Below, one piece after another: positions 1 through 64,000 of a DNA stretch of 64,000 bases. Within the stretch, counting starts at the first letter, position 1; each line of letters starts with the position of its first letter. Location of the stretch: assembly GCA_028286365.1 (NCBI GenBank), contig JAQBRR010000002.1:106165-170164 (forward strand). The letters run 5' to 3'. Both the position numbers and the translations under genes were made by a program. Source of the stretch: Candidatus Saccharimonadota bacterium (GTDB taxonomy: Bacteria > Patescibacteriota > Saccharimonadia > Saccharimonadales > Saccharimonadaceae). A model generated the notes under the pieces. The model worked only from the letters and a program-made list of their open reading frames with translations, searched no databases and was not told the origin of the DNA.

Positions 1-133
1 GGACGTTGTCACGAGTCGTGCCTGCTTCACGGGCAACGATAGCCTGCTGTGAACGAACCAAACGATTAAAAAGCGAACTCTTACCGACGTTCGCTTGACC
101 AATAATCGCAACTGTAGGGAGTTTTGAAGCCAT
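1..133 (-). CDS. der: GTPase Der (EngA), N-terminal fragment
   Basis: Only the first 44 codons are inside the window; the gene continues beyond base 1. The reverse strand reads a beta strand, then [14 protein letters not shown] (P-loop, G1) and, about 25 residues on, EAGTTRD (switch I, G2), the order and spacing of the first GTPase domain of Der, which works in 50S ribosome assembly. The usual GRPNVGKS is GQANVGKS here, an odd but conservative change. A TATAAT box 11 nt before the ATG and no Shine-Dalgarno sequence set the start. Era/other TrmE-class GTPases are an alternative, less likely because of the EAGTTRD motif. Confidence 0.85.
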
Positions 134-144
134 AACTAGAGGTA

Positions 145-150
145 ATTATA
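145..150 (-). promoter_or_regulatory. -10 box of der
   Basis: TATAAT on the minus strand, 11 nt before the ATG at 133; short-leader or leaderless start. Confidence 0.55.
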
Positions 151-235
151 ACAGAGGTAATCCCTTTTTGCGAGCATAAGCGTAACGGATGTGAATTTGT
201 AAAAATACGAAAATATATTAGAATAAATATTACTA

Positions 236-619
236 ATGAGTGAGATTGAGCATACACCGATTCCAGAGGTTAATTCAGGTGACAAGCCGAGAGAGTTTCA
301 TGTCGCTCACGATACTCAACTTGGTACATTGTTAAATGTTTTTGTTGAAGAGGATGACCTAGATACGGATGACCCACGAATGTATACGTTGCACCTATCC
401 GTTGGCCGTAAACCTATAACCCATGCACCGCGTCTAGATGTTATTTCGTCTGAACCACCACTGCCGGGCTATGAATCGAGAGATGAATATAAAGTGTCTC
501 TTGATACAGCAAAAATTCGAATCAGAGGCAAGATTGGCCTTAACGCAGCCCAAGGTTCAGTATTGAACGGAATGGGCTTTATTGTGCATGACATCTCTAG
601 GGTACAGCAGCCTAACTAA
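236..619 (+). CDS. Hypothetical protein, 127 aa
   Basis: Not recognised. A soluble, acidic protein without a signal peptide or membrane segment; the middle (residues 45-100) alternates hydrophobic and charged residues as in a small beta domain. An AT-rich stretch with possible -10 boxes (TAGAAT) lies just before the ATG and no Shine-Dalgarno is seen, which fits the leaderless style of this genome. The 3' end overlaps the stop of the convergent pseudouridine synthase gene by 8 bp. The reading frame is open and bounded by real genes, so I judge it coding. Confidence 0.6.
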   Translation: MSEIEHTPIPEVNSGDKPREFHVAHDTQLGTLLNVFVEEDDLDTDDPRMYTLHLSVGRKPITHAPRLDVISSEPPLPGYESRDEYKVSLDTAKIRIRGKIGLNAAQGSVLNGMGFIVHDISRVQQPN

Positions 620-1310
620 CATCGACAATAGAAAATTCACCGGGCTTTATATCACCAAGTGCATAGTTACCAAAGTTTGTTCGATGTAGTTTAGCGACCG
701 TATAACCGAGTGCGCCGAACGTACGACGAATTTGGCGATTACGGCCCTCTCTCATGGTGACAATCCAGCTTTTTCTATCTGTTTCGTTCATCCGTTCAAG
801 CTGCAATACACTATTTCCGTCCTCTAGTGCAATACCATGATCATTGATCATCTGCTGATGGAGGGGTGATAATTCGTGTTCGAGGCGGACATTATAGATC
901 TTGGTCTTGGCGAACTTAGGATGTGTCATATTAAATGCAAAGTTGCCATCATTGGTGAGCAGAATTATGCCACTACTGTCGCGATCCAGACGCCCAACAG
1001 GTTTTAGATGGTGGTATTCGGGCGGAATAAGCTCGTAAATAGTTGGATTATCACCCTGTTGTTTGCGTGAACAGACGTAACCAACGGGTTTGTTAAATGC
1101 CAAATACTGGTACGCAGTATTGGCGTCCAAAGGCTTACCCTTAACAGAGATAGCATCACCTGTCGTGAAGCGTGCACCGAGGGTCGCAGTTACGCCATTA
1201 ATTGTGACATTCCCCTCACCTATTAGGTTGTCGGCTTCACGCCGAGAAACACCTAACTGCAAAGCAAGGTGTTTATTGAGTCGTTCAAGGGGCTGATTGG
1301 TGGAATCCAT
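612..1310 (-). CDS. rRNA pseudouridine synthase, RluB/RsuA family
   Basis: Isomerises uridine to pseudouridine in ribosomal RNA. Residues about 8-55 form an S4 RNA-binding domain (ERLNKHLALQLGVSRREADNLI). The catalytic domain follows, with the family motif GRLDRDSSGIILLTNDG, where the Asp of RLDRDSSG is the catalytic residue, and a C-terminal EGRNRQIRR motif typical of RsuA/RluB/RluE/RluF. 232 aa is normal for the family. Which rRNA position it modifies cannot be told from sequence; 23S (RluB) or 16S (RsuA) are both possible. Start supported by TATACT 8 nt upstream. Confidence 0.9.
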   Translation of the reverse strand: MDSTNQPLERLNKHLALQLGVSRREADNLIGEGNVTINGVTATLGARFTTGDAISVKGKPLDANTAYQYLAFNKPVGYVCSRKQQGDNPTIYELIPPEYHHLKPVGRLDRDSSGIILLTNDGNFAFNMTHPKFAKTKIYNVRLEHELSPLHQQMINDHGIALEDGNSVLQLERMNETDRKSWIVTMREGRNRQIRRTFGALGYTVAKLHRTNFGNYALGDIKPGEFSIVDVS

Positions 1311-1318
1311 TAGTTATC

Positions 1319-1324
1319 AGTATA
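1319..1324 (-). promoter_or_regulatory. -10 box of the pseudouridine synthase gene
   Basis: TATACT on the minus strand, 8 nt before the ATG at 1310; implies a leaderless or nearly leaderless mRNA. Confidence 0.6.
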
Positions 1325-1341
1325 ACAGATGAGAAACTATA

Positions 1342-2178
1342 TTAAACCTGAGGTGTGGGTGGAGTCTGTGGTGCCATTGGATCTGGTGCAGGAGGTGGAG
1401 GCGGTGCAACTGGTGTGGCAGCACCATTTAGTTCTTGGCTCATAAGATTACCCATATCAACTGGCGCAGGCTGGTCATTTAATGGATGAATGACACGGTC
1501 ACCAAGAGCACCAGGACGGTTTGATGAGAATGGTGCAGTTGGTTGTGGTAATACATTTGGTGCTGATTGGAATGGACTAGGTGTCGGGGTCACAGGGCTT
1601 GTAGGCACTACAGGTGGTGTATTAACAATAGGCGCTACTGATGGTGTTGGGAATGTTGCAGGGCTTGGTGCAACAGGTGCAGGAGTTGGCGTGATTGGAG
1701 CAGGTGCAGGAGCCACAACAGGTGTAGCAGGCGCTGGAGCTGGCGTAGCGACAGCAGATGGTGCAATTGGTCCGCCGAATACTTGGGCAGCGGATTGTGG
1801 GGTGGCAACACCGTCACCGAGTACATCGTGAACGGTTCGGACAACGTCCTCAATTCCTACCTGCGATTTGACCAAGTAGCGATCAGCACCGAGGGCTTCG
1901 CCACGGGCACGCTGGTCATCACTTGAAAGAGCCGTCATCATAATAACCTTTACGTCTTTGGTCTCCGTTGTACTACGCAAAATATCGAGCATATCAAAGC
2001 CGCTAATCTTTGGCATCATTACGTCACTAACGATGAGCGTTGGGCGTTCTTTGATGGCCATTGCAAGGGCTTCTTCACCATCACCAGCGGATATAATTTC
2101 GTATCCTTCAGCGATTAAACGGACGCCATAGATTTCGCGTAGGCTTTTGTCGTCTTCGACTAATAGAATTTTCGTCAT
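1342..2178 (-). CDS. Response regulator with long Pro/Ala/Thr-rich tail
   Basis: Residues 1-125 are a receiver domain: acidic pocket EDD (8-10), phosphoacceptor Asp52 in VSDVMMP, Thr in MMTAL and Lys in YLVKSQ. No DNA-binding or enzymatic output domain follows; residues 140-278 are almost entirely Pro, Ala, Thr and Val, a disordered or extended tail. It lies directly downstream of a histidine kinase on the same strand (46-bp gap) and is probably its partner. It also has its own TACAAT box 11 nt before the ATG. Output may be through protein-protein contact. The proline-rich tail could also reach a membrane or pilus partner (inference). Confidence 0.85.
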   Translation of the reverse strand: MTKILLVEDDKSLREIYGVRLIAEGYEIISAGDGEEALAMAIKERPTLIVSDVMMPKISGFDMLDILRSTTETKDVKVIMMTALSSDDQRARGEALGADRYLVKSQVGIEDVVRTVHDVLGDGVATPQSAAQVFGGPIAPSAVATPAPAPATPVVAPAPAPITPTPAPVAPSPATFPTPSVAPIVNTPPVVPTSPVTPTPSPFQSAPNVLPQPTAPFSSNRPGALGDRVIHPLNDQPAPVDMGNLMSQELNGAATPVAPPPPPAPDPMAPQTPPTPQV

Positions 2179-2189
2179 AATTTATCCTT

Positions 2190-2195
2190 ATTGTA
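2190..2195 (-). promoter_or_regulatory. -10 box of the response regulator gene
   Basis: TACAAT on the minus strand, 11 nt before the ATG at 2178; AAGGAT in the spacer could also act as a weak ribosome site. Confidence 0.45.
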
Positions 2196-2224
2196 CCCGA
2201 GGGCCTAAAAAAATACTATACCTC

Positions 2225-4222
2225 TTATGTTTGGGGCGGTCCAGCAGCAACTTCTCTTACAGGAATAGATATGCTGGCTGAACGCGGTGTCGGCTCTGTG
2301 GCTGGGGTAGATTCAGACACAGCCGGTTCAGAATTAGGGGTCTCAGCGGTTGGCTCAGGGCTTGCTGTCGCTTCACTCTCGGCTTGTTCCTTGGCCATAG
2401 CGCGTAGTTTGGCGACGTGGGCGGCAATTTGTTCACGACTGAGACTTTCACCGCGTGGGACGGTTGTTGCAGCCTGAATAGCTGGTGCGCTACCGCTACT
2501 CGTGGTTCTAGGAAGGTCGACAGGGATTGGTGTATTAGGGTCAAAGGTTGCAGCCTGAATTGGATGTGCGGCGGCATCGGCTGCTTCACGCTGAGCCTGT
2601 TGGGCTTGCTCGGCACTTAGTGCGGCTGCTTCCTGGGAACCAATACGAGGGACTTCTAGATAAAAAGTACTTCCCTTTTTATACTCGCTTTCAGCCCAAA
2701 TACGACCGCCCATCGCCTCAGCTAGACGTCGACATAAATACAAGCCGAGTCCTGTACCACCAATCTGGTTAGTCTCGGCATTATCAACGCGGTAAAACTT
2801 CTGGAACAGATGTGGCATATCCTCGGCTGGAATACCGATACCGCTATCCTTGACGCTAATAACCACTTTGTCATCGGTGCCTGTTACGTCGACGATTACT
2901 TCGCCCTTTGGTGTGTATTTGATGGCATTTTCGGTCAAGTTATTAACGACTTCACGGAGGTGATCATTATCAATGTTAGCGGTATAAACAGGAGTAACAT
3001 GCTTTGTACCATCATCTGGCAGTGGTTTATAGATCAACCTGAGGCCTTTATCAGTTGCTTTCTGTTGGAGACCCTGCAGGACGTCATGCACGAATGGAAT
3101 GACATCCATAACCTTTGGCATGTTCATTAGGCGACCATCTTCGGCCTTGGATACATCTAGAAGGTCCTGGAAGAGACGTCCCAAGTGCTGGGTAGATTCG
3201 TGCGCCTTCATAATGAAATCGCGTGCTTTGTCATCGATCTGGGCGACATTTGCGTTAAGTGCAAGGCCTAGGAAACCTTCAATTGAGGCAACTGGTGTAC
3301 GCATTTCGTGGCTCGCAGTACTGATAAATTCGGCTTGTTCACGTTCTTCGGCCTTTTCCTTGGTAATATCGCGAAACACAATAATGGCTCCAGACCCGAC
3401 ATCTCCAGTTGGCGAAATGACCAAGGATCCCATGATCTTCTTGCCGTTATGAGTGATAATCATGACGTCGTCATTGCGGACCTGTTGGTTAGTATTTAAT
3501 ACCTGTTGAACAGGATCATTGGTTGCATCCAGGGGTTCATTTTTGAGGTTGGTGAGCTGCAGGACTGACTTGTAATTAAGTGCCAAGGAATCTTGTTTAC
3601 CCCAACCGAGGATGCGCTGCGCTGCGGGGTTAATCAGCTGGATTATGCCCTGTGGGTCGATCGCCATAACACCGTCACCGATGGCGTTAATAACGACCTC
3701 TGATTGTGACGCTACTTGTGATAATTCAGTTGCGAGCTCTTTGTATGCTTTATCTCCGCCTCCGCTATCACTTTCACTTTTGCCCTTGTTATGCCAAATA
3801 ATAAAGCTTGCGATTAGTGGTAGTAAGCCTGCGAAACTTGAGAGGACAACTAGCTCGACACCGAAACGACCATGAAGATATTCGGATGCCACAAAGGTAC
3901 AAATACCAATGAGGATTGGTAGTAATCCCCAGACGCCAAAGACACCTGCAAAGACCGTGACGAGCATCCATAGGGCGATAAATGGTGAGGTTGTGCCACC
4001 TGTTGTAACGATCAGCCCCGCGGCCGTTGCGCTTAACAGCAAGTAAATAAGTAAGGCTGCCTGCATAGTGGTTTTCTTGGGTAGCCATAGATACGTTATG
4101 ACGCTAATTGCAGCAGTTAGGCTGGCGATGATCAGGACTGGGACATTAACCAGGATTGCCTGTGATAATGGTTTGCTACTAAAGTACGGAACAAAATATA
4201 GCAAAATAACACCAGCCGACAC
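2225..4222 (-). CDS. Membrane sensor histidine kinase with PAS domain
   Basis: Residues 1-145 contain about six membrane segments, followed by a PAS domain (about 170-300: VVINAIGDGVMAIDPQG...), a HisKA dimerisation helix with phospho-acceptor His305 (TASHEMRTP), and a HATPase domain with N box (NNLTENAIKYTPKG), G1 (DSGIGIP) and G2 (GGTGLGLYL). The last 110 residues are Ala/Pro/Glu/Thr-rich and look disordered, like the tail of the response regulator that follows. The start is GTG at 4222; the frame stays open for about 35 codons upstream without ATG, GTG or TTG, so the true N-terminus is uncertain. Confidence 0.88.
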   Translation of the reverse strand: MSAGVILLYFVPYFSSKPLSQAILVNVPVLIIASLTAAISVITYLWLPKKTTMQAALLIYLLLSATAAGLIVTTGGTTSPFIALWMLVTVFAGVFGVWGLLPILIGICTFVASEYLHGRFGVELVVLSSFAGLLPLIASFIIWHNKGKSESDSGGGDKAYKELATELSQVASQSEVVINAIGDGVMAIDPQGIIQLINPAAQRILGWGKQDSLALNYKSVLQLTNLKNEPLDATNDPVQQVLNTNQQVRNDDVMIITHNGKKIMGSLVISPTGDVGSGAIIVFRDITKEKAEEREQAEFISTASHEMRTPVASIEGFLGLALNANVAQIDDKARDFIMKAHESTQHLGRLFQDLLDVSKAEDGRLMNMPKVMDVIPFVHDVLQGLQQKATDKGLRLIYKPLPDDGTKHVTPVYTANIDNDHLREVVNNLTENAIKYTPKGEVIVDVTGTDDKVVISVKDSGIGIPAEDMPHLFQKFYRVDNAETNQIGGTGLGLYLCRRLAEAMGGRIWAESEYKKGSTFYLEVPRIGSQEAAALSAEQAQQAQREAADAAAHPIQAATFDPNTPIPVDLPRTTSSGSAPAIQAATTVPRGESLSREQIAAHVAKLRAMAKEQAESEATASPEPTAETPNSEPAVSESTPATEPTPRSASISIPVREVAAGPPQT

Positions 4223-4358
4223 TAATAGAGTCGCCTCACAGATACGGCGATGCCAAAAACGAGTTAACGCGACTGGTTGAATAGTGCCCCCTATTTCTTC
4301 GACGGTTGCTTAGAGGTTATTATGACGATTATGGTTTGTTTTTACAATACATGCGGGC

Positions 4359-4364
4359 TATACT
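4359..4364 (+). promoter_or_regulatory. -10 box of the 4375 gene
   Basis: TATACT, with TTGTTT 17 nt upstream as a possible -35, and the ATG 10 nt downstream. This favours the ATG at 4375 over the upstream in-frame starts. Confidence 0.5.
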
Positions 4365-4374
4365 GATTGCAGTT

Positions 4375-4998
4375 ATGCAACTATCTCAGATTCACTACAA
4401 AGATATCAACGGCAAGGAGTCTCGTTGGCATATTGTTCTCGCAATTTTTGCTGCGATTGGCCTCGGGCTTTTACTCAGTAATCAGCTGACATTTAATATG
4501 AAGTATGCGATTGCAGCTCTTGAATTACTACTGATCATACTACTAATTTTCGTTCCATTTAAGCCAGCTGCTAAGCGCTTCTTTGCTATCGTCCTACTTG
4601 CTATTATCTCTATAGTTAATCTAATTTCACTCGGTCTCGTTATTAGTGCGCTATTTGGCGGACTCAAGGTTGATGGACACGAACTACTCATTTCGAGCGT
4701 TGCGATTTACCTGACGAATATTATCGTCTTTGGTCTATGGTATTGGGAGCTCGACAACACTCACGAGGCTGTGCCTGACTTCCTATTTCCGCAGCAAACA
4801 AACACTAAGGTTGATCCAGGTTGGAAGCCGACTTTCTTTGACTATCTGTATATCTCTGTCACCAATGCAACTGCCTTTAGTCCGACTGATACATTACCGC
4901 TCACCCATCGTGGCAAGTTGCTGATGGGCGCTCAATCCATTGTTTCGCTTGTTACCGTTGCGCTCGTCGTAGCGCGCGCTGTCAACATTTTAAGCTAA
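4375..4998 (+). CDS. DUF1345-like integral membrane protein
   Basis: About five to six membrane helices over 207 residues. The C-terminal part, DYLYISVTNATAFSPTDTLPLTHRGKL followed by a last helix, resembles the DUF1345 family, in which this segment looks like a channel-type pore loop. Substrate unknown. An upstream in-frame start at 4306 would add 23 residues, but the promoter box at 4359 lies inside that extension, so I prefer 4375. A glyoxalase-fold gene follows after 16 bp and is probably cotranscribed. Confidence 0.7.
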   Translation: MQLSQIHYKDINGKESRWHIVLAIFAAIGLGLLLSNQLTFNMKYAIAALELLLIILLIFVPFKPAAKRFFAIVLLAIISIVNLISLGLVISALFGGLKVDGHELLISSVAIYLTNIIVFGLWYWELDNTHEAVPDFLFPQQTNTKVDPGWKPTFFDYLYISVTNATAFSPTDTLPLTHRGKLLMGAQSIVSLVTVALVVARAVNILS

Positions 4999-5014
4999 TA
5001 GTTAGGAGGACATT

Positions 5015-5395
5015 ATGTTCAAAGACAATTACGCATTTAGCGGCTTTTCAGTGAATGATCTGGACGCTGCCAAGAAATTTTATAGTGAGACACTCGGTCT
5101 CGAGCTAACCGAAGAAAACGGTATGTTAACCCTTCATATCGCGAACGGTGGCACGATCCTAATATATGCCAAGGACAACCACGAACCTGCGACGTTTACG
5201 ATCCTTAACTTCCCAGTTGAAAATATCGACGACGCTGCAGATAAATTAATTGCTGCAGGTGTTACATTTGAGATCTACGAAGGTTCACATCAGGACGACA
5301 AAGGTATCGCTCGTGGCAAGGCGGCTAATATGGGCCCAGACATCGCATGGTTCAAGGATCCTGCGGGCAATATCTTGTCGATTTTATCGAACTAA
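5015..5395 (+). CDS. Glyoxalase/bleomycin-resistance fold protein
   Basis: 126-residue VOC-fold protein: it opens [24 protein letters not shown] and ends [18 protein letters not shown], the two beta-alpha-beta modules of the glyoxalase superfamily. Metal-ligand positions are not clearly of the glyoxalase I type, so the substrate is unknown. Translation starts from a good Shine-Dalgarno (GGAGG) 6 nt before the ATG, as expected for a second gene in an operon with the membrane protein upstream. Its stop abuts the stop of the convergent HAD gene with no gap. Confidence 0.85.
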
Positions 5396-6025
5396 TTACT
5401 TAGAGAGTTGTTGTGTCTGTAGAAATTCAGCGAGTTCTTGGGCTGATTTTACGCGATCTGCAGAATTATAATAGAATGTTTGCCAGCCGAGCTTCGCGGC
5501 GGCTTCGCAGTGGCTTAATTTGTTGTCTACGAATAGGATTTGATCAGTCGGTACACCAGCGCGCGCTTGGGCAATTTCAAAAATACGAGGATTAGGTTTC
5601 ATGACGTGTTCGACACTTGAATCGACGATTTGGTCCCACTCAACATCCGGTAAAATCCCCTTTTGTATGATCAGATCCAACATTCCAGGGGAAACGTTCG
5701 TCAGTAGTCCAACTCTAGTTTTAGTCGCCATATCCTCGATAATCGGCACGATTGGTTCGTTCCTATAAAAACGATCAACTATTTCGTGTTGTAGCGAAAA
5801 GCCAGCCGGTAATTGTATGCCGAGGTCCTTTTCGAGGGCAGGCAGGAACGTATCGATGTAATCAGTCGTGCAGAATTTTCCTTCGTGTTTCTGCCAAAAC
5901 TCTTTGAATCCGTCACGATTCTTATCGGTAAGCCCCATTTTATCACCGAGCTCTTGCCATTTGTTGTTGCCAGTAAAGTCGTCAGCCGCCACGCCGCCCA
6001 GGTCAAAATAAATGAATGAAATCAT
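5396..6025 (-). CDS. HAD-family hydrolase
   Basis: 209 aa. Family traits: N-terminal IYFDLGGV, where the usual DxD nucleophile motif is DLG (the second Asp replaced by Gly); LLTNVS motif II; KPNPRIFEIA motif III Lys; LFVDNKLSHCEAA motif IV. The G for D change is also found in the epoxide-hydrolase N-terminal/YihX-like subgroup, so activity as a phosphatase is plausible but not certain. Substrate unknown. The promoter is back-to-back with that of the FKBP gene. Confidence 0.8.
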   Translation of the reverse strand: MISFIYFDLGGVAADDFTGNNKWQELGDKMGLTDKNRDGFKEFWQKHEGKFCTTDYIDTFLPALEKDLGIQLPAGFSLQHEIVDRFYRNEPIVPIIEDMATKTRVGLLTNVSPGMLDLIIQKGILPDVEWDQIVDSSVEHVMKPNPRIFEIAQARAGVPTDQILFVDNKLSHCEAAAKLGWQTFYYNSADRVKSAQELAEFLQTQQLSK

Positions 6026-6031
6026 AGCGTC

Positions 6032-6049
6032 AGTATATCAATGTATACT
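6032..6049. promoter_or_regulatory. Back-to-back leaderless promoters
   Basis: TATACT on the minus strand (6032-6037) lies 6 nt before the HAD start, and TATACT on the plus strand (6044-6049) lies 6 nt before the FKBP ATG at 6056. The two -10 boxes are only 6 bp apart, so both genes share one compact divergent control region and neither mRNA has room for a Shine-Dalgarno. Confidence 0.6.
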
Positions 6050-6055
6050 AGATAT

Positions 6056-6445
6056 ATGAATAAATCCCCAAAACTCGAAGGCACAAAATTAGAAAACTTT
6101 ACTCCACTTGGCAAGGACAAGGTTGCAGAACTACAAATCATTGATACGGTTGTTGGTGATGGCGCAGAGGTTCCTACTGGCGCGACAATTACCGCTCACT
6201 ACACCGGCGCGTTAGTCTCAGACGGCACTATTTTTCAGAGTAGCCATGACTTTGGCGAAGCGATTACATTCGGTCTGGATCAAGTTATCGCAGGCTGGAC
6301 CAACGGTGTTCCTGGCATGAAAATTGGTGGTACTCGTCGGTTAATTATTCCTGCTGCCCTCGCCTACGGCTCAGCGCGTGCTGCAGCAAACATCCCACCT
6401 AATAGCGATTTAGTATTTGATATCGAACTTGTCGCCGTTAAGTAA
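6056..6445 (+). CDS. FKBP-type peptidyl-prolyl isomerase
   Basis: 129 aa, one FKBP domain: GATITAHYTGALVSDGTIFQSS, FGLDQVIAGWTNGVPGMKIGGTRRLIIPAALAYGS and PPNSDLVFDIELVAVK are the hallmark strands and the hydrophobic pocket (Trp in GW, Tyr in AYG). Catalyses cis-trans isomerisation of prolyl bonds; without a signal peptide or membrane anchor it is probably cytoplasmic. The ATG at 6056 is chosen over the one at 6041, because the -10 box overlaps the latter. Confidence 0.92.
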   Translation: MNKSPKLEGTKLENFTPLGKDKVAELQIIDTVVGDGAEVPTGATITAHYTGALVSDGTIFQSSHDFGEAITFGLDQVIAGWTNGVPGMKIGGTRRLIIPAALAYGSARAAANIPPNSDLVFDIELVAVK

Positions 6446-6460
6446 GGCTGTCTAGCACTA

Positions 6461-6907
6461 CTATTCTACCCTACGGGCGAATTCCTCTTGGGTTTCGCGG
6501 GTAAAAATCTCGGCTACTTTAGGTCCGACGCCATATAATTTTTGCAATCTTTTAGAGAATTCATCCTCATTCATACTACTTTCGAGCATGAGTAAAAGTG
6601 ATCCTTCATATTCACGAATCAATCGTTCCATGCAAACCTGTAGCGTATGCGCCGTGACGTGTTCGTAGCGCGTGTAGCCTCCGTTATGTAGTACGCTGGT
6701 TAGTTTACGACTTGAGGCTTCAACAATCGCCCAGGGGGTATCTAATTTCTCCTCAATAAATAATTTCCAGGTTGTCACCGCGACACCGGATTGGATAGGC
6801 TTACCAAATAGTAAGCAAAGCAAAAACCAGCGAAACATATCAGTATCACTCGATAGAACATCGAGATTAAATTCTGCTGCCGTATGATCCTGACGTTTAC
6901 GTGCCAT
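6461..6907 (-). CDS. Helix-hairpin-helix protein, endonuclease III-like
   Basis: 148 aa, all-alpha. The C-terminal part LYGVGPKVAEIFTRE is an HhH motif like that of endonuclease III-type DNA glycosylases, and the N-terminal part FRWFLLCLLFGKPIQSGVAV resembles their first helices. No catalytic Lys/Asp pair and no iron-sulfur cysteines can be pointed to, and the protein is shorter than endonuclease III (about 210 aa). It may bind DNA without base-excision activity. Start supported by TATAAT 7 nt upstream. Confidence 0.6.
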   Translation of the reverse strand: MARKRQDHTAAEFNLDVLSSDTDMFRWFLLCLLFGKPIQSGVAVTTWKLFIEEKLDTPWAIVEASSRKLTSVLHNGGYTRYEHVTAHTLQVCMERLIREYEGSLLLMLESSMNEDEFSKRLQKLYGVGPKVAEIFTRETQEEFARRVE

Positions 6908-6914
6908 ATATCGT

Positions 6915-6920
6915 ATTATA
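6915..6920 (-). promoter_or_regulatory. -10 box of the HhH gene
   Basis: TATAAT on the minus strand, 7 nt before the ATG at 6907. Confidence 0.6.
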
Positions 6921-6958
6921 CGAGATTAATATCCGACGTTGGTAGTGCCAAGCACTTC

Positions 6959-7198
6959 CTACTGCTTTGTGTGTTGTGCAGCAATTACCTTAACATCATC
7001 AACGCTTGATTTCACGTCATCTTTAATTGTTGATGCGTTTTTCTTAATACTATTAAGACTTCTTTGAGCTTTATCCTGAATTTCATCTTTCTTGTGCATG
7101 ATATCTTGACGCATTTCTTTACCGCTTTTTGGTGCAAGTAAAATTCCTCCGACAAATCCAGCGACTGCTGCTGTAATAACTACTAAACTCTTTCCCAT
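6959..7198 (-). CDS. YtxH-like small membrane protein
   Basis: 79 aa: one N-terminal membrane helix ending in FVGGILLAPKSGKEMRQDI, the signature of YtxH/gas-vesicle-like proteins, then a charged helical tail rich in Lys, Asp and Ser (about 45 residues, probably coiled coil). The function of the family is unknown; members are often general-stress proteins. A good Shine-Dalgarno (AAGGAG) precedes the ATG, and the gene follows another small membrane protein by 22 bp, so the two form an operon. Confidence 0.75.
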   Translation of the reverse strand: MGKSLVVITAAVAGFVGGILLAPKSGKEMRQDIMHKKDEIQDKAQRSLNSIKKNASTIKDDVKSSVDDVKVIAAQHTKQ

Positions 7199-7220
7199 GA
7201 TGTGTTCTCCTTATTATAAA

Positions 7221-7448
7221 TTAACGTTTTCTAAATGATTGAAACAGGTTGCCTATTAGGCTGAATATTTTTACTGGTGAAAGCCACTCTGTAGCACTCG
7301 CCATGTTTTCACTAACTTGATGTATATTACTGGCAATCATGTTCAGTTTAACTATCAAGACAATTATGATGACGAGTAACGCCAAAATAACGACAGATAG
7401 TACTATAACGTTGATTGTCAGTAAGCTAATCGCAGTTGTCGTATCCAT
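7221..7448 (-). CDS. Small membrane protein, DUF948-like
   Basis: 75 aa with one long N-terminal membrane helix (Ile/Val/Leu-rich, residues 7-35), then a short amphipathic stretch (KLNMIASNIHQVSENMASATEWLSPVKIF). This resembles the start of DUF948 proteins, which are commonly found next to YtxH proteins. Shine-Dalgarno AGGAAAGGA lies upstream of the ATG. First gene of the two-gene operon. Confidence 0.65.
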   Translation of the reverse strand: MDTTTAISLLTINVIVLSVVILALLVIIIVLIVKLNMIASNIHQVSENMASATEWLSPVKIFSLIGNLFQSFRKR

Positions 7449-7562
7449 TATTCACTATCCTTTCCTAATATATTTGATCGTAATTGATCTATATCGATAG
7501 TAAACTTTTATAGGAGTAAATCCTGTGAGCTATCTTACATTTTTATGAAAAAGATGTCTTTA

Positions 7563-7985
7563 TCATTTAGATTCGCTAATAAATTCTTTGACCTTTTCTT
7601 TGATAATATCCTTGGCGATGATTGTTGCCTCTCGGCTCCTAGCACCTGGATCAGTGACTTCCCAGTAGATATATTTGGGATTAGTACTGAGCCAGTCTGG
7701 CGTATTCTCTAGTTCGGACATGTTGATAATTGTATCGTAATGATCGAGCATATCCTGGGTTAATTGTGTGCGCTTGCTGTTTGATATATCAATACCGTCA
7801 TGCTCCATAATGCCGAGCGTATACGTTTGTTCGTTGCGATTAAAACGTTCCAGCAGAGTTTCGCCAGGTACATCGACTTTGGTCCCAGCGGAATCAGCAT
7901 CGTGCGTGCCTGTGAACTTGTTATAAAATGCGGCAGCCATTTGGCTTCGTCCTACATTCGCCCGACAGACAAATAAAATCTTCAT
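7563..7985 (-). CDS. Low-molecular-weight phosphotyrosine phosphatase / arsenate reductase fold
   Basis: 140 aa. The N-terminus has the CX5R phosphate loop as VCRANVGRSQMA; a C-terminal VTDPGARS carries the general-acid Asp in a DP motif. The fold serves protein-tyrosine phosphatases and thioredoxin-type arsenate reductases; the second cysteine pair of ArsC is not evident, so phosphatase is the better guess. The start is the ATG 7 nt after the upstream gene's stop; an in-frame TTG at 8006 would overlap that gene. Confidence 0.8.
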   Translation of the reverse strand: MKILFVCRANVGRSQMAAAFYNKFTGTHDADSAGTKVDVPGETLLERFNRNEQTYTLGIMEHDGIDISNSKRTQLTQDMLDHYDTIINMSELENTPDWLSTNPKYIYWEVTDPGARSREATIIAKDIIKEKVKEFISESK

Positions 7986-7992
7986 TAAATAC

Positions 7993-8445
7993 TTAGAAAT
8001 CCGCAATCACAATTTTGTGCATTTCAAGTAGCTTTGGAAACGCGTTTGGTTTTTTCATCAGATCGCCCATGTTCTTTGGTACGACTTGCCAGCTAAGCCC
8101 ATATTTGTCCTTGCACCAACCACATTGTTCAGCCTCTGGTACTGCTGAAAGTTTGGACCAATAATGGTCAATTTCCTTTTGATCATCGCAATTAATGACG
8201 AACGAGATAGCCTCCGTAAATTTGAATTCTGGCCCTGCGTTTATTGCGGTAAAATGATTACCGTTCAATAGAAATTCGATACTTAACGGCTCGCCAGCAA
8301 GTTTCTTTTGAAAGTCCAGGAGCCCTTCGTGTGGATAGTATGCAGTGTCTCCAACTTCACTGTTTGGAAATACATCAACGTAAAACTCGACGGCTTCCTT
8401 AGCGTTTCCATCAAACCACAAATTAGGTACGATTTTTTGATCCAT
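7993..8445 (-). CDS. PhnB-like VOC-family protein
   Basis: 150 aa. MDQKIVPNLWFDGNAKEAVEFYVDVFPNSE and the later CGWCKDKYGLSWQVVPK are typical of the PhnB/3-demethylubiquinone methyltransferase-like glyoxalase-fold group. No substrate can be assigned. A strong Shine-Dalgarno (AGGAGGG) precedes the ATG. It is transcribed with the phosphatase gene that follows after 7 bp. Confidence 0.85.
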   Translation of the reverse strand: MDQKIVPNLWFDGNAKEAVEFYVDVFPNSEVGDTAYYPHEGLLDFQKKLAGEPLSIEFLLNGNHFTAINAGPEFKFTEAISFVINCDDQKEIDHYWSKLSAVPEAEQCGWCKDKYGLSWQVVPKNMGDLMKKPNAFPKLLEMHKIVIADF

Positions 8446-8571
8446 ACTACCCTCCTTATTACCTTCTTATTGTATTACGAATAATAACAAAGTTCTAGGC
8501 AACCTCTAGTAGATGAACTTCGAACTTATTCCACTAACTAAGTCATCAATAGTTAATGATTTAGGTAGTGC

Positions 8572-8603
8572 CTGGTGCTCCGCGTATATATACGGAGCAC
8601 CAG
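8572..8603 (-). terminator. Hairpin terminator behind the 69-aa gene
   Basis: Perfect 11-bp inverted repeat (CTGGTGCTCCG / CGGAGCACCAG) with a 10-nt AT-rich loop, 29 bp after the stop of the gene at 8633. There is no clear U-tract, so it may act as a mRNA-stabilising hairpin instead. Confidence 0.55.
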
Positions 8604-8632
8604 TTTGTTTCTCGATGCAGGTCTCCCATTAG

Positions 8633-8842
8633 TTAAGTACTCGGGCGTTTGATATGGATGACGAACACGAAGTCCGAACCTGAGTCATATCCCGCTGGAT
8701 TGGGAGCCGAATGCATAACGTTGACTATTTCCCAGCCCTCGCTCAATCTCACTTGCATGAGCTTGTTGCATGCCTGCGTGGCACTTTCTAGGTGCCTCTC
8801 AGACAAACTTTCGAGCAGGTGCTCATATCTTTCAGTTGACAC
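8633..8842 (-). CDS. Small hypothetical protein, 69 aa, GC-rich
   Basis: Starts with GTG behind GAAGGCG. Residues 1-35 are helical; the rest (EGWEIVNVMH...GSDFVFVIHIKRP) forms beta strands, a layout seen in DUF4177-like proteins (weak resemblance, no function implied). Its codons are richer in G and C than those of its AT-rich neighbours, it has a leader of about 50-60 nt with a normal ribosome site, and a strong hairpin follows. In these traits it matches the genes at 38249 and 48169 and differs from the rest of the window. Confidence 0.6.
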   Translation of the reverse strand: MSTERYEHLLESLSERHLESATQACNKLMQVRLSEGWEIVNVMHSAPNPAGYDSGSDFVFVIHIKRPST

Positions 8843-9015
8843 GATGGCGCCTTCTTTCGGTAGACTTGCAGAGAATTCGCCAAAAATATGGCTAAATTCA
8901 CCTTAACATATATATTAGATTAGTCAATGTCACAAATAAGTTTATGAATAGAGAATATGTTGTAAACATAAGCAACATAGCCCCTAGTGGACGAGTTTAG
9001 TACTTTCAGTGTTAG

Positions 9016-9816
9016 TTAATTCTTCTCGTTTATTTTAACTTGACGCATGGAAAGTGATGTAACATCAATACTATTAACCATCCTCCGCGTATCAGCTTTT
9101 AATCTGCCCAACGCTGCCAGGTGCTTTTTGAGCGTTGACTTATGAATTTCAACTTTAGAAGTATTATATCTGACGGTATTAAAATTGTCTTTGAAAAACT
9201 CAACTGCATCTATATACGCTTTGTCTAATTTCTTTAGATTCACTTCAGTTGCAAAAAGTTTGAATCTATTAAAAACTTGGCTGTGATTTCTTGCATTCAT
9301 TATCGAAACGTCTACTAATGGACTACTCGCAAGGCGTGCTTTTACAAGATTCTCCCCTGCGGTCATTCCGAGTGCAGTTGCAACTCTTTTTGATGTTTCT
9401 ACGGCATCGTTAGCATTTTCTAAATATTCTTCACCAAGAGATAAGTACTCCTTGATTCTATCCACGCCATATTCAAAACTAAAACTAACTGACCATCTAT
9501 TATCCCCGCCAGCAACGACAGTAATGTATCCAAATCCTTTATCTTCAGGAGCTTGCTGAAGATATAATCCGTCCACATCGTTATATGTTAAGAGTTCTCC
9601 TTTTTTGACAGCTCTTTTTAATTTGGCCGTAAAAGTACCCTTAGTCTCTTCATTTATTCTAACAGTATGCGAACCATCAATTCCGAATAGGATTTGCGCA
9701 GAATGAATCTTTAACGGTAATTCAACTTCACCTCGCTTTTGACGAGCTAAAACTTCAGGATTGATCCAGTTTTTAAATGCCTGATTGTATACTGCCTGGG
9801 CAATATTACTGTCCAT
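9016..9816 (-). CDS. Unknown protein next to zeta-toxin gene, 266 aa
   Basis: Not recognised. No membrane segment. Residues 40-150 look mixed alpha/beta (HSAQILFGIDGSHTVRINEE..., FGYITVVAGGDNRWSVSFSFEYG); the C-terminal 110 residues are Lys/Asn-rich and helical. The gene is AT-rich compared with its housekeeping neighbours. It has its own TACAAT box 6 nt before the ATG, so it is expressed independently of, or in addition to, the zeta-toxin-like gene upstream. It could be an immunity or effector component of an accessory system (inference from position only). Confidence 0.6.
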   Translation of the reverse strand: MDSNIAQAVYNQAFKNWINPEVLARQKRGEVELPLKIHSAQILFGIDGSHTVRINEETKGTFTAKLKRAVKKGELLTYNDVDGLYLQQAPEDKGFGYITVVAGGDNRWSVSFSFEYGVDRIKEYLSLGEEYLENANDAVETSKRVATALGMTAGENLVKARLASSPLVDVSIMNARNHSQVFNRFKLFATEVNLKKLDKAYIDAVEFFKDNFNTVRYNTSKVEIHKSTLKKHLAALGRLKADTRRMVNSIDVTSLSMRQVKINEKN

Positions 9817-9822
9817 ACTCTA

Positions 9823-9828
9823 ATTGTA
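9823..9828 (-). promoter_or_regulatory. -10 box of the 266-aa gene
   Basis: TACAAT on the minus strand, 6 nt before the ATG at 9816; leaderless type. It lies just before the stop of the 55-aa gene. Confidence 0.55.
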
Positions 9829-9838
9829 CATTAGTGAA

Positions 9839-10006
9839 CTAAGCTGGCTGACCCTGTGCCTCTTTAATAAGCTCTAATCGCTTTGTCATAGAGCCCTCCG
9901 CAGCTTTCTTTATATTCTCAGTATCATTAACAAACTCTAAGATTATTTCTTGAGAAGTTTTGGTGTCTATAGATTTCTTCACAAAGATTCTGAAAATATT
10001 TTTCAT
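9839..10006 (-). CDS. Small protein of 55 aa overlapping the zeta-toxin gene
   Basis: The ATG (10006-10004) overlaps the TGA of the zeta-toxin-like gene (ATGA), the classical arrangement for translational coupling. The product reads MKNIFRIFVKKSID... and ends in ...RLELIKEAQGQPA: a basic N-terminus and an amphipathic helical body. Not recognised. Position and size fit a toxin-neutralising or accessory partner, although known epsilon antitoxins are longer and usually encoded upstream of zeta. Too short for common ORF cut-offs. Confidence 0.55.
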   Translation of the reverse strand: MKNIFRIFVKKSIDTKTSQEIILEFVNDTENIKKAAEGSMTKRLELIKEAQGQPA

Positions 10007-10734
10007 AATGTTTCCTTTAAGTTGTCTATATTATAACCTTCCTTAATTATATTGTCAATATCATTAATTCCAGTTACGATATCATAGTTTTTGTCTCGTA
10101 GCTCCTTTTGCTTGACTATCGATATGGAAAACATCGGATTGTCTCTAAATTTTATCATAGCTTCCTTAAGGTTAGATGAAATGTTTTTACAAGAGTTAAG
10201 GAAGTCAGTTTTATCGATTCCTCTATCTGTTACTTGCTCCCTAGCTAATGTATAGCTCCAAGCAACCTCCGGTTTGTCGTACATGTAAACAAGGCTAACG
10301 CGATAGCCGTCCTCTAGTAGTTTTTCTACGTTTCGAATCGAGCTTCCGGATGTACCGGAAAATGTTCCGTCGATCATAACGTTATATTTTTTACGCCTCA
10401 AAACATCTACGCTTCTTGCTAGAACGTTCGTTCCCTGACTTCTAAACTTTGCGTATGTCTTTGGTGTATAGCCAGGATATATAGTAACGATTTGATCTAA
10501 ATCAATCCTAACAAATTCATCGTATTGACCTTTGGTCTCAAGGCCTTCAACTATAGAATCGAGAAATTCTGTTTTACCAGCACCGGGTATACCAGCCATC
10601 ACGTATGCAACAGGTGTTTGATTGTTAGTAACAGGCTTAGCTTTAGAGTCGGCAATAATAAGATTGACTACATACTTTTTCTTTTGCTCACTAGATAACT
10701 TTTCGAACTTCTCTTCGGCCATATCGAGTTTCAT
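10003..10734 (-). CDS. Zeta-toxin-like P-loop kinase
   Basis: 243 aa. Walker A GIPGAGKTEF (residues about 49-58), RIDLDQIVTIYPGY after the second strand, then VMIDGTFSG and the Arg-containing LAREQVTDRGID segment match the zeta toxin/UDP-GlcNAc kinase family. Zeta toxins phosphorylate UDP-N-acetylglucosamine and block cell-wall synthesis; other members are RNA- or nucleotide-kinases, so the substrate is not certain. No epsilon antitoxin is found upstream; a 55-aa gene overlaps the 3' end. TATGAT 6 nt before the ATG gives a leaderless start. AT-rich accessory region. Confidence 0.75.
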   Translation of the reverse strand: MKLDMAEEKFEKLSSEQKKKYVVNLIIADSKAKPVTNNQTPVAYVMAGIPGAGKTEFLDSIVEGLETKGQYDEFVRIDLDQIVTIYPGYTPKTYAKFRSQGTNVLARSVDVLRRKKYNVMIDGTFSGTSGSSIRNVEKLLEDGYRVSLVYMYDKPEVAWSYTLAREQVTDRGIDKTDFLNSCKNISSNLKEAMIKFRDNPMFSISIVKQKELRDKNYDIVTGINDIDNIIKEGYNIDNLKETL

Positions 10735-10740
10735 GACCTT

Positions 10741-10746
10741 ATCATA
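10741..10746 (-). promoter_or_regulatory. -10 box of the zeta-toxin-like gene
   Basis: TATGAT on the minus strand, 6 nt before the ATG at 10734. Confidence 0.5.
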
Positions 10747-10802
10747 ACAAGAAATTGCTAATGCTCATATTGAATTGAACATTATTTTTAAATTACTATT
10801 TG

Positions 10803-10877
10803 TGGTGATCCTATCGAGAATCGAACTCGAATTGCCAGGATGAGAACCTGGTGTCCTAACCGTTAGACGATAGGACC
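10803..10877 (-). tRNA. tRNA-Glu (UUC)
   Basis: Cloverleaf on the minus strand: acceptor GGTCCTA pairs with TAGGATC (one G-U), the D-arm contains AACGGTTAGGA, the anticodon loop is TTCTCAT between CCAGG and CCTGG (one G-G mismatch at its end), the T-arm contains GTTCGATTC, and the 3' end ACCA is encoded. Anticodon TTC reads Glu codons. It sits beside the accessory block at 8.5-10.75 kb, as tRNA genes often do. Confidence 0.95.
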
Positions 10878-10928
10878 ATCAAAAGCAGTAATTAACTTGT
10901 CTACTCTATCAAATAACAGTGGTAATGT

Positions 10929-11324
10929 CTAGGCTGGGGGTGGAAGCGCGTCGAGTTGGCGGATAATCTCGATGAGCTTTTTCGGGGTGATCTCTGCCTT
11001 GATGAGATATGCATCCGCGTGTTTTTGCATCTGGGTACGTGAGGCGTCGTCCTGCTCGAAGTTAGTCAGGACGATAACCTTGGAATTAGGAATCAAATCC
11101 TCTGCCCCGCCACGGAGTGCGTCCAGGATCTCAGTACCACGGCGTTCGGGTAACATGACATCGAGTAGAATTACGTCGTAGGACTTGTTACGAGCCGTAA
11201 TCAAGCCATCGTTACCATCAACAACCCAGTCAACGTCGTAGCCAGCTTTTTTCAGACTACGAACGTACATCTCGCCGATAAAGCGGTCATCCTCGATACA
11301 TAGTACTGTTTTACTTACTGACAT
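10929..11324 (-). CDS. Single-domain response regulator
   Basis: 131 aa, receiver domain only: acidic EDD at 11-13, phosphoacceptor Asp55 (VILLDVMLPE), Thr in VLTNFE and Lys in AYLIKAE. No output domain. It follows the histidine kinase gene by 3 bp with a purine-rich ribosome site GGGGATAA, so the pair is translated from one mRNA. It probably signals through phosphotransfer or protein contacts, since DNA binding is absent. Confidence 0.9.
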   Translation of the reverse strand: MSVSKTVLCIEDDRFIGEMYVRSLKKAGYDVDWVVDGNDGLITARNKSYDVILLDVMLPERRGTEILDALRGGAEDLIPNSKVIVLTNFEQDDASRTQMQKHADAYLIKAEITPKKLIEIIRQLDALPPPA

Positions 11325-11327
11325 TCA

Positions 11328-12911
11328 TTATCCCCTATACATCGAATGATTTTTAATCCAGCCGTTGCCGTGTTCGATGAGGCCTTCGTTACTATTATCA
11401 CCTGATGCTAGCTTGGCTGCAACAGTTGAATAAATTGGTAGTGAGGCGATAAAAGTCGATCCCCTACCTTCCTCGCTACGAACGGCAATATTACCGCCAT
11501 GTGATTCGATAATGCCCTTGCTGATGTAGAGGCCAATACCGGTCCCTGCAACAGTCTCGCGCGAACGGTGTGAACGATAGAACTTCTGGAACAGGTTGCT
11601 AACGACATTGCCCGGCATACCGATACCATGGTCCTGTACAGATACCTCGACGAAGTCGCCCTTGACCTCAGCAGTGACATTAATTGCGCCACCTTCGTTG
11701 CTGTATTTGATGGCGTTATCGATGAGGTTACCAAGGACTTCACTGATGCTGGCGCGATCGGCTGCAATTGTTGGAAGGTCTGCAGGGAACGCGACACTTA
11801 ACAGGCGGTTTTGTGCGTGGGCACGAAGCTCCATGTCGTCCTTGATCGTGTCGTAAATGCCAGCTAACGTATCCTCAGCGAGGTGAACCTTTAAATGACG
11901 ACGGTCGTAACGCGAGGTATTAAGGATGTTGTTAATGTATCCGGACAAGCGGTTGGCAGATACGGTGAGTCGACGAAATAGTTCGTGCTGATCAGGTTGC
12001 AAGACAGCACCTAATTCTTCCTCTAGTACATCAAGATAGCCACGGATAACCGTAATCGGTCCACGCAGTTCGTGGGCTGCAAAGGCGATGAAATCAAGAT
12101 CCTGCTCGCTAATGTCGTAGGTTGAGGTACGATCAACTAATGTTAGGACAGTTTCGTGTGATGAACCCTTGTCGTATGAAGCGATAATATCAAAGAAGCG
12201 CCTACCCTCTTCCTCGGGCAGACGATCAGAAATGCGTGTCCAAATGTGCTCAGCATGGACGGCGTGCTCATCGCAATCGTTTAGCCACGATTCGAGCGTA
12301 TCCTGCCCATTAAAGACCAAACTGAGAGTTGTGACGTTCTCGGCATCAATATGAATCGGTGCGGCCTTGTTGGCATAGGAAACTGTTCGATCGTGATTAA
12401 GGACAACAAAGCCACAGGTTGTTGCGTCGAGGGCTGAGCTGAGTGAATCGGAATTGACATGTGGAGCGGGCGCAGTAATTGTCGCCATAGCAGTTGATGG
12501 CTGAGTCGTATCAGGTGCTGGTATCACGCCTTCCTCAGCCTTGCCTGATAGTTCATAGATTGTCTGTAGGGCAATCTTGAAACCATTTTTCTCGTACCGT
12601 TTGTCGTTAGGATTCGGGAACGTCTTGTCTGTTGGCTCACCAGCAACGTGGATGATTGCTGTGAGTAAATCCCTGGCTGGGCGGGCACTAAAATGCGAAA
12701 TTAATAGGCCACGGAGGATTCCTAATATAAATAGAGCGACGACGATTCCCCACAGTACCATAGAGGATACGGGCAAGGTGTTCGTCAGAATGAGAATGGC
12801 TGCGACTACGCTAATCACAACGATCTGAGACAAAATAATTCGTGTCATTGCACCACGTCGGAAAACAGGCCAGAAATCACGAATTAGATGGGGCATCTTC
12901 TCTACTGCCAC
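11328..12911 (-). CDS. Membrane histidine kinase
   Basis: 527 aa: two membrane helices (about 25-75), a linker with a degenerate PAS-like domain (about 155-265), HisKA with His280 in AAHELRGPI, and a HATPase domain (NLIDNAIKYSNEG, DHGIGMP, GTGIGLYI). The GTG start at 12911 is preceded by GGGGGAG and overlaps the end of the DUF3048 gene by 10 bp; an ATG at 12896 is a weaker alternative. Second gene of a three-gene operon with a secreted DUF3048 protein and a single receiver domain, which suggests that the extracytoplasmic DUF3048 protein is part of the sensory input or target. Confidence 0.88.
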   Translation of the reverse strand: MAVEKMPHLIRDFWPVFRRGAMTRIILSQIVVISVVAAILILTNTLPVSSMVLWGIVVALFILGILRGLLISHFSARPARDLLTAIIHVAGEPTDKTFPNPNDKRYEKNGFKIALQTIYELSGKAEEGVIPAPDTTQPSTAMATITAPAPHVNSDSLSSALDATTCGFVVLNHDRTVSYANKAAPIHIDAENVTTLSLVFNGQDTLESWLNDCDEHAVHAEHIWTRISDRLPEEEGRRFFDIIASYDKGSSHETVLTLVDRTSTYDISEQDLDFIAFAAHELRGPITVIRGYLDVLEEELGAVLQPDQHELFRRLTVSANRLSGYINNILNTSRYDRRHLKVHLAEDTLAGIYDTIKDDMELRAHAQNRLLSVAFPADLPTIAADRASISEVLGNLIDNAIKYSNEGGAINVTAEVKGDFVEVSVQDHGIGMPGNVVSNLFQKFYRSHRSRETVAGTGIGLYISKGIIESHGGNIAVRSEEGRGSTFIASLPIYSTVAAKLASGDNSNEGLIEHGNGWIKNHSMYRG

Positions 12912-13981
12912 GTAACCGCTCCCCCGTTATTAGGTACTGCAGCGATCCATGTTTGACCACGAATGAGCGGAACATCAGCACCTGTTGTTGCGTCAGTAAA
13001 GGTAATCTGAGCAGTCTTGGCGGTCTTGTGCCAAGTGGCGGCAATTGCTATACCGTTCTGGAAGATTGTCGCAGGACCACTACCTATAGTGGTTATCTGT
13101 TCACGGTAACCATCCTGCAGAACGGTACTCTCATCAACTCGCATCGCAATAACGACACTTGGCGTGATCTGTCCTAGCTCACGGTCTAGATGTGGCGCAC
13201 CACCCTGAGACCTCGCGTAGGTATTGGTTACTTTGTCGTACGTGTATGAGCTGTTATATAACGCACTACTGATCGTGATATTGATTGTGCTGGCTGTTGG
13301 GGTTGTGGCTGGCTTGCCGTCAACACGTGAGAAGCCAGTGAATACGGATGTCGTATAACCCTTCTTGGCGTTGAGTGCATCTAAAAGTGTTGATGTCGTA
13401 TAGACGTCATGTGGCGCAAAGCGGTCAGATGCACGGTAATAGGTCGCAGCGTTAAAGAATTGATCGATATCGCGATATGTCCCGTCACGAATTTCAGCGA
13501 GTCCTGCTGCACTACCACCAACGTGGGCAACGCTAGCATTAAATGGTGCAACCCATTCGGCATCGTAGACTCTGATGCTGCGGACTGGACCGAGGAGCGC
13601 AGGCTTTTCTTGTTGGTATAGAACCATAAAGCGCGTGATACCACCTTCGGCAATTGCCTCGAAGACTACTCCGCTGTCCTTAAGCCCAGATTGTGGACGT
13701 GCGTCTGGACTGTTCTCGATCATGACGGCTGTAACGGGCTGTGTGGTTGCGGTCTTATCGGCAACAGGTAAACCAGTTAGTGGTGAATAATATTTAACGG
13801 CTGGAGGTTTAGGTGCAGCTTTGACTGTTGCAGTGGTCTTAACTTGAACGGGTTTGTGATACGTTAACAAAAAAACACCAGTGGTAATGCCAGCAATTAA
13901 AAGAACGCCAGCGATGGATAGTATCAATGTGCGGTGTTTGCGCACATGACCCCAGAACCCAAGTTTAGTTTGTTCGTCCAT
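12902..13981 (-). CDS. DUF3048 (YerB-like) membrane-anchored protein
   Basis: 359 aa. One N-terminal membrane helix (residues 17-37) is followed by a linker and the two DUF3048 modules: YYSPLTGLPV...AVMIENSPDARPQSGL...VFEAIAEGGITRFMVLYQ...GPVRSIRVYDAEWVAPFNA, the signature of YerB-like proteins. The protein would lie on the outer face of the cytoplasmic membrane. The biochemical role of the family is unknown. First gene of an operon with a histidine kinase and response regulator. TATAAT 12 nt before the ATG. Confidence 0.88.
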   Translation of the reverse strand: MDEQTKLGFWGHVRKHRTLILSIAGVLLIAGITTGVFLLTYHKPVQVKTTATVKAAPKPPAVKYYSPLTGLPVADKTATTQPVTAVMIENSPDARPQSGLKDSGVVFEAIAEGGITRFMVLYQQEKPALLGPVRSIRVYDAEWVAPFNASVAHVGGSAAGLAEIRDGTYRDIDQFFNAATYYRASDRFAPHDVYTTSTLLDALNAKKGYTTSVFTGFSRVDGKPATTPTASTINITISSALYNSSYTYDKVTNTYARSQGGAPHLDRELGQITPSVVIAMRVDESTVLQDGYREQITTIGSGPATIFQNGIAIAATWHKTAKTAQITFTDATTGADVPLIRGQTWIAAVPNNGGAVTWQ

Positions 13982-13993
13982 AGCTTAAGCGTC

Positions 13994-13999
13994 ATTATA
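13994..13999 (-). promoter_or_regulatory. -10 box of the DUF3048 operon
   Basis: TATAAT on the minus strand, 12 nt before the ATG at 13981. Confidence 0.55.
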
Positions 14000-14028
14000 A
14001 CAGAGCGGTTATGCTTTGTAACTAATAG

Positions 14029-15459
14029 CTATTTAGCGAGTTCAATTGCAGAATCGAGACGTGATAATACGGTATCTTTACCGAGAACAGATAGCGTCTC
14101 GTTCAGTACTGGGCTAAATGGTGCCCATGAGACAGCTAAACGGATAAGGCTGAATAAAATGCCAGGTTTTTGACCAGTTGTCTCGAGGAGACTATTGAGC
14201 GTGTTTTGAATCGACTCGGCATCGAATTCACTACTTTCGAGGGCTGATTTGGTCTGAGATAGAAAACTATTAATTTCCTCGTTTGATAGCTTGGAAAGCT
14301 GTTTGTTATCTGTGATCATTGACCAGTTTGGAGTTGGCTCGGTAAAGAAATAATCAGTTAATGTCGGTAGGTCGGCTAGCGTCTTGAGGCGGTCCTGAAC
14401 GAGGATTAGGACTTGTTTTTTACTCTCAGTACTTACCTTTTTAGCTGATTCAGGCCAAAAATCTGTGACGCGTTCGTACAAATCATCAAGTGACAGCAAG
14501 CGAATATGTTGACCGTTCATCCAGAGCAGGCGCTGTTCATCGAAACGTGCGCCACTTCGTTGAACGCGTGCCAGACTAAACTTTTCGATAAGTTCTGTGG
14601 TTGAGAAAATTTCTTGTTCAGTGCCATCGTTCCAGCCTAGACTAGCGATGAAGTTGATCATAGTCTCAGGCAAATAACCGTCACGAAGATAATCAAGGAC
14701 GTCCTTGGCACCGTCACGTTTACCGAGCTTTTTGTTACCCGATTCACCAAGGATATGCGGCATTGTTGCAAAGATAGGAAACGCTAGGTCTAGCGCCTCG
14801 TAAATGTTCAAATAATTTGGTTGGCTTGATAGGAACTCTTGCCCACGAATAACATGGGTAATCTTCATCTCGGCGTCATCAATAATGTGTGCGAAATTAT
14901 AAGTCGGGAAACCATCAGATTTGATGAGGATAATGTCATCGATCACTTCCGGTCCAGAATGTAGATCACCCATTACCTCGTCGTGCCACTCATACGATTT
15001 AGGCTCGGATTTGAAACGAAGCGGCATCGTACCATCCCAGGCTGGTGGATTCTCGGGACGATGGTCTCGGTACAAAAAAGCACGCTTATCTGCCCTAGCC
15101 TCATCACGAAATCCCTGGATTTCCTCTGGGGTATACGGGTCAGCGTAGGCCCGACCGCTATCGATTAGCTTTTGTGCCCAAGGCTTGTAGGTATCGAGTC
15201 GTTGACTCTGTAAATATGGAGCGTAGGGACCACCGATATCTGGTCCTTCATCGTAGGTAATACCAAGGGCTTTTAAACTAGAGATTAAATGGTCGGCTGA
15301 GCCTTCGACTTCTCGCGCCTGGTCAGTATCCTCAATACGCAGAATGAATTGACCCTTAGCTTGCTTAGCTACAAGCCATGCAAATAGTGCAGTACGAACA
15401 CCACCAACATGTAAAAAGCCTGTTGGGCTGGGTGCAAAACGAGTTCGAACATCTGTCAT
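14029..15459 (-). CDS. gltX: Glutamyl-tRNA synthetase
   Basis: 476 aa, normal length. Class I synthetase signatures: HIGH-type FAPSPTGFLHVGG at the N-terminus and KMSKS-type KKLGKRDGA near residue 245. The anticodon-binding alpha-helical domain covers the C-terminal third. Charges tRNA-Glu; in lineages without GlnRS it also charges tRNA-Gln, which would then need GatCAB, not seen here. TAAAAT 9 nt before the ATG, without a Shine-Dalgarno. Confidence 0.96.
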   Translation of the reverse strand: MTDVRTRFAPSPTGFLHVGGVRTALFAWLVAKQAKGQFILRIEDTDQAREVEGSADHLISSLKALGITYDEGPDIGGPYAPYLQSQRLDTYKPWAQKLIDSGRAYADPYTPEEIQGFRDEARADKRAFLYRDHRPENPPAWDGTMPLRFKSEPKSYEWHDEVMGDLHSGPEVIDDIILIKSDGFPTYNFAHIIDDAEMKITHVIRGQEFLSSQPNYLNIYEALDLAFPIFATMPHILGESGNKKLGKRDGAKDVLDYLRDGYLPETMINFIASLGWNDGTEQEIFSTTELIEKFSLARVQRSGARFDEQRLLWMNGQHIRLLSLDDLYERVTDFWPESAKKVSTESKKQVLILVQDRLKTLADLPTLTDYFFTEPTPNWSMITDNKQLSKLSNEEINSFLSQTKSALESSEFDAESIQNTLNSLLETTGQKPGILFSLIRLAVSWAPFSPVLNETLSVLGKDTVLSRLDSAIELAK

Positions 15460-15468
15460 ATTGCTATC

Positions 15469-15474
15469 ATTTTA
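15469..15474 (-). promoter_or_regulatory. -10 box of gltX
   Basis: TAAAAT on the minus strand, 9 nt before the ATG at 15459. Confidence 0.5.
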
Positions 15475-15507
15475 ACACTTATGGGGCTAAACGTCAGGAA
15501 CAATCAC

Positions 15508-15611
15508 CAGATACCGTCTCTCAAACATCCCCTTTCGCGCCTATCAGTGCACGATCAGCGATGCAAATTATGGGGCTGCAGTCGCTTTAGGATATTATCG
15601 AGAGGTATCTG
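15508..15611. ncRNA. Structured element A (homologous to element B)
   Basis: An outer stem pairs CAGATACC (15508-15515) with GGTATCTG (15604-15611) and continues as TCTC/GAGA. Inside lies a core (15531-15593) that aligns with 18215-18278 with one gap; the block 15565-15593 matches 18250-18278 at 27 of 29 positions and contains GGGCTGCAGTCGCTTTA. AGCGAT (15557-15562) can pair with GTCGCT (15581-15586), the same contact as in element B. It sits between the start of gltX and the end of the 15632 gene. Strand of the functional RNA is not known. Confidence 0.55.
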
Positions 15612-15631
15612 TTGCTTAATTTTGAGCTGGA

Positions 15632-16564
15632 TTACATGCTGGTTGCAATTTGTCGGATCTGATCACCAGAGAGTGGTGCATCACCATCGATTGTGTAAAG
15701 TATGCCACCATTTACCCAAGCCGCGTCGCCACTGTAGGTATAGATAGTTAAGCCTTGTTCTTGGTTGGTGATGTACTGCTCGCCTGCCTTAGGGAGAACA
15801 ATATCATTAAGGACTGCGGTTGAGTCCCATGTACTTTTTGCTTGCTTGATTGAGAACTTACTGGTGCCAGTGTTGGCGACGAAATTAATTGTCACTTGTC
15901 CGTTACTAAAAGTGACTGGACCATTGAGGCTATAGCCGTCAGGCTGATATTGAGGATAGGTTGCGTTAATACCTGCCTGTGCTGCAGCAACGCGAACGGA
16001 TAGTCCGGGCATATTAACGTATGTAAGATAGCCACCAACGAGTGCGACAACAATACAAACGACAATAATGGTGATTGCTCGTGGATGTCGGTTAAAGAAA
16101 TGCTTACGAGCTATCTTGACGGGTGGCTTGGCCAGAGCTGCCGTGATCGCATCGTTCTTGATATCCTGAGACGATTTGCTGGGTGCTGGGGCTACGACTG
16201 CACTACGCTTGGCTTGAAGCTTGTTAGTCTTTGACAGTAAGGGGTGTGATGCAACAACAGGCAGATCACGTGATGTGACAGCTGCGGGGGCAGTTACGAC
16301 GGGATGCGGGGCAAATCGGGCAACTTTACTGCTTCGGGCAATGTCCATAGTCTGTCCTGCATGTTTAGGGCGATGATTAGAAATTGGTGACGGCTTTTTG
16401 GTAACACGACGGATTAACGTCTTGGACCTTTGCAGCGAATTATGAATTGAACCAGCAGGAGTTGGCTTTTTTGAATGAGTATCAGTAGGTACTCCCGCAA
16501 TCGGAAGTCCTGTTAGGGAGTCATATTGTTGACCATTAATGGTAACAATACTGTCTTTACTCAT
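15632..16564 (-). CDS. Membrane-anchored protein with DUF4367-like outer domain
   Basis: 310 aa. Residues 1-150 are a basic, Pro/Ser/Ala-rich cytoplasmic region that starts IVTINGQQYDSLTGLPI; one membrane helix follows (about 160-180); the outer domain YQPDGYSLNGPVTFSNGQVTINF...GLTIYTYSGDAAWVNGGILYTI...LSGDQIRQIATSM resembles DUF4367 of anti-sigma-factor-like proteins. Exact role unknown; possible envelope sensor. A GAGG ribosome site lies 11 nt before the ATG. Confidence 0.7.
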   Translation of the reverse strand: MSKDSIVTINGQQYDSLTGLPIAGVPTDTHSKKPTPAGSIHNSLQRSKTLIRRVTKKPSPISNHRPKHAGQTMDIARSSKVARFAPHPVVTAPAAVTSRDLPVVASHPLLSKTNKLQAKRSAVVAPAPSKSSQDIKNDAITAALAKPPVKIARKHFFNRHPRAITIIVVCIVVALVGGYLTYVNMPGLSVRVAAAQAGINATYPQYQPDGYSLNGPVTFSNGQVTINFVANTGTSKFSIKQAKSTWDSTAVLNDIVLPKAGEQYITNQEQGLTIYTYSGDAAWVNGGILYTIDGDAPLSGDQIRQIATSM

Positions 16565-16694
16565 ATACTATGTCCTCGCAATTTGTACGTTATGTTTGTT
16601 ACGTCGATACGTAGCTATAACACTATAGTATAAAGCTTACGTCTAAGTTGCAAGGATTTGTTAAAAAATGTACTCAGTTCCCAGCAGGCGGCTG

Positions 16695-16700
16695 TATAAT
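16695..16700 (+). promoter_or_regulatory. -10 box of the PEGA gene
   Basis: TATAAT, 10 nt before the ATG at 16711; it makes the in-frame ATG at 16648 unlikely as the start. Confidence 0.6.
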
Positions 16701-16710
16701 ATGTAGTACG

Positions 16711-18174
16711 ATGTATCGTCGACCTTCAAAGAAAAAAGAAATAGTAATGCGCGTTATTACCTACACAGCGATGGTTTTGTCGGTTCTGACAATTGTATCC
16801 GTTCTTATTTTTTTGATTCTTGGATACAGAGTTGACACTAATAATGGCAAGATTGAACAAAGTGCACTACTGCAATATGATACAAACCCATCTGGTGCGA
16901 CTGTAACAGTTGACGGAAAGGCTCTCGGATCTAAGACGTCGACCAAGAGTACGGTCCTGGCTGGTGTGCATACCTTTACGATGCAAAAAGATGGCTACGA
17001 ACTGTGGCAAAAAACACTCGACGTAAAGGCAGGCACGCTGACGTGGCTAAATTATACACGACTTGTTCCTAAGAACCTGAAAGCTAAGTCAGTCGCTACT
17101 TACTCTAATATTTATGACAGTCTCGGCACAACCGATGGTAATACTATGATTGTGCAACAATCTGCGATGACACCGACATTTCAGATTGTTGACCTGCGTT
17201 CTGACACTATTAAGTCAACCAACTTTACGATTCCTGCAAACTTTTACAGTGAAGCAACGACACCAGGTATGGTCCACACATTTACACTAAACCAATGGGA
17301 CAGTGGTGGTCGTTACGTGTTAATTCAGCACACTTACGGAGACAAGAAAGAATGGCTTGTGGTTGATACCAAGGATCCAAATGCCACCAAGAATATTACA
17401 ACTCTATTTGATTTAGACCTTACTCAGCTAGTATTTTCTGGTACGAGCGGCAATATACTATATGCATTATCAGGGACTGACCTCAGGCAGCTTGATCTAT
17501 CGGCAGGCACAATATCACGTGCGCTTGTCAGCAACGTTAGCAACTTCTCTCTCTATCAGACGAATGTTATTACCTATGTAGGAACAGATCCAAATGATGC
17601 CAAGAAAACTGTTGTGGGGCTGTACCGCGAGGGTGACAATGCTCCACATGTGTTACGTAGTGTTGTGACGACAGGCGAACCTATACATATTGCTACATCA
17701 CACTACTTTAATAAGGATTACGTTGCTATTTCTCAGGGTAAACAAGTTGATATTACGAGTGGTAGTTATCCTTCATCAAGTAGCGATAGTAGTAGCCTGA
17801 GTGCCTTTGCGACATTCACCTTTTCTACGAATGTTGACAGTATGTCGTTTAGCCCTAAGGGCGATTACCTACTTGTTCAGTCAGGTGCGGACTTTGAGAG
17901 CTATGATATTGAGCATCAGCGCATTACCGACTACACATTAACAACCAGCACTAACGTTGCTGTTCCTCCTGTTAAGTGGCTAGATGATAATCACACATGG
18001 ACGGATTATAACGGCAGTATAGTGATGCGCGAATTTGATGGCGCGAATGCCTCGATACTTAATCCAGTAGCGACTGCTCAGGGTATCGCACTGACACAGA
18101 ATGACAAGTATATCTATAGTATCGGCAAGACTGCGACAGGCTATCAGCTACAACGCGTGCAAATGATACTTTAG
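16711..18174 (+). CDS. PEGA-domain membrane-anchored surface protein
   Basis: 487 aa from the ATG at 16711. Basic N-terminus MYRRPSKKK, one membrane helix, then a PEGA domain (about residues 50-115: YDTNPSGATVTVDGKALGSKT...AGVHTFTMQKDGYELWQKTLDVKAG), followed by about 370 residues that look like a beta-propeller (repeated SGNILYALSG..., FSPKGDYLLVQSG..., NDKYIYSIGK). PEGA domains are found in surface-layer and cell-wall proteins. Probably an exported protein facing the host or medium (inference). Confidence 0.8.
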   Translation: MYRRPSKKKEIVMRVITYTAMVLSVLTIVSVLIFLILGYRVDTNNGKIEQSALLQYDTNPSGATVTVDGKALGSKTSTKSTVLAGVHTFTMQKDGYELWQKTLDVKAGTLTWLNYTRLVPKNLKAKSVATYSNIYDSLGTTDGNTMIVQQSAMTPTFQIVDLRSDTIKSTNFTIPANFYSEATTPGMVHTFTLNQWDSGGRYVLIQHTYGDKKEWLVVDTKDPNATKNITTLFDLDLTQLVFSGTSGNILYALSGTDLRQLDLSAGTISRALVSNVSNFSLYQTNVITYVGTDPNDAKKTVVGLYREGDNAPHVLRSVVTTGEPIHIATSHYFNKDYVAISQGKQVDITSGSYPSSSSDSSSLSAFATFTFSTNVDSMSFSPKGDYLLVQSGADFESYDIEHQRITDYTLTTSTNVAVPPVKWLDDNHTWTDYNGSIVMREFDGANASILNPVATAQGIALTQNDKYIYSIGKTATGYQLQRVQMIL

Positions 18175-18184
18175 AAGAGTCCTC

Positions 18185-18304
18185 CTCCCTTCGCTCTTGT
18201 CCTCTCGAAGATCGCCTTTCACGCCTATAATTTCACGTTTTAGCGACGTAAATTATAGGGCTGCAGTCGCTTTATGATCTTCTCAAGAATAAGAACGAAG
18301 GGAG
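18185..18304. ncRNA. Structured element B (homologous to element A)
   Basis: Three nested helices: CTCCCTTCG (from 18185) with CGAAGGGAG (to 18304); GAAGATC (18207-18213) with GATCTTC (18276-18282); and CCTATAATTT (18224-18233) with AAATTATAGG (18250-18259), extended by ACGT/ACGT. The 7-nt loop TTTAGCG contains AGCG, which can pair with CGCT at 18268-18271, a possible pseudoknot. The core is nearly identical to element A. It fills the gap between two convergent genes and ends 3 bp from the sortase stop codon. It may be a bidirectional terminator, but the conserved single-stranded core argues for more. Confidence 0.6.
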
Positions 18305-18306
18305 AT

Positions 18307-19491
18307 TTAACCTCCGAAGAGTCGTTCGAAGAGTGTTGGTGAGCTGCCAGGGATCTCGGTTGTTGCCTGGTTGGTAGATGTCGTTGGGGCTGCAGTTGAG
18401 GCGGTAGGATCTGGACTGACTTGCTGTGCCGTTATGAGAAGTCTGTGAAGCGCTGTCCCGACTGGTGTACAAGTTAGTAGTGTCAAAACTGGCTGTGTCG
18501 TTTGGTATACTAAAGCGCTGACGTCAGTTGGCTCGACAACCTGTTTCTTGGTAACCGTATAGGTATAGCGGATACTCTGATAATTGACATAAATGCTATC
18601 GCCTACCTCGAGTTTATCGAGTTGTGCAAAGATAAATTTGTAATCACCGCCATCGAGAAGATCATTACTACTGTGTCCCGCTAAGACGGTGTTACCAACT
18701 TGACCTGGGTGGCTGCTGGCACCCGGAATTGCAAATTGTGCAACGCCCTTAGCCATCGCCGCCATCTGTGAATTATAGTCGTTCCCCACGTCGTACAGGA
18801 CTGGGACATCAACGTTAATCTTTGGAATGATGAGAAGTGGATCAGCAGGAACACTGACATTGCTTGATGGGTCAATAACGATGTTCTGAGGATCAATATT
18901 ACCAGGGCTGACGTAGGCCATAACCGTTCCAATGAGGAGCTGGTTATATTGTAAAAACGCAAAGATCAACACAACCAAAACGGCTGCGGTAATTGGTACG
19001 AAGTGACGACTTTTACGAACTTTTTTAGCTGATTCGGTGACACGTGATAATAGTTTCTGGCGGAGGTCAAACAATGCTTCATCCTGCGAAGTGCTCTCAA
19101 GTCGTTCTTGCTCTGCCTGATGTGTAAAGACTGCTTCACGGGTTGTTGGTACAGGGGTAGGCTGTGACTGGATAGTTTGCTTGGCCCGTTCAAGGTGGTG
19201 CGTGTAGTAGCCCTCATAATATTTCTGGTAGTAGGTTTGCCATGCGCTATGGTATTGTTTCCATTGTTCGAGTACTGGTTGCGGATTATCCTCATGTGTT
19301 CGTTCATATGGATTATCCTGCTGGGCTGGCTCAGCACTTGCTGGCTGATCGCTTGGATGGCTGTAGATGTTTTCGATTTGAGCGCGGACGATATTGGCCG
19401 CTGCGGCCTGGCTTGCTGGTACGTCACTAGGCGATTGCTGCGGCGCAGCAGGCGTATTTGCGGGGGTAGTTTGGTTCTCGTCGGGGCTCAT
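18307..19491 (-). CDS. Sortase (class D/E-like) with long N-terminal region
   Basis: 394 aa. Residues 1-165 are Gln/Pro/Ala-rich and probably cytoplasmic, then a membrane helix (about 167-190) and the sortase beta-barrel: catalytic His in LAGHSSN, Cys in LLTCTPVGT and Arg in HRLLITA. It cleaves a sorting motif and joins proteins to a cell-wall or pilin acceptor on the outer membrane face. No LPxTG-type substrate is visible in this window. The unusually long cytoplasmic extension is odd. TACAAT lies about 28 nt upstream and TAGGAA may serve as ribosome site. Confidence 0.88.
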   Translation of the reverse strand: MSPDENQTTPANTPAAPQQSPSDVPASQAAAANIVRAQIENIYSHPSDQPASAEPAQQDNPYERTHEDNPQPVLEQWKQYHSAWQTYYQKYYEGYYTHHLERAKQTIQSQPTPVPTTREAVFTHQAEQERLESTSQDEALFDLRQKLLSRVTESAKKVRKSRHFVPITAAVLVVLIFAFLQYNQLLIGTVMAYVSPGNIDPQNIVIDPSSNVSVPADPLLIIPKINVDVPVLYDVGNDYNSQMAAMAKGVAQFAIPGASSHPGQVGNTVLAGHSSNDLLDGGDYKFIFAQLDKLEVGDSIYVNYQSIRYTYTVTKKQVVEPTDVSALVYQTTQPVLTLLTCTPVGTALHRLLITAQQVSPDPTASTAAPTTSTNQATTEIPGSSPTLFERLFGG

Positions 19492-19577
19492 GTATATAGA
19501 TTCCTAATCAGTTCTATTGTACAATACATTGGTACGAGCCGCTATAACGCCTATGTCTCGCTTCTTTTATATCTAGT

Positions 19578-19664
19578 GCCGCGATGGTGGAATTGGTAGA
19601 CACGCAAGACTCAAAATTTTGTGTTCGCAAGGACGTGCCGGTTCAAGTCCGGCTCGCGGTACCA
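19578..19664 (+). tRNA. tRNA-Leu (CAA)
   Basis: Class II tRNA: acceptor GCCGCGA pairs with TCGCGGT (one G-U), a D-arm with GAATTGGTAGAC, anticodon loop CTCAAAA (anticodon CAA), a long variable arm (GTGTTCGCAAGGACG) typical of Leu, T-arm GGTTCAAGTCC, and encoded ACCA. Confidence 0.95.
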
Positions 19665-19686
19665 GATAGCAAAGAAGTTGTGGGGA

Positions 19687-20472
19687 TTATATGAGGCTTG
19701 CCGTGACGCTTTCGAGCGTCTTTTTTGGATTCCAGAGCCAATAGACTGCAGCCTTTGCCGCAGTATTACCTCGCCAAATTGCCATCGGGTTATCCCACGG
19801 AGTGGACGTCACTTCCCCGCCGCTGGCGACGAGTAGCTGGTCCTTGAATAAAACCGTGATCGATATAGGATATGTGATCGTAAATTTATGAATTGCCTCG
19901 ACGAGGCTGGATAGTTGCATACTAAAGGTTAAAACTTTTGGGTAATAGACGAATTGGAAGAGTTTTTGGAGCTGTGCGAAAGATACTACCAGTAGCGTGT
20001 CAGGGCGTTCTACGACGCTAGAGCTAGCGTTCTTGATGAGATCAACGGCATCGCGCGTAATAGTGAGAGGTCCTGAGTAATCGTGTAGAAAATCTTCGTA
20101 TACAATGGCAGTTTCGCTGTTACGTCCTGCGTCTCCGATCATAAGGACCGCTGTCGCCCAGCCGCCGAGAGCTTTCATCTCGGTAATTGAGTCCTTGGCA
20201 AGGCTGCCTGACGGGTTGGTTGCACCATAAATCACGTCGGTCATAATCGGTGGAATTGATTTCTTGAGCCCATCGGGTAGTAGCACGCGTATCTCACCTA
20301 CCCCAGCCTGCGAGCTGATTCCATAAGCTTCGGCTACGCCCGAAAAGCCAAGCTTATTACCACCTATAATACCGAGGCGTCCTGACTGAGAACGCTGTTC
20401 GGGCTTGCTCCACTCAATATTGGGATATAGGGCGTTGCCAGCAGTTTGTTTGTGCCAATACGGGTGCTCCAT
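19687..20472 (-). CDS. Ribokinase-like protein, possibly NAD(P)H-hydrate dehydratase (NnrD-like)
   Basis: 261 aa. RLGIIGGNKLGFSGVAEAYGISSQAGVGEIRVLLPD corresponds to the first beta-alpha unit of the YjeF C-terminal/NnrD domain (usually GGS..Y.GA...A...GAG.v.v), and GGWATAVLMIGDAGRNSET to its GPG loop region. ADP/ATP-dependent dehydration of damaged NAD(P)HX is the family reaction. The match is divergent and the usual GTGD motif near the C-terminus (here LLVASGGEVTSTPWDNP) is altered, so activity is uncertain. TACACT 9 nt before the ATG. Confidence 0.55.
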   Translation of the reverse strand: MEHPYWHKQTAGNALYPNIEWSKPEQRSQSGRLGIIGGNKLGFSGVAEAYGISSQAGVGEIRVLLPDGLKKSIPPIMTDVIYGATNPSGSLAKDSITEMKALGGWATAVLMIGDAGRNSETAIVYEDFLHDYSGPLTITRDAVDLIKNASSSVVERPDTLLVVSFAQLQKLFQFVYYPKVLTFSMQLSSLVEAIHKFTITYPISITVLFKDQLLVASGGEVTSTPWDNPMAIWRGNTAAKAAVYWLWNPKKTLESVTASLI

Positions 20473-20481
20473 GATTATTTA

Positions 20482-20487
20482 AGTGTA
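20482..20487 (-). promoter_or_regulatory. -10 box of the NnrD-like gene
   Basis: TACACT on the minus strand, 9 nt before the ATG at 20472; divergent from the box at 20507. Confidence 0.45.
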
Positions 20488-20506
20488 GCACTCCAGCGCA
20501 TAGGGG

Positions 20507-20512
20507 TATAAT
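20507..20512 (+). promoter_or_regulatory. -10 box of the 141-aa gene
   Basis: TATAAT, 6 nt before the ATG at 20519; leaderless type. Confidence 0.6.
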
Positions 20513-20518
20513 AGATGA

Positions 20519-20944
20519 ATGGATAAAGATCTTGATGAATACAGGAATCAAACGACTCATCGTATCAATCTGATTGAAAAAGACCTAGGGAATGCTAAAG
20601 CGGCAGAACATGCACGGCTAGTCAGTGAGGCGCGTAGTATATTTGAGTATCACACGATTCGGGTGCGTGATTTTCAGCACGAACGGCTCATTCATCTGAT
20701 AGTGACGCTCTTTTTTGCAGGCCTATGGATACTATCTGCAGGCGGCGGGCTGTATGCACTGACACTTGCAGCTGATCCAAGTGGTCCAATGCTGAATATT
20801 TTGGCATGGATATTATGTCCTTTGCTACTTCTGGTCGAACTATTCTACGTAAGACATTATTACAAACTAGAAAACGGTACGCAGGCTCTATATCAGCTAA
20901 CGAAGAGATTACATACGATTCTTAATACTTCGACTGAAGATTAG
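20519..20944 (+). CDS. Hypothetical two-helix membrane protein
   Basis: 141 aa. The charged, helical N-terminal region (residues 1-55) is followed by two membrane helices (about 62-82 and 92-112) and a short helical tail. Not recognised. The stop shares the four bases TTAG with the stop of the convergent HAD gene. Confidence 0.65.
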   Translation: MDKDLDEYRNQTTHRINLIEKDLGNAKAAEHARLVSEARSIFEYHTIRVRDFQHERLIHLIVTLFFAGLWILSAGGGLYALTLAADPSGPMLNILAWILCPLLLLVELFYVRHYYKLENGTQALYQLTKRLHTILNTSTED

Positions 20945-21651
20945 GATAAAACGTAGAGTCCGTCTGAATTTTTCTCGAGAGTGTATGCCATGCTTTTACG
21001 CTCAACAACAATTTTCCAACCCTTTTCCTTGGCGATAGCGAGTAGTTTACTGTCTGGATTAAATGCAATTGGATTATCGACGAGTTCGAGCATTCCGGCG
21101 TCGCCCGATGTATCCCCCACTGCGTAAGAATCATGCCAATCGAGGCCGTGTTCGGCAACAACTTGTTTAAGGAGCGTGTCTTTTTGGCCGTAAATTTCAC
21201 GCTTGATCGCGACGAGTTTGTCATCACTAAATTCGTAATCGAGGCCGAGTGCAATGTCGATCTTGTAGGTACGTGCGAATCGTTCAACGAGTGTTTGTTG
21301 GGAGCCGCTAATGACGATGGTCGTGTAACCTTGGGACTGCAACTCTCGAAGGAGATCACGGGTATAGTGGTAAAGAACTTTCCCTTTTACAGTGATAATT
21401 CGATCAGATATTTCCTCGAGAAGTTGCTTGTCGATACCGACAATGCCAACATTAAGTGCCTTAACCAGACCGGTCTCGTATACACTCCAATCTAAGCTAC
21501 CCTGGCGCCATTTTTTGCGGTCTTCGAGCACAGGATGCGCGATTGATGCATCAATAACGCCTGCTTCAACCAACTCATCAAATAGTTCGTGAAAGAATTG
21601 CCAGTGAAAGATCGTCCCATCGATATCAAAGACGGCGAATTTTTTGCTCAT
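20941..21651 (-). CDS. HAD-IB family phosphatase (SerB-like)
   Basis: 236 aa. VFDIDGTIFHWQ (motif I, nucleophile and acid DxD), VISGSQQTLVERF (motif II) and AVGDTSGDAGMLELVD (motif IV) define the HAD-IB group, which includes phosphoserine phosphatase and lysophosphatidate-type phosphatases. Substrate unknown. It overlaps the end of xth by 4 bp and has GAAGGT upstream as ribosome site, so it is cotranscribed with xth. Confidence 0.85.
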   Translation of the reverse strand: MSKKFAVFDIDGTIFHWQFFHELFDELVEAGVIDASIAHPVLEDRKKWRQGSLDWSVYETGLVKALNVGIVGIDKQLLEEISDRIITVKGKVLYHYTRDLLRELQSQGYTTIVISGSQQTLVERFARTYKIDIALGLDYEFSDDKLVAIKREIYGQKDTLLKQVVAEHGLDWHDSYAVGDTSGDAGMLELVDNPIAFNPDSKLLAIAKEKGWKIVVERKSMAYTLEKNSDGLYVLS

Positions 21652-22448
21652 ACCTTCAGCTCTATACTAACGGGACAGTGATCAGAACCAAGGATGTCAG
21701 GATGAATAGCTGCGTCTACTACCATGCCTGCGATAGATTTACTTGCGAGCCAATAGTCAATTCTCCAACCGATATTACGAGCCCTAGCGTTTGCCCAGTG
21801 TGTCCACCAAGTATAGGCGTCCGCAGTATCGGGATGAGATGCACGAAATGTGTCGATGAAGTCGGCCTTTTCAAATGTATCGAAACCCTCGCGTTCTTCA
21901 TTGGTAAAACCGTGTTTACCAATATTTGCCTTCGGGTTGGCAAGGTCAATTTCGCTGTGTGCGACGTTGAGGTCTCCGCAGAATACAACTGGTTTTGTTT
22001 TTTCTAAGTCTTGAACGTGTTCTAGGAAGGCTGGGTCCCACTGTTTATGACGGAGTTCAAGTCGAGAAAGATCACCCTTTGAGTTCGGTGTATATACGGT
22101 TACAACCCAAAACTTCTCAAATTCGGCTGAAATAACCCGACCTTCCTTGCTTGGGTCACCGTAACTATCACCTGCAAGTTTATATTTCTTGGCGATATCG
22201 TCCGTGAATCCATTAATGACGGTGAGAGGTTTGGTTTTACTAAAAATCGCCGTACCGCTATAGCCTGCCTTGTCGGCGCTATTCCAATATTGTTCATAGC
22301 CAGGCAGATCAATCTCAACCTGGTCTTGCTTGGCCTTAGTCTCTTGTAAACACAAGATATCAGGCTGATGGTCAGCGATAAATGATTGAAAAGTTCCTTT
22401 ATTGAGAACTGCACGAATCCCATTTACATTCCACGAATATAGTTTCAT
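21648..22448 (-). CDS. xth: Exodeoxyribonuclease III
   Basis: 266 aa, family-typical. MKLYSWNVNGIRAV (Asn), DILCLQETKA (catalytic Glu), FCGDLNVAHSEIDLANP (Asp/Asn pair) and GSDHCPVSIEL (His) are the ExoIII motifs. AP endonuclease and 3'-5' exonuclease in base-excision repair. TATAAT 6 nt before the ATG. Confidence 0.95.
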   Translation of the reverse strand: MKLYSWNVNGIRAVLNKGTFQSFIADHQPDILCLQETKAKQDQVEIDLPGYEQYWNSADKAGYSGTAIFSKTKPLTVINGFTDDIAKKYKLAGDSYGDPSKEGRVISAEFEKFWVVTVYTPNSKGDLSRLELRHKQWDPAFLEHVQDLEKTKPVVFCGDLNVAHSEIDLANPKANIGKHGFTNEEREGFDTFEKADFIDTFRASHPDTADAYTWWTHWANARARNIGWRIDYWLASKSIAGMVVDAAIHPDILGSDHCPVSIELKV

Positions 22449-22454
22449 ATCCTT

Positions 22455-22460
22455 ATTATA
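22455..22460 (-). promoter_or_regulatory. -10 box of xth
   Basis: TATAAT on the minus strand, 6 nt before the ATG at 22448; leaderless type. Confidence 0.6.
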
Positions 22461-22463
22461 ACC

Positions 22464-22946
22464 CTATACGTTTTTCATCGCGCGACTGGCTTCGCGTTCC
22501 TGATCGCGGCGTTTGAGTGTTTCGCGTTTGTCGTAATTCTTTTTACCTTTACCAAGTGCGATGACGACCTTGATATAGCGACCCTTTGTGAGAAGTCTGA
22601 GGGGTACGATTGTCATACCTGTTTGTTTGCGGGCGTATAACTCGTCGATTTGTTTGCGCTTGGCGAGAAGTTTACGCGGAGCGGTGTCGATCGTCCGAGC
22701 GCCAGGCTTATTTTTTTCATTAATTTTGAGGCTAAAGCTCGCATTATTGAGCCATAGTTCACCAACCCGAACCGTGACAAATGAACCTTTAAGCTGGATG
22801 TGTCCATCACGAGCGGCACGAGTTTCGGGTCCGGTTAAGGCAATACCAACGACTAATTCCTCGTTTGAAGCGATCGCATAGTCAAAAGTCGCTCGCTTGT
22901 TGACGATCGCAGATGGACGTTTGATCGGCTTTTTCTTGGTTGCCAT
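22464..22946 (-). CDS. smpB: SsrA-binding protein SmpB
   Basis: 160 aa from the ATG at 22946 (MATKKKPIKRPS). FDYAIASNEELVVGIALTGPETRAARDG, the INEKNKPGARTIDTAPRKLLAKRKQID block and a basic tail (ALGKGKKNYDKRETLKRRDQ) are family hallmarks. It carries tmRNA to stalled ribosomes for trans-translation; no tmRNA gene is seen in this window. The longer open frame (to 23129) would run into the glycosyltransferase gene and is rejected. TACAAT 9 nt before the ATG. Confidence 0.95.
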   Translation of the reverse strand: MATKKKPIKRPSAIVNKRATFDYAIASNEELVVGIALTGPETRAARDGHIQLKGSFVTVRVGELWLNNASFSLKINEKNKPGARTIDTAPRKLLAKRKQIDELYARKQTGMTIVPLRLLTKGRYIKVVIALGKGKKNYDKRETLKRRDQEREASRAMKNV

Positions 22947-22953
22947 GATAGGT

Positions 22954-24042
22954 CTATTGTAACAGAGATGTAATAGCCGTGAGCAGTGTTGTTGCCGAGG
23001 TGTCCCAGCTGTACTGCTTGACGTGTTTTTTGCCTTCGCGGGAGAGTGATTCGCGAAGTTCACGGTCATCGAGCTGTTTGATCTTCTGAGCAAAATCAGC
23101 AGGATCGTGTGCGTCGAAGAACAATGCACCCTTTTCCCCTGCTACCTCGTGGAAAACTGGCATGTCAGTTAGGACGGTCGGAACGCCCAATGTGTGGGCC
23201 TCGACAACTGGAAGTCCGAAGCCTTCATCGAGGCTAGCGCTTGCAAGGACTGCATTGTCGGCAAGTAGTTCTGCGTATTTTTGATCGCTAACGCCTTTGT
23301 GCCAAATAACTTTGGCTCCCTCGGGAATCATTGCAACAAGTTCTCGGTAACGTTCTTCTGGCGGTAAATGACTAAGAAGATGCAATGTGTACTCGGGTAA
23401 GTATTTCATGCCTTTTATAAGAGTCTCAACGTTTTTGTAGCTAATAAATGCACCCATGTAGACGATATTGCGCGGTGCATGTTTGCCGATATCAGGAAGC
23501 TTATCAAGTAGTTTTTCGAGATGCCTTGGGGCGTTCGGTGTGACGATGATTGGTCTTTTCGTGAGGTTGGCTACTTCGAATTCTTTCTTGGCTGATTCAC
23601 TGACTGTATTAACGATATCTGCAGAGTCTAAGGTAATACGCATCGGTATATTTGTCGTATAAAAAGCTCGCCATCCGACGCGAACAATCTTGTTTCTAAT
23701 ATCAAGTGGTGGTTCGGGATGGTGTACATAGATCATATCGTGTGACGTCAGGATAAGTTTGAACTTGCGACCAAAAGTCCCCATGCTAAATAAAGGTGAA
23801 AAAACGACATCGGGTTTAAACTTATTGAGAATAATAGAGGTAAATGGCTCGAGCGGTGAGATTGGCGGATGAATCTTTACGAATTCAGCATTATCTGGTA
23901 AAAATGCCAATTGTTTTTCGTCACTGATGATAAATGTTAATTTTGTTTGTTTGGCGAGTGCGTTTGCGAGCTCTGTTGTGTAGCGGCTAATGCCGTCATG
24001 AAAATCTGGTCGTATGTAACGGGCGTCGTAAAATAGTTTCAT
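22954..24042 (-). CDS. GT4-family glycosyltransferase
   Basis: 362 aa from MKLFYDARYIRPDFHDGISRYTTELANAL, typical of GT-B, family 4 enzymes. The C-terminal Rossmann half has YMGAFISYKNVETLIKGM, the ASASLDEGFGLPVVEAHTLGVPTVLTD donor-binding motif (ExxxxxxGxP with the catalytic Glu) and EVAGEKGALFF. Acceptor unknown; may build envelope glycolipid or polysaccharide. An upstream start at 24075 is rejected because TACAAT lies 9 nt before 24042. It is divergent from a second GT4 gene. Confidence 0.88.
   Translation of the reverse strand: MKLFYDARYIRPDFHDGISRYTTELANALAKQTKLTFIISDEKQLAFLPDNAEFVKIHPPISPLEPFTSIILNKFKPDVVFSPLFSMGTFGRKFKLILTSHDMIYVHHPEPPLDIRNKIVRVGWRAFYTTNIPMRITLDSADIVNTVSESAKKEFEVANLTKRPIIVTPNAPRHLEKLLDKLPDIGKHAPRNIVYMGAFISYKNVETLIKGMKYLPEYTLHLLSHLPPEERYRELVAMIPEGAKVIWHKGVSDQKYAELLADNAVLASASLDEGFGLPVVEAHTLGVPTVLTDMPVFHEVAGEKGALFFDAHDPADFAQKIKQLDDRELRESLSREGKKHVKQYSWDTSATTLLTAITSLLQ
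22956..22961 (-). promoter_or_regulatory. -10 box of smpB
   Basis: TACAAT on the minus strand, 9 nt before the SmpB ATG, located inside the last codons of the upstream glycosyltransferase gene. Confidence 0.5.
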
Positions 24043-24051
24043 AATAAGTTT

Positions 24052-24057
24052 ATTGTA
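24052..24057 (-). promoter_or_regulatory. -10 box of the minus-strand GT4 gene
   Basis: TACAAT on the minus strand, 9 nt before the ATG at 24042. Confidence 0.5.
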
Positions 24058-24087
24058 GCATGAGTAATATACCAAAACTCGCCGTGA

Positions 24088-24093
24088 TATAAT
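24088..24093 (+). promoter_or_regulatory. -10 box of the plus-strand GT4 gene
   Basis: TATAAT, 8 nt before the ATG at 24102; leaderless type, divergent from the box at 24052. Confidence 0.6.
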
Positions 24094-24101
24094 TAAGCCA
24101 T

Positions 24102-25265
24102 ATGAAAATCTTGATTGCTGCGGATCTCTACTTCCCTGTTATCAATGGCGTGGCGACATTTAGTCGTAATCTCGCTAAGGGCCTAGCCAATCGTGGTCAT
24201 GAAGTCCTTGTTATTGCACCGAGTCAAACGGGTCGACGCTACAAGGAAGTTGATGGTAATTATGTTGTAACTCGTACTATTTCGGTACCAATGCCTTTGT
24301 ATCAAAATATTAAAGTGTCACTGACCCCGATGCGTGAAGTGAAGAAAATTATTGATGAGTTTGATCCAGATGTTATCCATATCCAAATGCTTATGTGGAT
24401 TGGTCAAGCAACGATGAAATATGGTAATAAAGTCGGCATTCCGATTGTTAGCACTAACCACGCAATGCCAGAAAACTTGATGGATAACTTGAAGTTGCTT
24501 GCCCCAGTCGCGAGGCCGATTAACTACATGCTCCGTGACTATGGACGACGCTTTCATTCCAAGGCTGATTTCGTAACAATGCCAACGCAATCAGCAATTG
24601 GAATGTTCAGAGTTGCCGAGAAGATGAATGTGCCGATGAAAGCTGTCTCAAATGGTATTGATCTCAGTCGCTTTACAGACGAAAAAGCACCAGATAGTAT
24701 CTACGAGAAGTATAATCTTCCTACCGATATACCAATCGTTACTTATGTGGGGCGAACTGATGCTGAAAAGCATATCTGGGCACTCATTAAAGGTTTTGCA
24801 CGCGCTCTAAAAACAGTCAAAGCGCATCTGTTAATTGTTGGAGACGGCAGTGATGCGGATAATCTCAAAGCACTCGTAAAAGACCTTGGTATTAAAGATT
24901 CCGTGACGTTTGCTGGACGCGTACCTGAGGAAGATTTGGCACCGTTACACCAAGTTGGAAAAATATTTGCAATGCCTTCTCCTATGGAGCTACAAAGCAT
25001 CGCGACACTTGAAGCGATGGCTAGTGGCAAGCCAGTTGTTGCAATTGATGCGGGAGCACTGAAGGAACTTTGTCATGATCAAAAGAATGGCTTTTTGTGT
25101 GAACAAGATAATGACGAACAAATTGGTGATGCGATTGCTAAGATCCTCACTGACCCGGAACTGCAAAAGAAATTCTCAGCCGAGAGTCTTCGTATTGCTC
25201 GGGAAAACGATCTCGACTTTACACTTGATCAGTTCCTCAAGATTTACGCCGATCTTATACACTAA
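24102..25265 (+). CDS. GT4-family glycosyltransferase (diacylglycerol glycosyltransferase-like)
   Basis: 387 aa. The N-terminus MKILIAADLYFPVINGVATFSRNLAKGLANRGHEV, then DPDVIHIQ, and in the second half TYVGRTDAEKHIWALIKGFARA and MPSPMELQSIATLEAMASGKPVVAIDAG. This pattern (P.nGV..s....a..L..rGHeV) matches glycolipid-forming GT4 enzymes such as 1,2-diacylglycerol 3-glucosyltransferases and PimB-like mannosyltransferases. The donor motif ExxxxxxG has SIATLEAM. Lipid acceptor is inferred, not shown. Its stop codon lies at the edge of structured element C. Confidence 0.88.
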   Translation: MKILIAADLYFPVINGVATFSRNLAKGLANRGHEVLVIAPSQTGRRYKEVDGNYVVTRTISVPMPLYQNIKVSLTPMREVKKIIDEFDPDVIHIQMLMWIGQATMKYGNKVGIPIVSTNHAMPENLMDNLKLLAPVARPINYMLRDYGRRFHSKADFVTMPTQSAIGMFRVAEKMNVPMKAVSNGIDLSRFTDEKAPDSIYEKYNLPTDIPIVTYVGRTDAEKHIWALIKGFARALKTVKAHLLIVGDGSDADNLKALVKDLGIKDSVTFAGRVPEEDLAPLHQVGKIFAMPSPMELQSIATLEAMASGKPVVAIDAGALKELCHDQKNGFLCEQDNDEQIGDAIAKILTDPELQKKFSAESLRIARENDLDFTLDQFLKIYADLIH

Positions 25266-25375
25266 TCTGACTTTATAATCTTCCTTCAACCGACCACTTC
25301 CGCAGTGTTCACTAAAGTGTAACACTGCTCGCGTTACGCTTTTAGCCTGTTTCGTGAAGATTATAAACTCAGATT
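25264..25375. ncRNA. Structured element C, long palindrome between convergent genes
   Basis: Two 20-nt arms (25264-25283 and 25356-25375) are complementary at 19 of 20 positions. Inside, GCAGTGTT (25302-25309) pairs with AACACTGC (25321-25328), with CACT/AGTG in the loop. Behind the inner hairpin comes CGCTTTTAG, similar to CGCTTTA(G/T)G at the same place in elements A and B, but the rest of the sequence is not alike. The arms reach from the GT4 stop codon to one base before the hydrolase stop codon. Either a bidirectional terminator or a distant relative of A and B. Confidence 0.5.
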
Positions 25376-25376
25376 G

Positions 25377-26162
25377 CTATTTACGATTAGTAAAATTCTT
25401 AATTGCATCTGCTACTTGGTCTGGTGTTTCGTAGTGAGTTAAATGCCCTACTTTTTTGATCACATGCAACTTGCCGTCAGAAAACATTTCAACAAGCTCT
25501 TTTTGTTTGTGAAGCGGTGTGATGTCATCATTGGCCCCGACAATTAGGAGGGTTGGAACGCTAATATCGCCAGCCGTCTCACGAACGTTGTGGCTAACAG
25601 ATGTGGTAAATGACTCTGAAAGTGATTTCTTGTCATGGAAGAGGCTAAAATAACGGAAATGTTGGTTATGAATATACGCGCGTACTGCCTTGTCTTTGGT
25701 TTTGGTCATTGAGAGCGTGACGATAACAACGACTGGCTTAGCGGCGAGCCATTTATTGGCAATACGAGTCGGGAGTTTGCGTCCGACCCAGTAATAGAAT
25801 AATGCTAGTTGCGTGAGCACAGCACGTGGTCCCTCAAGTGCCGGTGCACCAATGGGATTGACGAGGATCAACTTTTCAATTGTCTTCGGGTATTTGGCGG
25901 CATAGGCAGCGGTTATGATACTGCCGAATGAATGCCCCAATAGGATAGGTGGTTTTTTTAGATTCTGGCGTTCTATAAGGTTATGTAACCACAAGACATA
26001 GGCATCCAGATCATAGGATGGAAGTGACTCGCCTTCCGCAAAACCCGGAAGATCAGGAATCGTCAGGTTGTATTCAGGTAATTGCTCCGCTATAAGTTGC
26101 AGTCCGTGATGTGTTCCACGAAAGCCGTGGATCATGATGATAGTTTTTTTTGTCGCCGTCAT
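25377..26162 (-). CDS. Alpha/beta-hydrolase
   Basis: 261 aa. MIHGFRGTHHGLQLIAEQL (oxyanion loop HG), nucleophile Ser in LGHSFGS, acid Asp in VGANDDITPL and His in KKVGHLTHYE give the complete Ser-Asp-His triad of the fold. Substrate unknown; esterase, lipase or haloperoxidase-like enzymes share this pattern. TATACT 8 nt before the ATG, no Shine-Dalgarno. Confidence 0.85.
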   Translation of the reverse strand: MTATKKTIIMIHGFRGTHHGLQLIAEQLPEYNLTIPDLPGFAEGESLPSYDLDAYVLWLHNLIERQNLKKPPILLGHSFGSIITAAYAAKYPKTIEKLILVNPIGAPALEGPRAVLTQLALFYYWVGRKLPTRIANKWLAAKPVVVIVTLSMTKTKDKAVRAYIHNQHFRYFSLFHDKKSLSESFTTSVSHNVRETAGDISVPTLLIVGANDDITPLHKQKELVEMFSDGKLHVIKKVGHLTHYETPDQVADAIKNFTNRK

Positions 26163-26170
26163 TACAATTT

Positions 26171-26176
26171 AGTATA
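26171..26176 (-). promoter_or_regulatory. -10 box of the alpha/beta-hydrolase gene
   Basis: TATACT on the minus strand, 8 nt before the ATG at 26162. Confidence 0.55.
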
Positions 26177-26200
26177 GCCTAACACTCCGTGGATGTGTTG

Positions 26201-26731
26201 TTACGGTGATTTTCGAAATTTAATGTCGTCAGCTGCTGCTTGCAGTTCAATTACTGCTTGCACTTCTGGAAACTGTTTGATGTACTCAAATGCAGTATGT
26301 CCAATTTCCGCATCAGATCCTCCACTCTCAGCTATATGTTTGCAGATGCCAAAGAGAAAATCTGCTTCGCGGTTGTATCCTTGTTGATCTAATGCATCAT
26401 ACATACTTGACGCGATCTTATCAATTCGGAGTTCTATATCGTCAGACATTTCTTCAAGAGGACTATATGAATCTTCAGTAGGTGGCATGGATCGTATTGT
26501 GAGGAGTAACCCTTGTTTGGCTAGTCCGTCGTCGATTCTTCCATGTGATCTAAACAGGTTTGTTTTATCGATAACATTGTTGGGTTGAGATGATATAGAG
26601 ACCGGCTCTGCCCCTGGTAAATAAAAAACGGGCGCAAGTGCGCCCGGTTGTATATTAAGATTTCGGAGTCGAGATAGTGTATCGTTTTCGACAAATCGCT
26701 TGCTTGCTTCGATGATCCCAACGTGTCCCAT
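26201..26731 (-). CDS. Hypothetical protein with a terminator-like hairpin in its ORF
   Basis: 176 aa from MGHVGIIEAS, chosen because TTTAAT lies 6 nt upstream; an ATG at 26746 is the alternative. Not recognised. The C-terminal 100 residues are helical and acidic (MSDDIELRIDKIASSMYDALDQQGY...). About 28 codons from the start the gene contains a perfect GC-rich hairpin followed by a T-run, exactly like an intrinsic terminator. Either expression is attenuated, or the real gene starts downstream and the first codons are a leader. Confidence 0.5.
   Translation of the reverse strand: MGHVGIIEASKRFVENDTLSRLRNLNIQPGALAPVFYLPGAEPVSISSQPNNVIDKTNLFRSHGRIDDGLAKQGLLLTIRSMPPTEDSYSPLEEMSDDIELRIDKIASSMYDALDQQGYNREADFLFGICKHIAESGGSDAEIGHTAFEYIKQFPEVQAVIELQAAADDIKFRKSP
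26621..26648 (-). terminator. Intrinsic terminator-like hairpin inside an ORF
   Basis: On the minus strand CGGGCGC pairs with GCGCCCG over a 4-nt loop (ACTT) and is followed by TTTTTTAT. It encodes part of PGALAPVFY in the 26201-26731 frame. Stem strength and U-tract are those of a textbook Rho-independent terminator. Confidence 0.6.
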
Positions 26732-26737
26732 GTCTGT

Positions 26738-26743
26738 ATTAAA
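26738..26743 (-). promoter_or_regulatory. -10 box of the 176-aa gene
   Basis: TTTAAT on the minus strand, 6 nt before the ATG at 26731. Confidence 0.4.
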
Positions 26744-26818
26744 CAACTATTTAGTTTTCTATACAAGAACATTATTTATTTTGTCCGCAGACTATCAAAT
26801 CACCCCTATAAATGGTAG

Positions 26819-26824
26819 TATTAT
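26819..26824 (+). promoter_or_regulatory. -10 box of the ABC-F gene
   Basis: TATTAT, 6 nt before the ATG at 26831; leaderless type. Confidence 0.5.
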
Positions 26825-26830
26825 ACAGAT

Positions 26831-28483
26831 ATGATCGCTGACATTACCGTTACTGAAAAATCCTTTGGTCCCAAAGTCTTAATGAGTGGGATTAAGTTTA
26901 GTATCGATGATGGTGAAAAAGTCGGTGTGATCGGTCGTAATGGTGTTGGTAAATCTACTTTGTTTAATGTCCTAGCTGGAACTGACAAAGATTTTACCGG
27001 CGACATTATCTATAAACGAGGAACGGTCATTGTTGCGACGGCGCAAGAACACCATGACATGGGAGACACGACCGTTCTTCAATACGTTCTGCAGGGTCTT
27101 CCAGAGTACAGTGACCTGAGCCATATCATAGAGTCCTATCCCCTGACGATGGGTGATGATATGAAACTGATCGATGAGTATACTCAGGCCTTGATGCGCT
27201 TTGACGATAAGGGCTTTTATCAGATCGAGGAGCAGATTGAACGTGAACTTGATAACTTTCAACTACCTGGTATTGCTCATCGTCCCTTCTCTACTCTATC
27301 TGGTGGACAGAAGCGTCTGGTTGAGGTGGTTAAGGTCATGCATAGTGATGCACATTTGGCACTGGTCGATGAACCGACCAACCATATGGACTACATTGCC
27401 AAGGCGCAGTATATCGAGTGGATGAAAACTGCCCGCGAAGCGATGCTCGTGATTACTCATGATCGTGACGTTCTGCGTGAAGTGGATCGGATTGTTGAAC
27501 TAAAAGATGGCGACAGTGTCAGCTATAAGGGTAATTATGATGCTTACTTGAAGCAAAATGCGGTTAGTACCGGTAGTCAGATGAATGACTTTGAGATGGT
27601 TGAGAAGCGTATTGTGAATTTAAAGGCCAAGGTTATTGATTACCAAAGGTTGAAGGAAAAATCACGTAATCCATCAACAATCCAAAAGTTCAAACGTCTT
27701 GAGGAGACTTCACGTAAAGAGCTGGCTGAGCTGCAAGCGAAGGAAAAGCCAACCTTTTGGATTGATAAGGAATCAGCGGCAAATCTTAACTACAAAGTTG
27801 CGGCGCAATATGATAAGTTCAAGGCCAAGAATATTCGCATGAATATGAAGGATGATGAATCTCGTAGCAAGCACGTGCTGGTGACGGCTCGTGACCTATC
27901 ACTTGGATACGGTGAAGCCCCGCTATTTAACGGTATTAATATTGATCTTCGTGAAGGTGAATCATTAGAACTTCGAGGACGTAACGGTGCTGGTAAGACG
28001 ACACTGATTAAATACTTGTTAAAAGGTCTTACTCCACAGCCCGAAATTAAATGTTTTGATGGTGAACTGACGCTTGATCAACATGTTCGCATTGGTGTGT
28101 ATGAACAAGAGGTCTCACCGACTTACTTCAATTTGTCGCTTGAGGAAGCCATCGAGAAAATGTATTTGGATCGTAATCTCTCAATCTCAACGACTAAAAT
28201 TCGTAACCTACTCAGTGATTATCTGTTTACTGAGGGCGATGGCAAAACTCCTGTATCGAGGCTTTCTGGTGGGCAAAAAGCTCGTTTTCAGCTAATCTCT
28301 ATGCTCGCCAATGAGCCACAACTATTAATCCTCGATGAGCCAACGAACCACCTTGATCTTCCAAGTATTGAGGAGTTAGAAACAGCGCTCGGCAAATACG
28401 CTGGCGCTGTTATCTATGTAAGTCACGATGGATACTTCCGACACGCACTCGGTGGAGATGTGTTACAAGTGGGTGCTGCTTAG
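26831..28483 (+). CDS. ABC-F family ATPase
   Basis: 550 aa, two ABC domains in tandem and no membrane segment. First domain: Walker A GRNGVGKST, signature LSGGQKRLVEV, Walker B LALVDEPTNHMD. Second: GRNGAGKTT, LSGGQKARFQL, LLILDEPTNHLD. Between them (about 240-330) is the charged coiled-coil P-site tRNA interaction motif. ABC-F proteins act on ribosomes as translation factors (EttA, Uup) or give antibiotic resistance; which type this is cannot be told here. Confidence 0.93.
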   Translation: MIADITVTEKSFGPKVLMSGIKFSIDDGEKVGVIGRNGVGKSTLFNVLAGTDKDFTGDIIYKRGTVIVATAQEHHDMGDTTVLQYVLQGLPEYSDLSHIIESYPLTMGDDMKLIDEYTQALMRFDDKGFYQIEEQIERELDNFQLPGIAHRPFSTLSGGQKRLVEVVKVMHSDAHLALVDEPTNHMDYIAKAQYIEWMKTAREAMLVITHDRDVLREVDRIVELKDGDSVSYKGNYDAYLKQNAVSTGSQMNDFEMVEKRIVNLKAKVIDYQRLKEKSRNPSTIQKFKRLEETSRKELAELQAKEKPTFWIDKESAANLNYKVAAQYDKFKAKNIRMNMKDDESRSKHVLVTARDLSLGYGEAPLFNGINIDLREGESLELRGRNGAGKTTLIKYLLKGLTPQPEIKCFDGELTLDQHVRIGVYEQEVSPTYFNLSLEEAIEKMYLDRNLSISTTKIRNLLSDYLFTEGDGKTPVSRLSGGQKARFQLISMLANEPQLLILDEPTNHLDLPSIEELETALGKYAGAVIYVSHDGYFRHALGGDVLQVGAA

Positions 28484-28761
28484 ACAGCGACTGGCTGAAT
28501 CGCGTGCTTTTTGATGGCGTCTTGGATCTTTGGACGATCAAAACCAAGGATGATATCGCCAGCAATATCAGTAACTGGCACACCGGTGTAGTTACCACCG
28601 TTCTTTTCGAGTAGTTCGTCGTAAGCCTCTTTATCTGCTTCGACGTCCTTGGCAACGTACGGAATACCGAGTTTATCAAGCCACTGCATTTCTGTGTGAC
28701 AGAATGCGCACCAGCTAGTGCTGTAAATCGTAATTCCGCCTGATTTAATCGCTTTACTCAT
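28480..28761 (-). CDS. Glutaredoxin-like (mycoredoxin/NrdH type) protein
   Basis: 93 aa. ITIYSTSWCAFCHTEMQWLDKLGIPYVAKDVEAD has the redox motif CxFC (WCAFC), and GVPVTDIAGDIILGFDRPKIQDAI the cis-Pro region (GVPV) and glutathione-like pocket. Reduces disulfides, probably with thioredoxin reductase or mycothiol-like donors. Its stop shares TTAG with that of the convergent ABC-F gene. Confidence 0.9.
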   Translation of the reverse strand: MSKAIKSGGITIYSTSWCAFCHTEMQWLDKLGIPYVAKDVEADKEAYDELLEKNGGNYTGVPVTDIAGDIILGFDRPKIQDAIKKHAIQPVAV

Positions 28762-28851
28762 GGTATTTCCCCTTCTGTTGTTGTCTATTCACTATACATT
28801 ATACAGTAAAATTTGTGCCAGGTAAATACTATCCTACCATCTCGGTTATGG

Positions 28852-28857
28852 TATACT
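28852..28857 (+). promoter_or_regulatory. -10 box of the 907-aa surface protein gene
   Basis: TATACT about 44 nt before the ATG, so this gene has a real 5' leader. The leader holds a small hairpin (TTCGC 28867-28871 / GCGAA 28878-28882) directly followed by AAGGGG, a ribosome site that lies rather far (14 nt) from the ATG. Confidence 0.5.
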
Positions 28858-28901
28858 AAAATTAAATTCGCTGAGGGGCGAAAGGGGTTGAACAAAAATA
28901 G

Positions 28902-31625
28902 ATGCGCCAACTAGGAAACCAAAAAAATAAAAGAGGGTTTGCTCTACCCACGGTTTTGATCGCTTCTATTGTGATGCTAACGGTTCTTTTAGTGTCTGTA
29001 TCGAGCACTGAGGCTATTCGAACGTCTATTAGTGCCCAGTATTATGATCAACTTGCGCAGGCTGCTGGGGACGCCGGCGCTGCCTACGCACAGGCTTGCT
29101 TGAATGCAAGTGGTGGTGTTCCAGGCTGGAGCGACGCCAAACCTCTCATGCCTAATACAGATTGCAATGGTAACCCACTGGTTGCATGTACGACCTCGTC
29201 GGTTAACCCGCTCTGTTCTGTTACGCGTAACGGTAATGTACTGAGTAGCTTTAGCATTGGCTCGATCTCTGCAATTGATCCGTCTATTCTCGTTGTTGGC
29301 GGAGGTGGCGGTGGTGCGGGAGCCGGCTCAGGCGGTGGTGCGGGAGCCTATGTCTATAGCTCGGGTTTTTCACTTCACACTGGTGCGTACACCGTAGCAG
29401 TTGGTTCTGGTGGTTCTGGTGGTCCCGCCCCAGGTGATGGTACGAATGGAAATAATTCATCAATTCTGGATACTAGTTCAAACGGCCTGACGGCTCTTGG
29501 TGGCGGTGGTGGAAACTCACATCAGGATGGTAACGTTGCCGGAAGCAGTGGCGGTTCTGGCGGTGGTGGAAATATAACGACAGCTGGGAATATTCCTGGC
29601 GGGGGTGATGGTTTACAAGGTAACAACGGTGGCGCTGGCTACGTCAATAGTGGATGGACTGGTAACGATGGTGGTGGCGGTGGCGCTGGTGGTGTCGGTG
29701 CTGCAGGAGGTAACGCTGCCGGTACAGGAGCCGGTGGTATTGGTCTTGCGAATTCAATAACAGGCAGTAGCACATATTATGCGGGCGGTGGCGCAGGTGG
29801 CGAAATTAATTCAACTGCTGTTAGTAACCCTACCCTAGGTGGATTAGGCGGAGGTGGAAATGCTAACACTGACGCAGCAGGCAGTAATGCTGCAGCAAAC
29901 ACTGGTGGTGGTGGTGGTGGCGGATCATACAATGGTTCATATTTTATTGGTGGAAATGGTGGATCTGGTATCGTTGTTATCTCCTACCCTACTGGTTTGA
30001 TATCGGCAACCGGTGGAACAATAACGACATCGGGGAACAATACTATTCACAAATTTACGAGCGGTGGAACGTTTACTGTTAATACTATCGCGCCTAAGAC
30101 TATCCCAAACTCTGGATTTGTTGAGGTACTGCGTACCTCAAATAACGCAGTCTGGCGTACCTATAACCAGCCAGCTGCGCAACCAATCGTTGTACCTGAT
30201 CAGTGTTCGGGCGCGGCAGGTAGTATTTATGGCTGGAACAACGCAACAGTACGCTACCCAGCGTATATAATCTCTGATCTGACTGCACGTGCACTCAGTA
30301 TTGCGGATAGCGATCAAATTAATCCAGGCCCCAAATATTATCGAAAGGATTTTAGTGTCACAACTGCTGGAACGTATACGCTAACAACAGCGAGTCGAGA
30401 TGCAGTAAGCTGGTATTTAGATGGTAAGAGTCTGTTAGTATTTAATCGACAAAGTACAACTCCATACACTACATCGTTTAATCTGACTCCTGGTTGCCAT
30501 ACCCTGACCGTAAAGGCAGTTAATACTGGTATTGTGACTGATGCATCGGATTTCATGGGGTCGCTGAAGCTTAACGGAACTTCAACTCCTATTGTGGTGA
30601 CTGATGCATCGTGGCGTGTGAGTGCTGGCAACTTAGTCCAGTACTCTTCACCTAATTATTATGTTGATCCTACGTCATGGACAAATGCAATCAATGTACG
30701 TACTTCTATAGCGAGCGATGCAAGTTGGGCTGCATCATCCGGAGATTCTACTTCCTCCTTCATTGCATCTCCTTCGAATAACGTAGGTGGCGCATATCCA
30801 GCATCACAATGGACAGACTTTAGAGATGGTCATGATGTCGTCGTAGGTTCTAATACAGATGTGAGGGTCACCGTGCAATGTGACGACAACTGTATCGTCT
30901 ATATGGACGGTAATTCCATTATTAGTAATGCAGCTTGGAGTGCAGATTATTCAACGACGATCACTATACCAACAGGTACACATCATTTTGGCGTCTCATC
31001 ATATAATGGAGGTGTTGCGGCAAATGCAGGTGGCTTCTCTTTCTCTGCAGTAAGGATATCGGATGGTGCGGTGCTTACACATTCCGACACGTCGTGGCTA
31101 GGTGCTAATTATTGGAACTCGGTCGATCCGAACCCATATTCATATGATAATAACTTTTCGCCGAGTCCAGGTATGTTAAATCGGGGTGTCAATATATCGC
31201 CAGCATTTTCTACTTGGACTTTAAGTGGTGGAGCTACATATGATTCTACAACTGGGCAGATAACGCTCCCAACTTCAAGTGCATTAGCATCATCGCCTCT
31301 TATTCAAATTGACAAACCTAAATCGTTGTTTGACGGCGCAGATTTTTATCCAACCACCAGCGCAACAAACTTTAGCCCCGCGGGAGGCTTCTACACTCAG
31401 GCAAATTACTATGCTGGTGATGGGACGACGCCTGTAAATAATTCAGCCGGAAGTACGGCTAGTGGGTGCGCTCAATCACTGCCACTAAACACCTGGACAA
31501 CTAACGTGGCTTGTTCATACCCTGCTGCGGGTAACGTTGTATATTTAAAGATCTGGTTTGCTGGGAGCACTTCATGGGCAAGTCCTGGTATCGTAATTCG
31601 AAACCCTGTTATAACAATCAACTAA
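28902..31625 (+). CDS. Large glycine-rich PilX-like surface protein
   Basis: 907 aa. The N-terminus KKRGFALPTVLIASIVMLTVLLVSVSSTEA is a type IV prepilin-like signal (cleavage after RG, then FALPTVL and a hydrophobic helix) as in PilX-type minor pilins. Residues about 130-360 are extremely Gly-rich with runs of four to six Gly. The remainder has repeated beta modules, among them two PA14/tip-adhesin-like segments (FSVTTAGTYTLTTASRDAVSWYLDG..., VRVTVQCDDNCIVYMDGNSIISN...). Probably an exported adhesin or pilus-tip protein; substrate unknown. A single gene of 2.7 kb in a reduced genome suggests importance in host contact (inference). Confidence 0.75.
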   Translation: MRQLGNQKNKRGFALPTVLIASIVMLTVLLVSVSSTEAIRTSISAQYYDQLAQAAGDAGAAYAQACLNASGGVPGWSDAKPLMPNTDCNGNPLVACTTSSVNPLCSVTRNGNVLSSFSIGSISAIDPSILVVGGGGGGAGAGSGGGAGAYVYSSGFSLHTGAYTVAVGSGGSGGPAPGDGTNGNNSSILDTSSNGLTALGGGGGNSHQDGNVAGSSGGSGGGGNITTAGNIPGGGDGLQGNNGGAGYVNSGWTGNDGGGGGAGGVGAAGGNAAGTGAGGIGLANSITGSSTYYAGGGAGGEINSTAVSNPTLGGLGGGGNANTDAAGSNAAANTGGGGGGGSYNGSYFIGGNGGSGIVVISYPTGLISATGGTITTSGNNTIHKFTSGGTFTVNTIAPKTIPNSGFVEVLRTSNNAVWRTYNQPAAQPIVVPDQCSGAAGSIYGWNNATVRYPAYIISDLTARALSIADSDQINPGPKYYRKDFSVTTAGTYTLTTASRDAVSWYLDGKSLLVFNRQSTTPYTTSFNLTPGCHTLTVKAVNTGIVTDASDFMGSLKLNGTSTPIVVTDASWRVSAGNLVQYSSPNYYVDPTSWTNAINVRTSIASDASWAASSGDSTSSFIASPSNNVGGAYPASQWTDFRDGHDVVVGSNTDVRVTVQCDDNCIVYMDGNSIISNAAWSADYSTTITIPTGTHHFGVSSYNGGVAANAGGFSFSAVRISDGAVLTHSDTSWLGANYWNSVDPNPYSYDNNFSPSPGMLNRGVNISPAFSTWTLSGGATYDSTTGQITLPTSSALASSPLIQIDKPKSLFDGADFYPTTSATNFSPAGGFYTQANYYAGDGTTPVNNSAGSTASGCAQSLPLNTWTTNVACSYPAAGNVVYLKIWFAGSTSWASPGIVIRNPVITIN

Positions 31626-31653
31626 GTCACTGTACAGGAGGCTCCGCACCTGT

Positions 31654-31659
31654 TAAAAT
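31654..31659 (+). promoter_or_regulatory. -10 box of the atp operon
   Basis: TAAAAT, 10 nt before the ATG at 31670, in the only gap before the ATP synthase genes. Confidence 0.45.
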
Positions 31660-31669
31660 ACATAAAGAT

Positions 31670-31933
31670 ATGACTCAGTCGCCTCATGTAAACAAGAAGA
31701 CGATGACTCAGCCGCCTACGATGACGAGAGCGGCCATTTTATTGTTTTTCACAATTGCCGATACGACATGGCGGGCATTTGTACCAACTATTGGTGGAAC
31801 AGTCCTAGGTATTGCGCTCGATAATACCTTTCATACTGCCCCATTACTAACAACTATTATGATTATTGTCGGTTTTGCGTTGAGTATATTACTGATTGTC
31901 TTGCAGATTCGTAGCGTTAGGAGACAGCGATGA
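31670..31933 (+). CDS. AtpZ/AtpI-like two-helix membrane protein
   Basis: 87 aa. Two membrane helices (about 18-45 and 57-79); PTIGGTVLGIALDNTFHTAPLLTTIMIIVGFALSI matches the G..LG..LD pattern of AtpZ/AtpI proteins, which stand first in many atp operons and help c-ring assembly or Mg uptake. Its stop overlaps the atpB start (ATGA). The start is ATG 31670; an in-frame ATG at 31574 lies in the preceding gene and is rejected. Confidence 0.75.
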   Translation: MTQSPHVNKKTMTQPPTMTRAAILLFFTIADTTWRAFVPTIGGTVLGIALDNTFHTAPLLTTIMIIVGFALSILLIVLQIRSVRRQR

Positions 31934-32706
31934 ATCAATTTGCTGCCTTAGATCTGCAAGTGAGTATTGGCGCTCAAGAGATTTTTAAAATTGGTAGCTT
32001 TTCAGTTACTAATGCACTTCTTTGTGGTATCGCTGGCAGCTTGATTGCAATAATTGTACTCGTGTACACTGCCTTATCTGTTAAGCGCGGCTTTTATAAT
32101 CGTTTCGTCGGGTTGGTGCAATGGGTATTTGAGGGGCTGCTCAAGCAAATTAACGATATTCTCCCTGATAAAAAATTAGCGCGCAAGATGACTCCCCTCG
32201 CGATGACAGTATTTTTTGTCGTTATGTTTGATTATTGGCTGAGTGTTCTACCTGGCCTCGATACGATCAAAATAGCTGGCGTACCGATTCTGCGTAGTGT
32301 AACTGCTGACCTTAACTTTACATTGGCGCTGGCAATTATCACGGTAGTAACTGTACAAATCTACGCAGTTAAATATCTTGGTGTGTTCGGTAACATCAAG
32401 CGCTATATTCGTAATCCGTTAAAAAGTCCTATCGGCGCATTTGAAGGTGCGCTTGAGATTATCGGTGAGTTTAGTCGTGGCCTAGCACTCGCTCTGCGTT
32501 TGTTTGGTAACGCTTTTGCTGGTGAGATCTTGCTGATTGTTATTGGACTTCTCGCAAGTTACGCTGCAACCGTTGTCCTACCATTCTTTATGATCTTTGA
32601 GCTATTTATCGGCTTTATTCAAGCGTATGTGTTTTTCGTGTTGGTTCTCATTTTCACCTCATTAGCGGTCAGCCACGGGGGTGAGCACAGTGAAGAGCCG
32701 GCGTAA
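31930..32706 (+). CDS. atpB: ATP synthase F0 subunit a
   Basis: 258 aa, five to six membrane helices. The helix GEFSRGLALALRLFGNAFAGEILL contains the essential Arg (ALRLFGN) that faces the c-ring carboxylate. Part of the proton channel. First F0 subunit of the operon a-c-b-delta-alpha-gamma-beta-epsilon, the usual bacterial order. Confidence 0.95.
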   Translation: MNQFAALDLQVSIGAQEIFKIGSFSVTNALLCGIAGSLIAIIVLVYTALSVKRGFYNRFVGLVQWVFEGLLKQINDILPDKKLARKMTPLAMTVFFVVMFDYWLSVLPGLDTIKIAGVPILRSVTADLNFTLALAIITVVTVQIYAVKYLGVFGNIKRYIRNPLKSPIGAFEGALEIIGEFSRGLALALRLFGNAFAGEILLIVIGLLASYAATVVLPFFMIFELFIGFIQAYVFFVLVLIFTSLAVSHGGEHSEEPA

Positions 32707-32714
32707 AAGCATGT

Positions 32715-32720
32715 TATAAT
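32715..32720 (+). promoter_or_regulatory. Internal -10 box before atpE
   Basis: TATAAT in the 38-bp gap between atpB and atpE, followed by AAGGAG 5 nt before the atpE ATG: possible extra promoter plus the strongest ribosome site of the operon. Confidence 0.4.
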
Positions 32721-32744
32721 TAAGGTAATAAAAAAGGAGAATTC

Positions 32745-32960
32745 ATGAATCAATTAGCATTTGTACTGGGCTATGCCCTTCCAGCACTCGGCGCAGCCGT
32801 TGGTATTGGTATTATTGGAGCCGGCGCCCTGAACGCGTTTGGCCGTAACCCAGAGAAGTTGCCTGATATCCGTACTCTTATGATCTTGGCGATCGTGTTT
32901 GCCGACTCATTGGCTTTCATCGGTATCATTGTCTCAATTATCTCAAAGTTCCTCAGTTAG
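32745..32960 (+). CDS. atpE: ATP synthase F0 subunit c
   Basis: 71 aa, two-helix hairpin. The first helix has the GxGxxGxG packing motif (GIGIIGAG), the polar loop is RNPEKLP, and the ion-binding carboxylate in helix two is Asp54 (VFADSLAF). The Gln in helix one that marks sodium-binding rings is absent (Asn30 near the end), so proton coupling is more likely. Asp instead of the more common Glu is as in E. coli. Confidence 0.95.
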   Translation: MNQLAFVLGYALPALGAAVGIGIIGAGALNAFGRNPEKLPDIRTLMILAIVFADSLAFIGIIVSIISKFLS

Positions 32961-32970
32961 GCGACATTCG

Positions 32971-33501
32971 GTGCAACCTTTGACACAATTCGCGACAACA
33001 ACCAACGGGAACGTCTTTACGAGCCTTGGTATTGACTGGCAGATGCTGATTTTACAGATCGTTGCATTCCTTATATTGGTGTTCATTCTTGGTAAGTATG
33101 TCTATCCTTGGCTGATTAAATCAGTTGATGAGCGCCAAGCCAATATTGAAGCTGCCAATAAAGCAGCATCTGAAGCACAGTCGGCTGCAGTTGACGCTGA
33201 AGCTCGCGTTGAGAAATTACTAAAAATTGCTCGAGACGAAGCAGCTGATATCGTTGCGACTGCTAAATTAGAGTCTGCTGCTGCCCTATCTGCGAGTGAA
33301 GAAAAAGCCAAGAAGCGTTCGGAACAAATTGTTGCTGACGCTCAGGGTGAGATTCAAAAAGAAGTTGTCGCGGCTAAAAAAGCTCTTCACAACGAAACAC
33401 TTGAGCTCGTCGCACTTGCAACTGAAAAAGTTGTCGGTAAGGCTGTGAGTAGCAAGATTGATGAGTCGCTAATCACTGACTCACTCAAGGCGGTTAAATA
33501 A
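32971..33501 (+). CDS. atpF: ATP synthase F0 subunit b
   Basis: 176 aa from the GTG at 32971, 10 bp after atpE. One N-terminal membrane helix (WQMLILQIVAFLILVFILGKYVYPWL), then a long Ala/Glu/Lys-rich coiled coil that forms the peripheral stalk. The earlier in-frame ATG at 32899 lies inside atpE and is rejected. Confidence 0.9.
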   Translation: MQPLTQFATTTNGNVFTSLGIDWQMLILQIVAFLILVFILGKYVYPWLIKSVDERQANIEAANKAASEAQSAAVDAEARVEKLLKIARDEAADIVATAKLESAAALSASEEKAKKRSEQIVADAQGEIQKEVVAAKKALHNETLELVALATEKVVGKAVSSKIDESLITDSLKAVK

Positions 33502-33505
33502 CGTC

Positions 33506-33904
33506 ATGGCTATACGGGTATCACGTCGTAAGATTAGTAACTACATTGCGGATCAGATTGCTGAGGGTCACGAGACCAAAAAGTTGATCCAAGAACTTGC
33601 TGCCTTTCTGATTGATACCCGTCGTACCAAAGAGCTTGAACTTGTTGTCCGTGATATTGAATACGAACTAAAAAATCGTGGCATAGTCCTCGCCTGGGTG
33701 ACATCTGCTCACGATCTAACGAGTGCAACAAAGACAGCCATCAACAAGCTTATCAAGGATCAAACTGACGCCAAAAACGTCGAATTGCAGGAATTGGTAG
33801 ACCCGACTGTACTAGGTGGCGTCAAGATTGATTTACCTGGTCAGCAATTAGATATGACCATTGCAAGGCGACTGTCATTACTACGAACAAATGTAAAAGA
33901 ATAA
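33506..33904 (+). CDS. atpH: ATP synthase F1 subunit delta, short form
   Basis: 132 aa, against about 175-180 in most bacteria. The position between b and alpha and the C-terminal segment (ELQELVDPTVLGGVKIDLPGQQLDMTIARRLSLLRTNV, cf. DPsiiGG...G...D.Si...L..L) identify it. The N-terminal six-helix domain is shortened, which is odd because it binds the top of alpha. Confidence 0.85.
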   Translation: MAIRVSRRKISNYIADQIAEGHETKKLIQELAAFLIDTRRTKELELVVRDIEYELKNRGIVLAWVTSAHDLTSATKTAINKLIKDQTDAKNVELQELVDPTVLGGVKIDLPGQQLDMTIARRLSLLRTNVKE

Positions 33905-33927
33905 TAGATTATAAAGAGGAATAAGAA

Positions 33928-35457
33928 ATGACCCAACTATCTGTCACAGAATTATCACAAGACTTACGCGCAGCCATCGCGAACTTAGAGGCAACCGAAG
34001 GCTTAAAGAGCGTTGGTGTTGTTGTTCGTGTTGGTGATGGAGTTGCATGGGTCCACGGTCTTCACGACGCTGGCTACAGCGAAGTTCTTCAAATTGAAAC
34101 AGCAAATGGTGTTGTCGAGGCATTTGCATTGAACCTTATGGAAGATGAAATTGGTGCGGTACTTCTTGGTGGAGATAGCGAAGTCTCTGCCGGTGACACT
34201 GTCCGCTTGAAGGGTACACTTTTACAGGTACCAGTTGGTCCAGAGCTTCTTGGTCGTGTGGTTGACCCACTCGGTCGTCCACTTGATGGCGGTGGCCCAA
34301 TCAAAACAAAGCAGTTTGGACTTGTTGAGCGAGAAGCAATCGGTGTCATGGGTCGTAAGTCTGTCCACGAACCTTTGATGACTGGTATTATGTCAATCGA
34401 TGCGATGTTCCCTATTGGTCGTGGTCAGCGTGAACTTATCATTGGTGACCGCCAGACTGGTAAAACTGCCCTTGCGATCGACACAATGATTAACCAGGCT
34501 AAGCAAAAAACTGGTGTTGTGAACGTATACGTTGCAATTGGTCAGAAGCTATCAAAGGTCGCTCGATTAATCGATCGCCTTAAGGCTGAGGGCGTGATGG
34601 AACAAACTATCATCGTTGCAACGAGTCCATCTGACCCTGCTTCACTTCTCTACCTTGCGCCATATGCTGCGACTGCCATGGGTGAATACTTCCGTGATAA
34701 CAAGCAACATGCGTTGATGATTTATGATGATTTGACCAAGCATGCTGTTGCCTACCGTCAGATGTCACTACTACTACGTCGTCCACCAGGACGTGAAGCG
34801 TTTCCTGGAGATGTCTTCTACCTTCACTCTAGGTTACTTGAGCGTTCAGCAAAACTGAGTGACGAACTTGGTGCCGGATCTCTTACCGCTCTTCCAATTA
34901 TTGAGACTCAGGCTGGTGATATTAGTGCCTACATTCCAACCAACGTAATCTCAATTACTGACGGTCAGATTTTCCTTGAAACAGACTTATTCTACCAAGG
35001 TATTCGACCAGCAATCTCGGCAGGACTTTCGGTGAGTCGTGTTGGTGGTGCTGCACAGACCAAGGCAGTTAAATCTGTCAGTAGTCACCTAAAGCTTGGA
35101 CTCTCACAATTTAGGGAACTGGCAAGCTTCGCACAATTCGGTAGTGATCTTGATGAAGCAACCAAATCTCAAATCGAGCGCGGTCAACGACTTACTGAAC
35201 TCTTGAAGCAACCTCAGTACGCTCCAGCGGCTATTTGGGAGCAAGTTGCTAGCATCTATGCAGTCACAAACGGACTATTCGATAAAGTACTAGCTGCGAA
35301 CATCAAGGATGCTCAAGGAGCTATGTTGACGCGTCTTTGGGCTGATAACAAGGCTGATATGAAAGAGCTCGACAAGGGTGATAAGCCTAGTGAAGCTCAG
35401 ACGAGTGCAATCGAAAAGGCTGCAAAAAGTGCCAGCAAGGGATTTGAGGGCAAGTAG
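33928..35457 (+). CDS. atpA: ATP synthase F1 subunit alpha
   Basis: 509 aa. P-loop [11 protein letters not shown], the alpha-type [17 protein letters not shown] region, and [17 protein letters not shown] with the arginine finger (SVSR). Noncatalytic nucleotide site. A clear ribosome site (AGAGGA) precedes the ATG. Confidence 0.97.
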
Positions 35458-35461
35458 TTAA

Positions 35462-37722
<2,261 letters not shown>

Positions 37723-37724
37723 TC

Positions 37725-38147
37725 ATGCAGCTGCAGCTCATTACACTACTAGGAGTTAAGCTTGATAAGGAAGTCTACGAGATTGTCATCCCAACTGTAG
37801 CTGGTGAGATTGGTGTTTTTCCTGGTCATGAGCCACTTGTGTCGGTCGCTGTCCCTGGTGTCATTGTCGTTCGTTTTAAAAAAGGTGATCCTGACAAAGA
37901 TCTAGAATATTTCGCGATTAGTGGTGGTGTTGTTGAAGTATCACAGAAAAAAGTTCGTATTCTTGTCGACGAGGCTGAGCATGGTGATGATATTGTTGAG
38001 GCTGAATCTAAAGCGGCGCTTGCACGCGCAATTGAAATGCGCGATAAGGCCAAAGATCAAGTTGAACTTGAAAGAGCTCATGAATTAGTTGATCGCCACA
38101 CTGTTCGATTGAAGGTTGCCGGTCTCCGACGCCACCGTCGACAGTAA
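37725..38147 (+). CDS. atpC: ATP synthase F1 subunit epsilon
   Basis: 140 aa. N-terminal beta-sandwich (EVYEIVIPTVAGEIGVFPGHEPLVSVAVPG) and a C-terminal two-helix hairpin (EAESKAALARAIEMRDKAKDQVELERAHELVDRHTVRLKV). Last gene of the operon. Confidence 0.93.
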   Translation: MQLQLITLLGVKLDKEVYEIVIPTVAGEIGVFPGHEPLVSVAVPGVIVVRFKKGDPDKDLEYFAISGGVVEVSQKKVRILVDEAEHGDDIVEAESKAALARAIEMRDKAKDQVELERAHELVDRHTVRLKVAGLRRHRRQ

Positions 38148-38195
38148 TTCTTATGTTTGCTACTACCTCTGCTTAACGCTACCATAGAATAAGCG

Positions 38196-38210
38196 CGGTC
38201 AATCTGACCG
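38196..38210 (+). repeat. Small hairpin in the acyltransferase leader
   Basis: CGGTCA and TGACCG separated by ATC, 6-11 nt downstream of a possible -10 box (TAGAAT, 38185-38190) and 39 nt before the start. May be a 5'-end stabiliser. Confidence 0.35.
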
Positions 38211-38248
38211 TGGCTTGTTCCTTGGATTTCTACGAGAAAGGCACGACA

Positions 38249-38941
38249 GTGAAGTATTTTCTACGCCATCGCCTACTAACGTTCGTGCCCTATCGACTAG
38301 GCTGGACGATTTGCTGGCTCGCTTACCGCTTTAGCGGTTGGCGGATTGACGTGTTCGGTGCTGAGAAGCTTCCGAAGCGCGGCTCTGTGATCTACGCTGC
38401 TAATCATCTCGAGTTTCACGACTCGATCGTCCTGGGTCTGACGGCTCGGCGACAGTTGTCGTTTCTCGCCAAAAGCGAGTACTTCAACAAGGGTAGTCTG
38501 ACGGGTATACTCATGACCATCGGCTTCCTGCTAATCGGCCAGATTTCGACGGATCGGAGTGGCGGTAAAGCTGGTGACGCTCTTGAGCAGGTGTCCAATG
38601 TGTTGGTCCACGGCGACGCTGCTGGCTGGCACTTTGAAGGCACGCGCTCACCCGACGGATTACTCTACGACGCTCATACTTCGTTTGCTCGCGTCGCTCA
38701 GGCGACAAGGGCGATCGTTGTTCCAGTTGCGCACGTCTATCCCGCGGACAAGATGGTCGAGGTTCACTTCGGTGATCCAATTGCCTACAGTGTACTGAAG
38801 AAGCTCAAGCCGTACGAGATCGCTGAGTTGGTGGTGACTCGCGTTCAGGAAATGAGTGGACAGCAGCGTGCTGGCAAAAAGGCGACGATCAGTCGCAAGA
38901 TTGGCCAGGCTATCCTGGACGTCTTTAAGAAGTCTGAGTGA
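38249..38941 (+). CDS. 1-acylglycerol-3-phosphate acyltransferase-like protein
   Basis: 230 aa from the GTG at 38249 (AGAAAGG 8 nt upstream). PlsC-family motifs: NHLEFHDSIVLG (H-x4-D catalytic block), then FEGTRSPDG (block III) and VVPVAHV (block IV). Transfers acyl groups to lysophosphatidate or related lysolipids at the inner membrane face. The gene is clearly GC-richer in its third codon positions than the atp genes next to it, with a 5' leader and a 17-bp terminator hairpin; possible recent acquisition. Whether this cell makes phospholipid or remodels host lipid cannot be told. Confidence 0.85.
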   Translation: MKYFLRHRLLTFVPYRLGWTICWLAYRFSGWRIDVFGAEKLPKRGSVIYAANHLEFHDSIVLGLTARRQLSFLAKSEYFNKGSLTGILMTIGFLLIGQISTDRSGGKAGDALEQVSNVLVHGDAAGWHFEGTRSPDGLLYDAHTSFARVAQATRAIVVPVAHVYPADKMVEVHFGDPIAYSVLKKLKPYEIAELVVTRVQEMSGQQRAGKKATISRKIGQAILDVFKKSE

Positions 38942-38948
38942 GCGCATA

Positions 38949-38989
38949 CTGTGTGGTGGTCGGGGCTAGAACCCTCGGCCACCGCACAG
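38949..38989 (+). terminator. 17-bp hairpin terminator
   Basis: A nearly uninterrupted 17-bp stem (with three G-U pairs) and a 7-nt loop, 8 bp after the acyltransferase stop; followed by CTTCTCTT. It can serve both the acyltransferase gene and the convergent dus gene. Confidence 0.65.
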
Positions 38990-39000
38990 GCTTCTCTTGG

Positions 39001-39954
39001 TTAAATTGATGTTAGCACTGCACGAACTTCGGCAGTGTTTTTTGTATGCATTAATTGTTCGCGCAGTTCACTTGCGCCGTCAAAACTTCGAATATAAATC
39101 TTGAAGAAACGCTTGAGCGGATCAAACTTACGTGGCTCAAGTTCACTTGAGTACTTGTCATGAAGATCTAGTTGCAGGTTCAGTAGCTCAAGAAGCTCTT
39201 CCTTGGTGTGTTCCTGTTTTACCTTTTCGAACGCAAATGGATTATGGAAAATTCCGCGTCCGATCATTACACCATCAACACCGTATTGTTTGACTAGTTC
39301 TTCACCATGCTCGCGATCGCGGATATCGCCATTAATGGTTAGTAGTGTTTGTGGGGCAATTTCATCGCGAAGTTTTTTTATCTCAGGAATTAATTCGAAA
39401 TGTGCATCAACTTTACTCATTTCTTTGCGCGTACGAAGGTGAATGGTCAGGTTTGCAAGGTCCTGCTGTAATAAGAATCCTAACCAGTCTTGCCACTCCT
39501 CAACCTTTAATGCACCTAAGCGCGCCTTTACGCTCACGGGTAAACCCGCTTCCTTAGTTGCGCTAATTAATTCTGCCATTAATTTATAGTTGCCGATAAG
39601 ACCACTGCCACTGCCTTGCCGTACGACAGACTTATCAGGGCATCCTGTATTGATATCGATACCGCTATAGCCCATATCTTTTAATCCATGTGCCATTTGA
39701 CGGAATTGATCTGGATTATTGCCCCAGATTTGCGCTACCATTGGTTGTTCATCGTCTGTAAAAGCCAGTCGTCCTGCGGTGCTATGTTTGCCTTTGGGAC
39801 TACAGTATCCTGCAGTGCTTGTAAATTCAGTAAAGAAAACATCTGGTCGACCGGCAGTCTTCACGACATGTCGAAAAACAACATCTGTTACTGCTTCCAT
39901 TGGTGCTAATACAAAAAAAGGCCTAGGCAGGTCTGTCCAAAAGTTTTTCATCAT
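39001..39954 (-). CDS. tRNA-dihydrouridine synthase
   Basis: 317 aa. FMN TIM barrel: [15 protein letters not shown] at the N-terminus, [25 protein letters not shown] with the catalytic Cys (GCP), and [31 protein letters not shown] for phosphate binding. Reduces uridines in the D-loop of tRNA. The start overlaps the stop of the helicase gene by 4 bp, so the two are cotranscribed. Confidence 0.93.
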
Positions 39955-42900
39955 ATAGCATTATCAATCAAATCTTGTTCAAAGGCAAGGATGCCTTTTA
40001 GTGACTGTTCGTATTTTGAAATGTCTGGAAGTTCAAGTGTTATGATTCGTTGCCATACAATACCTATAAGTTGTACGAGACGTTCTTGTTCCTCACGGCT
40101 AAAGCCTGTGTCGAGCGCAATAACGTCACCTGTTATGGTTGGTTCAACATATTGCAAAACGCCACTTTCAACTTTATAACTTCCCCAGTCGCGCGAGTGT
40201 TCGACGAGCAGCTTGTAAAACATCAACTGAGTCTTATATTTATGGAGCTTGATTTTTTCATAATCAGTTTTCCCGACCCAGCTACGTGACGGTTTACCTG
40301 TCTTGTAGTCACTCACTATCATGGTTTTGGCACTAATATCAACAAGGTCTAACTTACCAGTAAGATGTGCGTCACCGACGATAACGTGTTGTCCTGCAAA
40401 GTCGAGCTCTACCTTTTGGTTTTTGTTAAATGTTCCATAATGCTCAGTCAAAAATACTTGGAGATTATCACTACCCTTTTGTAAGTAATTTTCGTAATCA
40501 TTTGGTGCTAGGTGTTTGCTTTCGAGGGCCGTCTCAAAATTATGAAGGACATCTTCGACTGGTTGACGCTCACCGTGAGATGCAAGGTATGTATGTGCGC
40601 GTTGCAATGTTTGGTGGATCGCTGAGCCGTAGCTTGCGGCTGGACTCATTGCTTGTGGGAAACGAAGCAGATTTTGTAATAGGAATGTCTGCGGGCCACC
40701 GCGGGTTATGTCTAAAAAGTTTGTAAGATGCGTAACACTTAGTTGGTAATGAGATAATTGTGATGCCAATAAATCTTTTAGGCTAGCAGATGTCGGTTGG
40801 ATGAGTGGCTCGTACCAAAGTACTTCGACTGCTTCTATTATTTGCTTGGCTGTGTGGTCTCCACTAATAGGTTCGACGTTCACGTCACCATCAATCAAAA
40901 AGGCCGCACGGGCTGTTGCTTTAGCGCTATCGTCAGTGAGGCTGTAGCTAATAGATAGATTATTTTTCGCACGTGTAATGGCAACGTAGAAGAGTCGTAA
41001 TCGCTCGTCACTTGTATCACCGACTGGTGATAGTGGAAGGTTCTCGGGGTATCCAATGAGATTGCTGCGACTGCGAACGCGCTCACCCCAGACACTATCT
41101 ATTGCACCAGTGATATATACTGAATCAAACTCAAGGCCCTTGGACGAGTGTGCGGTCATCAAATGAACCGCATCAGCATCTGGCGTAAACGAATGAATAC
41201 TTGTGATGCCGCTGCCAATACTTCGATGCAAATCGATGAATTCGATAAATGTTAACAGTGTTGGTATCTCAATCGGATGATAATCACGCAGCTTTGTGCG
41301 GATAACACGTAGAGCTTCTAAGTAGCGAACATACTCGTCAGGATTTTTATTGAGAAGTTTCTCGTCAAAGAAATATTCGTAAAGTGGGCTGATGTAGCCT
41401 ATCTCAGAGTTTCTTGTCTTACCTATGACTATATCAAGGATCGTCTCAAGTGGCGTGTGCGGGATTGACAAGGCCGTCGTAATTAACCATGCATGCAGTG
41501 GCACAAAGGTAGGTTCTAACGCCATCTCATCAAGCCAGCTAGACCGGTTTGTTGCCGCCTTAAGACTTAGTTGCCACAGACTGAGCGGTTCAATCCCCCA
41601 TGCAGGATGTGCAAGTAATTGTGGCAGCAGTGCATTCACATCCTGGTGTTGACCCAGATATAGTCCAATCAAAATGCGCGCTAGCTGTTCAACTAAAATA
41701 ATTGGAGGTAAATCTAATACATTGTCGCGACGATCGTAACTAACGGGTATATTCGCACGTACAAAGTATGGCAAGAGTTTTTCGATTTCTCTATGTTTCC
41801 TGGTTAAGACGGCAATATCTGACGGATTTTTGCCAGACTTGATAGCTGTCTGTATGCTATCAATCAGAAATGCTCGTTCATCACTATTTGTTGCAGCCTC
41901 GTATAATGACACACTACCAGGTCCAGATTTTGTCTTGGGTGCGAGGTTCTTATTTAACTCATCAATGTGATTTTCAAGTCGCTCTGATCCTTGTGTGATT
42001 ATTGTCCGAGCCTGCTCGAGAATGGACTCTCCCGATCGATAGTTATCAGTTAGCGCAATAATTTCTGTCTTAGGGTAGTTAGTGCGAAAATCGATGATGT
42101 TACTAATATCTGCACCTTGGAAACTGTAGATTGCTTGGTCATCATCCCCTACTACCATGATGTTTGGTGTGTCGCCGTGAGCAATGTTGTTAGTGAGATT
42201 ATGGACAATTCGCATCTGGGCCATGTTGGTGTCTTGGAACTCGTCAACCATAATATACTGATATTTTTCTTGCAAATTAAAACGCAGTTCATCAAAGATC
42301 TCCATGCCATGTACAACACGCAAAATCATATCATCAAAGTCATAGAGTTCAGCCTCTTGCATACGAGCTAGGTACTGTTCGTAAATTGAGCTAACGGCGC
42401 GTAACTTTACTTGACGGTCTCGAGACTTCATAACAAAATCACCACGTTCGTTTTTTTGCATCCATTTATTGCGCCAGGCAGTTACGGGCTTTGTTGAGTT
42501 ATCACTTGTCGCAGTTGATACGGCTTCTTCGAGTGAATCGGCGATAATGTTCCCGAGCGGTACTGCCCCTGGTAGAGCGATAGCAGCGGAACTAGATTTG
42601 ATAGCATCAATATGTGCAGAAATGGTATCGGCGGTTGTCTTACTGATTTTGGAAGCAAAAATTGGGGCAAGTAATTGTTCTGTCTTTTCGATGGTCCCAT
42701 CATTAGCGTCGAGAACCTCGAGCAGCTCATCACTGGTGAGCCCGCTTTTCTTAAGCTCTGAAATAACCTTTAAGCTCTCGCGAAGGTAGGTATAATCACC
42801 ATTCATTTTTTTATTTAAAATATTATTGTGACCAAGCCCCTCAAAAATACTATGAATAATTTCGTAGCGGCTGAGATCATCGGCGGGGCGAAAGTGCGCG

Positions 42901-43223
42901 CCTTCATAAAAAAACTGTGCATTTTGGTTGATGACTTCCGTACCAAAACTATGGAAGGTATGGATTGCGACTTTATAGGCATCTTTCCCTATAATGCCAA
43001 CCAAACGTTCACGTATGGCATTGGCGCCGCTATCGGTAAATGTTAAACATAATATATTCTCAGGTAGCGTGTCAGTCGTTTGGATGATACGGGCCACACG
43101 AATACTGAGTAGCTCAGTCTTGCCCGTTCCAGGCCCGGCAATTACCATAACAGGGCCATCTACGTGATCGACGGCTTGTTTTTGCGCTGCGTTAAGAGTT
43201 TCGTATCTCTTTGAAAAATCCAT
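39951..43223 (-). CDS. UvrD/AddA-like helicase with C-terminal PD-(D/E)xK nuclease
   Basis: 1090 aa. Superfamily I helicase motifs: Q-motif [28 protein letters not shown] (Walker A), [16 protein letters not shown] (Ia), [11 protein letters not shown] (Walker B), [14 protein letters not shown] (III), [10 protein letters not shown] (IV), [17 protein letters not shown] (V) and [14 protein letters not shown] (VI). The C-terminal 250 residues carry a RecB-type nuclease: GKLDLVDI...[10 protein letters not shown] gives the D and the DYK of PD-(D/E)xK. Probably the DNA end-processing enzyme for recombination repair in place of RecBCD/AddAB. TATAAT 7 nt before the ATG. Confidence 0.93.
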
Positions 43224-43230
43224 TGCTTCT

Positions 43231-43236
43231 ATTATA
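43231..43236 (-). promoter_or_regulatory. -10 box of the helicase-dus operon
   Basis: TATAAT on the minus strand, 7 nt before the ATG at 43223. Confidence 0.6.
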
Positions 43237-43305
43237 TATGTTCACTCTATTTAAGGATACTATCGCCGAGTGGCTCAACATATGATGTAATAAGCGAAAA
43301 AAGTG

Positions 43306-43311
43306 TATAAT
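43306..43311 (+). promoter_or_regulatory. -10 box of the 162-aa gene
   Basis: TATAAT, 10 nt before the ATG at 43322; the spacer contains AGGGAAG, which would place part of a ribosome site at the very 5' end of the mRNA. Confidence 0.55.
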
Positions 43312-43321
43312 ACAGGGAAGT

Positions 43322-43810
43322 ATGATTGACGCACTATATCAGGATTTGGCGTTAGAGCGCACGATTAAAGAAAAGTTTGGCATCGATGCAGATGTTAGGC
43401 AGGTTATTTTATTAAAGTCACCTGTCAGCCGAACGGCACATGCCACATTGTTCTTAACGACAAAGAAGCAACTCTATGTGTATATTGGCGGTCAATCTAA
43501 ATTACTACTTGGTGATGTCAAAAAGCTTGTCGCCCGCATGGGGCTTAAGGCAGATGTATACTTCCCTCCTAAGGGTCGACCTAATTATTTTGACGAAGTG
43601 GGAAAATCGAAATTTCATGATGTCTTTCCAGGACGAAGTCATGTAAGTGACGACGATATCCTGTTTTATCGAACACTTGCTCCATATAATCCAGCCCTCG
43701 TTTTAATTACCGAAATTAAAGACGGTCATGTCTATGGATTTGATAGTGATGCGAGTGGTAGCTGGCGTCCAGTCACTAAATTTAGTTATCGACGAATTCG
43801 TACCAGTTAA
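43322..43810 (+). CDS. Hypothetical cytoplasmic protein, 162 aa
   Basis: Not recognised. No signal peptide or membrane helix; mixed alpha/beta (QVILLKSPVSRTAHATLFLTTKKQLYVYIGGQSKLLLGDVKKLVARMGLK...). Basic overall. The stop overlaps the stop of the convergent membrane protein gene (TTAA). Confidence 0.65.
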   Translation: MIDALYQDLALERTIKEKFGIDADVRQVILLKSPVSRTAHATLFLTTKKQLYVYIGGQSKLLLGDVKKLVARMGLKADVYFPPKGRPNYFDEVGKSKFHDVFPGRSHVSDDDILFYRTLAPYNPALVLITEIKDGHVYGFDSDASGSWRPVTKFSYRRIRTS

Positions 43811-44475
43811 TCTTGAGCAAGAGTAGTAAGTGCTTTTTGAGCCGTACTGCTATCAGTACTAGTGTCTGCAGGGAGGTGTAGCGTATATTCGTAGAGAGCA
43901 TTACTCTTAAACACCTGCAATGTATAGTACGTTTGGGCATCACCAGCAGCACTTTGCGTGTAGAACGCGGAGTTACCTAAACCATTAACGGTCGCTGCAC
44001 CTGGATTCGTTGTAATTTGCTTCTGGTACGCTGCGGTACTTTCGCTGTTGCCGAATTTTGTTAATTGCACGGTCAGCCCATTATCGTTTGTATACGTTGC
44101 GGATTTACTAACAGGCGCAAAGTGATACAGACAGGACTGCGCGTCGGCAGAAAAGTTACTAAGACTGCTACCTACTAAGACGACTCCTACAATACCATTA
44201 TTAACTGGGTCTTGAAGAGTGTCTGCAATCTTACCAAGTGCCGACGTAATTTGAGCCTTGGTAAGAAGTGAACAAGCACCGTAGTCTTTAGATAAATCAG
44301 GTAAGGTATCCGTCTTGGCGGTAGGTGCCGTGGCTTGTTTTGTTGAAGGTTTTAAATATATATTTAGGCCAACAACAGTTCCTGCGGCAATGATTATGAC
44401 GACAATGCTAACAATAATGATAAGTAGTTTTTTTGACACCTTTCTTTTAGGCTGCACATACAAACTTTCTGCCAT
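43807..44475 (-). CDS. Membrane-anchored exported protein behind FN3-pilin
   Basis: 222 aa. Basic N-terminus, one membrane helix (about 16-38), a Thr/Ala-rich linker and an outer domain containing two Cys (ACSLL and SCLYHF) that could form a disulfide; the pattern ACSLLTKAQITSALGK resembles DUF3558/DUF5642-like lipoprotein domains, but there is no lipobox. It starts 2 bp after the FN3-pilin gene with a perfect AGGAGG ribosome site, so the two products are probably made together and meet on the surface. Confidence 0.7.
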   Translation of the reverse strand: MAESLYVQPKRKVSKKLLIIIVSIVVIIIAAGTVVGLNIYLKPSTKQATAPTAKTDTLPDLSKDYGACSLLTKAQITSALGKIADTLQDPVNNGIVGVVLVGSSLSNFSADAQSCLYHFAPVSKSATYTNDNGLTVQLTKFGNSESTAAYQKQITTNPGAATVNGLGNSAFYTQSAAGDAQTYYTLQVFKSNALYEYTLHLPADTSTDSSTAQKALTTLAQD

Positions 44476-44477
44476 TT

Positions 44478-46163
44478 TTACATTCCTCCTGTCGTTCCGC
44501 CATTAACCTGTCCCGAAAGATTACCATTGGCGTCGCATCGTCCATAAAATTGCATATATATGAGATAGGCACTACGGCCGTTAATGAAGTAGAACGTGTC
44601 AGGGCTCGTCCAGCCTTCCGAGGTCTGCTGAACATTTGAGCCATACCAGCCGGTTATATAGACCTGGTAGGTCGCTCCGCCACTGCACCCTCCGGCGGTG
44701 GTACAGTGGGCGGCATAGTACGTTCCGCTGTCGCCATTAGCATTTGAACCGATCCAGTTGTGCCCTGCAATGGTTGCTGTTTGACTTCCTGCATTAGCGG
44801 TACAGCCAGAAAATCCTACTCCAGTTGGGTTATTGACAGATGTTAGTGCACTATCTGAAGCCGAAGCGGCACTAGAGGTTGCACCGACCAAGGCATACAC
44901 TCGACAATAATACGTTGTTCCTGCACTTAGACCTGTAATTGCTTGACTTGTAGCAGTGACGCCAGTTATTTGCGCAGGACTTGTAAATCCGCTGTTATTG
45001 TCATACTGCACCGTGTAACTTGTTGCCACGCCAACGGCTGTCCAGCTGGCAGTAATTTGCGATTGAGAGTTTGGAGTACACGTAAGTCCTGTCGGTACAG
45101 GAACTTGGGTCGTTGCGGTATCAGTACTCGAGTATCCACTAGAGTAACCGGTTGCATTTGCCTTAATCTGGAAATATCGAGTTGATCCTGCGGCTAGTCC
45201 AGATAATAGGTATGGACTAGTTGCACCAGCCACCGTTGTCGGAGATGATAACACACCGCTACCATCGACTGCACCTGTTGAGTTATAGATAACTGTATAG
45301 CTAGTGGCGTTTGTAATTGCTGGCCAGGTTAGTTTTAGCTGTGATGCGGGTAAGGACGGGTCATCAATAACTGTCCCATCTGGAGTATCTAATGTGTATG
45401 TCGTCGCTGTAGCGGTATTGGACCAGTTGCCTGTTGTTCCGGCACTACTGACAGGTTGTACTTGGAGCCAGTATTGAGTGCCAAGACTCAAACCTGTCAC
45501 AAGAGCTGCATTTGTTGTTGGCACAGGGGTGAAGTTTGTCGGGCTAGTCATTGAGGAGTTCGTCGCGTATCTGACATTATAAGATACTGCCCCACCAACG
45601 GCTGTCCAGCTGAGGTTTATTTTAGAGAAACTATATGGTGATGCACTGAGGTTGGCAATATCTCCAGAAGTTAGAATGTTGGTTGTACGGCGACTACTAA
45701 CCGACTGGATCGTACCAGTGCTCTCTTGTTTATACTCTAGCTTGAATTGGAGACAGGCACTGCTCGTACCCGTTGCAATCAAACATGTATTACTACCATC
45801 TCCAACGTACGCGAAGTTATCACCGGCGGTACTCGTTGTTATATCTGTGCAGAAATTGATTGAGTTCGTTTGACCTGAATTAGCCTGAGGTGTTATCAGA
45901 GTCTTTGGATCGATGTTACCGAGTGTAGCTGCGACCATTGTTCCTGTAGTCGTCATTGCACTACATCCAGGATATTCACCATTTTGATCGTAGTATTTTT
46001 CAAGAGCTTCAGAGATAATTGTTGCCTCTGAACTTCGTTCGCTGTCTCGAGTATCTGCCTGGTAGCGGTTGAAACCAATAAGCGTAATGGTAGCTAATAT
46101 ACCAATAACTGCAACAACCACCAAAAGCTCGACGATAGTAAAACCACGAGGGATTCTTCTCAT
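44478..46163 (-). CDS. Type IV pilin-like protein with three fibronectin-III domains
   Basis: 561 aa. Class III prepilin signal RRIPRGFTIVELLVVVAVIGILATITLIGFNRYQ (cleavage G/F, Glu at +5), a pilin-like helical region to about 70 with EYPGC, then three FN3 domains (about 165-250, 252-350, 352-440), each with the WTAV...Y.V.Y and GL..GT.Y pattern, and a C-terminal domain with several Cys and Trp. FN3 domains in bacteria are found in carbohydrate-active and adhesive surface proteins. Likely a pilus-borne adhesin or binding protein (inference). TACAAT 6 nt before the ATG. Confidence 0.8.
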   Translation of the reverse strand: MRRIPRGFTIVELLVVVAVIGILATITLIGFNRYQADTRDSERSSEATIISEALEKYYDQNGEYPGCSAMTTTGTMVAATLGNIDPKTLITPQANSGQTNSINFCTDITTSTAGDNFAYVGDGSNTCLIATGTSSACLQFKLEYKQESTGTIQSVSSRRTTNILTSGDIANLSASPYSFSKINLSWTAVGGAVSYNVRYATNSSMTSPTNFTPVPTTNAALVTGLSLGTQYWLQVQPVSSAGTTGNWSNTATATTYTLDTPDGTVIDDPSLPASQLKLTWPAITNATSYTVIYNSTGAVDGSGVLSSPTTVAGATSPYLLSGLAAGSTRYFQIKANATGYSSGYSSTDTATTQVPVPTGLTCTPNSQSQITASWTAVGVATSYTVQYDNNSGFTSPAQITGVTATSQAITGLSAGTTYYCRVYALVGATSSAASASDSALTSVNNPTGVGFSGCTANAGSQTATIAGHNWIGSNANGDSGTYYAAHCTTAGGCSGGATYQVYITGWYGSNVQQTSEGWTSPDTFYFINGRSAYLIYMQFYGRCDANGNLSGQVNGGTTGGM

Positions 46164-46169
46164 GCTTAT

Positions 46170-46175
46170 ATTGTA
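46170..46175 (-). promoter_or_regulatory. -10 box of the FN3-pilin operon
   Basis: TACAAT on the minus strand, 6 nt before the ATG at 46163. Confidence 0.55.
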
Positions 46176-46203
46176 TCAAACATGTAAAGGTTTAAGTACT
46201 AAT

Positions 46204-47529
46204 TTATTTTGATGAACGTAGGTCTAGTATGACCAGATGTTCAATGTGTGGAGTTCTTGGAAAGAAATTATAGCCACGATGCGATTTAACACCGTAGATT
46301 TCAGCAAGTCTCGCGACGTCACGTGCTTGTGTGACCGGATTACAGGATAAGTAAATGATACGGCTTGGCTTAGCTTCTAACAGTTTTGTAATAACGTCTT
46401 CGTGGAGGCCAGCACGAGGCGGGTCGACAATAATTGTCTTATCGGTTGTGATATATTCAAGGGCACCTTCGCTCGGTGCAAGGATCGCCTTGACTGCCTT
46501 TTCGCGGTCGAGTGCAGTAATATTACGCTTCATTTCCCTAACAGCATGTTCATTAATCTCTACCATTGTGACGTCTTCACCACCAATAGTGAGACCAATC
46601 GTGCCAACTCCACTGTATAAATCAACAGTTGGTGTACCGGCACTCACCCACTGTTTCATATCACGCAGGGCCTGCTCGTAGACAGGTATATTAATCTGAA
46701 AGAAGCCCTCAACTGCATAGTCAAACGATACATTGAGGATTTTATCAGTTAAGGTTGTTGTTCCCCATGATTGCAAACGTTCAGTAATGACACTTGCCGG
46801 ACTTTTAGGGTTGCTAAAAATTAGCTCAAAACCGATGATATTACCATTTTCCTTGAGAAGTTCTAATTCCGAGCCTGTAAGTTGCACGAATGCTTGATCT
46901 TTGACGTACAGTTGCAGGGCTACATTGCCAGAGCTATCACAACGTACAAGCAAAGTCTTTAACATAAAGGCACGAATATCAGGCTTACTACGAAGTAAAT
47001 CTCTCATCGCAGTAGCTGCTTGGTTGATGCTAGGATGTGCGAGGCTACTACCCTCAACCGGAATTTTGCCGTGCGTTCCACGACGGTAAAATGCGAGATC
47101 TAGGTGCTCACTTTCCTTGTCCCAGTACCAACTAAACTCTAATTTATTACGGTATTCGTATTGTTTGTCATCGCTATATACTTCGATTGCCTCAGGAAGG
47201 ACGATGTCGTGAAGTTCAAAGGCTTCTTCGATAAGTGCTGATTTGTAATGTTGTTCAGCCTCGAACGTCATGATCTGCCATGGACTTGTCGAGAGATAAC
47301 TTTCTTCGTCTCGGGGGAGGACTCGCTCGCTACTCGGTGTTAGCACTTCAACGACGACACCTTCCGCAAGGTTCGATTTCTTTTTTGTCATCTGTACTTC
47401 GACGTTTTCGTTAGGAAGGCCACCCCATACGAATAATTTTCGCCCACCCTCAAGTGTGCCAAGTGTTTGGCCGCCACCAACAATCTTGTCTAATGTGACA
47501 TTTACTATCGGTAGGACTTTTTTGCTCAT
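46204..47529 (-). CDS. RNA (uracil-5)-methyltransferase, RlmD/TrmA family
   Basis: 441 aa. N-terminal TRAM domain (VTLDKIVGGGQTLGTLEGGRKLFVWGGLPNENVEVQMTKKK), then the SAM domain: VDLYSGVGTIGL, IIVDPPRAGLHE and the catalytic Cys in IYLSCNPVTQARDV. Methylates U to m5U in 23S rRNA or tRNA; the exact site is not clear. The four-Cys iron-sulfur motif of E. coli RlmD is not seen. TACAAT 6 nt before the ATG. Confidence 0.92.
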   Translation of the reverse strand: MSKKVLPIVNVTLDKIVGGGQTLGTLEGGRKLFVWGGLPNENVEVQMTKKKSNLAEGVVVEVLTPSSERVLPRDEESYLSTSPWQIMTFEAEQHYKSALIEEAFELHDIVLPEAIEVYSDDKQYEYRNKLEFSWYWDKESEHLDLAFYRRGTHGKIPVEGSSLAHPSINQAATAMRDLLRSKPDIRAFMLKTLLVRCDSSGNVALQLYVKDQAFVQLTGSELELLKENGNIIGFELIFSNPKSPASVITERLQSWGTTTLTDKILNVSFDYAVEGFFQINIPVYEQALRDMKQWVSAGTPTVDLYSGVGTIGLTIGGEDVTMVEINEHAVREMKRNITALDREKAVKAILAPSEGALEYITTDKTIIVDPPRAGLHEDVITKLLEAKPSRIIYLSCNPVTQARDVARLAEIYGVKSHRGYNFFPRTPHIEHLVILDLRSSK

Positions 47530-47535
47530 CCCTAT

Positions 47536-47541
47536 ATTGTA
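47536..47541 (-). promoter_or_regulatory. -10 box of the RNA methyltransferase gene
   Basis: TACAAT on the minus strand, 6 nt before the ATG at 47529. Confidence 0.55.
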
Positions 47542-47591
47542 CCATTTTTGACACTAGTTTTGGCTTTAAGCAACTTGTCAGCTAATTCGCA

Positions 47592-47597
47592 TATGAT
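47592..47597 (+). promoter_or_regulatory. -10 box of the 149-aa gene
   Basis: TATGAT, 6 nt before the ATG at 47604; leaderless type. Confidence 0.5.
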
Positions 47598-47603
47598 GAC
47601 TAA

Positions 47604-48053
47604 ATGAATAAATCGAACAAATCCACAATCTATATTATTTTTGCTATCGTTGTCGTTGTCGTAGGAGTTGGTGGCTTTTATAGCGGAATATCGTTTCAAA
47701 AAGCCCAGAGTGGCACTACCGCTGCAGCAGCAAATGGAGCACCTGGCGCAGGCGGGGGCGGTGGTTTTGCTTCTCGTTTCGGCTCTGGCGGTGTTGGTAC
47801 AGTTACTGCGGTTAGTCCTACGAGCATTACAATTACGCCGAGATCTCGCGGCACAACGACCACATCAGATACAACCTACACTATAGGGTCTGGTACGACA
47901 GTTACCGACAACGGCGCAACTGTTACAACAACAGATATTACCGTTGGCGCTACTGTACTGGTTCAAACCAGCACGAGTGACACGACGACTGCGACAACAA
48001 TTGAGGTTAATCCAAGTTTTGGTGGCGGTAGCTCGAGTACAACCGGTAACTAG
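47604..48053 (+). CDS. Exported Gly/Thr-rich protein, DUF5666-like
   Basis: 149 aa. N-terminal membrane anchor (TIYIIFAIVVVVVGVGGFYSGI), an Ala/Gly linker with GAGGGGG, then a small Thr-rich beta domain (GTVTAVSPTSITITPRSRGTTTTSDTTYTIGSGTTVTDNGATVTTTDITVGATVLVQTS) resembling the DUF5666 OB-like fold, and a Gly/Ser tail. Probably at the cell surface; function unknown. Confidence 0.7.
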   Translation: MNKSNKSTIYIIFAIVVVVVGVGGFYSGISFQKAQSGTTAAAANGAPGAGGGGGFASRFGSGGVGTVTAVSPTSITITPRSRGTTTTSDTTYTIGSGTTVTDNGATVTTTDITVGATVLVQTSTSDTTTATTIEVNPSFGGGSSSTTGN

Positions 48054-48077
48054 TCTTCGTAATATATTTGAGAAAAT

Positions 48078-48118
48078 CTATCCTTCAACCATCAAATGAT
48101 TTGATAGCTCAAGGATAG
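48078..48118. terminator. Nested hairpin between convergent genes
   Basis: CTATCCTT (48078-48085) pairs with AAGGATAG (48111-48118), and inside ATCAAAT pairs with ATTTGAT over one base. No U-tract follows. It lies 25 bp after the stop of the 149-aa gene and probably ends or protects its mRNA. Confidence 0.45.
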
Positions 48119-48155
48119 GGACAGAGGAGGAGCTCACGAGAGCGCCTCGTGTCCC
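48118..48155 (-). terminator. GC-rich hairpin behind the 192-aa gene
   Basis: GGGACA (48118-48123) pairs with TGTCCC (48150-48155), continued by GAGG/CCTC with one bulge. It lies 14 bp beyond the stop codon of the gene at 48169. Confidence 0.5.
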
Positions 48156-48168
48156 CAGAGCCTGGTAG

Positions 48169-48747
48169 CTAGATCGTGCGGTTGACGCTGACGAATGTAA
48201 TGGTTACATCCGCCTCTTTCAACTGCTCCAGGGTCGCGGTTGCGAGAAGCCCCTTCGGGAACTTGATGTTACAGACGAGACCGCGCGTGCTGCTCGGTTC
48301 GTGCTGTACGATCAATTCCTCGAGGGCTTCGTTGATCAGTTGCCTGACCAGGTCGCTCACCAGGTGCATGTCGAGCGGTTGGCCGCTCAGTAGCTGCGCA
48401 TTGAGTTCGCGGCTCTCCACGATGATGGCCAGTGCAGTGCGAAACACCACAGCCGACCACTTCAGGCGCGTGTCAGGGCCGTAGCCATGATCGCCCTTCG
48501 TAGAGGTTTCCGTGTCCTTGAGGCTGCCGCGGTAGGTGTCATCCAGCTTCTTGGTAGGAAGCCAGTTGACGATCGGCGGCTGCAGCTCCATCTTCACCGT
48601 GTGGGTTGTATAACGCCCCCATAGGTTGCGCTTGAACCAGGACTTGAAGACACGGCGTCGCCGCTGGTTCTTCTTGTCCGAGTCGCTGTCCAGCTTGAGC
48701 TGCTCCTTCTGAAGCTCCTCAAGCAGTTTGATGCCTGACGTTCTCAT
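48169..48747 (-). CDS. Hypothetical protein, 192 aa, GC-rich, foreign style
   Basis: Not recognised. Starts MRTSGIKLLEELQKEQLKLD at 48747 behind GAGGAGAGC; the longer frame to 48879 is rejected because it covers the leader. Basic helical N-terminus with RRRR (residues about 29-32), a central helical region (SAVVFRTALAIIVESRELNAQLLSG...) and a C-terminal beta pair. No membrane segment. Codons are much richer in G and C than those of flanking genes. It is close to tRNA-Gln and tRNA-like debris, which suggests horizontal arrival (inference). Confidence 0.6.
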   Translation of the reverse strand: MRTSGIKLLEELQKEQLKLDSDSDKKNQRRRRVFKSWFKRNLWGRYTTHTVKMELQPPIVNWLPTKKLDDTYRGSLKDTETSTKGDHGYGPDTRLKWSAVVFRTALAIIVESRELNAQLLSGQPLDMHLVSDLVRQLINEALEELIVQHEPSSTRGLVCNIKFPKGLLATATLEQLKEADVTITFVSVNRTI

Positions 48748-48755
48748 GTGTGCTC

Positions 48756-48769
48756 TCCTCTGTCGAGAG
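48756..48769 (-). promoter_or_regulatory. Hairpin overlapping the ribosome-binding site of the 192-aa gene
   Basis: On the minus strand CCTCT, a CGAC loop and AGAGG form a 5-bp hairpin whose 3' arm is the first part of the AGAGGAGAG ribosome site. When folded it would hide the site, so it may be a translational switch. Confidence 0.4.
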
Positions 48770-48902
48770 GTACATCGTTCCACCCCGGCCGGGCTTACGC
48801 TGCACCAGGGGTACTTGAAGACTCTATTATACCATATAAATATAATATTTTCAATGTTAAGATTGAGCTTAACGTCCATTTACGCTATAATATGCAAGCT
48901 AT

Positions 48903-48940
48903 TGAGACGAGAGCCAAGTGGTAAGACACTGGCCGCTGTG
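48903..48940 (+). pseudogene. tRNA D-arm-like remnant
   Basis: GCCAAGTGGTAAGACACTGG (48913-48932) differs at one position from the D-arm of the tRNA-Gln 120 bp downstream (GCCAAGTGGTAAGGCACTGG). No anticodon arm or T-arm can be folded behind it, so it looks like a broken copy. TATAAT at 48894-48899 could still drive its transcription. Confidence 0.4.
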
Positions 48941-49024
48941 CTTGTCACAGCAAGATATAATAGGTTAACCAGAAACCATTACACATCTATATCTCATAGC
49001 GTAAAGTACATACACAACTTATAT

Positions 49025-49099
49025 TGGGATGTCGCCAAGTGGTAAGGCACTGGTTTCTGGTACCAGCATTCGGGGGTTCGAATCCCTCCATCCCAGCCA
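49025..49099 (+). tRNA. tRNA-Gln (CUG)
   Basis: Acceptor TGGGATG pairs with CATCCCA, D-arm GCCAAGTGGTAAGGC, anticodon stem CTGGT/ACCAG with loop TTCTGGT (anticodon CTG), T-arm GGGGGTTCGAATCCCTC, encoded GCCA. The U1-A72 pair is typical of tRNA-Gln. Confidence 0.95.
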
Positions 49100-49102
49100 C
49101 GG

Positions 49103-49140
49103 AAAATGCCGAAAATTCTTTTGAGCTTTCGGCATTTTTT
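49103..49140 (+). terminator. Intrinsic terminator of tRNA-Gln
   Basis: AAAATGCCGAAA pairs with TTTCGGCATTTT, followed by TT; it begins 4 nt after the tRNA 3' end. Confidence 0.8.
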
Positions 49141-49341
49141 CTTCGACAATTACTTCCATTCTTTCGCTAGAGGGTCTGGAATAGAACTTTGAAGAATAAA
49201 GTACGCCCTGTATACCTAAGTTGGACTAACCCATATTCCAGTGCGACTATCGGCGTGTTGTTTCGGTTCAAGCCCACTTAAGGTCGCGAGGGTGGTGAAA
49301 AGACGCGGGTTTTCGGCGAGATAAACTAGACGGACAAGTCT
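49141..49341. other. Gene-free stretch after tRNA-Gln
   Basis: No ORF or RNA gene can be supported. GGTTCAAGCCC at about 49267 resembles a T-loop, but no cloverleaf can be built around it. Confidence 0.5.
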
Positions 49342-49653
49342 CTACTCACTATCTACAAAGTCACGCAGCGCTTCGAGCCGCTTTTCCCACTGCAATTCAA
49401 GCTCAACAATAAACACCTTGGTTTCTTCCAGTGCACGTCGCTCTAATTTAACAGTAGTATCTCTTCCTTTTGCCTGTAGCGTCACGATACGAGCATTGGC
49501 TAATATCTGAAGGTGTTTTCTCACTGCCTGACGACTCGTCTCTAGCCCTTGGGAAACTGTCGTTATCGTATAGTCAGCACCTGTTGCAAGACGTCGGACT
49601 ATCTCAATCCGAGTGGGATTCCCAAGCGCATGAAGACGTTGAACAGCCAGCAT
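49342..49653 (-). CDS. ArsR-family transcriptional regulator
   Basis: 103 aa from the ATG at 49653 (MLAVQRLHALGNPTRIEIVRRLATG). Winged helix-turn-helix with the ALGNPTRIEI first helix and TSRQAVRKHLQIL recognition helix; metal-binding cysteines are absent. The start codon overlaps the stop of the SRPBCC gene as TAATG, so the pair is translationally coupled, a very common ArsR-SRPBCC arrangement. Probably controls its own operon and perhaps the divergent SDR gene. Confidence 0.88.
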   Translation of the reverse strand: MLAVQRLHALGNPTRIEIVRRLATGADYTITTVSQGLETSRQAVRKHLQILANARIVTLQAKGRDTTVKLERRALEETKVFIVELELQWEKRLEALRDFVDSE

Positions 49654-50090
49654 TAGTCTTGGCTTAACATCTTTTCTAGTCGGCTCATCATCTGGTCCCA
49701 ACCGCCCGAGTTATCACTGAAGCTTTTTGCGGCTACATCAGCTGGAAGTGTTGCAAATCCAGACTCGGTCAAGACAACTTTCGTTCTGCCGTTTTGCTCG
49801 GTGAGATGAAATTCAACCAGTGTCGTCTGGACAGTCGTAAGGTCATCAATGATACTTGAGCCACCCGGGATCCAGCGATAGGCAAAATAGTCAAAAGGGT
49901 TCGCATCTATCACCAGCAGCGAGCTTTTGCCGTATCCGTTAAACGTAACGATAGACTGCTGTCCAACCTCTAGCATGCCCTCAATTTCGTCAGGAAACCA
50001 TTTTGTGATCTGTTTAGGATCGGTGATTGCCTGATATACTCGTTCTTTTGGCGCTTTAACAGTAATTTCCTTTGTAATAATATCTTGCAT
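49653..50090 (-). CDS. SRPBCC (AHSA1-like) ligand-binding protein
   Basis: 145 aa from MQDIITKEITVKAPKERVYQAITDPKQITKWFPDEIEG, the opening of START/AHA1-type domains; ends VAAKSFSDNSGGWDQMMSRLEKML, also characteristic. Binds hydrophobic ligands; physiological ligand unknown. GGGGA ribosome site before the ATG; the upstream in-frame ATGs (50156) precede it and are less likely. Confidence 0.88.
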   Translation of the reverse strand: MQDIITKEITVKAPKERVYQAITDPKQITKWFPDEIEGMLEVGQQSIVTFNGYGKSSLLVIDANPFDYFAYRWIPGGSSIIDDLTTVQTTLVEFHLTEQNGRTKVVLTESGFATLPADVAAKSFSDNSGGWDQMMSRLEKMLSQD

Positions 50091-50237
50091 CGTTTCCCCT
50101 ACTCTTTCTTTTACATTCTTTAAAGTTATCATACTACGCGCACACAAGTTATGCAACCAAATAGTTGCATTATGCGATAAATTCAGCTACGCTACGATCA
50201 CAACTAAATACAAGTATAAAGCGATGAGGAGAATACG

Positions 50238-51032
50238 ATGCTAATTGACAAGACTGCAATTATTTATGGTGGAGGCGGAGCACTTGGCAGTACAGCTGCG
50301 CGCATATTTGCACGAGAAGGTGCATTTGTGTTCTTGGTTGATCGCACGCAAGCGAAACTCGACAAAGTAACAGCAGAAATTACCGCAGCAGGTGGTCAAG
50401 TCGAAACCGCCGTAGTCGATATTTTTGACCTTCAGGCAGTTAATAGACATGCTGATGCTGTAGCCGCAAAAACAGGCGGCATTGACATCGCTTTCAACAC
50501 GGTCAGCGTTATGCATAACCAGGGAACACAACTAGCTGACTTGACCTGGGAAGAGTTTATTCATCCCGTCGACGGATTCCTAAAAGCGCAGTTCAACACG
50601 AGCAAGGCCGTATCCCGACATATGGGCGAAAGCCGGCAGGGCGTCATCATAAACATGTCCGAACCTGGAGCAAAATTAGCTATCGGCGGCATCCTGGGAC
50701 ACGCCGTATCGAGCGCCGGCAAGGAAGTATTCACACGCATCCTTGCGGCCGAATTGGGTCCAAACAACATCCGTGTTATTGGCATACGACCCCACGCCAT
50801 GAGCGACGCCCCTGCGGCAGGCTCGTATATAAAGGACGTATTTCAACCGATGGCGAATGCCTCCAACATGTCCATTGAGGCATTTATGGATTCGATGGCA
50901 CAGGGAACCATGACGAAGCACCTACCGACGCTTTCTGAAGTTGCAGAAATCGCAGCGTTCCTCGCCTCAGACAAGGCACGATCCATGACAGGAACAATCA
51001 TTAATGTTACTGCTGGAGCAACAATAGATTAG
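50238..51032 (+). CDS. Short-chain dehydrogenase-like protein with altered active site
   Basis: 264 aa. Rossmann motif GGGGALGSTAA (usually TGxxxGIG), VVDIFD and FNTVS (usually NNAG). In the catalytic region VSSAGKEVF the Lys of YxxxK is present but the Tyr position is Ser, and NNAG is lost. It may bind NAD(P) without normal oxidoreductase activity, or use another chemistry. Shine-Dalgarno GAGGAGA. Divergent from the SRPBCC-ArsR operon and perhaps its target. Confidence 0.75.
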   Translation: MLIDKTAIIYGGGGALGSTAARIFAREGAFVFLVDRTQAKLDKVTAEITAAGGQVETAVVDIFDLQAVNRHADAVAAKTGGIDIAFNTVSVMHNQGTQLADLTWEEFIHPVDGFLKAQFNTSKAVSRHMGESRQGVIINMSEPGAKLAIGGILGHAVSSAGKEVFTRILAAELGPNNIRVIGIRPHAMSDAPAAGSYIKDVFQPMANASNMSIEAFMDSMAQGTMTKHLPTLSEVAEIAAFLASDKARSMTGTIINVTAGATID

Positions 51033-51327
51033 GCACGCTGAGCAAAGCGTTGCAGCTGAGCAAGAAGACCGCTATTCCGTATTCTGTTAAAAAGGTCGCT
51101 ATGGCCATTCGTAGTACATATGACTGCGAGGTACATCTATTCGCTAACATAATGAACGTGCCGGCGATCAAGACATCTGGCACTTTCAGGCTCACGTTTG
51201 TCTAAGTTATAGTGAAGATAAGCTCTACCATAATCACGATGATGCGGCATTTTCGGATCCTGAGTTGCGTGCGCCTTACGCCGAAAAACTTCGGGCATAT
51301 TTGCCGAGAATAGTTAGTTACCGTTAG
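51033..51327 (+). pseudogene. Decayed coding sequence
   Basis: This part of a 446-bp stretch without a gene still reads as protein: one frame gives KKTAIPYSVKKVAMAIRSTY and onward to a TAA at 51203-51205, and another frame directly continues with SYSEDKLYHNHDDAAFSDPE... up to a TAG at 51325-51327. The switch of frame at the stop suggests a frameshifted gene. The first part faintly resembles carboxymuconolactone decarboxylase/AhpD-like helices; I cannot assign a family with confidence. Confidence 0.35.
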
Positions 51328-51390
51328 TCTCTCCATTTAGCAGGATTCGTATATCAATAATATCCTGCTCGATCTGTGCCTTGTCCTGCA

Positions 51391-51429
51391 GGTTGAGAGT
51401 TTCGACAACTCCCCTCCTCCCCAGCCATG
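51391..51429 (+). pseudogene. tRNA 3'-end-like remnant
   Basis: GAGAGTTTCGACAACTC followed by a C-rich stretch ending in CCCAGCCA resembles a T-arm plus acceptor end (compare the tRNA-Gln end CATCCCAGCCA), and an intrinsic terminator starts 2-4 nt behind, as at tRNA-Gln. No matching 5' half is found upstream, so it is at best a fragment. Confidence 0.3.
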
Positions 51430-51430
51430 C

Positions 51431-51460
51431 AAAAACGCTTTGAATCTCAAGGCGTTTTTG
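51431..51460 (+). terminator. Intrinsic terminator
   Basis: 13-bp stem (AAAAACGCTTTGA with TCAAGGCGTTTTT, one G-U) with a 3-nt loop and U-tract within the stem and GTTTT behind. The nearest upstream gene ends about 400 bp away, so it may belong to a lost or small RNA gene. Confidence 0.7.
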
Positions 51461-51466
51461 TTTTGT

Positions 51467-51472
51467 TATACT
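51467..51472 (+). promoter_or_regulatory. -10 box of the NADAR gene
   Basis: TATACT, 6 nt before the ATG at 51479; leaderless type. Confidence 0.6.
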
Positions 51473-51478
51473 TAGGCA

Positions 51479-51940
51479 ATGAACAAAGGTGAGATTGCTG
51501 GGTTTTTTCTAGAGGGTTGGTACGTGTTTGATAATTTCGCACCTTTTCAAACGCAGTGGCGAGGAAAACTATATCCAACAACCGAACATGCTTATCAAGC
51601 CGCCCACTTTATAGATACAAACCCATTGCTAGCAGAAAAAGTACGTGACTGCCGATCGCCACGTGAGGCATCGGACTTCGCAAATGCAAATAATGATCAA
51701 GATGATCCTTTATGGAAAGATAAAAGACTTTCTTTTATGGAAGAAATTATTCGATGTAAGCTTGATCAACATCCATTCATACAAAAAACACTGACAGAAT
51801 CAGGGGATAAATATATTGTAGAGATGAACGATGAAGATGGCTTCTGGGGCTGGGGCCAAGACCATGAAGGCCAAAACCAATTAGGAAAAATTTGGATGAA
51901 ATTGCGCAGTGAAACAAGCCACGAAATCGACTCACGTTAG
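51479..51940 (+). CDS. NADAR-domain protein (YbiA-like)
   Basis: 153 aa. WYVFDNFAPFQTQWRGKLYPTTEHAYQAAHF, then RDCRSPREASDFAN, and DEDGFWGWGQDHEGQNQLGKIWMKLR are the NADAR signatures. Family members remove ADP-ribose-like or riboflavin-intermediate N-glycosides, and some reverse guanine ADP-ribosylation made by DarT-like toxins. No DarT partner is seen here. Confidence 0.9.
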   Translation: MNKGEIAGFFLEGWYVFDNFAPFQTQWRGKLYPTTEHAYQAAHFIDTNPLLAEKVRDCRSPREASDFANANNDQDDPLWKDKRLSFMEEIIRCKLDQHPFIQKTLTESGDKYIVEMNDEDGFWGWGQDHEGQNQLGKIWMKLRSETSHEIDSR

Positions 51941-51950
51941 GTTATTTTGA

Positions 51951-51956
51951 TACAAT
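51951..51956 (+). promoter_or_regulatory. -10 box of the DUF1697 gene
   Basis: TACAAT, 7 nt before the ATG at 51964. Confidence 0.5.
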
Positions 51957-51963
51957 CAAATTA

Positions 51964-52497
51964 ATGAAAAAGTATGTTGCGTTTCTTCGTGGGATTGGTC
52001 CAGGTAATCCAAATATGCGAAACGACAAGCTATGTGCCGTATTTGATGAAATAGGTTTTAACAACGTTCAATCAGTTATTGCCAGCGGAAATATCATTTT
52101 TGAGACCGACAGAACAGATATTCTTGGGATAGAGACTGAAGTCGAACAAACAATATTATTAAGACTAGGCTTCAGCACAACGGTGATTGTGCGGAGCGCA
52201 TTGCAGCTACAGAGACTAATTACGGCAAATCCTTTCGGAAATAGGATACACGGCCCTACCTCATATCTACTTGTCACGTTCACGAAAAAACCTACGAAGT
52301 TACACTTTGAGCTCCCCTATCAACCACCAGGTAAACCCTACCAATTAATTCAGATAGTTGATGACACGTTGTTTACAGTAACTGACAATACGATCGTTAA
52401 GACGCCTGATCTCATGACATGGCTTGAAAAAGAACTAAGTAAAGGAATATCGTCTCGAACCTGGAATACCATTCTTCGAATATTCAAGAGGTTTTAG
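51964..52497 (+). CDS. DUF1697 protein
   Basis: 177 aa. KKYVAFLRGIGPGNPNMRNDKLCAVFDEIGFNNVQSVIASGNIIFETD is the DUF1697 N-terminal signature (normally LLRGINVGG), and TPDLMTWLEKELSKGISSRTWNTILRI its C-terminal one (SSRNWNTVLKL). Function of the family unknown. Confidence 0.9.
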   Translation: MKKYVAFLRGIGPGNPNMRNDKLCAVFDEIGFNNVQSVIASGNIIFETDRTDILGIETEVEQTILLRLGFSTTVIVRSALQLQRLITANPFGNRIHGPTSYLLVTFTKKPTKLHFELPYQPPGKPYQLIQIVDDTLFTVTDNTIVKTPDLMTWLEKELSKGISSRTWNTILRIFKRF

Positions 52498-52660
52498 ATC
52501 TCCATACTCGGCGAATAATAGATAACTTAATAAACTAGATTGATGATTATAATTTCAACACAGTCGTGATAATATTAAGATGAAGAATTTATTTTATTGA
52601 GATAAAGCTATAAATAAAAGATTAACAAAAAAAATAGTACAGACAAATCCAACAGATTTT

Positions 52661-54388
52661 ATGTTGATATTTGCCATGTCTTTGCTGTTTTTTCTATTTA
52701 GTAACTTTGCACTATCCATACTGACGTACCTAATACATATGCCAATAACACAGATACAGTTTTGGGTGTCTGGTGCTCTTACTGCTTTGTTTGTACTGTT
52801 AGCCTCTAAAATTTATATCAAAAAAGACTATCTTGTCCTGTCGGGGATTATATTTGCTCTTACAGCTGTCGTGATTACAGCATCTTTAATAGTTTCGTCA
52901 TTTTTTACAGACCTCAGCTATGACGGACAAGGCTATCATCAGGCAACTATAGCCGCCCTTGATAAAGGCTGGAATCCGTTAACGCAGAATATTGATGGTT
53001 TAAAGGGTTTTAAGTCGGAGAACAAGTTATGGATTGATGCATATCCAAATGCGAATGACATAGTTGTTAATAATATATACAAGGTCACGGGGAATGTTGA
53101 AATGGGTAAGGCAATCACGTTCATCCTCATCCTCATCTCATGGATACTTGGCTTTATTGCGCTTCTTAAACTAAAAGTTTCTAAGTGGCTTGCGGCTTTG
53201 TTAATTACAATTGCCGTGTTTAACCCTGTTAATGTTATGCAAATATTTACGTTTGGACTCGACTCACAATTCTATTCATTGATGCTTATATTGTTTAGTC
53301 TTGGCGTGTTGATGTATATGCGAACACATCGCTATATAACCTATGCGGGCATTTTCATTACAACAATCATGATAATCAACAATAAGCTGACAAGTATCGC
53401 CTACTTGGGGGTATTCATCGGCTTTATTTGCTTAGTCATACTATGGAAAAAGAAATATAAATTATTCTTTCAGGCGTGCGGATTATTCCTGGCATCAATT
53501 GTGGTTGGAGTGTTACTCTTTGGCTATCATCCATATGTGACGAACTATGAGAATCATAAAAGCGTGCTTTACCCTATATATGTAAACGCTCAGGTCGATA
53601 GTGTAGCCTATGATTTCTCGGAGAATAGGCCGAGTAATTATGTACACGACAATCAACTAGACCTATTTGTACGTTCAATTTTCTTTGAACCAAATGGCAA
53701 TTTCAGCGCACCTCAGGACGCGGCAAAAATGAGAGTGCCATTCATATTCTCACAGAGCGAGCTAAACTCCTTTATCTATCTAGGACCAAAAGAGGGCGGC
53801 TTCGGTGTTTTGTTTAGTGGAATAATTACACTACTCGTTTTGATGGCTGGACTCATGATATTTTTAAGGAAAACTATTCAAGCAAATTGGAGAGACATAG
53901 TTATCGCAGTCGCAGGCTTAGCTATAGTTCTAATCACCTGCATAATAAACCCACTGAACAATGTCGCACGTTATATTCCGCAGCTTTGGCTTATTATTCC
54001 TATCATGCTTTGGATTGCCTGGCGCTTTAAACATACCGCAATCACTGTTTTAAGTGTGCTTATACTAGCCATTGCCTTTATTAATACAGCTATGATCTTT
54101 AATAAAGATTTCAATTTCAATGCATCTAGCGCTGCCGAACTAAGTGGTTACCTCCATAAACTTGCTGATGAGACAAAGAATGCGCCTATCAAGGTAAACT
54201 TTTCGCAATCTGAGGGAAACCAATTTTTGTTGAATTATTATAATGTAAAGTACGTTGAAGATACCGGAAGTTCAGTTGATTTTACCTGTAGCGGTAAACT
54301 GGTTAAAAAACGGCTACTTGATAATATCGGAAACAGTACAGCTGTGATGTGCGTTGATACAACAATGGTTAAAAATTTGGGACTCTGA
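52661..54388 (+). CDS. Polytopic membrane protein, GT-C glycosyltransferase-like
   Basis: 575 aa, about eleven to twelve membrane helices and a soluble C-terminal domain of about 90 residues. The first outer loop has FFTDLSYDGQGYHQATIAAL with an acidic residue pattern like the catalytic Asp of GT-C enzymes (lipid-linked sugar donors), and SENKLWIDAYPNANDIV. Exact donor and acceptor unknown. The frame is open about 20 codons upstream without a normal start, and KKIVQTNPTDF before the ATG looks coding, so the N-terminus may be longer. First gene of the polysaccharide block. Confidence 0.65.
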   Translation: MLIFAMSLLFFLFSNFALSILTYLIHMPITQIQFWVSGALTALFVLLASKIYIKKDYLVLSGIIFALTAVVITASLIVSSFFTDLSYDGQGYHQATIAALDKGWNPLTQNIDGLKGFKSENKLWIDAYPNANDIVVNNIYKVTGNVEMGKAITFILILISWILGFIALLKLKVSKWLAALLITIAVFNPVNVMQIFTFGLDSQFYSLMLILFSLGVLMYMRTHRYITYAGIFITTIMIINNKLTSIAYLGVFIGFICLVILWKKKYKLFFQACGLFLASIVVGVLLFGYHPYVTNYENHKSVLYPIYVNAQVDSVAYDFSENRPSNYVHDNQLDLFVRSIFFEPNGNFSAPQDAAKMRVPFIFSQSELNSFIYLGPKEGGFGVLFSGIITLLVLMAGLMIFLRKTIQANWRDIVIAVAGLAIVLITCIINPLNNVARYIPQLWLIIPIMLWIAWRFKHTAITVLSVLILAIAFINTAMIFNKDFNFNASSAAELSGYLHKLADETKNAPIKVNFSQSEGNQFLLNYYNVKYVEDTGSSVDFTCSGKLVKKRLLDNIGNSTAVMCVDTTMVKNLGL

Positions 54389-54495
54389 TTATTCTTTAGG
54401 TCATACGAGCCTTCCCTAGAAGATGTCCAAAAAGCTTATACTTACCTATTAACAAATATCATTGACTTATTGTCATTTTAAGCTTAAAATAACTC

Positions 54496-54501
54496 TAAAC
54501 T
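54496..54501 (+). promoter_or_regulatory. Possible -10 box of the deacetylase gene
   Basis: TAAACT, 9 nt before the ATG at 54511; no Shine-Dalgarno. Confidence 0.35.
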
Positions 54502-54510
54502 AGAATTATT

Positions 54511-56688
54511 ATGAAAAAAGCTATCTACATATTTCTGAGCATAGTATTGTCGCTGTCTCTGTTGATGGTTAGTCCGCGAGTCAGTGCGGCTACGACTAAT
54601 CTCATCGCAAATCCATCAGTGGAATCACAGTCTGGTAACATGCCTGCTAACTTCCAGACAAATAGTTGGGGCTCAAATACACCTACCTTCAGCGAGGTTG
54701 CGGGTCATACTGGTAGTTACGCACTATCCGTGACGGTCAGTAAGTATGCAAGCGGAGACGCAAAATGGATAGCAGATCAAGTACCTGTTACCACAGGTCA
54801 AAGTTACACCTATTCTGACTATAATCAATCCAATGTACCAACTGAACTTGACGCTGCATTTGTTAGTACCTCTGGCGCAATGAGCTTCGTGTATCTACAA
54901 ACGATCTCACCAAGTAGCTCATGGCAACAGACCTCGACTACCTTTACTGTACCTGTTGGCGTTGTAAGTGTTTCTATCTTTCATATTATTTATTCAAACG
55001 GTACGTTGCTAACAGATGACTTTAGTCTAACGCCTAGTACACAGACTACTCCCCCATCTGATCCAGCAAATCTTATTGCGAATAGCTCTTTCGAAACAGC
55101 AAATGGTACCGATCCCGCAAGTTGGAACCGTGGCGGTTGGGGTACAAATACTGCAACACTTAGCTATGTGACCGGCGGTGCCCATACGGGTAATCGTAGT
55201 ATAGAAGCGAAAATCTCAAACTACACAAGTGGTGATACCAAGTGGTACGCGACACCTGTAGCAGTGGTTCCAGGGTCGACTTACACATACAGTGACTACT
55301 ATAAATCCGGTGTTCCGACGCTAATTGTGGCGGCACTCACAAATACAAACGGTGTCGATAGTTACCAAGACCTTACGACGGCACCTGTGGCGACTAGCTG
55401 GACTGCGTATAGCGATACTATTACCATCCCCGCTGGTATCCAAGCTATAACAATTTACCATTTGCTCAATACGGTTGGTGTTCTTGACATTGATGATACC
55501 TCGCTCACAGTGACGGGCACCGTGACAACACCACCTGTCACAAACTATATACCCAACAGTTCCGTTGAATCTGGTAATAGTACAGGCCCAACAGGATGGA
55601 ATAAAGATAACTGGGGTACAAATACCGCAGCCTTTAGCTATGTCAACGGCGATGCACACACTGGTAGTCGCAGTACTAAAGTAACCATTAGTAACTATGC
55701 GAGTGGTGATGCAAAATGGTACTTTGCTCCGATAACTACTCTGACGCCAGGCTCTCAATATAAATATTCTGTATGGTACAAAACTAACACAAGCCCATCA
55801 GCGGTGGCTACCTATCTAGATGCTCAGGGTGTAAGTCATTATTTTGATCTGTCTATTCTGCACACTGGAGGAGAGACGACCAGCAGCGCATGGCAGCAGT
55901 ATAGCAGCACGTTTGAGGTCCCGTCAGACGCTGTAGCGTTAAGTATATTCTTTCTGATCAATAGTAATGGTTGGCTACAAACAGATGATGCCTCTATTAC
56001 CCCATACACTCCAATCGGATTTAATGAGCCCATGATAAGCCTGACGTTCGATGATGGCTGGTCATCTATTTATAACTATGGATTACCACTATTACAAAAG
56101 TACGGATTTGTTTCTACACAGTACCTTATTTCTGGTTACCTCAATCAGCCATCGTATATGACTACCGCTCAGGCGCAAGCATTTCAAGCAGCAGGAAGTG
56201 AGATTGGATCACATACTGTATCTCACCCCGATCTAACGACACTCACAAGTGCGCAGCTGACCTCTGAATTAGCCGATTCACAGACTACGCTACGTCAACT
56301 CTTCGGTAGTAGTGTCGCGGCCGATTTTGCAAGTCCCTATGGTTCGTATAACGACACAGTGATCGCGGCAATACAGCAGTACTATCAATCGCACCGTTCT
56401 GTCAATGAGGGCTACAATACGAAAGACAACTTTGACCCATACGATATTCTTGTCCAGAACATTACCACGAGTACCACACCTGCCGATGTTGCAGATTGGG
56501 TTGCTAATGCTTCTGCCGAAAATGCATGGCTTGTTATCGTCTACCATAACGTCAACCCTACTGGTGTTTTTGATGACTACACGGTAAGCACCGCTAACTT
56601 GGATGCAGAACTACAAATTGTTAAAAATTCGGGTATTCCAGTCAAAACAACGAATCAAGCTTTAACTGAAATCAATAGTCAACTCTAG
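54511..56688 (+). CDS. Secreted polysaccharide deacetylase with three carbohydrate-binding-type repeats
   Basis: 725 aa. Signal peptide (residues 1-27, ending SVSAA). Three repeats of about 155 residues (about 30-185, 190-345, 345-500), each starting LIAN(P/S)S.E and containing SGD(A/T)KW, like CenC/CBM4_9 modules. A NodB-type catalytic domain (about 510-725): LTFDDGW (motif 1, DD), GSHTVSHPDL (motif 2, HxxxH), DFASPYGSYND (motif 3, Arg of RxPY replaced by Ala as in some relatives). Removes acetyl groups from chitin-, PNAG- or xylan-like polymers outside the cell; substrate not known. Confidence 0.85.
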   Translation: MKKAIYIFLSIVLSLSLLMVSPRVSAATTNLIANPSVESQSGNMPANFQTNSWGSNTPTFSEVAGHTGSYALSVTVSKYASGDAKWIADQVPVTTGQSYTYSDYNQSNVPTELDAAFVSTSGAMSFVYLQTISPSSSWQQTSTTFTVPVGVVSVSIFHIIYSNGTLLTDDFSLTPSTQTTPPSDPANLIANSSFETANGTDPASWNRGGWGTNTATLSYVTGGAHTGNRSIEAKISNYTSGDTKWYATPVAVVPGSTYTYSDYYKSGVPTLIVAALTNTNGVDSYQDLTTAPVATSWTAYSDTITIPAGIQAITIYHLLNTVGVLDIDDTSLTVTGTVTTPPVTNYIPNSSVESGNSTGPTGWNKDNWGTNTAAFSYVNGDAHTGSRSTKVTISNYASGDAKWYFAPITTLTPGSQYKYSVWYKTNTSPSAVATYLDAQGVSHYFDLSILHTGGETTSSAWQQYSSTFEVPSDAVALSIFFLINSNGWLQTDDASITPYTPIGFNEPMISLTFDDGWSSIYNYGLPLLQKYGFVSTQYLISGYLNQPSYMTTAQAQAFQAAGSEIGSHTVSHPDLTTLTSAQLTSELADSQTTLRQLFGSSVAADFASPYGSYNDTVIAAIQQYYQSHRSVNEGYNTKDNFDPYDILVQNITTSTTPADVADWVANASAENAWLVIVYHNVNPTGVFDDYTVSTANLDAELQIVKNSGIPVKTTNQALTEINSQL

Positions 56689-56730
56689 CTACAACCCTTT
56701 GTAGGTATTTACAAATTATACAAAATGTGC

Positions 56731-56736
56731 TAATAT
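56731..56736 (+). promoter_or_regulatory. Possible -10 box of the GH16 gene
   Basis: TAATAT, 7 nt before the ATG at 56744 (an overlapping TATACT lies too close to the start). Confidence 0.4.
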
Positions 56737-56743
56737 ATACTCA

Positions 56744-57868
56744 ATGTTTAATTTTGAGTATATTGCGACGCTGAACCCTATCTATGCCATCTTAGTTGGT
56801 GTAATTTACGTTGCAATAATGCGCTCATTATACGCGAACAACTTTAGTCCTGTTCCCTACGCAAAACGTCTCGTTCGTAGTTTACGCTATATTGCTAAAT
56901 CTTTGAAAAGGATGTGTTTGTGGATCAAAAAATCTACTGCAAATAGCTGGCAATTTGGCGCAGGCGTTGTCTTTGCAACAGTGCTATTTGGGGCCATTAT
57001 GTATCTAACTGGTTTCACATTAAAACCAACGGGTATATTGAGTGGTGCGTCATCTGTGGTCAATTTTATCGCGACTACTACAACGAAGAGAACTATCATT
57101 GATTCGACTAAACCGTGGGTATATGACTTTTCAAAACAATCAGTTGGTTCTCTCGATCCAAAAATATGGAATATTGAAAATAGCTCAACAAAAGCTGATT
57201 ATAATAATGAGCTAGAGACCTTTACGAATAGGACTAACAATGTCCGCGTTGAAAACGGCACACTCATACTAGAGGCGCAAAAAGAACAAAAGGACGGCAA
57301 AGCCTATACGTCGGGCCGTGTTGATACAAATGGGTCATTTAGCTTTATTTACGGTACGTTAGAGATCGACGCAAAATTACCACGAGGAGTTGGTACATGG
57401 CCAGCGGCATGGCTTATGCCAGCTAATCCTCGTTATAATGCTGCGGATTTCAAGGATGCAACTGATCAGACTCGAATATGGACTTTGAACGGTGAATTGG
57501 ACTTTCTCGAGTCAGTTGGCTATCTGACTGGTGAGAATATACCCGCTAGCCATAGTTACAATTCACTTGCCCGTACTGCTGAATATACACCAGGTTTTAT
57601 TACCAACCCGTATGATGAATTTCATCGTTACGGCATTATCAAGACACCTAATTCGGTTGAGTTCACAATTGACGGAGTCGTTTATGCTCGTCGTGATAAG
57701 ACATCGGATGATCCACTCGAATGGCCATTTGACCAACCATATTACCTCATATTGAATCTATCTATCGGCGGAGTATGGGCAGGTAAATACGGCGTGGACG
57801 ACGCCTCTGCTCCATGGCAGTATCAGATCAAGTCAATCAGCTATACGCCCCTCGCTAGTAGCAACTAG
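56744..57868 (+). CDS. Membrane-anchored GH16 glycoside hydrolase
   Basis: 374 aa. Two membrane helices (about 10-27 and 68-92), then a GH16 jelly roll (about 120-374) with the catalytic motif GELDFLESVG (ExDxxE: nucleophile Glu, assisting Asp, acid/base Glu), preceded by GTWPAAWLMP and followed by FHRYGIIKTPNSVEFTIDG. GH16 enzymes hydrolyse or transglycosylate beta-1,3/1,4-glucans, agar or carrageenan; lichenase/laminarinase type is most likely. Confidence 0.9.
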   Translation: MFNFEYIATLNPIYAILVGVIYVAIMRSLYANNFSPVPYAKRLVRSLRYIAKSLKRMCLWIKKSTANSWQFGAGVVFATVLFGAIMYLTGFTLKPTGILSGASSVVNFIATTTTKRTIIDSTKPWVYDFSKQSVGSLDPKIWNIENSSTKADYNNELETFTNRTNNVRVENGTLILEAQKEQKDGKAYTSGRVDTNGSFSFIYGTLEIDAKLPRGVGTWPAAWLMPANPRYNAADFKDATDQTRIWTLNGELDFLESVGYLTGENIPASHSYNSLARTAEYTPGFITNPYDEFHRYGIIKTPNSVEFTIDGVVYARRDKTSDDPLEWPFDQPYYLILNLSIGGVWAGKYGVDDASAPWQYQIKSISYTPLASSN

Positions 57869-57897
57869 AAGATAACAAGAATTGCACACAAAGCTTT

Positions 57898-58932
57898 CTA
57901 AGCGTCAATTGTAAGTGTACGCTTTGGAGATATCCAGGTCAGATTGAACTGGCCTTGTTTTGTACGTCGGTAAGCGAGCCAAAAACCTTCAACTGCATGG
58001 TAAGTCCATAGTACGCCAATGATAGGAAATACAATACCGACTAACGCAAGATACCCTCGGTTTAGTCTCAGTGCTGCGACAATGCCAATAAGGATGCTAC
58101 TGACGAACCACCAAAACAGTGTTGAGACTAATCCATTCAAGATGAATGGTATTGCTGGCCACACGAGCAAGTAGAACCAGAAAAACAAGTTGACGATTGC
58201 AATATGAGTACTACCACCACCTAGCCCATAAATTGCCATAACTTGCGCGTTACCAGTCGCCCATCGTTGCCATTGTTTATGCAGACCTTTGAAATCCTCT
58301 GGAGCCATTGTCATAAAAGCACTCGATTTGTCAGCACAGTATTTAACGACAAATCCTTTCTGGCGAGCGCGAAATAACCCTTCAGTATCCTCGGTGATAG
58401 TTTGCGCCTGTCTCATAATTAGTTCCATACCTGCCATGTGACTATACATAAGTGAGCAACCAGATAGCCATAGGCGTGCATTAAGGCGATCTTGAACACG
58501 TTTGATAAATGCGTTCATGAGCCAGTATGAGATTTCTTGTTCTTGACCGATGAGAGTTTTTGTACGAGCAGCTTCGACACGAATATCAACAATATCTGCT
58601 CTGCGGCTACGGATGATTTCAGCCGGTTTTTGTAAATCACCGCTCAAACTGTCATCATCTGTTTGAATAATAACGCTGTGAGCAGGAATTCTCTTAAAAC
58701 CTTCTTTGAGAGCATTGGCTTTGCCAACGTTTTTAGAGAGATGAATGACTTCGCCGCCTATTTTTTCAACTTTCTTGAAAATGCGTACTGAGCTTGCATC
58801 GTCTGAGCCGTCATTAACAACGATAACGCGAATAGCACCACCTTTGAATAGTGATTCGACCGTCAAAACCAATGCATTAACAGGGTTTTTGGATGCTACT
58901 AATCCAACAATAGGATAATCACGTCGTTTCAT
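57898..58932 (-). CDS. Processive family-2 glycosyltransferase (cellulose/hyaluronan synthase-like)
   Basis: 344 aa from MKRRDYPIVG at 58932. VNDGSDDAS (first Asp), QTDDDS (DxD), a TEDTEG motif (catalytic TED) and HKQWQRW (QxxRW) are all present: the set that marks processive beta-glycan synthases. Three to four membrane helices at the C-terminus. Lacks the N-terminal helices and PilZ domain of BcsA, so it is closer to NodC/HasA or PgaC. GAGGAG ribosome site. Its leader contains a terminator-like hairpin. Divergent from the GH6 gene, convergent with GH16. Confidence 0.9.
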   Translation of the reverse strand: MKRRDYPIVGLVASKNPVNALVLTVESLFKGGAIRVIVVNDGSDDASSVRIFKKVEKIGGEVIHLSKNVGKANALKEGFKRIPAHSVIIQTDDDSLSGDLQKPAEIIRSRRADIVDIRVEAARTKTLIGQEQEISYWLMNAFIKRVQDRLNARLWLSGCSLMYSHMAGMELIMRQAQTITEDTEGLFRARQKGFVVKYCADKSSAFMTMAPEDFKGLHKQWQRWATGNAQVMAIYGLGGGSTHIAIVNLFFWFYLLVWPAIPFILNGLVSTLFWWFVSSILIGIVAALRLNRGYLALVGIVFPIIGVLWTYHAVEGFWLAYRRTKQGQFNLTWISPKRTLTIDA

Positions 58933-58952
58933 ACTTCTCCTCACGTAAATAA

Positions 58953-58983
58953 AAAATCGAGGGCACAGAGACCCTCGATTTAT
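58953..58983 (-). terminator. Terminator-like hairpin in the GT2 leader (possible attenuator)
   Basis: On the minus strand AAATCGAGGG pairs with CCCTCGATTT over an 8-nt loop and is followed by TTTTTATTT, 21 nt before the GT2 start and downstream of a possible TATAAT promoter (59005-59010 region). A canonical intrinsic terminator in a 5' leader suggests transcription attenuation. Confidence 0.6.
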
Positions 58984-59093
58984 ATAATTTCTTTTCACGT
59001 ATTATTATACTACTTTATACACTAATAGTCAACGATTATTTGCAATTATATGCCAAAATATGGTAAAATAATGCTAATGCTGAGGGAAAGGTA

Positions 59094-60287
59094 GTGAAAT
59101 ATCCGCGGCAAAGATTTCCTACGTATTGGTGGCTACGCAGAAAGTACCCGCATCGTCTTACATGGTTCTCGCGACTTCGTAAGATTGCTATTGTCTTGTT
59201 TTTTCTTGTTTCTACTGTATCGTCGTCCTATTTCTTCTTTATCATCGATGGAAATGCTTATGTGATGGCACCTCGTAACCCTCATTCTAAAGACCTTACT
59301 GCAAGTGTGTCGAACGCACTTAAAATTGATGCTTCGACCCAAAAAACTAATCTAAATACAGTAACAAGCTCGAATACGCAGTCAGAAAGTAGTACATCTG
59401 GTTCTATACCAGCAAAACTTTCCTGGACGAATATGTCACTTTTCGTTAATCCAAATAATAGTGCATCGCAGTATGCGTCGGCTAATCCGTCCCTACCAGA
59501 TGTACAATATATCGCTCGTATGGGGCAAGTACCCGTCGCACAATGGTTTGGAGATTGGGATAGCAATGTCACCGAGTCAATTAATACCTATGTCTCGTCA
59601 GCTACTGCCACGGGCACAATACCAGTGGTTGCGCTTTATAACATTCCTAATCGTGATTGTGGTGGATATTCTGCGACAGGAGCACCTAGTGTTTCTGCAT
59701 ATATTCAATGGATCAAGCAAGCTGCAGCGGGCATTGGTGGTCGCAGCGCGGTTGTTATACTAGAGCCAGATGCGCTTGCTGGTGCTGATTGTCTTTCAAG
59801 TGACGGTCAATCTCAGCGTTATCAAGCAATCGCGCAGGCGGTAACAATTATCAAAGCCCTACCCCACGCGTCTGTATATATTGATGCTGGCAATCCAACA
59901 TGGCAAAGTGCTACAACTATATCCCAGCGTCTCGAGGCTGCTAATATTGCTCAGGCAGATGGCTTTAGTCTTAATATTTCCTACTTCACTTCAACTGCTC
60001 AAAATATTTCTTATGGTGACCAAATATCAAAACTTGTTGGTAACAAACACTATGTCATTGATACTTCAAGAAGTGGCGGCAATCATAATGTGAGCGGCGC
60101 TCAGTTTAACCCTTCTTTTGCCTCGCTTGGTGATTTGCCAACAACGAAAATAGATAATGCTCGCATTGATGCGTTGTTATGGATCAAGATACCCTGGGAG
60201 TCTGACGGTCCTGTCAATGGTGGCCCGAGCCCAGGAACCCCATACTGGAGTTATGCGATACAACTTGCCAAGAATGCTGGTTGGTAA
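59094..60287 (+). CDS. Membrane-anchored GH6 cellulase
   Basis: 397 aa from GTG (AGGGAAAGG upstream). One membrane helix (about 28-50), a Ser/Thr-rich linker, then a GH6 barrel: MGQVPVAQWFGDWDS, YNIPNRDCGGYSATG, VVILEPDALAGADC (catalytic loop), YIDAGNPTWQSA, DGFSLNISYF, and LLWIKIPWESDG. Family 6 contains endoglucanases and cellobiohydrolases that cut beta-1,4-glucan with inversion; BcsZ-type editing of own cellulose is usually GH8, but GH6 serves this role in Actinobacteria next to cellulose synthase-like genes. Confidence 0.93.
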   Translation: MKYPRQRFPTYWWLRRKYPHRLTWFSRLRKIAIVLFFLVSTVSSSYFFFIIDGNAYVMAPRNPHSKDLTASVSNALKIDASTQKTNLNTVTSSNTQSESSTSGSIPAKLSWTNMSLFVNPNNSASQYASANPSLPDVQYIARMGQVPVAQWFGDWDSNVTESINTYVSSATATGTIPVVALYNIPNRDCGGYSATGAPSVSAYIQWIKQAAAGIGGRSAVVILEPDALAGADCLSSDGQSQRYQAIAQAVTIIKALPHASVYIDAGNPTWQSATTISQRLEAANIAQADGFSLNISYFTSTAQNISYGDQISKLVGNKHYVIDTSRSGGNHNVSGAQFNPSFASLGDLPTTKIDNARIDALLWIKIPWESDGPVNGGPSPGTPYWSYAIQLAKNAGW

Positions 60288-60998
60288 TTAGTTCGCTGTT
60301 CGCCACTTTCCTGGTTTACGAGCTCCTGCCAGTGCCCCTATTAATACCAAAAGTATAATTACTGCGGTAAGGATAAGGGCTGATGCCGCACTATTATTTA
60401 AGACTAATTCAGCACCAACTAAAGCACCGATTAACATCACTAGTACGACGACGATTCGTCTTGCTAGCTGGGTTGAACGCCAGCCACTTTGTCTAATATC
60501 TGCTGCAATGCCCGTGAGCGTCATCGTTAAAACTGTCGTAGTCATATCAGGAACGGCAAGCTTGCGCACGACTGCATTTTGAACACCCATCATAATTGCT
60601 AGTAGAATTGACAAGCTATAAACGCTAGCGCCAATCGTGGGATTACCTAAACTTAACCCAATTATTAATGCAGCGACAATAAACACAAACTCGGTGATGC
60701 ATGAGGCAGCAAATAACTTACCTCTGTCTTTAATGTATTTACCAATGAGCCTTCCGCCAATACCTGCACCTATAAGGAATCCCACCAATGCGAATAGTGA
60801 AGAAATAAGCGAAAAGCCTGGTGCATGTGCTATCGCTAAACCTATAAACACAATGTTTCCTGTCATATTCGCTACAAATACTCTCCCTAAACTGAGAATA
60901 CTTACCGCATCAACTATACCCGTAACGGCCGTTAAGCCAAGCAGTAAAGTTGGAAGCGGCCCGTATTCTTTATTGTATAGAAGAGATGGGAGCTTCAT
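60288..60998 (-). CDS. DUF1275 (YoaK-like) membrane protein
   Basis: 236 aa with six to seven membrane helices. LLGLTAVTGIVDAVSILSLGRVFVANMTGNIVFIG is the family signature, and the GNPT-containing and NAVVRKLAVPDMTTTVLTMTLTG segments also fit. Function unknown, probably a transporter. Its start overlaps the end of the upstream dehydrogenase gene by 4 bp. Its stop abuts that of GH6 with no spacing. Confidence 0.88.
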   Translation of the reverse strand: MKLPSLLYNKEYGPLPTLLLGLTAVTGIVDAVSILSLGRVFVANMTGNIVFIGLAIAHAPGFSLISSLFALVGFLIGAGIGGRLIGKYIKDRGKLFAASCITEFVFIVAALIIGLSLGNPTIGASVYSLSILLAIMMGVQNAVVRKLAVPDMTTTVLTMTLTGIAADIRQSGWRSTQLARRIVVVLVMLIGALVGAELVLNNSAASALILTAVIILLVLIGALAGARKPGKWRTAN

Positions 60999-61870
60999 TT
61001 TTTCTCATTTCTACTACTTTCCTCTAGTAGTTGAATAACTATTGAAAAGTCTTTGTCTAGTTTTCGCGACATGCCGACAGCAGCAATCTGCGAAGAAGCT
61101 GCAGTAGCTGGCATAGGTGTAAACGTCCGACGTGCCTGATCTAATATAAGCCCAAAATCTTTATACATGTTCGCAAGAGAGAATGCGACGTCATAATTAT
61201 TAGTGAGAGCATTTTGCATTTTTACTTTTTGTGAGGGTGATACCACCGCTGTATTATTAAGAACTTCTATTAATTTATTTTTACTAAGGCCCATTCTTTC
61301 ACCTAACGTTAGTGACTCGGCCAGCGCTTGGACACCTAGTCCTAGCAGGGTATTTACAACCAATTTCATGCGTGAGCCATTTCCAGCGCGACCCATATAA
61401 TAAGTTTCTTTGCTTATAGAACTAAAGATTGATTTTGCAGCTTTAAACTTTGTTTCATCTCCTCCAACAAATATTATTAATTGTGCAGTCTCAACTTGAG
61501 GCGCACTTCCTGAAACAGGAGCATCCAAAAAGTAACCATTATTTTTTGTTATCATTTCAGAAAGCTCTATGGCCATATCAGGTGATATAGTGCTAAGACT
61601 AATAAATACTTTGCCAGTACAATCAGCGGACATGGCCTGAGTCACTACGTCCTTAATTGCACTATCGTCAGGTACCGATATACATATAAAATCCGCAGCT
61701 TTTACTAGTTCTTGGATACTATCGCTTGTGTCCGCTCCCCTTTTAACTAACGGTTTAGTCTGGTCTTTGTTTCTGTTATAGACAATGACCTTATGTTTAT
61801 TATCTAATAGGCGATCAATCATTCGGCTGCCCATGGTCCCCGTACCTACGAACCCAATAGTTTTATTCAT
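60995..61870 (-). CDS. Beta-hydroxyacid dehydrogenase (3-hydroxyisobutyrate type)
   Basis: 291 aa. GFVGTGTMGSRM (NAD(P) fingerprint), VYNRNKDQT (NADP-preferring Arg after the second strand), DAPVSGSAPQ (substrate motif) and the catalytic Lys in GSRMKLVVN. Family includes 3-hydroxyisobutyrate, tartronate semialdehyde and glyoxylate/succinic semialdehyde reductases; substrate not clear. AGGAGGTG ribosome site. Confidence 0.9.
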   Translation of the reverse strand: MNKTIGFVGTGTMGSRMIDRLLDNKHKVIVYNRNKDQTKPLVKRGADTSDSIQELVKAADFICISVPDDSAIKDVVTQAMSADCTGKVFISLSTISPDMAIELSEMITKNNGYFLDAPVSGSAPQVETAQLIIFVGGDETKFKAAKSIFSSISKETYYMGRAGNGSRMKLVVNTLLGLGVQALAESLTLGERMGLSKNKLIEVLNNTAVVSPSQKVKMQNALTNNYDVAFSLANMYKDFGLILDQARRTFTPMPATAASSQIAAVGMSRKLDKDFSIVIQLLEESSRNEKK

Positions 61871-62024
61871 AACACCTCCTAACCTAAGTAATTAAATGTG
61901 CGAATATGCTCTACTTATATTATATGCCTGGTGTGAATGATATTCTATACTCCGTTCTGCGAAGGATAGGTTTACACAAGTAACTCAATCTATCATACTA
62001 GTATCATAAGGTAGGGAGATTTAT

Positions 62025-62759
62025 ATGACAGCGGAAAATCGTTCATTAAAAGGAACAGTGGTTGCAATTACAGGTGCAAGCTCTGGAATTGGGAGAGAAA
62101 CAGCTCGACTGTTGGTTGAATCAGGCGCAAAGGTTGTACTGGGCGCTCGGCGGCTCGATCGATTAGAAGATCTAGTGAGCGAACTCGGTTCTGATAATGC
62201 GGTGGCAGTTAAAATGGATGTTACTAAATCAGCAGATAATAAAGACTTAGTTGCAAAGGCAGTTAGTACATTCGGCAAGTTAGACAGTATCGTTGCTAAT
62301 GCAGGTATTGGTTATTATGGTGGTATCGCTGACAACACAGATGAAGACTTAATTAATATGATTAATGTTAATTTCCTAGGAACAGTCTTCACGGTTCGAG
62401 CAGCCATACCAGAATTCCGTAAATCCCATGGCGGCGATATTGTTATTGTTTCGAGCGTTGCTGGTTTTCGTGGTGGTGCAAACGAAGCGGTCTACGCTGG
62501 TACTAAATTTGCTCAGGTCGGTTTGTCGGGTGCAATTGATCGCGAGTTGTCACCTGAAGGAGTACGAGTAACCACAATATGCCCTGCTGGGACAAAGACG
62601 GAATTTGCTATTGGAGCTGGGCGCACTGAGGGTGATCCAGCACTTGATGAGTACATGAGCCCAGTTGATGTCGCTTTTCAGATCGTTACGTCCTTACAGC
62701 AGCCACGTCGTCTAAGGACAGGTATATGGACAACGTGGAGTATGGCTCAATCAAGCTAA
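62025..62759 (+). CDS. Short-chain dehydrogenase/reductase
   Basis: 244 aa, classical SDR: TGASSGIG, NAGIGYYGG, Ser in VIVSSVAG and YAGTK (YxxxK) complete. GARRLDRLED after the second strand points to NADP. Similar to YdfG-type broad reductases. Ribosome site GGTAGGGAG. Unlike the SDR at 50238, its active site is intact. Confidence 0.93.
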   Translation: MTAENRSLKGTVVAITGASSGIGRETARLLVESGAKVVLGARRLDRLEDLVSELGSDNAVAVKMDVTKSADNKDLVAKAVSTFGKLDSIVANAGIGYYGGIADNTDEDLINMINVNFLGTVFTVRAAIPEFRKSHGGDIVIVSSVAGFRGGANEAVYAGTKFAQVGLSGAIDRELSPEGVRVTTICPAGTKTEFAIGAGRTEGDPALDEYMSPVDVAFQIVTSLQQPRRLRTGIWTTWSMAQSS

Positions 62760-62764
62760 GGCTT

Positions 62765-64000
62765 CTATTTTTGGCTCTTAGAAAGATTATTCTGAATACC
62801 AATTGCTGAAACAGTGCCGCCAGCGACGAGTAATATTGCGCATATGACTATGCCTTCGTGGAAGCCATTAAGTGTCATTTGTGTGCCAATAAAGACACCA
62901 ATAACCGCAACGGACAAAAGCCCCGCGATCCTGGCAACCGCATTATTCACTGCTGAACCGATGCCTGCCTGTGATGCTTTGATGGAACCAAGAATTGCTG
63001 ATGTCAGTGGTGCAACGGTCATTGAGAGACCTAGCCCAAAGACGACAATTCCCGGCAATAATTCGGTCCAATAATTTGCAGGTACATTAACGCGGAGCAG
63101 GAGTATTACACCGATCCCTGAAATAATTGGACCAAGCCCCATGAATAAACGAGGACCATATTTGCCAGATAGTGCGCCGAATCTCGATGATAAAAAGAAC
63201 ATAATGATTGTCAGTGGAATCGTTGTAAGCCCAGCGAGCGTTGCAGGGTAACCTGCTGTCTGCTGGAGGAAAATAACCAATACAAAACCTTGTAGCGCCA
63301 GTGCCCCATAGATAAAGAATGTTGCGACGTTACCAACACTAAAGTTACGTGTATGGAATAACTCGAGCGGTAACATAGGTTGTTTGGTTCGACTTTCATG
63401 CCAAATAAACGTCGCGAGCGCCACAAGTCCGATTGCAAAAGTTCCGTAAATAAGTGGACTGCTCCATCTATAATTAGCTTGCTCGATAAGTGCATAGACG
63501 ATGCCACCAAGCCCAATTGCACCAAGGATAATACCTACAGTATCAACCTTCTTACGTGTGCTAAGCTCATCCTTTAGATGGAGCGATCGCATTAACCAAA
63601 GTGCGACAATAATTGGAATAATATTAATTGCAAAGACCAAACGCCACGATAATAAGTCGACCATCAAACCACCAACAAGCGGTCCAATAATAAAGGCAAT
63701 TCCTGTCCATGCGGTCCATGTACCAATTGCTTTTGCCTGCGCTGCTCCGCTAAAGACGCTAATAATAAGAGCTAGCGAACTTGGTACTAATAAGGCACCT
63801 GAAATACCTTGAAGCGCGCGGCTAATAACGAGGAATTCTCCACTTGGCGAAATCGCACATAGGAGCGAGGTCAATAAAAATCCATAAAGACCCACAGTAA
63901 GGATTTTTCTTCGTCCGAAAATGTCCGATAGTGATCCAGCTGCCAAGATCAGTGTACCTAGTGTAATTAAGTAGGCGTCACTCACCCACTGTTGAATGAG
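62765..64000 (-). CDS. MFS drug exporter, DHA2-type, 5' end cut
   Basis: The frame stays open to the window edge and reads LIQQWVSDAYLITLGTLILAAGSLSDIFGRRKIL there, the second helix and motif A of 14-helix DHA2 exporters (QW..DAY.L..A.L....G.L.D..GRR). Start codon and first helix lie beyond base 64000. Visible helices include motif C-like GISGALLVPSSLALI. Proton-driven export of drugs or metabolites. Confidence 0.9.
   Translation of the reverse strand, partial: LIQQWVSDAYLITLGTLILAAGSLSDIFGRRKILTVGLYGFLLTSLLCAISPSGEFLVISRALQGISGALLVPSSLALIISVFSGAAQAKAIGTWTAWTGIAFIIGPLVGGLMVDLLSWRLVFAINIIPIIVALWLMRSLHLKDELSTRKKVDTVGIILGAIGLGGIVYALIEQANYRWSSPLIYGTFAIGLVALATFIWHESRTKQPMLPLELFHTRNFSVGNVATFFIYGALALQGFVLVIFLQQTAGYPATLAGLTTIPLTIIMFFLSSRFGALSGKYGPRLFMGLGPIISGIGVILLLRVNVPANYWTELLPGIVVFGLGLSMTVAPLTSAILGSIKASQAGIGSAVNNAVARIAGLLSVAVIGVFIGTQMTLNGFHEGIVICAILLVAGGTVSAIGIQNNLSKSQK

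Follow-up and report, generated by a model that had tools for sequence, protein, structure and literature searches.

Two related palindromes in the window

The stretch of Saccharimonadales DNA analyzed here (the window, 64,000 nucleotides) contains two palindromic sequences, A and B, whose outer stems differ and which share a short block of almost identical sequence. We wanted to know whether these are copies of a structured noncoding RNA, terminators that look alike by chance, or copies of a mobile element. The initial annotation had noted that positions 15565-15593 and 18250-18278 are the same at 27 out of 29 positions, and direct comparison confirmed this. The different outer stems that it had described as closing the two copies are also present in the sequence (CAGATACC/GGTATCTG for A and CTCCCTTCG/CGAAGGGAG for B). 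The window has just two exact copies of the 13-mer GGGCTGCAGTCGC, and five matches are found when up to two mismatches are allowed, versus 0.82 expected. Copy B constitutes the second-longest inverted repeat of the window (I2). The features of both copies are given in Table 1.

Copy A is located between the stop codon of the gene at 15632-16564 and the start of gltX, with both genes on the minus strand. Copy B is located between two convergent genes: the plus-strand gene ends at position 18174, with B 11 nt past its stop codon, and the minus-strand gene ends at position 18307, 3 nt from B. Both copies lie close behind stop codons, where insertions would be tolerated. When compared with 200 dinucleotide shuffles, the fold of A has a z-score of -5.3 on the minus strand and -1.9 on the plus strand, and that of B has z-scores of -7.7 and -6.1, respectively. 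Neither A nor B is followed by a clear T-run in the sequence.

The longest imperfect inverted repeat of the window is located elsewhere, at positions 25239-25400. It has 45-nt arms that are 73% complementary and 72 nt apart, and it was not matched by the model of the element described below.

Table 1. Positions of the palindromic copies A and B, their parts, and the class 2 palindromes. Positions of A and B are those of the window.
Feature	Position	Strand	Basis
Copy A, whole palindrome	15508..15611	minus (probable folding strand)	sequence; model match 85.3 bits, E 5e-20; fold z -5.3 on minus strand
A, P1 left side (ACATCC on plus strand); partner 15590-15595 (GGATAT)	15525..15530	minus	consensus structure and covariation
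A, conserved internal loop, first side (CCTTTCGCG on plus strand)	15531..15539	minus	conservation in alignment
A, inner hairpin P2, variable sequence, closed by CC..GG	15540..15574	minus	P2 pairs covary among copies
A, conserved internal loop, second side (GCTGCAGTCGCTTTA on plus strand)	15575..15589	minus	alignment conservation; exact match to B
A, P1 right side (GGATAT)	15590..15595	minus	consensus structure and covariation
Copy B, whole palindrome	18185..18304	minus (probable folding strand)	sequence; model match 89.3 bits, E 4e-21; inverted repeat I2; fold z -7.7 on minus strand
B, outermost stem, left (CTCCCTTCG); partner 18296-18304 (CGAAGGGAG)	18185..18193	minus	sequence; inverted repeat I2
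B, P1 left side (AAGATC); partner 18276-18281 (GATCTT)	18208..18213	minus	consensus structure and covariation
B, conserved internal loop, first side (GCCTTTCACG)	18214..18223	minus	alignment
B, inner hairpin P2	18224..18259	minus	fold and covariation
B, conserved internal loop, second side (GCTGCAGTCGCTTTA)	18260..18274	minus	alignment; exact match to A
Class 2 copies	L157 C2:97965, L158 C2:63447, L159 C1:19490 (all G000); L160 (G006)

A conserved core within covarying stems

The element to which A and B belong is about 100-130 bp long. Two complementary outer arms enclose a short stem (P1), which is followed inward by an asymmetric internal loop of conserved sequence (the core) and by an inner hairpin (P2) that varies. 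On the plus strand, the order is outer arm, P1, a sequence close to CCYTWCRCG, P2 (closed by CC..GG and variable in length and sequence), GCTGCAGTCGCTTTA or a subtype of it, the second side of P1, and the other outer arm. Read on the minus strand, the core is TAAAGCGACTGCAGCC-[P2]-GGCGYGWARGG.

The arms and P2 vary in sequence among copies, and their pairing is kept. In an alignment of 96 distinct copies, which was fitted to the model and therefore favours the paired structure somewhat, 94.1% of the cells are paired versus 62.7% in shuffles, and 504 cells show double, compensatory changes versus 152 in shuffles. Pairing in these copies drops to 32-53% when the structure is slid by one to three columns. 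Double changes were found in the arms too among the copies of one genome, G836, in which the element has undergone a burst. The strong covariation thus bears out the view, put forward when the two copies were first noticed, that a conserved core with changing stems reflects a selected structure. The unpaired core is conserved across 26 genera and the ends are not; a structured core that is conserved across an order while the ends change is an unusual trait. A proposed pseudoknot between AGCGA and TCGCT did not turn out to be a feature of the family: the two segments can pair in A and B, whereas just 13 of the 94 copies that were parsed would allow it.

Two genomes carry a copy near what appears to be the same upstream gene (L053 in G152 and L056 in G121). 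The core and P1 of these copies are identical, and their outer arms are wholly different yet well paired.

Distribution of the element

An exact 17-mer search of the GTDB genomes yielded 17 stretches, of which those from Saccharibacteria share the anatomy described above and the others lack it. A first covariance model was built from an alignment of 14 copies, and a second one from 44 copies. Covariance model searches detected the element in 7 of 28 genomes of the genus to which the window belongs, in 34 of 394 genomes of its family, and in 37 of 393 genomes (26 of 156 genera) of the order Saccharimonadales. In a phylum-wide sample of 380 genomes, the first model matched three members of the family, one of them being the genome of the window, and gave no match outside this family. 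Further copies in related genomes, one of the outcomes by which the first reading of the locus could be judged, were hence found. The distribution is patchy even within one genus, and the number of copies per genome ranges from 0 to more than 26. At the thresholds used, A and B are the sole copies in the 850 kb of the genome of the window (G000).

Searches for known families gave the following results. At the gathering score, Rfam contained nothing matching A, B or other copies, either a terminator or any other family, in agreement with the initial annotation, which knew of no family with this core; the matches obtained were far below threshold and concerned plant miRNAs. No model of the known self-cleaving ribozymes matched, and we rejected this identity. 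A link with phages was also rejected on the basis of the two exact core matches in viral contigs, both of which lack the first half of the core; a pattern search gave ten further matches.

These data bear on the possibility that A and B resemble each other by chance, or are two unrelated intrinsic terminators. In its favour are the position of both copies behind stop codons and, judged by eye, the terminator-like stems in which some copies are found elsewhere (in G079 and at L054). However, E-values of the model go down to 1e-24 in other genomes while a reversed control pattern gave almost no matches, and the lack of a clear T-run and the conservation of the unpaired core in 26 genera also argue against it. 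Together with the covariation, the E-values and the 26-genus spread refute this explanation, to which we assign a negligible likelihood.

Two arrangements of copies deserve mention. In G830, two identical copies are present in tandem, about 100 bp apart (L176:1501-1670). In G079, the sequence around each of four near-identical copies (L194-L197) is itself a palindrome and varies between the sites, as though terminator hairpins had served as landing places.

Evidence for mobility

The clearest signs of mobility come from G836, a genome that is 84% complete and of which 938 kb were examined. BLAST searches gave dozens of matches, and at least 26 full copies are present. These are about 120 bp long and have the terminal inverted repeats CTGACCC..GGGTCAG. 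A target-site duplication of 9 bp, sometimes 10 bp, is recognizable at 24 of 27 copies. The identity between the flanks is 0.61 at offset 9, versus 0.25 for swapped flanks, and the other offsets give values near background, apart from 0.37 at offset 10 and a slight increase to 0.32 at offset 7. The observed duplication sum was reached in none of 20,000 permutations, and a separate test on 82 copies of all genomes gave 0 of 5000. Target-site duplications and exact ends are no longer readable at A and B, nor in most of the other genomes.

Comparison of related genomes points in the same direction. An intergenic site of G006 contains two palindromes, and the same site is about 30 bp long in its close relative G000 (filled versus empty). 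Copy A has an ortholog at the same gltX site in G006; the element has the orientation seen in the window in G000 and G006 and is flipped in G016 and G027, and no copy was seen in the other 23 genomes in which the site was found. At the place corresponding to B, G006 has a copy (L039/L015) whose arms are quite different from those of B.

The palindromes found upstream of gltX differ among genomes of the genus (L112 in G001 and L116 in G007), and this intergenic region looks like a hot spot for landing.

We conclude, with a probability of about 0.82, that a mobile palindromic element of the order Saccharimonadales, MITE-like and non-autonomous, has left two old copies in the window, A and B, and that it is moved in trans by a putative transposase. 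The 9-bp duplication and the inverted ends point to a transposase that makes staggered cuts and acts in trans. Of the two options offered by the initial annotation, a new ncRNA or a mobile palindromic element of the lineage, the second is hence the one we retain. A transposase supplied in trans would recognize the terminal arms, make a 9-bp staggered cut and then insert the element. The spacing of inverted end pairs in G836 is 100-157 bp throughout, and a search for end pairs up to 4 kb apart revealed none more than 157 bp apart that could represent an autonomous copy in the 938 kb examined. This counts against our conclusion, although a parent element could be missed in a genome that is 84% complete.

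G836 contains a further, unrelated palindrome, about 156 bp long, that has a different core and the same ends (L366:6409-6564, L360:11429-11585, L381 from 9727 and L329 near 5624). It had no match in Rfam. One of its copies is flanked on both sides by GGGTTTACC, a 9-bp duplication. Because this palindrome shares the ends and the duplication in spite of its other core, the ends are probably what the transposase reads in G836.

Copies within genes

That nothing around the conserved block is coding, as was noted for A and B, holds for these two copies and not for others, which are located in frame within genes. Intact open reading frames with an in-frame copy encode RNase HII-UPF0102, exonuclease I, ValS, TsaD, a TlyA-like methyltransferase and GyrA. 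Copies in exonuclease I were found in five related genomes, and copies in ValS and in TsaD in two genomes each. Relative to the solved TsaD structure 3zet, the TsaD of the host is longer by about 47 residues at the insertion point. The insert in exonuclease I is less clean, with about 11 net extra residues.

Near residue 75, the ValS of G658 (L170) appears to have another unusual insert (SEDSRLAPSRPSLRGSVAQSAPLRSRTVSNPLIPDSS); the model matches weakly at L170:2771-2833.

A mobile element is not the sole reading of a conserved fold. The copies could instead be a structured ncRNA or a cis-regulator that benefits the host at several loci, such as a riboswitch, an attenuator, a bidirectional terminator or an mRNA stabilizer. 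Strong covariation and the order-wide conservation of the core would be expected of such an RNA; moreover, copies are often found just behind stop codons (median distance 12 nt), and the copy at the B site is kept in both G000 and G006 despite its changed arms. The target-site duplications, the insertions within open reading frames and the presence of both orientations at one site are difficult to reconcile with it, as are the patchiness within a genus and the variable copy number, and the neighbours, as far as examined, have no gene class in common. The strand bias described in the next section is, in addition, independent of host transcription. We consider a host-beneficial RNA improbable.

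The probable folding strand

The arms of the palindromes are not perfectly complementary, and their mismatches are unevenly distributed. Read on the plus strand, A.C mismatches outnumber G.T (64 versus 17), and C.T mismatches outnumber G.A (33 versus 9). In this count, single mismatches within the arms were scored with no type being favoured; it replaces a looser one that included poorly paired flanks (A.C 52 versus G.T 26). On the minus strand, A.C corresponds to G.U and C.T to G.A, both of which are more stable. The bias has this direction in 44 copies and the opposite one in six (p = 3e-8), and it was found again within the G836 burst (35 versus 10). It has the same sign for copies with flanking genes in the orientations ++, --, +- and -+, and for copies within open reading frames.

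It is therefore most probably the minus strand that folds, and not the strand that had originally been folded. Strand-biased mutation could in principle also generate such a bias. A host-level RNA function is disfavoured because the bias ignores the direction of host transcription, which it would be expected to follow. The element itself probably passes through a folded single-stranded minus-strand form, either RNA or DNA. Folding of this form would probably belong to the life cycle of the element itself, and its conserved core would probably be recognized by a protein.

One way to obtain such a form is retroposition, in which a reverse transcriptase would turn an RNA hairpin back into DNA. 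The RNA-like covariation and the strand bias fit with this, as does the tendency of partial copies in G836 to retain one particular end: a narrower search found six internal partial copies, all with the right end kept, and a fuller search found seven right-only copies and one left-only copy. However, an RNA of the minus strand should have left the opposite end, and one truncated copy departs from the rest in the end that it keeps; moreover, by eye, the truncated copies have no clear duplications, and the length of the duplication is near-fixed at 9 bp. The RNA route is further disfavoured because a reverse transcriptase gene (RVT_1, PF00078) is absent from G836 (84% complete), G097 and G000. 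We therefore regard retroposition as very unlikely, and favour the element moved by a transposase. Reverse transcriptase genes (PF00078) are present in the element-bearing genomes G079 (L293) and G006 (L294), and absent from the other twelve genomes searched.

A more specific scenario, which is possible though doubtful, is that of a selfish element whose strand-specific folded core, and not its ends alone, would be read as RNA or single-stranded DNA by the mobility machinery, with the outer arms being exchanged to suit the transposase of the host. If true, this would be a structure-guided mobile hairpin of a kind that has not been described.

Relation to known mobile palindromes

The closest known systems are the Rickettsia palindromic elements (RPE; Ogata et al.) and the protein-coding palindromes of Wolbachia, which are about 105-150 bp long, form a long stem-loop, fall into several families per lineage, and are present in intergenic regions as well as in frame within conserved genes of parasitic bacteria with small genomes (PMC2229807, PMC10969869). 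The Saccharimonadales element resembles them in its size, long stem-loop, occurrence in families, in-frame insertions into conserved genes and small-genome parasitic hosts. Unlike the RPE, whose hosts are Rickettsiales, it is present in an unrelated phylum, and the likeness considered here is one of features. Features shown for it, relative to the RPE, are the 9-bp duplication, the order-wide conserved unpaired core and the strand-biased stem. We therefore do not class the element as an RPE; the likeness appears to lie in the way of working.

Like the bacterial MITEs NEMIS/Correia, RUP and ERIC, the element is short, has terminal inverted repeats and a target-site duplication, lacks a transposase gene, and is tolerated between and within genes. 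It differs from them in that no parent transposon was found (in one genome, G836) and in that the core is kept across genera while the terminal repeats change. The latter is the reverse of an ordinary MITE and counts against our preferred explanation. The 9-bp duplication also contrasts with the short (TA-type) ones listed for several MITE families (PMC2229807, PMC10969869). YPAL/RU-2 of Yersinia is likewise palindromic and mobile, with duplications of 3 to 26 bp, internal inverted repeats and targets that adjoin dyad symmetry (PMC2229807). The Saccharimonadales element shares with it the palindromic nature, mobility, duplications and, for some copies (e.g. those of G079), palindromic surroundings, but its duplications are 9-10 bp and its inverted repeats are terminal.

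The CTGA-type ends and the 9-bp duplication of the G836 copies, for which no longer copy was found, offer another comparison. The IS4-family transposons IS10 and IS50 have CTGA-type ends and generate 9-bp duplications. A link with this family is no more than a lead.

REP/RAYT elements and integron attC sites are hairpins that are read on one strand, and attC sites keep their structure while their sequence varies. The element resembles both in having a hairpin with one reading strand, and attC in keeping structure while sequence varies. However, these systems are not known to make a 9-bp target-site duplication, and we noticed none of the sequence boxes of REP/RAYT or attC in the element.

We found no earlier account of similar elements, either for Saccharibacteria or for the Candidate Phyla Radiation, in the literature searched, outside of which most subscription journals lie. 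Saccharibacteria and other Patescibacteria have tiny genomes. The element family described here combines recent bursts with empty sites, duplications of 9 bp and insertion in frame into genes such as valS, gyrA and tsaD. A palindrome behaviour known from Rickettsia and Wolbachia is now found in an unrelated parasitic phylum, and an order-wide core with a measurable folding strand makes the mobility of protein-coding palindromes directly testable.

The genome of the window also contains, outside the window, at least three dispersed copies of a different palindrome family of about 90 bp, CGGGTGGCGTTCGGTGGGGCAGCACCC[P2]GGGGCAAACCGGACG..GGACCCG, which we named class 2 (Table 1). A palindrome similar to class 2 is present at the gltX site of G002.
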